DNA from: Trachipleistophora hominis
Taxonomy: Eukaryota > Microsporidia > Pleistophoridae
Assembly (NCBI GenBank): GCA_000316135.1
Contig: JH993846.1
Location: 28,553-46,911, forward strand
Direction: 5' to 3'
Length of the DNA stretch: 18,359 nt
Position 1 is the first letter of the stretch. Each line of letters starts with the position of its first letter. The position numbers were made by a program, and so were the translations under genes. Under the pieces are notes generated by a model. The model had not been told where the DNA came from. It searched no databases and saw only the letters and a list, made by a program, of their open reading frames with translations. Shown in pieces: positions 1 through 18,359 of this stretch.

Positions 1-508
1 TAACAATACGTGATTTAAGAAAGTTTTATTAAAATTGCAGTTCAACGAGAAAGGGCACAACTTTTAAAAGACGGCCTTATTACGTTAAATAAATCATTTT
101 TTATAAAATAACTGTGATGACAGCTGTTGATACGTTTTAGAAGGATCATGGATCAAAGAATGAACAGGCCATCGTAGGTGCTAACGCACAGGAAGTGCGC
201 AATACCATGGATCAAAGAATGAACAGGCCATCGTAGGTGCTAACGCACAGAAAGTGCGTAATACCACGGATCAAAGAATGAACAGGCCATCGTAGGTGCT
301 AACGCACAGAAAGTGCGCATCATTAAGTGTTAAATATCTTTTATGTTAAAAATTAATTAAACGTGTTTCTTCATAACAAATCGTTACTCTCCCCGTCAAT
401 GTTAAATAAAACATCCTCTTCAAGTAACAACGCTAAACAAACACTCACATTCATCTGCGATGCCATCAGCAGAACAACTAACGCTAAATACAGAACAACG
501 TACTTTAG
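1..508. other. AT-rich spacer holding the 59-bp array
   Basis: Apart from the tandem array I see no gene here. The motif GTTAAATAAA occurs at 401-410, and a shorter form (cgttaaataaat) lies near 83. The version at 401 continues into ACATCCTCTTCAAG, and a close match lies at 3689 downstream of the 73-bp array. The spacer may carry the 3' end signals of the minus-strand gene that stops at 509. Confidence 0.6.
147..318. repeat. 59-bp tandem repeat, three copies
   Basis: Three head-to-tail copies start at 147, 206 and 265 and are nearly identical. Differences include catgg versus cacgg at the unit start and GGAAGTGCG versus GAAAGTGCG near the end. Each unit contains an inverted repeat, CGCAC-(agaaa or aggaa)-GTGCG, able to form a small hairpin with a 5-nt loop. 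The spacer has no convincing ORF and lies just beyond the 3' end of the minus-strand gene at 509-3280. A diverged single copy appears at 7984-8066. Confidence 0.93.
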
Positions 509-3280
509 TTAATGAATATTGATCAGCTCTTCAATCCACGGCTCAACCTCTTCATAATTAGAACAAAACCTCAAAATAACATCCTTATACTCCTTGTAAC
601 CACCAAGAACATCGCAATCTATAAAGCAGGTTGATCCCTTCGTGCCATCCTCCGTCTCATACGCCGTGGCATCGTTGTAATTAAACACTAAATTTGCACC
701 AATCACCTCGATAACATTCTTGATCTGGTCAAGTATGCGATTATCCTCGTATTTCTTGATAACACCGATAGATCCTGAGCTGGTGGAGAAGTAATACGTG
801 TCGCGGTCCTTCTTTACATTCAGGGAGCCTCTTTCGATGCAAATCACTCCTTCCTGGTAGTTAAAACTGCCCCGCTTAATTATCTCGTTGTCCATATCAT
901 CACTCACACAGTTGAAGAGGTTGCCGATCGCGTCCGATACCAAATACTCATTCTCAATTGGCACTCCCTCATCGGCAACGAACTTTTCAAAGCACCGGCT
1001 CGTCTCAATTATTGTGTTCGTCTCTGGATCAAACTGGTAAACTGAGAACGAACGGAATACATCGCAGATCATCAGGTTGTACGCGTTAAACCTGATCTTC
1101 CACGGAAATATTGGACAGGGTATCTGTGCAAGCTCGACCAGAACCTGATTCAGCACACTGTAGACCGTCAGAAAGACGCCGTGCGATGTCGCCACGTAAT
1201 CTTTAGAGACATCGATTGAGAACAGCGCGCCAGGCTTGCACACCTCGTAGATCTTTGTCATCTTTTTGAGCAGCACCAGCCTTGAGTAGTTGTTGTCGTG
1301 TGCGTCCTTGTAGTTCGTTGCTACGACAAGATACTTGTTTATCCTCTTCGCTGATCGTATCACCTCGTTGGGTATTTTCATGACGTGCTCCTTTCCCTTT
1401 CTCACGTGCACAAGGATTGATGAACATTCCTGGCGGTAGCCCAGGTAATAGTCGTTCCTGCTCTTTGACAGGAAAAGGCCCTCGCCATTAATCGCCCGTC
1501 TTCTAATTTTGAACACCGGCTCAGCGCCCAGATTAACACTGAAAATGGAATTTTCTCTGGTAAACAGCAGAATGTTCCCGCAGTGCATCGAGGACAGCTC
1601 ACTCAGCTCTGTATCGTAGCAGACAAGCTGTTTGCTAACATAAATTACGTTTTTACCGATGGCAAACACGCCATCCCCGTACCTCTCCAGCTGCGTAACA
1701 TGTTCCATTTTGAAGAGCAACCTCGCCTGTTGCGTGGCCAAATCCATCACGTAAATCTTCGATGTGAGCGTGCACACGATCATATACGCACTGCTCACCC
1801 GCTCTGCAGCTCTCAAACACTCAAAATCAAAGGTCTTGATCTTTGCCAGCTCTTTATCCAAGACGTACATTTGATTATCAAACGTAGATATCAGAACCAT
1901 CTCAGACACCCATTTGATGAGGCTGATCTCGGCATCAAACGCGGTAGAGCAGCGTATGACCAGCGTGTTCACGTCATAAACATCAATTTCCTTTGTATCG
2001 GTGTACACCACCACGCGTTCATCATCAATATCTGACAGAACGATGCTCTTCGACTCCTTGGCCGTAAGAAAAGTCGTCAGCCTGTAAATATGCGTCTTTG
2101 TGTTGAATACGCAGCAATCGGCCAACACCCTCAGATTTTGCACCTCTCCCACCTTCTCCCACGCCGTTTTATTCTTCATTATCAATCCCTCGTTCAGAAA
2201 TGACACGATCAGGTACTCGTTGTATTTCCAGGTCCGTTTCACAATCTTAGGGAAATTGATGTACTCCTCGTATTTCACCGGAATTTTGTAGCTCATCTCG
2301 CACATCGAGTTGTTAAAGTTCATTCCTGATAGAAAGTGCAGATTCTTCCTGAAGTGCAGGTTCGTAGGCTGTGAAACGTTTTCCAGCGCGTCTGTGATTG
2401 TCACGGCGTTATCAATCGTGAAGAGAATGCTGTGGCCGTAAAAAGACAGTCCGAACAGCAAACCGCTCGTTGGAACGATGTTGTCGATCGTATCGCTGAA
2501 CCGGTGCAGAATATTTACCTTATCGCTGATATACACCAATTCCCTGTCCTCCATGGTCAACAGCAGCCCGTTCTTGTATTCAATGCCGTTTATCATGGAC
2601 GGGTTGGCAAACTGCATGTCTACGTGGCTGTCTCCATCAATAACCGTGACCACCCCATCCCTGAACACGTACAACCTATCGTTGGCCATGAGTATTCTAT
2701 ACGCGTTGGACATTATTCTCCTGTCCTTGAACACGATGCCTCTCTTGTTCTCCTTGAAAACGTAGTGGTGGATGTACGTCTTGCCCTCAATATCGCCCAG
2801 CAGGGCGATAATCTCATTCTTGTGCACGAGGATGTCGTACACGTTGTACGCCAGCAGGTCCTTGAGATTGTCGTCTATTTTCACGCTATTACTGGCAACG
2901 TGCATTATACTCAGCTTGTTGTTGTTGAACAGTATCACTATCTTGCCGTTGGCGTACACGCACTTTTGTATTTTGTTCTCCACCCGCCAGAACCTCTCCT
3001 TCGATACTCGCCCTCTTTTCACGACCTTCTGGTCGTTAACGACCACGTACTGGTTGTCAAGCGAAATTAGAACAAATTTTTTGTTTTCGATCGGAATTAC
3101 GGCCACAACGAAGGACCCCAGCTGCAATTCGCCTATTTTATGGAACTTGCCGTCCATTATATCGTAGAAATTTAAATATTTGCCGGTGCTTACTGCCAGG
3201 CATTCTCTCTGCTGGTAGAAAACGTTTGCAGCGCACACTGCTGAGGACGATTTTTTAATTGTTCTCATAGCAAAGTACAT
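509..3280 (-). CDS. CPSF-A/DDB1/SF3b130-type beta-propeller scaffold protein
   Basis: A 923-residue protein made almost entirely of short beta-strand-like segments, consistent with stacked beta-propellers. The C-terminal third fits the CPSF-A domain shared by DDB1, SF3b130/Rse1 and CPSF160/Cft1. Near residue 829 is YYFSTSSGSIGVI, matching the family's conserved small-Gly-x-Ile-Gly strand. About 55 residues later is CFIDCDVLGGY, the family's (F)IDGDL motif with Gly changed to Cys889. A segment YLVSDAIGNLFNC matches the family's 'ADxxGNLFV' strand. Family members run about 1,090-1,440 residues, so this one is shortened. They act as scaffolds in a Cul4 ubiquitin ligase (DDB1), the U2 snRNP (SF3b130) or mRNA 3'-end processing (CPSF160). 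The segment GSFNYQEGVICIERGSL resembles both DDB1 and SF3b130, so I do not choose between them. The start is the first ATG, 4 nt after CCCC; a second in-frame ATG lies four codons on. By eye it is GC-richer than SEC15. Confidence 0.82.
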   Translation of the reverse strand: MYFAMRTIKKSSSAVCAANVFYQQRECLAVSTGKYLNFYDIMDGKFHKIGELQLGSFVVAVIPIENKKFVLISLDNQYVVVNDQKVVKRGRVSKERFWRVENKIQKCVYANGKIVILFNNNKLSIMHVASNSVKIDDNLKDLLAYNVYDILVHKNEIIALLGDIEGKTYIHHYVFKENKRGIVFKDRRIMSNAYRILMANDRLYVFRDGVVTVIDGDSHVDMQFANPSMINGIEYKNGLLLTMEDRELVYISDKVNILHRFSDTIDNIVPTSGLLFGLSFYGHSILFTIDNAVTITDALENVSQPTNLHFRKNLHFLSGMNFNNSMCEMSYKIPVKYEEYINFPKIVKRTWKYNEYLIVSFLNEGLIMKNKTAWEKVGEVQNLRVLADCCVFNTKTHIYRLTTFLTAKESKSIVLSDIDDERVVVYTDTKEIDVYDVNTLVIRCSTAFDAEISLIKWVSEMVLISTFDNQMYVLDKELAKIKTFDFECLRAAERVSSAYMIVCTLTSKIYVMDLATQQARLLFKMEHVTQLERYGDGVFAIGKNVIYVSKQLVCYDTELSELSSMHCGNILLFTRENSIFSVNLGAEPVFKIRRRAINGEGLFLSKSRNDYYLGYRQECSSILVHVRKGKEHVMKIPNEVIRSAKRINKYLVVATNYKDAHDNNYSRLVLLKKMTKIYEVCKPGALFSIDVSKDYVATSHGVFLTVYSVLNQVLVELAQIPCPIFPWKIRFNAYNLMICDVFRSFSVYQFDPETNTIIETSRCFEKFVADEGVPIENEYLVSDAIGNLFNCVSDDMDNEIIKRGSFNYQEGVICIERGSLNVKKDRDTYYFSTSSGSIGVIKKYEDNRILDQIKNVIEVIGANLVFNYNDATAYETEDGTKGSTCFIDCDVLGGYKEYKDVILRFCSNYEEVEPWIEELINIH

Positions 3281-3284
3281 CGCA

Positions 3285-3288
3285 GGGG
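3285..3288 (-). promoter_or_regulatory. C-run before the start codon of the DDB1-like gene
   Basis: On the minus strand CCCC ends 4 nt before ATG at 3280. The placement matches the microsporidian start-proximal C motif and supports this start. Confidence 0.5.
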
Positions 3289-3293
3289 CTGCG

Positions 3294-3362
3294 TTAATTT
3301 GTGCGTTTTACATGCAAAATGGTCGGCGAGAGTAAACGCACCAGAGCATGCGGTACAGCCAT
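3294..3362 (-). CDS. possible 22-codon upstream ORF (MAVPHALV...)
   Basis: On the minus strand a CCCCC run directly abuts an ATG at 3362. The ORF encodes 22 residues and stops at 3294-3296, 13 nt before the ATG of the DDB1-like gene and in another frame. It resembles no protein I know. It could be a short upstream ORF, a chance ORF next to a second start-site motif, or part of a leader. Coding is doubtful. Confidence 0.2.
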   Translation of the reverse strand: MAVPHALVRLLSPTILHVKRTN

Positions 3363-3437
3363 GGGGGAGCAGCGCTGGCAGAGTTTGTTTGGTATGTGTG
3401 GTAATAATAAAAGACTTTTTAACAAAAATTAGAAAAG

Positions 3438-3660
3438 TGCATTTTAGGGACTACAAGCACGTGATAGAAAGAACGTGCACGTTAACACTGAACTGTTAGG
3501 CACGACCACGTGCATTTTAGGGACTACAAGCACGTGATAGAAAGAACATGCACGTTAACATTGAACTGTTAGGCACGATCACGTGCATTTTAGGGACTAC
3601 AAGCACGTGATAGAAAGAACGTGCACGTTAACACTGAACGGTTAGGCACGATCACGTGCA
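3438..3660. repeat. 73-bp tandem repeat, three copies, rich in CACGTG palindromes
   Basis: Units start at 3438, 3511 and 3584 (TGCATTTTAGGGACTAC...), and a fourth begins and breaks off at 3657. Differences are few single-base changes. Each unit holds CACGTG twice. It also holds the perfect 12-bp palindrome AACGTGCACGTT, which is broken by one base (AACATGCACGTT) in the middle copy. The array lies about 160 bp upstream of the start of the minus-strand gene at 509-3280, on the opposite side of that gene from the 59-bp array. No ORF crosses it convincingly. Confidence 0.93.
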
Positions 3661-4228
3661 TTATTAAGATCTAAGCCCTTCATGTTACGTTAAATAAAAC
3701 TTTCTCTTCAAATCTTTAACGTTAACTCTATCGATGATACTTAGATTAGTGTAAACATGTATTTATAGCACTGGCAGAAAGATCAATTATCAAATACTAA
3801 GAGTTTTAATGTTAAAATTAATGTTAAAATATTGCGATGCTTCTCTGTGGCTGATACACACATGCAACGTTGTAATTAGCAATCAATGTCTTATATCGGC
3901 ACGGTTAATCGTATTTTAATGTTCTACCAAGGAAAAAATGTAAATGGACGGAGGAATAGAAAAACGGGCCCTCAACGAAGAAACACGCGCTAGTGTCCTT
4001 TTAAAACGGAAAGAGATTTGTTTTAAAACTGAGAATTCATTCTGTCTCATATCATTTCTAACATCTTTAGAAGAATAAGACGCGTTTAATATTCCTGCTG
4101 CAAGGCACAATACGTTTAAAAACCGCTTATTTCAAGGACCGTAAGGATCGCTTTTAATCTCAAGTAATCAAACGAAACACGTCTCACGCATACAAACGGC
4201 AAAAATACGGGTCTTTCCCAATTTATGG
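3661..4228. other. AT-rich spacer between the 73-bp array and DRE2
   Basis: The spacer contains GTTAAATAAAACTTTCTCTTCAA starting at 3689, closely matching the sequence at 401. It also has a perfect 12-bp tandem duplication (TAATGTTAAAAT twice, 3807-3830). One ATG-initiated ORF (3944-4078) is listed separately. No tRNA or other RNA gene is visible. Confidence 0.55.
3944..4078 (+). CDS. doubtful 44-aa ORF (MDGGIEKRALNEET...)
   Basis: An ATG-started ORF of 44 codons, charged in its first half (KRALNEETR, KRKE) and more hydrophobic towards the end. It has no C-run before the start and resembles no family I recognise. It faces DRE2 convergently. An overlapping minus-strand ORF (3916-4110) starts only with TTG and looks less likely. 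Either may be chance. Confidence 0.18.
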   Translation: MDGGIEKRALNEETRASVLLKRKEICFKTENSFCLISFLTSLEE

Positions 4229-4585
4229 CTAATCAAAAAACACTTCATCGCCTTCCTCAAAGGAAGGAAGCCCGTAGAAAGGGCAGTCTCCGCATCGGAA
4301 CGCATCGCCCATCTTACACCCGCCACATCCAGCATTTGCCAGTTTTTTAACTTCCTCTCTGCTCATTTTCTTCAATTCTTCTCGGCTAAGCTTCTTCTTA
4401 CCCTCCGCCCTGCCACAAACACAGTTCTCACAAGCTCGTTTCTTCTTCTGCACTCTCCTGCTATTTGATACACTTTCACTGGCATCCTCGTCAAGAAAGT
4501 CTTTTTCATCCTCCTCTGTTCGTCTATTCTTTACTTTGAGTGCACCTTCAAGCAATTTCTTGAAATCGTCGTTTTCTGTCGCCAT
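4229..4585 (-). CDS. DRE2: Dre2/anamorsin (CIAPIN1) iron-sulfur protein, C-terminal domain only
   Basis: A 118-residue protein carrying the C-terminal Fe-S part of Dre2/anamorsin. In yeast and human this protein passes electrons from the diflavin reductase Tah18/Ndor1 to the early CIA machinery. Motif B is intact: C87-x2-C90-x7-C98-x2-C101 within CGGCKMGDAFRCGDCP, near-identical to the family consensus. Motif A shows C52-x2-C55-x-C57 in RACENCVCG, but the cysteine normally 9-11 residues earlier is absent, and residues 1-51 contain no Cys. The N-terminal methyltransferase-like domain of larger homologues (yeast 348 aa, human 312 aa) is missing; instead there is a charged tail. Between the motifs, LSREELKK and MSREEVKK form a short internal duplication. 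Start choice is supported by CCCC 5 nt upstream. CIA1 in the same window belongs to the same pathway. Confidence 0.93.
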   Translation of the reverse strand: MATENDDFKKLLEGALKVKNRRTEEDEKDFLDEDASESVSNSRRVQKKKRACENCVCGRAEGKKKLSREELKKMSREEVKKLANAGCGGCKMGDAFRCGDCPFYGLPSFEEGDEVFFD

Positions 4586-4590
4586 TTTCT

Positions 4591-4594
4591 GGGG
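4591..4594 (-). promoter_or_regulatory. C-run before the DRE2 start
   Basis: CCCC on the minus strand ends 5 nt before the ATG at 4585. Confidence 0.5.
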
Positions 4595-4918
4595 CTAAAA
4601 GTTTTAGCCTCTAATATTGAAACATCGTTTTAACTCTTCATTTGATTATTGGTCAACGTTACAGAACGAACAAAAAAATGTATTTAAATACGCAATACTG
4701 TATGTCTTTCTTATTAACAATCATTAAAATATGTATTTAGGTTTAAATCACTTCTGACTACTTCTCTATATGCAAGAGGTTAATAACATATTTTGTTCAG
4801 GGATGTAACACGTTTTGAGATTGAACATTACCGTTTGGTATATTTTAGGTAAAATATGTACATTTTTATAAAAAGGATGAGTAAGCTTAACTAATTAAAC
4901 ACGTTTTATGTGAAAAGA

Positions 4919-5022
4919 CGTTACCATTTGTTGTACACAACACCATTTATATACGCTTATCTGGAAATAACGTTACCATTTGTTGTACACAACACCATTT
5001 ATATACGCTTATCTAGAAATAA
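4919..5022. repeat. 52-bp tandem duplication
   Basis: Two copies starting at 4919 and 4971 (CGTTACCATTTGTTGTACAC...) differ by one base (ctgg versus ctag) near the end. Each contains the inverted repeat TGTTGT-ac-ACAACA. The array lies in the spacer between divergently transcribed DRE2 and SEC15. Confidence 0.92.
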
Positions 5023-5143
5023 CGTATAAATTTTGCTAAATCTCTTTCTAACATGAGTGCAGGGCTTCGCCACAATCCCCTGTTTTGATAAAAATTTGTG
5101 GAGGATTCAAAATTTAATCATATTGTCACACGGTTCGTGACTA

Positions 5144-5242
5144 ATGAAAGTTGTTACGATCTTGTTTTGCTTTTTGCCGATGATAATGAAGAGGCTGGAA
5201 GGATACGATTTTAATGATGATGATAATGAGGTGGAAGGTTAG
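5144..5242 (+). CDS. doubtful 32-aa ORF with signal-like start (MKVVTILFCFLPMIM...)
   Basis: ATG at 5144 opens a 32-codon ORF. A hydrophobic stretch (VVTILFCFLPMIM) is followed by an acidic tail with DDD. AATAAA follows within 20 nt of the stop. It could be a tiny secreted peptide or a decayed 5' gene fragment; no C-run precedes the start. Sequence just after it (5257-5290) recurs at 8158-8186, suggesting a dispersed element rather than a lone gene. Confidence 0.2.
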   Translation: MKVVTILFCFLPMIMKRLEGYDFNDDDNEVEG

Positions 5243-5649
5243 TCACCGGACTTTTCAAATAAAGCTCTTTCAATCTAAAAAAATATGACCTTGTGATGAT
5301 AGGGGGGGGTGAGAATATCATTTTATTTGTTTTTGACGAGTGATTTGTTGTGTAGTTTATGATAAGATACGATCCTGACAGTAACGAGGAGAGAAGTTCT
5401 TTAAGTAACTAACCAAGAAATACCTGATAAGTAAGGAAAAACAACTACGAAAAAATATTACAATGCCGTTTTTATTTGTTTATAATTATTTACCTTGAGA
5501 GTAAATAAGTTTTCCAACCTTTATCTTTTCGGCCGTGATCTCTTGGCGTATCTATGCTCAGCATTATTAACTGTAATTGCCAAACAATCCCTTTTTTAAC
5601 TAAAAGTCTGTTTAATTATCTCCTTCATATTCACGACCTAATAAAACAC

Positions 5650-5706
5650 ACTCTCTGGTCCGCAGGGACCGACCATGGCCACCGGCCTTTGATTAATGGG
5701 CCCATG
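5650..5706. other. GC-rich palindromic patch upstream of SEC15
   Basis: A compact GC-rich patch 80-130 bp before the SEC15 ATG. It contains the stem GGTCC-gcag-GGACC (5657-5670), an overlapping CCATGG/TGGCCA segment and the perfect palindrome ATGGGCCCAT (5696-5705). Surrounding DNA is strongly AT-rich. It may be promoter architecture or a small structured RNA; it is not a tRNA by inspection. Confidence 0.35.
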
Positions 5707-5773
5707 TAATCGCTTACTTACTTGTTAATCATCTGTTATTACCAGACATTCCTATAAGTCTTTTTAAATTCAG

Positions 5774-5776
5774 CCC
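5774..5776 (+). promoter_or_regulatory. C-run before the SEC15 start
   Basis: CCC ends 7 nt before the ATG at 5784 (GCCCTAACTCA-ATG). Confidence 0.5.
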
Positions 5777-5783
5777 TAACTCA

Positions 5784-7328
5784 ATGTTACTGACAGCGAA
5801 CAGCCTCAAAAAAATAGAAAGGGCGAGTAAATCAAGCGATAACCAGCAATTGCTGAGCAACATGCAGAAAGAGATAGAAAAGAACGACCAAGAACTGCTA
5901 AGCACAATTACAACCTCATATTCACAGATCATAGACTTTTGCATAACGTTAAACGGAGTGAATGAATCGCTAGACAACCTGATAGAATTGAACAATCAGA
6001 GCAACAGCTATTTACAGGACACTGCCCAGAAGATTCAGATGAACCTCGAAGAGCTGAGAAGTATTGACGAGACAGAAAAAAACATTGATGTCGCGTTAAC
6101 TACGCTCCAAAAGATTGACAGATTTAATACGTCAATTGAAACGCTGCAGGATATAACCGATATTTGTGAATTGGTTGCTGAGCTGGGAATGCTTGAGCGA
6201 TGTTTGCTCGATTTTAAAAAGTTTGGCTTTTATAGCAAATTCAATTTGAGATTGATTGATAACAGAGATAAAATATTTAAGAGGATTAAGAACAACGTAA
6301 AGGAATGGATGCGTAAGGTTGGTGAATTGTTCAATTTTCTTGGATCTGAGTTTGTGAGGATGATGAATAACGAGCATTCAATGATTTTTGATTTTCGGTA
6401 TAATTTGATGAAGAACGTTCCGATCCAGGAAGTGTACGATTTTTTGTACATTTTCGGAACGCTGAAGGATAGGCGCGAAATTATAGACAAAATGAATTAT
6501 TTGAGGAAGAACTCTACATTTACTCTCATGAAGGATCATGATGCCATTGAAAACGATATATACAACGTAATAGGTTTTCTTTTGGTAGATTTTTATCTGC
6601 TAGATATTGACATATCGTTTGATCTAAAAGAAAATTATGGCAATTTGGTCCATCGCTTGTTGCAAAATATAAAAAACAAAAAATCAGATATTTATGAACA
6701 CAAAAACGATCTCTTGGTTCTGAAAGAGGCCCTGGTTGCACTTAACTATCGATATAAGGACGTAGAGGACGAGTTATTCAAAATTATATTTACTTTCTTC
6801 CAGGAAGAAAAAGCCAACATTACAACATTCTCAGATATTGAATCGTACATCAGCAAGTGCAAGAAAATCATGGAAAACTATTCGATCAAGGACATAAGAA
6901 TGCTGTTCTATAAGAATGTTGATGATCTGCTCTTGGAATACTTTTGTCTTGATGAGGATTACTTGGTAGTTTTGGACAGAATATGTGGAGAATTTGTTGA
7001 TTATAAGTTTAGGGCACAAAACAAAAAATCAAGGGAAATTACGAGTAATTATAATAGAATCAAGGATTATCATTTGAAAGTCATTGATAAGGCGCTAGAC
7101 GAACGAGATTTTGAGAGATTCAATCAGTTAATTCAAAACGAAACTAGCGAATTAAATGATATAAAACTTAATAGCAACGAAAAGAAGGAATTGATCAATG
7201 ATATGAAAGCCTATTGTATGAACAAACTCCAAAGAAGAGAAAAACTCGATGGCCCGAAAGAAAAAGTGAATTTCAATGCTAAAAAAGCGTTGCTAATGAA
7301 AATGTTTGAACAGAATTTACACTTGTAA
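5784..7328 (+). CDS. SEC15: exocyst subunit Sec15-like protein
   Basis: A 514-residue, mostly alpha-helical protein without signal peptide or membrane span. The first ~115 residues are a Gln/Asn/Glu-rich coiled coil, as at the N terminus of exocyst rod subunits. The region LGMLERCLLDFKKFGFY (~134-150), then RDKIFKRIKNNVKEWM, follows the order of the Sec15 segment before its helical rods. Around 262-269 is VIGFLLVD, matching the Sec15 'VIGFFVIED' signature and followed by a similarly spaced helical run. In yeast and animals Sec15 links Sec4/Rab11-type GTPases on secretory vesicles to the exocyst at the plasma membrane. Family members are 750-910 residues; this one lacks much of the C-terminal half, including most of the Rab-binding domain, so GTPase binding may be altered. 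The start is the first ATG after CCC. It is AT-richer than the DDB1-like and importin genes. Another exocyst or CATCHR rod subunit remains possible. Confidence 0.75.
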   Translation: MLLTANSLKKIERASKSSDNQQLLSNMQKEIEKNDQELLSTITTSYSQIIDFCITLNGVNESLDNLIELNNQSNSYLQDTAQKIQMNLEELRSIDETEKNIDVALTTLQKIDRFNTSIETLQDITDICELVAELGMLERCLLDFKKFGFYSKFNLRLIDNRDKIFKRIKNNVKEWMRKVGELFNFLGSEFVRMMNNEHSMIFDFRYNLMKNVPIQEVYDFLYIFGTLKDRREIIDKMNYLRKNSTFTLMKDHDAIENDIYNVIGFLLVDFYLLDIDISFDLKENYGNLVHRLLQNIKNKKSDIYEHKNDLLVLKEALVALNYRYKDVEDELFKIIFTFFQEEKANITTFSDIESYISKCKKIMENYSIKDIRMLFYKNVDDLLLEYFCLDEDYLVVLDRICGEFVDYKFRAQNKKSREITSNYNRIKDYHLKVIDKALDERDFERFNQLIQNETSELNDIKLNSNEKKELINDMKAYCMNKLQRREKLDGPKEKVNFNAKKALLMKMFEQNLHL

Positions 7329-7983
7329 AGATGGATCATTAAATTATAACATGATCGTAAAATTAATTGTCTGAAATTTTTAGCTTATTACGAATATTTT
7401 ATTTAACTGAATTTCATACTGTCTGGAGAGGCGAAGTAAAATGGGACTACACGCCATTTTGTCATTAACCTCTTAAATATGTATCCTGATAGTATATTAT
7501 GTGTGTGATAATAATTAAACTAGTTTTTACTGAGAACTCTTTTCTATTCAAATTAAATGCACCTCATCCATCGGAGCCGTTATCATTCGATGATACATGT
7601 TCAGGTTACAACTAATAACTTTTGAAGGAGCGTGTTTAATCGTTTATGATGAGATCAGCCGATGCAATTATCATAAAGAATGCCTCTCCTTGGGTTTTCA
7701 AATGGAACTACCCATACAATTAATAAGTACGGGGATTAGTCTGCGTACACACTGTGTTGCGTTAATACAACATTAGCATTTTATTATTTTGAGGTTTATA
7801 GTTAAAATATATAAATTTAAAAGTATAAATAGTGATGGTGTGTATAATCACCTATTTTAATGGTATATCAAGCGTTTTCTGTTTTTAATGACAAATAATA
7901 TAATTCTATAACTTTATAAAATTTTGAATATTTAACTAAGTTCTAGTGGTTAGAAGCTAAAACAATGGCTCATAGATTTCAAT

Positions 7984-8066
7984 CAGCTGTTATGCTGACG
8001 TAAAATGTTGTTATACCTCCCTGAATCAAAGGCTATTAAAGCTATGGTGGGTGCTAACGCACAGAA
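7984..8066. repeat. diverged single copy of the 59-bp repeat and its left flank
   Basis: GGTGCTAACGCACAGAA at 8050-8066 matches the tandem units at 147-318 exactly over 17 bases. Upstream, GAATCAAAGGCTATT resembles the GGATCAAAGAATGAA start of the unit. Further upstream, CAGCTGTT at 7984 matches CAGCTGTT at 121, which precedes the array by a similar distance. The second half of the hairpin (GTGCG) is lost here. Confidence 0.7.
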
Positions 8067-8157
8067 GAGAAACTCATGGTTTTTTTATTATTGACATGAG
8101 GTCGTGGAAATCGGAAATGTGCGTGTAAAAGGTGGACGATGAGTTGATAGCATTTCT

Positions 8158-8186
8158 TAAATAAGTCTCTTTCAATCAAAAAAAAT
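8158..8186. repeat. dispersed element shared with 5257-5290
   Basis: AAATAAGTCTCTTTCAATC followed by an A-run matches AAATAAAGCTCTTTCAATCT plus an A-run at 5257 with only small indels. Both include AATAA-type sequence and could be 3' ends of decayed related genes or a mobile remnant. Confidence 0.6.
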
Positions 8187-8472
8187 CTGTAAAAATTAGA
8201 AGAAAATGTGATAATACCGATCAATACAGTGATCTATAAGCGAATGTACGAGATTGTAGCAACTTTTCCAATAAAAATAACGTTCATTAGTTCTTTGATA
8301 ATCTAATTGGTAAAAGTTCGTTTAATAATTAGCGTGTAGCACGTATGTCAATTATATTTGAAGTTGTTTAGGGCTTTTTAATTATATCTCTAAATACATG
8401 TATAGCTTATATTTATTTTATAGTACAAATGGCGCTTCTATACCAACTTTTTATTTTAGACTAGCTGCGCTA

Positions 8473-8491
8473 TTCCGTTTATAAAACGGAA
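8473..8491. repeat. perfect 8-bp inverted repeat
   Basis: TTCCGTTT-ata-AAACGGAA. The 3-nt loop makes it a plausible hairpin or protein-binding dyad, but no gene is nearby to interpret it. Confidence 0.6.
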
Positions 8492-8737
8492 GGTTTAAAT
8501 TAGCGTTGTTTTGGCTCATAATTTGTCTAACTATCCTGAATTTAATCATTTATATTCGTTTCTTGTTGATCAAAATTTTTTGATAGGTATTATAAAATCA
8601 ATTTTCTGTTGGCGTCAATGACTAATTTGAATTATATTTTCAGTAAATGAATGCTGAATGAGTTTGGGAAGATGAGAACTTCATAACAACATATAAATTA
8701 TAAATGCAGACGAAAAGACGAAATAATATTTTTTAAA

Positions 8738-8865
8738 TTTTTTCTCAAACTGACCAATCATCCCGCAAATTGTCTTTCTATTATAATGATGACTAACCTT
8801 TTTGATTTTTTTCTCGAAACTAACTAATCAGCTTCCGAGTTATCTTTTTATTTTAATGATGATGA
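8738..8865. repeat. degenerate 70-bp direct repeat, two copies
   Basis: TTTCTCaAAC...CcAATCA...AATGATGA at 8741-8792 recurs 70 bp later (8810-8862) as TTTCTCgAAAC...CtAATCA...AATGATGA. The copies have diverged noticeably, unlike the near-identical arrays elsewhere in the window. Confidence 0.65.
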
Positions 8866-9289
8866 TTGCAAAGATCTTGTGATTTCCTTAAAAAAGATAT
8901 TCAGAAGATACGCGATATTATTTTGGATAATACAACGCGATAAAAAAATAAAATGACGCAAGATACTACAATATGACTATATATTTCATAATTATTACAT
9001 ACAGCAAAAATATTAGGGTGAATGCTTCTTATCTAATCAAAGCTTTAGCTCCATACACCAGTTATAAATTCATTTTAAATTCGTTACTAAAATTAACGAG
9101 AGTTTTCCAATTTAATTAGAAAACTGGTATTTTGTGCCTTTTTTATTGTACTTATAACCAAAAATGGTACTTCACCGTATCAAGACTCGATATATTACGC
9201 TTGTACAAAATTATCAAGCATAGAATCAACAACCATAATACTCATCTCTAAAATGACTATCAAGACTAAAATTAAATTATTAGCTAAAA

Positions 9290-9394
9290 TTAGATAAATT
9301 GGCCAATTAAACACAAATAGGAATTTTCAATAAGAATTTTTCGTGTTATAAAGGATATTTCTGTGGCCTCGTCTTGGCTGGCCAGCACCTTCAT
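9290..9394 (-). CDS. possible 34-aa ORF (MKVLASQDEATEISF...)
   Basis: A minus-strand ATG at 9394 lies one base after CCC, the same type of start-site context as the main genes. The ORF encodes 34 residues and ends at 9290-9292. It is divergent to the micro-ORF starting at 9484, with 89 bp between starts. I recognise no family. It could be a micro-protein, the first exon of a spliced gene, or chance. Confidence 0.25.
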   Translation of the reverse strand: MKVLASQDEATEISFITRKILIENSYLCLIGQFI

Positions 9395-9483
9395 TGGGTT
9401 TCTATCAATAATTTTTCTTTTAAAACTTTCTCTAGTGACTGGCTCATTGGCTCTTACACCATTATTCATCCTGTTAGTAACCC

Positions 9484-9600
9484 ATGGCTTCCGATATAAC
9501 CGAGTATATTAAGTGTTATCACTACTGTCTCGTGATCGCAGGCTCTGTAGTAGCATTATCCTTATTAGTAGTTCTTGTAAGGATATTATTATCCTCTTAA
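9484..9600 (+). CDS. possible 38-aa single-span membrane micro-protein
   Basis: ATG at 9484 directly follows CCC and opens 38 codons (MASDITEYIKCYHYCLVIAG...). A polar N-terminal stretch of ~15 residues is followed by a hydrophobic segment (about 16-35, LVIAGSVVALSLLVVLVRIL) and a two-residue tail. This composition resembles small tail-anchored subunits of membrane complexes, but I cannot name it. An in-frame TAA lies just upstream, so the ORF cannot begin earlier. It sits 183 bp before the cysteine-repeat membrane protein; no splice from the GTAAGG at 9577 keeps that gene's frame. Confidence 0.4.
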   Translation: MASDITEYIKCYHYCLVIAGSVVALSLLVVLVRILLSS

Positions 9601-9726
9601 ATAGTTAATTAACTATCTAATCAATCTTTTATCGCTTTTATTAAATTTAAGCAACTATAATATTAACTATTAACTTTAAAAACTATTAATTTTCCTAATG
9701 TTCTAATTTGTAATTACATCTATGAT

Positions 9727-9744
9727 TAATTAAATACGTCGTAA
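9727..9744. repeat. 18-bp direct repeat, left copy
   Basis: TAATTAAATACGTCGTAA occurs here, 39 bp before the ATG of the cysteine-repeat gene, and again exactly at 11216-11233 beyond that gene. Confidence 0.85.
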
Positions 9745-9783
9745 AAAGTATTTAAAAGGTGTAATAGGTGGTATTCGCGTAGC

Positions 9784-10803
9784 ATGACACAAAAAGGCAC
9801 TCTTCTTGCTGATGACAATAATTCTACTCAAATAACTCCTGAACAGAGACCTAATACCAGCGAACACTTATATTCTGATACAACGAACACTACTATGGAA
9901 ATTTCAGATAAAAGCGCGGAAAAATCGTTCGAGATAAAATGTCACTCAAATCTTATCAATTTACGATGTTTGCCGCAGTCTGAACCTGAGCAAAATTCCA
10001 ACACAATGATCACATTTAAAACAAAATGCTATCCCAATGGTCTTGTTAACAACTGCACTTCCAGAATTAATTTAAAAAAGAATAATATGAAAAGTATAAC
10101 AGGATTTGATATGACTTGTAAGACTAAAACAGCTGATGCTCTTGGTTGTACTGGTAGCATTGGTTTAGGAAAGGTTAAACCTGGGATAAAATCCGGCACG
10201 CCAAAAAAATCAACATTACAGACAACCTGCAGATGGGAAATGGAACAAAATATGAGAGGCATAACGTGTTCTACGCAATCATCTAATTTAGATATTAGCT
10301 CTGGTCAAATAGCACCGTTTGTAGCGGATTGTCAAGGTGACATTCTTGGACGAAGTGGCACGAGTTGCGTTCTGAGGCGTAATGCCCAAGCGTTCGCTTC
10401 TATCAGACCAACTTGGTTTAAACTAAATTGCAAGGGCACGACCAATGATAGACCAGAGATGTCCTGTAACGGAGGTATTGTCCTTGAAGAGACTGATCAT
10501 AATACTGGGAATACATCAGACACCATTTTCACGCCCACATCAGCCTTATTTTCAGCTAATAAGTATGATCCTGTCGCAGAAGGCGTTTTTAATAGTCTTA
10601 TTACCTATGACACTGTTCAACCTACTTTTGAACCAAAGTTAGATTTAACTGATCCAAAGATAACGGTAGGAATACTCGTTGCGCCTTTATTTGTTTTATT
10701 CGTTGGCTTGTGGATAGTGCTATGGCTTAGGAGATCAAAGCACAAAAAAATCGATCGTTCGAAGAACAAACCAGTGCAGAAGATAAAACAACCTGCTAAA
10801 TAA
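9784..10803 (+). CDS. unrecognised membrane protein with six cysteine-pair repeats
   Basis: A 339-residue protein I do not recognise. Residues 1-48 are polar, rich in Thr/Asn/Ser. Six repeats of about 30-37 residues follow, each with a strand-like aromatic/aliphatic-x-x-x-Cys entry (FEIKC, FKTKC, FDMTC, LQTTC, FVADC, FKLNC) and a second Cys 8-12 residues later. The twelve cysteines (53/62, 82/91, 112/122, 149/162, 183/195, 216/228) are the only ones in the protein, which suggests one disulfide per repeat. After a Thr/Ser-rich linker comes a single membrane span (~293-315) and a basic tail of ~24 residues. This implies cysteine repeats outside and tail inside, yet the N terminus has no signal peptide and no earlier in-frame ATG exists before the stop at 9742. 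It lacks the C-run before its start. A spore-wall, polar-tube or host-facing surface protein is possible but only an inference. Confidence 0.85.
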   Translation: MTQKGTLLADDNNSTQITPEQRPNTSEHLYSDTTNTTMEISDKSAEKSFEIKCHSNLINLRCLPQSEPEQNSNTMITFKTKCYPNGLVNNCTSRINLKKNNMKSITGFDMTCKTKTADALGCTGSIGLGKVKPGIKSGTPKKSTLQTTCRWEMEQNMRGITCSTQSSNLDISSGQIAPFVADCQGDILGRSGTSCVLRRNAQAFASIRPTWFKLNCKGTTNDRPEMSCNGGIVLEETDHNTGNTSDTIFTPTSALFSANKYDPVAEGVFNSLITYDTVQPTFEPKLDLTDPKITVGILVAPLFVLFVGLWIVLWLRRSKHKKIDRSKNKPVQKIKQPAK

Positions 10804-10960
10804 ACGATGAAGTTGCTTTGAAATGTCGTTCTTAGTTATGTTTAAGCTTTTCAATTGAAATATCAAAAAGTTTCTTTAATGACGTGGTTGTTTTTAAAAG
10901 CCCTTTAATCATCATTCCACACACTACACAAACATTCTTCTAGGATTGATCAGACCCATT

Positions 10961-11137
10961 GGAGTACTCCTGAGAAGTAAGTTATGACTTGCGTGTTAAG
11001 ATTACTGCTGCGGTAGCAGCATACCTTTCACTTGTTGTGAGGGTGTGCGTGAAGCAGCGCACTGATTTCCTCCATGAATCAACGACCGGTTGACTTGTAA
11101 TAATTAAACAGACTCTTACAAAAGAGTGTGTTTGATT
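10961..11137. ncRNA. candidate structured RNA (six hairpins in a row)
   Basis: Successive inverted repeats: GGAGTACTCC (10961-10970); TGCTGC-ggta-GCAGCA (11006-11021); CTTTCAC-ttgtt-GTGAGGG with two G-U pairs (11025-11043); GTGCG-8 nt-CGCAC (11045-11062); TCAAC-gaccg-GTTGA (11079-11093); and a 16-position stem with one G-U pair and one mismatch around ACAA (11102-11137). A T5 run at 11171-11175 could end a Pol III transcript on the plus strand. I could not match it to 5S rRNA, U snRNAs, SRP, RNase P or tRNA by eye. The strand is unknown, and the block may instead be a shared terminator region for the convergent genes. Confidence 0.35.
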
Positions 11138-11215
11138 AGGTAGTGAATACAAAGCAGATAATTAAAATAATTTTTAATAAAAAAATTAAAAAACAGCCGT
11201 ATATTACCTACAATG

Positions 11216-11233
11216 TAATTAAATACGTCGTAA
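11216..11233. repeat. 18-bp direct repeat, right copy
   Basis: Exact match to 9727-9744, same orientation. Together they bracket the cysteine-repeat gene and the hairpin block. Confidence 0.85.
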
Positions 11234-11373
11234 CTAAAGAGAATGGTACAACACCTCTCAAAATAATTAATTGGCCTTAATAACAGAACCACCCAATCAA
11301 AAAAAATAAATTATTGCAGAACATCAAACTACGCATTACTGCCCAAACGTACAACTGCTTAGTTAAAATAAAT

Positions 11374-13839
11374 TTAATTGTTGATAATTGCCAATACTCT
11401 CTCCTTCTCTCTCTGCTCCATCGCACTAAAAACGCTATATCCAAACGTACCATTTTCTAAAGATGGCAAAACAGATCGCAGAAAGCTTTTAACATTAATA
11501 TTATCAAGAGGTGTTATGAAATACACATCCTCCTCCAGATATTCATCGCTTTCATCATACTCTGTCTCAGCATCGTTGTCTATCTCTTCGTTATTTTCAA
11601 TTTTTTGGCGTAGCACCTCAGCCTGGTCATAGGTGTAGAGAAGATGAGTAAAGAGCGCAAGGAACCGTGACACGTCAAAAGTATCTTTAAAGCGCATGAT
11701 GTTCGCGCAGAACAGCAGTCCAATCTTCTTGTCGTGCACGCGGCTGAACCGCTTCCTAACATTATACATGTCCTGTATGTACACGTCCATATTAGGCTTT
11801 AATATCGAATACACCCTGGTACTGCCCGAACACGCATCGATGTTCAGGGCATTCAGAAGAATCTCCAGTCCGTAGACAAGGCTGTTGTTGTCCAGCTTTG
11901 AGTAGTTATCAAAAACTATTTTCAGGAAGTGCTCCATGTAATTCACCTCAGCAACATACTTTCCGTTCAGGATCAGGCTCTCAATAATTTTGCATCCGTT
12001 GATGAAATCCTCGTCGAACAGGTATTCATCCTCCTGGTAGCACAGAATATCAACAAAGCTCACGATCTTGTCTAAATTAGATACATTACAGTGACTGATG
12101 TAGTTATCAAGGAGATACGTCATCTCCTCAGAGCAGTTTATCAGTTCCTTCTGATCAGATTCTAAAACCATACGGACCAGCTCTAAAATATTTTGATCGC
12201 CTGTCTTGAAGACGTAGAGCACGTTGCTGATTATATCCAGGGTCTCCGTGTAGAAATCGTACTTCTTGTTCTTAAGGACGTAAAACAGCGTGGGAAGCGC
12301 AAGCTCATATATTTTGAAAACTACGTCTCGTTTTTCCTCCAGGCTCAAAATAAGATCGCTTATAATTCTCAGGTAGGGCGTCGTCTCTATGTTATCGATT
12401 TTAACACTATCAATCATCTTTTTGCACAGATCAACGGCGTAGCAGGAGATATCAAACGTATCGATGACCGTTTCGAGTGTTTCACTGATCTGCTCGAGGT
12501 TCAGCGGATTGTAGACCAGGGTGTTCAAAATAATCGGCAAATTGCGTTCAACATCGTTTCTCAGATCTGCAGCATCGAAAAATATGGGCAAACAAAGCGC
12601 AGAATTCGTTCTTATACTCTCATCGCCACTTTTAAGCGCATCCAGAACCATATTGAACACTCTCCGCCTGTCTTCCCCTATGTTCTCAATGTCCATCAGC
12701 TGCAGCGCGTAAAACGCCTGTGATTTTATGAAATTGTGGGGATCCTCCAAACACGCCTTAACAGATTCGACAAACTCCGGGTACAAATTGCTGCCACGTA
12801 GCAAAGGCTCAGATTGTACAAACAGTGAGAGCCCCACGTACCTCTCCTTAGGGTTCTCCGATCGTAGCAAATTCTTCATGTACTGCAGGATAGCATCCTG
12901 TTTATTGCTGACCTTCAGAATATCCGTAAACAGCAACGAGCAGGAATTGTGCGTGTCATCCGTGTAGTTGTACTTCAACTTGAGGTCATCGTGCACGTCC
13001 GCGTCCTTGTACGCCAAGTTCGGTATTATAAGCGTTTCGATGAGCGAGTTAAGCATGTCCTGGCGCAGAATACGATCCGCATTTTCATCCTGGCAGTACA
13101 AAATGAAATACTCCGCCTTGTACTGGTCATGTCCTTGCAGGCAGTAGAAATAGTTCAGGATACGCTCGTCTTGGCGAATCTCGTCGCAGTTCAAGAGTCC
13201 TTTAAACGACCGAGTAGAGATTCGCAAGAGGAACCCCGCCGAGTGCTTGTCTGTGTACGCCAACGCGTGAGAAATGGCAGCTCTGAGGAAATTAACATCG
13301 AGCAGTTGCGGGGGCACGTAGTAATTGTCGAAAATCTTTGAGAGCGTTTTCCTAAAATCCTGGCAGTTCTTCAGCTTGTTGAAGAAAACGAGCGGATCAA
13401 CGCTCTGCAGAAGCGAGGAGGTCGCCGCGTTAGAGAACTTCGTTCTGTCTCTCTCTGCGTACGCATTCAGGATCAGGAGCGCAGTGTCAAAAGATTCTTT
13501 TCCAGTATCTCCTCTTATTATATTCTGAAAATCAACGACATACTCCTTATTCTTAGCTACGTGCTGAGAAATAATCTCGCCGTATATCCCAACATTCACA
13601 GGATCCTTGACCGCCAGGTTTACGACATCTAAGTCTAAATCCTCAATAACGGCATTCTTGAAAAACGTTGCGCTGACCTGCCGTATCAAAGGATCGCTGT
13701 CCTTCATGTAAGTACCCGGAAGAGAGTACACGAATTCTTTGTTAGATACAAGTTTTTGCAGTTCATTCTCCGATTCTCTACGTCTCTGCGGATCGGGATT
13801 GAGTGTGTTTTGGAACAGGTGCTTTATTGCCTCGGTCAT
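11374..13839 (-). CDS. importin-7/8-type karyopherin (Nmd5/Sxm1 family)
   Basis: An 821-residue helical-repeat protein. The N terminus has the importin-beta pattern: a first HEAT helix TEAIKHLFQNTLNPDPQRRR, then DPLIRQVSATFFKNAV, matching the 'R..A...LKN' helix of the karyopherin N domain. The rest reads as paired amphipathic helices. Near the C terminus (about 751-771) is a strongly acidic run (NDAETEYDESDEYLEED). ITPLDNINVKSF follows, then a final EQREKERV helix: the acidic loop, '(T)PLD' turn and charged end typical of importin-7/8 and yeast Nmd5/Sxm1. Family members are about 1,040 residues. These proteins bind RanGTP and import ribosomal proteins, histones and other cargo. Start choice is supported by CCC 5 nt before the ATG. 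Like the DDB1-like gene it looks GC-richer than SEC15. Another importin-beta subfamily cannot be fully excluded. Confidence 0.82.
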   Translation of the reverse strand: MTEAIKHLFQNTLNPDPQRRRESENELQKLVSNKEFVYSLPGTYMKDSDPLIRQVSATFFKNAVIEDLDLDVVNLAVKDPVNVGIYGEIISQHVAKNKEYVVDFQNIIRGDTGKESFDTALLILNAYAERDRTKFSNAATSSLLQSVDPLVFFNKLKNCQDFRKTLSKIFDNYYVPPQLLDVNFLRAAISHALAYTDKHSAGFLLRISTRSFKGLLNCDEIRQDERILNYFYCLQGHDQYKAEYFILYCQDENADRILRQDMLNSLIETLIIPNLAYKDADVHDDLKLKYNYTDDTHNSCSLLFTDILKVSNKQDAILQYMKNLLRSENPKERYVGLSLFVQSEPLLRGSNLYPEFVESVKACLEDPHNFIKSQAFYALQLMDIENIGEDRRRVFNMVLDALKSGDESIRTNSALCLPIFFDAADLRNDVERNLPIILNTLVYNPLNLEQISETLETVIDTFDISCYAVDLCKKMIDSVKIDNIETTPYLRIISDLILSLEEKRDVVFKIYELALPTLFYVLKNKKYDFYTETLDIISNVLYVFKTGDQNILELVRMVLESDQKELINCSEEMTYLLDNYISHCNVSNLDKIVSFVDILCYQEDEYLFDEDFINGCKIIESLILNGKYVAEVNYMEHFLKIVFDNYSKLDNNSLVYGLEILLNALNIDACSGSTRVYSILKPNMDVYIQDMYNVRKRFSRVHDKKIGLLFCANIMRFKDTFDVSRFLALFTHLLYTYDQAEVLRQKIENNEEIDNDAETEYDESDEYLEEDVYFITPLDNINVKSFLRSVLPSLENGTFGYSVFSAMEQREKERVLAIINN

Positions 13840-14412
13840 TACAAGGGCAAATTTTTTTTGCTTTTAAAACGAATAAAAAATTTATTTGGCACTTTTATGG
13901 TTACGTTTATGACACAAAGTTAGACTGTATCTCTAATTTGATACGTGTTTTGTTTGCATGCTGTTAGAGCAGTGCAATAAATAGCATTTTATGGTTTCTC
14001 GTTGTGTGCGGCGGAATATTGGTCAGCATTTACAACTCTTGTTTCAAATTGCGATTGATTGGTTTCTAAGTGACAGTGCAAAAGATGAATGCTCTGGTGA
14101 TGTGATGTTACCAAAGAAACATTCAACCTGTTATTGAGAGAGAAATTGCCAATAGATGTAAATTACACGGTGATAAATTAAAACATAACATTTAATTGGT
14201 ATGTTAATGTAAATCATCAAAATAGATGAAAATAACACATGATAACGGAAACATAGCCTGTTATAGTCAAGAAACTGTCAATACAACGCTTTAAAGGCAG
14301 TTACTTGCCATATTAAATACGAAATTAGGAAAACAGAAACATTTTTACTAAATGCGTTCTATTGAACATGCAATCAGCGCGTATTAAATACGAGCAAAGC
14401 TTTCCACGTGGC
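13840..14412. other. spacer between the importin and CIA1 genes
   Basis: Two pairs of diverged direct repeats are visible. AATAGATGNAAATNACAC...TGATAA occurs at 14151-14176 and 14221-14245. GAAACAT...CCTGTTAT...AATA occurs at 14116-14155 and 14248-14284. A 48-codon plus-strand ORF (13991-14137, MVSRCVRRNIGQ...) overlaps one repeat. It has no C-run and resembles nothing I know, so I treat it as probably non-coding. Confidence 0.5.
13845..13847 (-). promoter_or_regulatory. C-run before the importin start
   Basis: CCC on the minus strand ends 5 nt before the ATG at 13839. Confidence 0.5.
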
Positions 14413-15294
14413 CTATTCAGAAAAATCAACATGATAAACTTTTAAGCAGCCATCGTCTGAACACGTGACAAGCATGTTATTATCATCGGAATATTTTACG
14501 CAATTTATGTCTTTTTGATGCGCATCCTCTAATGAACACTTGACCTGCAACGATTCATCAACGATTACAAGGGACTTGCTGTCAACCGCTAACGCCAAGA
14601 AATCCCGTATTCTGCAGAGTGATAGAATAGGATAGACTGAAATATTACAGCAGTAATCAAAGACCCAGTCCTTTTCCTTCCTGTACACGTAAATACAGCC
14701 ATCATTACTTGCCACAAAAAGCTTTGTTAGCATCTCAACGTCCCAAACAGTTTCCTTTTGTGCCTCCAGTGACTGTAATAAGACCCATGAATCATCATAC
14801 ATCGTAAAACGCTGATATACTTTCACTGTGTTATCGTATCCGTACGTGTACAGCAAATTGTTAAAAAATTTGACACCTTTTACGTCCTGTGTGTGATCCT
14901 CAAGTATAGAATCGATCTCAATTTTATCGTTCAGTTTACACACCCAAACCGTTTTACCTCGTGTGCTAAGCGCTATGTAGTTGTCTCTTCTGTTCCCGTT
15001 CAACAGATCAACACCTTTTATTTCTGTTTCTGGTCCTTCTATTAAGTCCAATATTTTATCCTCGTATAAGACCGTGGCATTCCCGTCATAACTACCGCAG
15101 ACTATCACACCATCCTTTGCTGCGATGCATCTTATTGATTTTTCGTGTTGGCACAGAATTTTTTGCGTATGCAGATCCGTGCTAAGCTTGTGAAGTATTT
15201 TTTTAGTCCCACCGGTTAATACAGAGTCCTTTGTTACCGCCAATGACAGCAATTTCTCATCAAATTGTGCACTTCCCCTCTCCGTTATTTTCAT
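14413..15294 (-). CDS. CIA1: Cia1/CIAO1 WD40 protein of cytosolic Fe-S assembly
   Basis: A 293-residue WD40-type propeller, slightly shorter than yeast Cia1 (330) and human CIAO1 (339). Diagnostic strands are present: DHTQDVKGVKF (~133-143), matching the CIAO1 'EHTQDVK' blade; YDNTVKVYQ (~153-161), matching 'YDDTVKLYR'; and DDSWVLLQSLEAQKETVWDVE (~167-187), matching 'DDW...LEGHESTVWS'. The last blade is LVTCSDDGCLKVYHVDF. Cia1 is the scaffold of the CIA targeting complex with Cia2 and Mms19, handing Fe-S clusters to nuclear and cytosolic enzymes. No membrane span or targeting signal is seen. The start is the first ATG; unlike most neighbours it lacks a clear CCC, with GCC about 10 nt upstream instead. 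DRE2 at 4229-4585 works earlier in the same pathway. Confidence 0.92.
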   Translation of the reverse strand: MKITERGSAQFDEKLLSLAVTKDSVLTGGTKKILHKLSTDLHTQKILCQHEKSIRCIAAKDGVIVCGSYDGNATVLYEDKILDLIEGPETEIKGVDLLNGNRRDNYIALSTRGKTVWVCKLNDKIEIDSILEDHTQDVKGVKFFNNLLYTYGYDNTVKVYQRFTMYDDSWVLLQSLEAQKETVWDVEMLTKLFVASNDGCIYVYRKEKDWVFDYCCNISVYPILSLCRIRDFLALAVDSKSLVIVDESLQVKCSLEDAHQKDINCVKYSDDNNMLVTCSDDGCLKVYHVDFSE

Positions 15295-16238
15295 ATTGCC
15301 GAAAGGCTTTAAATATTTTTAATAAATCACTAACCAGCGTAATAATTTGATATTTTTGTTTTTCATTTCGTTTAATGGTTCATATTACTCTTTCATCCCG
15401 TTCACAATTTCTATTAAGCAGGTTTTACTATCATTAGGAACTATTACAACGTTTTTGATCGTGTTTTGTTGATAATCGCTCGGCTGAATGCCAAATGATC
15501 ATTGTTTTGCAATATAAATACTTATCTCGTGGCCGAACGATGAACATTTCACGTAAAGAATGAATAGTAAAGCTTTTAATATTCGTATTTATCTAGCCAA
15601 CGATGCTATGATGGACAGTAGCCCGCCTGAGATTTGCTTATGAATGGTGTGATGCTGTGGTATGAGAAGAAACAGAAATAATAAGTAAAGTCCAATTTAA
15701 AACATTCGTATTTACTAACATTAATCAGCATCGTCACTGTACTTTAAAAAATCATAAAGCACACAAATTATCAGAAACACGTTGATGTTAGGAAATAACC
15801 GATTTTACAGAAAAATAGAATCTTTGAACTGTACAAATATGATAAATCAGCTTATTCATAGCGCAATAAAATATTATAAATAGTTTATATGGCTGTAATA
15901 TGATGCTAACAAAGCATTATGATGCTTTATTATAGTTAATAAACTTAGATTTACACTCCTTCCCGTGCATCTACACGTATTGCTTAATAAGTGTATTTGT
16001 AACAGATTTTTATTGTAAATAGATTTCTTATACGCTGTTTCTTTTGCCATTTAATTGTATTATAGTGTTTAAGTTTGTTATAGAAACGGTTTTTCCTTTA
16101 AACCTGCCTTAATTCTCCACTGCACAAAGTGTTTTTGATAGTTAAGTAAATACCAAGACCTAAATGGAAAGTTCTCAGAAACAGATCATCATTCATATGT
16201 TTAGCTTTGGTATTGTTTAACATTATTTTTATACCGCA

Positions 16239-16396
16239 ATGCCCGCTCTAAATCTACTCCTAATAATCATCGTGTGCTTTCTTCCGTATTTCGAGTGTCA
16301 AACATTTTTACGATGAAACAAATCATAGATAGCAAGCATGAAGAAGATTCTACCAGCTCTATAACTAAAATGTTGGTTCTTTGCCTTTTCAGCTAA
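16239..16396 (+). pseudogene. possible broken gene for a small secreted protein
   Basis: ATG at 16239 opens MPALNLLLIIIVCFLPYFEC, a strong signal-peptide-like start, but TGA stops it after 25 codons (16314-16316). From ATG 16313, in another frame, an open stretch of 27 codons runs to TAA at 16394-16396, followed by AATAAATAAA. The two frames meet near a T5 run (16305-16309), where a one-base length change would explain the break. It may be a decayed gene, a sequencing error, or chance; the second part resembles nothing I know. Confidence 0.25.
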
Positions 16397-16785
16397 AAAA
16401 TAAATAAAGATTCAAGCAAATTTTGATAAAACACCAAATTCTTTATCAGTCAAATTGATCACTGTAACACTGCGATACATGAAATAGTTTAAAAGAATGC
16501 TATGCCTGATAATACCGTTTTGAAACAGCGCCCTCTTAGTTTTGTTGTCATTTTTCTCCATTAGGAAAAGAAAATTTTTATACAAAAAGAATTGTGTCGC
16601 CGTGTATTTATTTAAATCCTTCCTTACTGTCCACCAATAGAACCACACGATGACATAAAAATTAGTAGAATGATACAATAATCTATCAACACGGTAAACA
16701 CATGTTCAAGACACGTGTTTGTACGACAAATGTTAACGTTATCGCTTAGCCTCACCAGGCCCTAAATTAAATCAAATTATACGCA

Positions 16786-16788
16786 CCC
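16786..16788 (+). promoter_or_regulatory. C-run before the AGC-like pseudokinase start
   Basis: CCC ends 7 nt before the ATG at 16796 (ACCCTCATTTA-ATG), supporting this start. Confidence 0.5.
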
Positions 16789-16795
16789 TCATTTA

Positions 16796-17905
16796 ATGTT
16801 CACGAAGAAGGACTTTGAGCATGTTCAGATTCTGGAAAGGAATTTTCTCTGTACGTACCATATTGTGCGATACCGATTATATGATAACCCAGAAAGGGAA
16901 CAGTCAAAACGGACAAAATTCTGTCGGAGCTTAATTCGCAATGAGGGATGTATAAAAGAATTTTATTTTAAAAAGTTGTTCGCAAGAAATACTCACAAAT
17001 TGTCACAGCTCTACATTTATTTCATGGTCAGAGTCATGAAGAAGAAGAAAATGGTTAGCTACGACAAATTAAAACTTTTGAAGCAAGAGTTTGATGTAAG
17101 ACGCAGCGTGAGGCATACGTTTTTGATCAACTTCATTTGTTCGTTCCAGGATCTTAAACAAGTGTATTACGTTACGGAGTTAGCACTGGGAGGATACTTT
17201 TTCTACTACCTGCGAGATAGAAAACGCTTGTCCAGCGATGAGGCGGCCTTTTACATAGCGGAGATCATCATTGCGGTACAATATCTTCACAGAAAGAAGT
17301 TGCTTTATCGATCCCTCTTTCCTAATACTATAATGTTAAGCGAAACAGGCCATATTAAACTGCGGCTTGATTTTCTTAACAAACAGGGACTGGAACTAAA
17401 CGATTTTGAAAACCACATCCAGTACATTTCGATTGATTACATCAGCGGCGATTCTGTTAGGTCTGATAGCGATTACTGGGGAATAGGCGTTATTTTGTAT
17501 GAATTGCTGACGGGCTGCAATCCGTTTCTTGGCACAAACTTTGTAGACACCCGATACAACATTCTGTACAAGCCAATAGAATTTCCTGATTCATTTGATC
17601 TTTCGGCTAAAGATTTGATACTATCATTGCTGAAACGTAATAGAAAAGAACGGCTTGGTTATATGCCAGCCGATGCTAAGTTAATCAGAAATCATCCGTT
17701 TTTCAGAAAACTGGATTGGAACGCTATTGAGAAACGTAAGGTACTGCCGCCGATAGATATAAAAACGGAGTTTGAGTTTTCAGCAACCTCACGAAGTTTA
17801 GATGATATGTTTGGTTTCAACTATCACCACGATCAGACGGACGGTTATGGTGAGACGTTCAAGTTTTACGGCGGCGGTCAATTCAAAAAGTATAAACCGT
17901 GGTAA
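16796..17905 (+). CDS. AGC-family protein kinase homologue, predicted catalytically dead
   Basis: A 369-residue protein that follows the AGC kinase fold from N lobe to C-terminal tail. Structural positions remain: the alphaC Glu (E98 in LLKQEFDVRR), hinge YYVTELALGG (124-133), FYIAEIIIAVQYLH (152-165), the F-helix Asp (D226 in SDYWGIGVILYELLTG) and the RxxRLG Arg (R286). Catalytic positions do not. The Gly-rich loop is replaced by ILERNFLCTY. The VAIK lysine is Val78 (YFMVRV). YRDLKPEN reads YRSLFPNT, losing the catalytic Asp, Lys and Asn. DFG reads LDF (191-193). The activation-loop Thr and APE are gone. The tail's hydrophobic motif reads MFGFNY, with Asn at the usual phospho-Ser/Thr. A basic insert of ~40 residues sits in the N lobe (~30-70). 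It is probably an allosteric or scaffold protein rather than an enzyme. The closest active relatives look like the PKA/S6K/Ypk group, but the exact parent is uncertain. Confidence 0.88.
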   Translation: MFTKKDFEHVQILERNFLCTYHIVRYRLYDNPEREQSKRTKFCRSLIRNEGCIKEFYFKKLFARNTHKLSQLYIYFMVRVMKKKKMVSYDKLKLLKQEFDVRRSVRHTFLINFICSFQDLKQVYYVTELALGGYFFYYLRDRKRLSSDEAAFYIAEIIIAVQYLHRKKLLYRSLFPNTIMLSETGHIKLRLDFLNKQGLELNDFENHIQYISIDYISGDSVRSDSDYWGIGVILYELLTGCNPFLGTNFVDTRYNILYKPIEFPDSFDLSAKDLILSLLKRNRKERLGYMPADAKLIRNHPFFRKLDWNAIEKRKVLPPIDIKTEFEFSATSRSLDDMFGFNYHHDQTDGYGETFKFYGGGQFKKYKPW

Positions 17906-18093
17906 CGTTTTATTAAAATATAGATATCTGATCTAAAGTAAGTTATGTGCTTGCGTATGGTATGAAATTGATAAACGGTCATTTCTATCATTGCTAGAAT
18001 AACAGAAAAAGGCGTATAACATGCTATAAGACAGAGTGTTCTCTTTGATGCATGTAGAGCAATAACATATGGTAATAAATTAAGCATGGTCAT
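17878..18093 (-). CDS. doubtful 71-aa ORF overlapping the 3' end of the pseudokinase gene
   Basis: An ATG-started minus-strand ORF (MTMLNLLPYVIALHASKR...) with two moderately hydrophobic stretches in the first 42 residues and a basic second half. It overlaps the pseudokinase's last 28 bases convergently. No C-run precedes it and I recognise no family. Small ORFs of this size occur by chance in such DNA. Confidence 0.2.
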   Translation of the reverse strand: MTMLNLLPYVIALHASKRTLCLIACYTPFSVILAMIEMTVYQFHTIRKHITYFRSDIYILIKRYHGLYFLN

Positions 18094-18359
18094 CGGAATG
18101 GCATTGTTGTGATCACGTTAGAGAATTTAAATTTTAAAATAATTTTATCATAAAATACGTTTTTATCTACATCTAAAATAGATATTCAAGTATTCAACGT
18201 GGTAATAATAGTGTTATAGATACATTACCACAATTTAATGATGTTAATGTTATGAAACCTTTGGAAATAGCAATTAAAGTGCAATGTTAGCATCTAATCA
18301 ATTGATATTGGTGATATCAGACGAAAATTTTCAGTTTCATATTAATGAACTTATTAAAA
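17906..18359. other. AT-rich 3' flank of the pseudokinase gene
   Basis: It contains AGTAAGTTATG-TG-CTTGCGT at 17937-17956, which nearly matches 10976-10994 in the hairpin block. Otherwise I see only AT-rich sequence and the doubtful minus-strand ORF. Confidence 0.5.

Follow-up and report, generated by a model that had tools for sequence, protein, structure and literature searches.

The Trachipleistophora hominis window (the whole stretch of 18,359 nucleotides analysed here) encodes an AGC-type pseudokinase, a protein in which the kinase domain is kept and the catalytic motifs are lost, and which is predicted from its sequence to be catalytically inactive. We propose, at a probability of roughly 50%, that it belongs to a microsporidian family of AGC pseudokinases whose former active site is charged and independent of ATP, and which serves another protein, most likely an active parasite kinase, as scaffold or allosteric partner. 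The nucleotide independence and the ion-paired core are what we infer from the residues described below, and the partner step is a guess. The features used in the argument are as follows.

16796..17905 (+): AGC-type pseudokinase ORF, 369 aa, stop codon included (ORF list, Pfam, PDB sequences, AlphaFold2 model with mean pLDDT 82.8)
16786..16788 (+): CCC upstream of the start codon, a pattern found in 5/7 window genes
16874..17011 (+): basic N-lobe insert, residues 27-72, present in 7/26 homologues and of low model confidence
17030..17032 (+): Arg79 at the VAIK Lys position (Arg in 26/26, by profile alignment)
17087..17089 (+): Glu98, the retained alphaC Glu (26/26)
17099..17101 (+): Arg102 at regulatory-spine position RS3, equivalent to PKA Leu95 (Arg in 26/26; 0/225 background rows)
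17306..17329 (+): catalytic loop YRSLFPNT, residues 171-178, with the HRD Asp, Lys and Asn replaced (by alignment)
17363..17380 (+): R190-L-D-F-L-N195 at the DFG region (basic 190, acidic 192 and Asn195, each 26/26)
17840..17869 (+): C-tail DGYG...FxxY, residues 349-358, in which F355xxY358 is the hydrophobic motif equivalent to PKA F347xxF350 (by alignment and structural ranges)

The gene and its family

The ORF is uninterrupted from ATG to stop, in line with the first-pass annotation, which had described the gene as intact with a C-run at its start. The C-run is a CCC that begins at -10 and finishes 8 bases upstream of the ATG. A CCC starting at -8 to -10 was seen in five of the seven window genes checked, and across the whole window 20-base stretches contain the triplet in 7.4% (+) and 5.7% (-) of cases; we take CCC before ATG to be a microsporidian start signal. 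Elsewhere in the window, a 339-aa ORF at 9784-10803 (+) has neither a Pfam match nor a CCC upstream of its start, and carries a single hydrophobic segment close to the C-terminus, with basic residues after it. A WD40 protein at 14413-15294 (-), with CIAO1 as its top PDB match (E 2e-17), and a CIAPIN1-domain protein at 4229-4585 (-), identified by Pfam, lie about 10 kb apart and are both components of the cytosolic machinery that assembles iron-sulfur proteins.

Three protein searches yielded 25 homologues, which together with the window protein formed a 26-row alignment. Twenty proteins lay above a gap in score from P0215 (350 bits) to vertebrate S6K alpha-5 (260 bits), and five further homologues were P0124, P0125, P0127, P0128 and P0130. 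The searches covered relatives that share short exact words, and the distribution is given here for these microsporidia. The species represented include Hamiltosporidium magnivora, Encephalitozoon romaleae, E. cuniculi, E. intestinalis, Nosema granulosis, Vairimorpha bombi, V. ceranae and V. necatrix. One full-length homologue (P0001) is 88% identical to the window protein, and 26 columns are invariant across the 26 rows.

In a tree of 46 rows, all 26 proteins fell into a single clade (support 100/100) whose stem measures 1.08 changes per column. Its members from Encephalitozoon and Nosema/Vairimorpha show the same losses as the window protein. Orthologues with shared losses, for which the first-pass annotation had proposed a search, were thus found: the VAIK Lys, the HRD Asp and the catalytic-loop Lys are lost in 26/26, so that neither chance nor sequencing error accounts for them, and the common losses in one clade make a single early loss the simplest reading. 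Within the clade, none of the proteins found has intact motifs, and below 350 bits the scores fall to ordinary kinases at 260 bits. The annotation had also described the N-lobe insert as basic and as the protein's own. It is indeed basic, with 12 K/R versus 5 D/E in residues 27-72, but it is not unique, since seven of the 26 rows bear it; these seven form a clade of their own (support 100/99).

Within the same genome, a PF00069 search identified 17 kinase ORFs (19 matches, with two ORFs matched twice). Asp occupies the HRD position in each of the remaining 16, and the pseudokinase is single-copy in this search. One of the 16, the PKA-like kinase L006 (1342-2265, -), carries DLG instead of DFG. 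A separate 289-aa ORF, L100 (G000:C118:22655-23050, -), has a weak match to the class III nucleotide cyclase domain PF00211 (26.2 bits, above the cut-off) and, close to its start, a hydrophobic segment; it is a candidate adenylyl cyclase. A scan of genome contigs for DNA homologous to the pseudokinase gene kept 80 loci, all recorded as bacterial, and a scan of viral contigs found no relative. The microsporidian SSU rRNA family RF02542 had no match in the same genome, so the named homologues and the CCC pattern are the grounds on which a microsporidian origin was read from the sequence.

Fold, catalytic residues and C-tail

The protein matched the Pfam Pkinase domain (E 5.7e-32, best stretch residues 77-303). 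Its closest solved relatives by single sequence, among PDB sequences, are AGC kinases with S6K1 at the top (E 6.5e-44), and the family profile gave yeast Tpk1 (1fot) as the top PDB match, in an alignment reaching the Tpk1 C-terminus. Structure prediction and comparison with PKA and S6K had been suggested as a check. AlphaFold2 predicted a kinase fold with a mean pLDDT of 82.8, and VIA-align matched it to AGC kinases, the S6K1/RSK family being the best structural match. The VIA-align range covered 1..358 of the window protein and 37..350 of PKA; for the E. cuniculi homologue it was 13..330 against the same PKA range, and Y330 also falls at the Tpk1 end. Pfam, the PDB sequences and the VIA-align rows shown, which are AGC kinases, together describe a bilobal kinase fold nearest AGC kinases. 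The PF00433 tail domain was absent from the Pfam results for the 16 family members scanned.

Alignment bore out several of the catalytic losses listed from the sequence, namely Ser173 at the HRD Asp, Phe175 at the catalytic-loop Lys and the missing GxGxxG. Across the 26 rows, the HRD Asp position holds Phe in 17, Ser in seven, Leu in two and Asp in none, and the loop Lys position holds Ser (10), Phe (7), Cys (4), Ile (2), Val (2) or Asn (1). Where active kinases carry GxGxxG, a Gly at position 16 was found in 17/26; outside the insert clade, most homologues retain one Gly and an aromatic residue in this region (GPFW or similar). The retained residues were also correctly named: E98, D226 and R286 are all kept in the window protein, and across the family the alphaC Glu is present in 26/26, Asp at 226 in 25/26 and Arg at 286 in 26/26.

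Other assignments had to be modified. The VAIK Lys position, Lys in 0/26, had been placed at Val78, whereas profile alignment to Tpk1 places it at the adjacent Arg79, which is Arg in all rows. Replacement of the metal-binding loop Asn by Thr178 holds for the window protein but is no general loss, as Asn is retained in 18/26. The altered APE, S-I-D in the window protein, is a mild change, with Asp in 18/26 and Glu in 8/26. Whether the DFG Asp is lost (LDF), as had been stated, depends on the register. Without gaps, L191 falls on the Asp and D192 on the Phe position, and the claim stands; with one gap pair, D192 is itself the DFG Asp. The latter register was obtained both with MAFFT and in the alignment to S6K1, with one residue inserted ahead and the Gly missing. 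Position 192 is Asp in 24/26 and Glu in 2/26. Both AlphaFold2 models place the end of beta8 at a Leu (L189 and L160) two residues before the first of the Y/F/L-D pair, and the beginning of a short helix 1-2 residues past the Asp; the pLDDT of this block is 65 and 64, in keeping with a confidence of about 65 around residues 191-200. With Asn retained in 18/26 and D192 possibly being the DFG Asp, some metal or nucleotide binding may persist.

The tail phospho-acceptor had been assigned to Asn342. In the profile alignment, the family tail DGYGxxFRYY lies on the Tpk1 C-terminus DPYADLFRDF, with Phe at the F355 position in 26/26 and Tyr or Phe at the Y358 position in 26/26. The hydrophobic motif F355xxY358 is therefore retained at a PKA-type end, aligned with PKA F347xxF350, and Asn342 is not its phospho-acceptor; position 342 is Asp in 23/26. 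The intact ORF, the 26 proteins sharing losses in one clade, the fixed replacement residues and the conserved C-tail support the earlier suggestion of selection for a pseudokinase.

The charged former active site and its possible role

Columns that set the family apart were sought against 236 background proteins (220 other proteins and the 16 kinases of the same genome; 265 domain rows), a set that leaves out 10 reference kinases and is biased to proteins with words in common with the query. Seven columns passed the filter, which demanded at least 24/26 in the family (or 25/26 as K/R or D/E) and less than 10% in the background. Three of them are basic positions at the former active site. Arg79 occurs in 1/208 background rows, and this sole row (L004) looks misaligned because it holds VAIK elsewhere. 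The basic residue at 190, directly ahead of the DFG position, is K/R in 26/26 of the family and in 1/244 of the background. Arg102 is present in 26/26 of the family versus 0/225 of the background, where Leu or Met occupies 204 of the 225 rows; it lies four residues past the alphaC Glu and corresponds to RS3. In the regulatory spine, RS3 contacts the DFG Phe position. Among 289 human kinases, a review finds no charged residue at RS3, while it notes an existing suggestion that such residues occur rarely in a larger set (PMC9022976). The other four columns, R106 (20/230 in the background), N112 (19/230), S225 (6/252) and D268 (10/239), lie off the catalytic motifs and possibly form a binding surface.

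The two catalytic-spine residues flanking adenine are altered as well. Val or Ala was found in 0/26 at the V57 position, and Ala in 0/26 at the A70 position (Val 2, Gly 3, Ser 3), in contrast to 9/9 of the reference kinases with a residue there. As the replacements differ between homologues, the adenine pocket is not plugged by any one side chain. The replaced adenine-flanking residues, Arg at both the VAIK Lys and RS3, and K/R before the DFG position point to a charged network. The alignment shows the phosphotransfer residues gone in 26/26 and a PKA-type C-tail retained, and structure prediction gives a kinase fold. In the proposed mechanism, a network of R79, E98, R102, K/R190 and D192 would hold the two lobes together without nucleotide, and the pseudokinase would act by binding, as scaffold or allosteric partner, probably of an active parasite kinase.

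That the same unusual replacements are kept across many microsporidia suggests that the protein probably works by binding proteins and not by catalysis. Two precedents point the same way and make a binding role the likeliest: PKC and Akt with Phe mutations in the C-spine lack activity, and modelling suggests an assembled spine (PMC12721161), and KSR3, which is without VAIK, HRD and DFG, activates RAF via dimerisation (PMC10322840). The first-pass suggestion of a pseudokinase that regulates an active AGC kinase is plausible, the hints towards it being an active PKA-like kinase in the same genome and the joint absence of PKA and the p70 class from E. bieneusi (PMC4280135). We hold more tentatively, at odds clearly below even, a specific form of it, in which the hydrophobic spine was replaced by a buried R102-D/E192 ion pair together with the Arg at the VAIK Lys and the K/R before DFG, giving a core that would be permanently assembled without ATP, fixed once early in microsporidia, and would control an AGC kinase.

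A rather unlikely alternative is that the protein is a diverged paralogue of the PKA catalytic subunit, regulating parasite PKA via PKA-C, a regulatory subunit or substrates. The family profile's match to Tpk1 through the C-terminus favours it, as does the presence in the same genome of the kinase L006, with YRDLKPEN intact and PKA C-alpha as top PDB match, and of the cyclase-like ORF L100. However, the single-sequence top PDB match is S6K1, and the tree allows several placements within AGC: in constraint tests, with groups named after the tree had been inspected, joining to PKA (p-AU 0.332), S6K/MSK (0.197) or AKT/SGK (0.378) was neither recovered nor rejected. The four-species table of PMC4280135, in which E. 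bieneusi is without both PKA and the p70 class, also speaks for the alternative, but in the same excerpted source E. bieneusi is without many other kinases too. The cNMP-binding domain PF00027 was not found in the same genome, where a diverged copy is possible; E. cuniculi is reported with two PKA regulatory subunits in the portion cited of PMC2078597.

The fixed basic residues R79, R102 and K/R190 around the former ATP site (26/26) would also suit another anionic ligand, such as a phosphometabolite, an inositol phosphate or an acidic peptide, which would make the protein a ligand-gated regulator. The equally fixed E98 and D192 may neutralise these charges, and we regard this reading as improbable. 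Very doubtful is an unconventional enzyme whose catalytic residues have moved elsewhere, for instance a residual kinase or an AMPylase: the Asn at the metal position (18/26), the acidic 192 and Asn195 (each 26/26) would serve it, but the HRD Asp and loop Lys are each found in 0/26, there is no conserved Gly-rich loop, and the adenine-flanking residues are replaced. A decaying, non-functional kinase copy, to which the many lost motifs might point, was rejected as scarcely credible, given an intact single-copy ORF, an 88%-identical full-length homologue, the 26 invariant columns and a conserved 26-member family with shared losses.

Microsporidian kinomes are very small, yet dead-kinase homologues are retained in Encephalitozoon, Nosema/Vairimorpha, Hamiltosporidium and the Trachipleistophora hominis lineage. 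If the scaffold or allosteric-partner reading is true, a kinase core would have been rebuilt from a hydrophobic spine completed by ATP into a charged spine free of ATP, and one specific protein would offer a handle on the signalling of microsporidian parasites.

Comparison with known kinases and pseudokinases

The pseudokinase status of the family is already in print, its inactivity having been listed in 2007 and 2014. In Miranda-Saavedra et al. (2007), E. cuniculi CAD25776.1 / Q8SR57 (348 aa) is given as an AGC kinase that is inactive (K, D) and has no yeast kinase paired with it (PMC2078597, as excerpted), and Li et al. (2014) list microsporidian 'RSK p70' kinases as predicted inactive (PMC4280135, as excerpted). 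By length, group and losses, our E. cuniculi homologue P0124 (348 aa) is very probably CAD25776.1. Like the AGC-type, orphan and predicted inactive proteins of these excerpts, P0124 shows the same losses, and it lies inside our clade. The excerpts of the two papers record inactivity and contain neither an alignment of the whole family nor a spine signature or function, and no function or charged spine was described for the family in the open PMC papers searched. The present analysis adds the signature shared by 26 members, the charged regulatory spine and the retention of the hydrophobic motif.

Compared with S6K1/RSK, the best match of the window protein by single sequence and by VIA-align, the microsporidian family is without the catalytic residues and has a PKA-like tail end. 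Yeast Tpk1 and the PKA catalytic subunit are alike to it in fold, C-tail and the terminal FxxF-type hydrophobic motif, whereas the microsporidian family has lost the catalytic residues and carries Arg in the regulatory spine. The likeness to KSR/KSR3, which is RAF-related and not AGC, is a functional analogy with no common origin claimed: as described in the cited part of PMC10322840, its VAIK, HRD and DFG motifs are altered, and it works by binding an active kinase.
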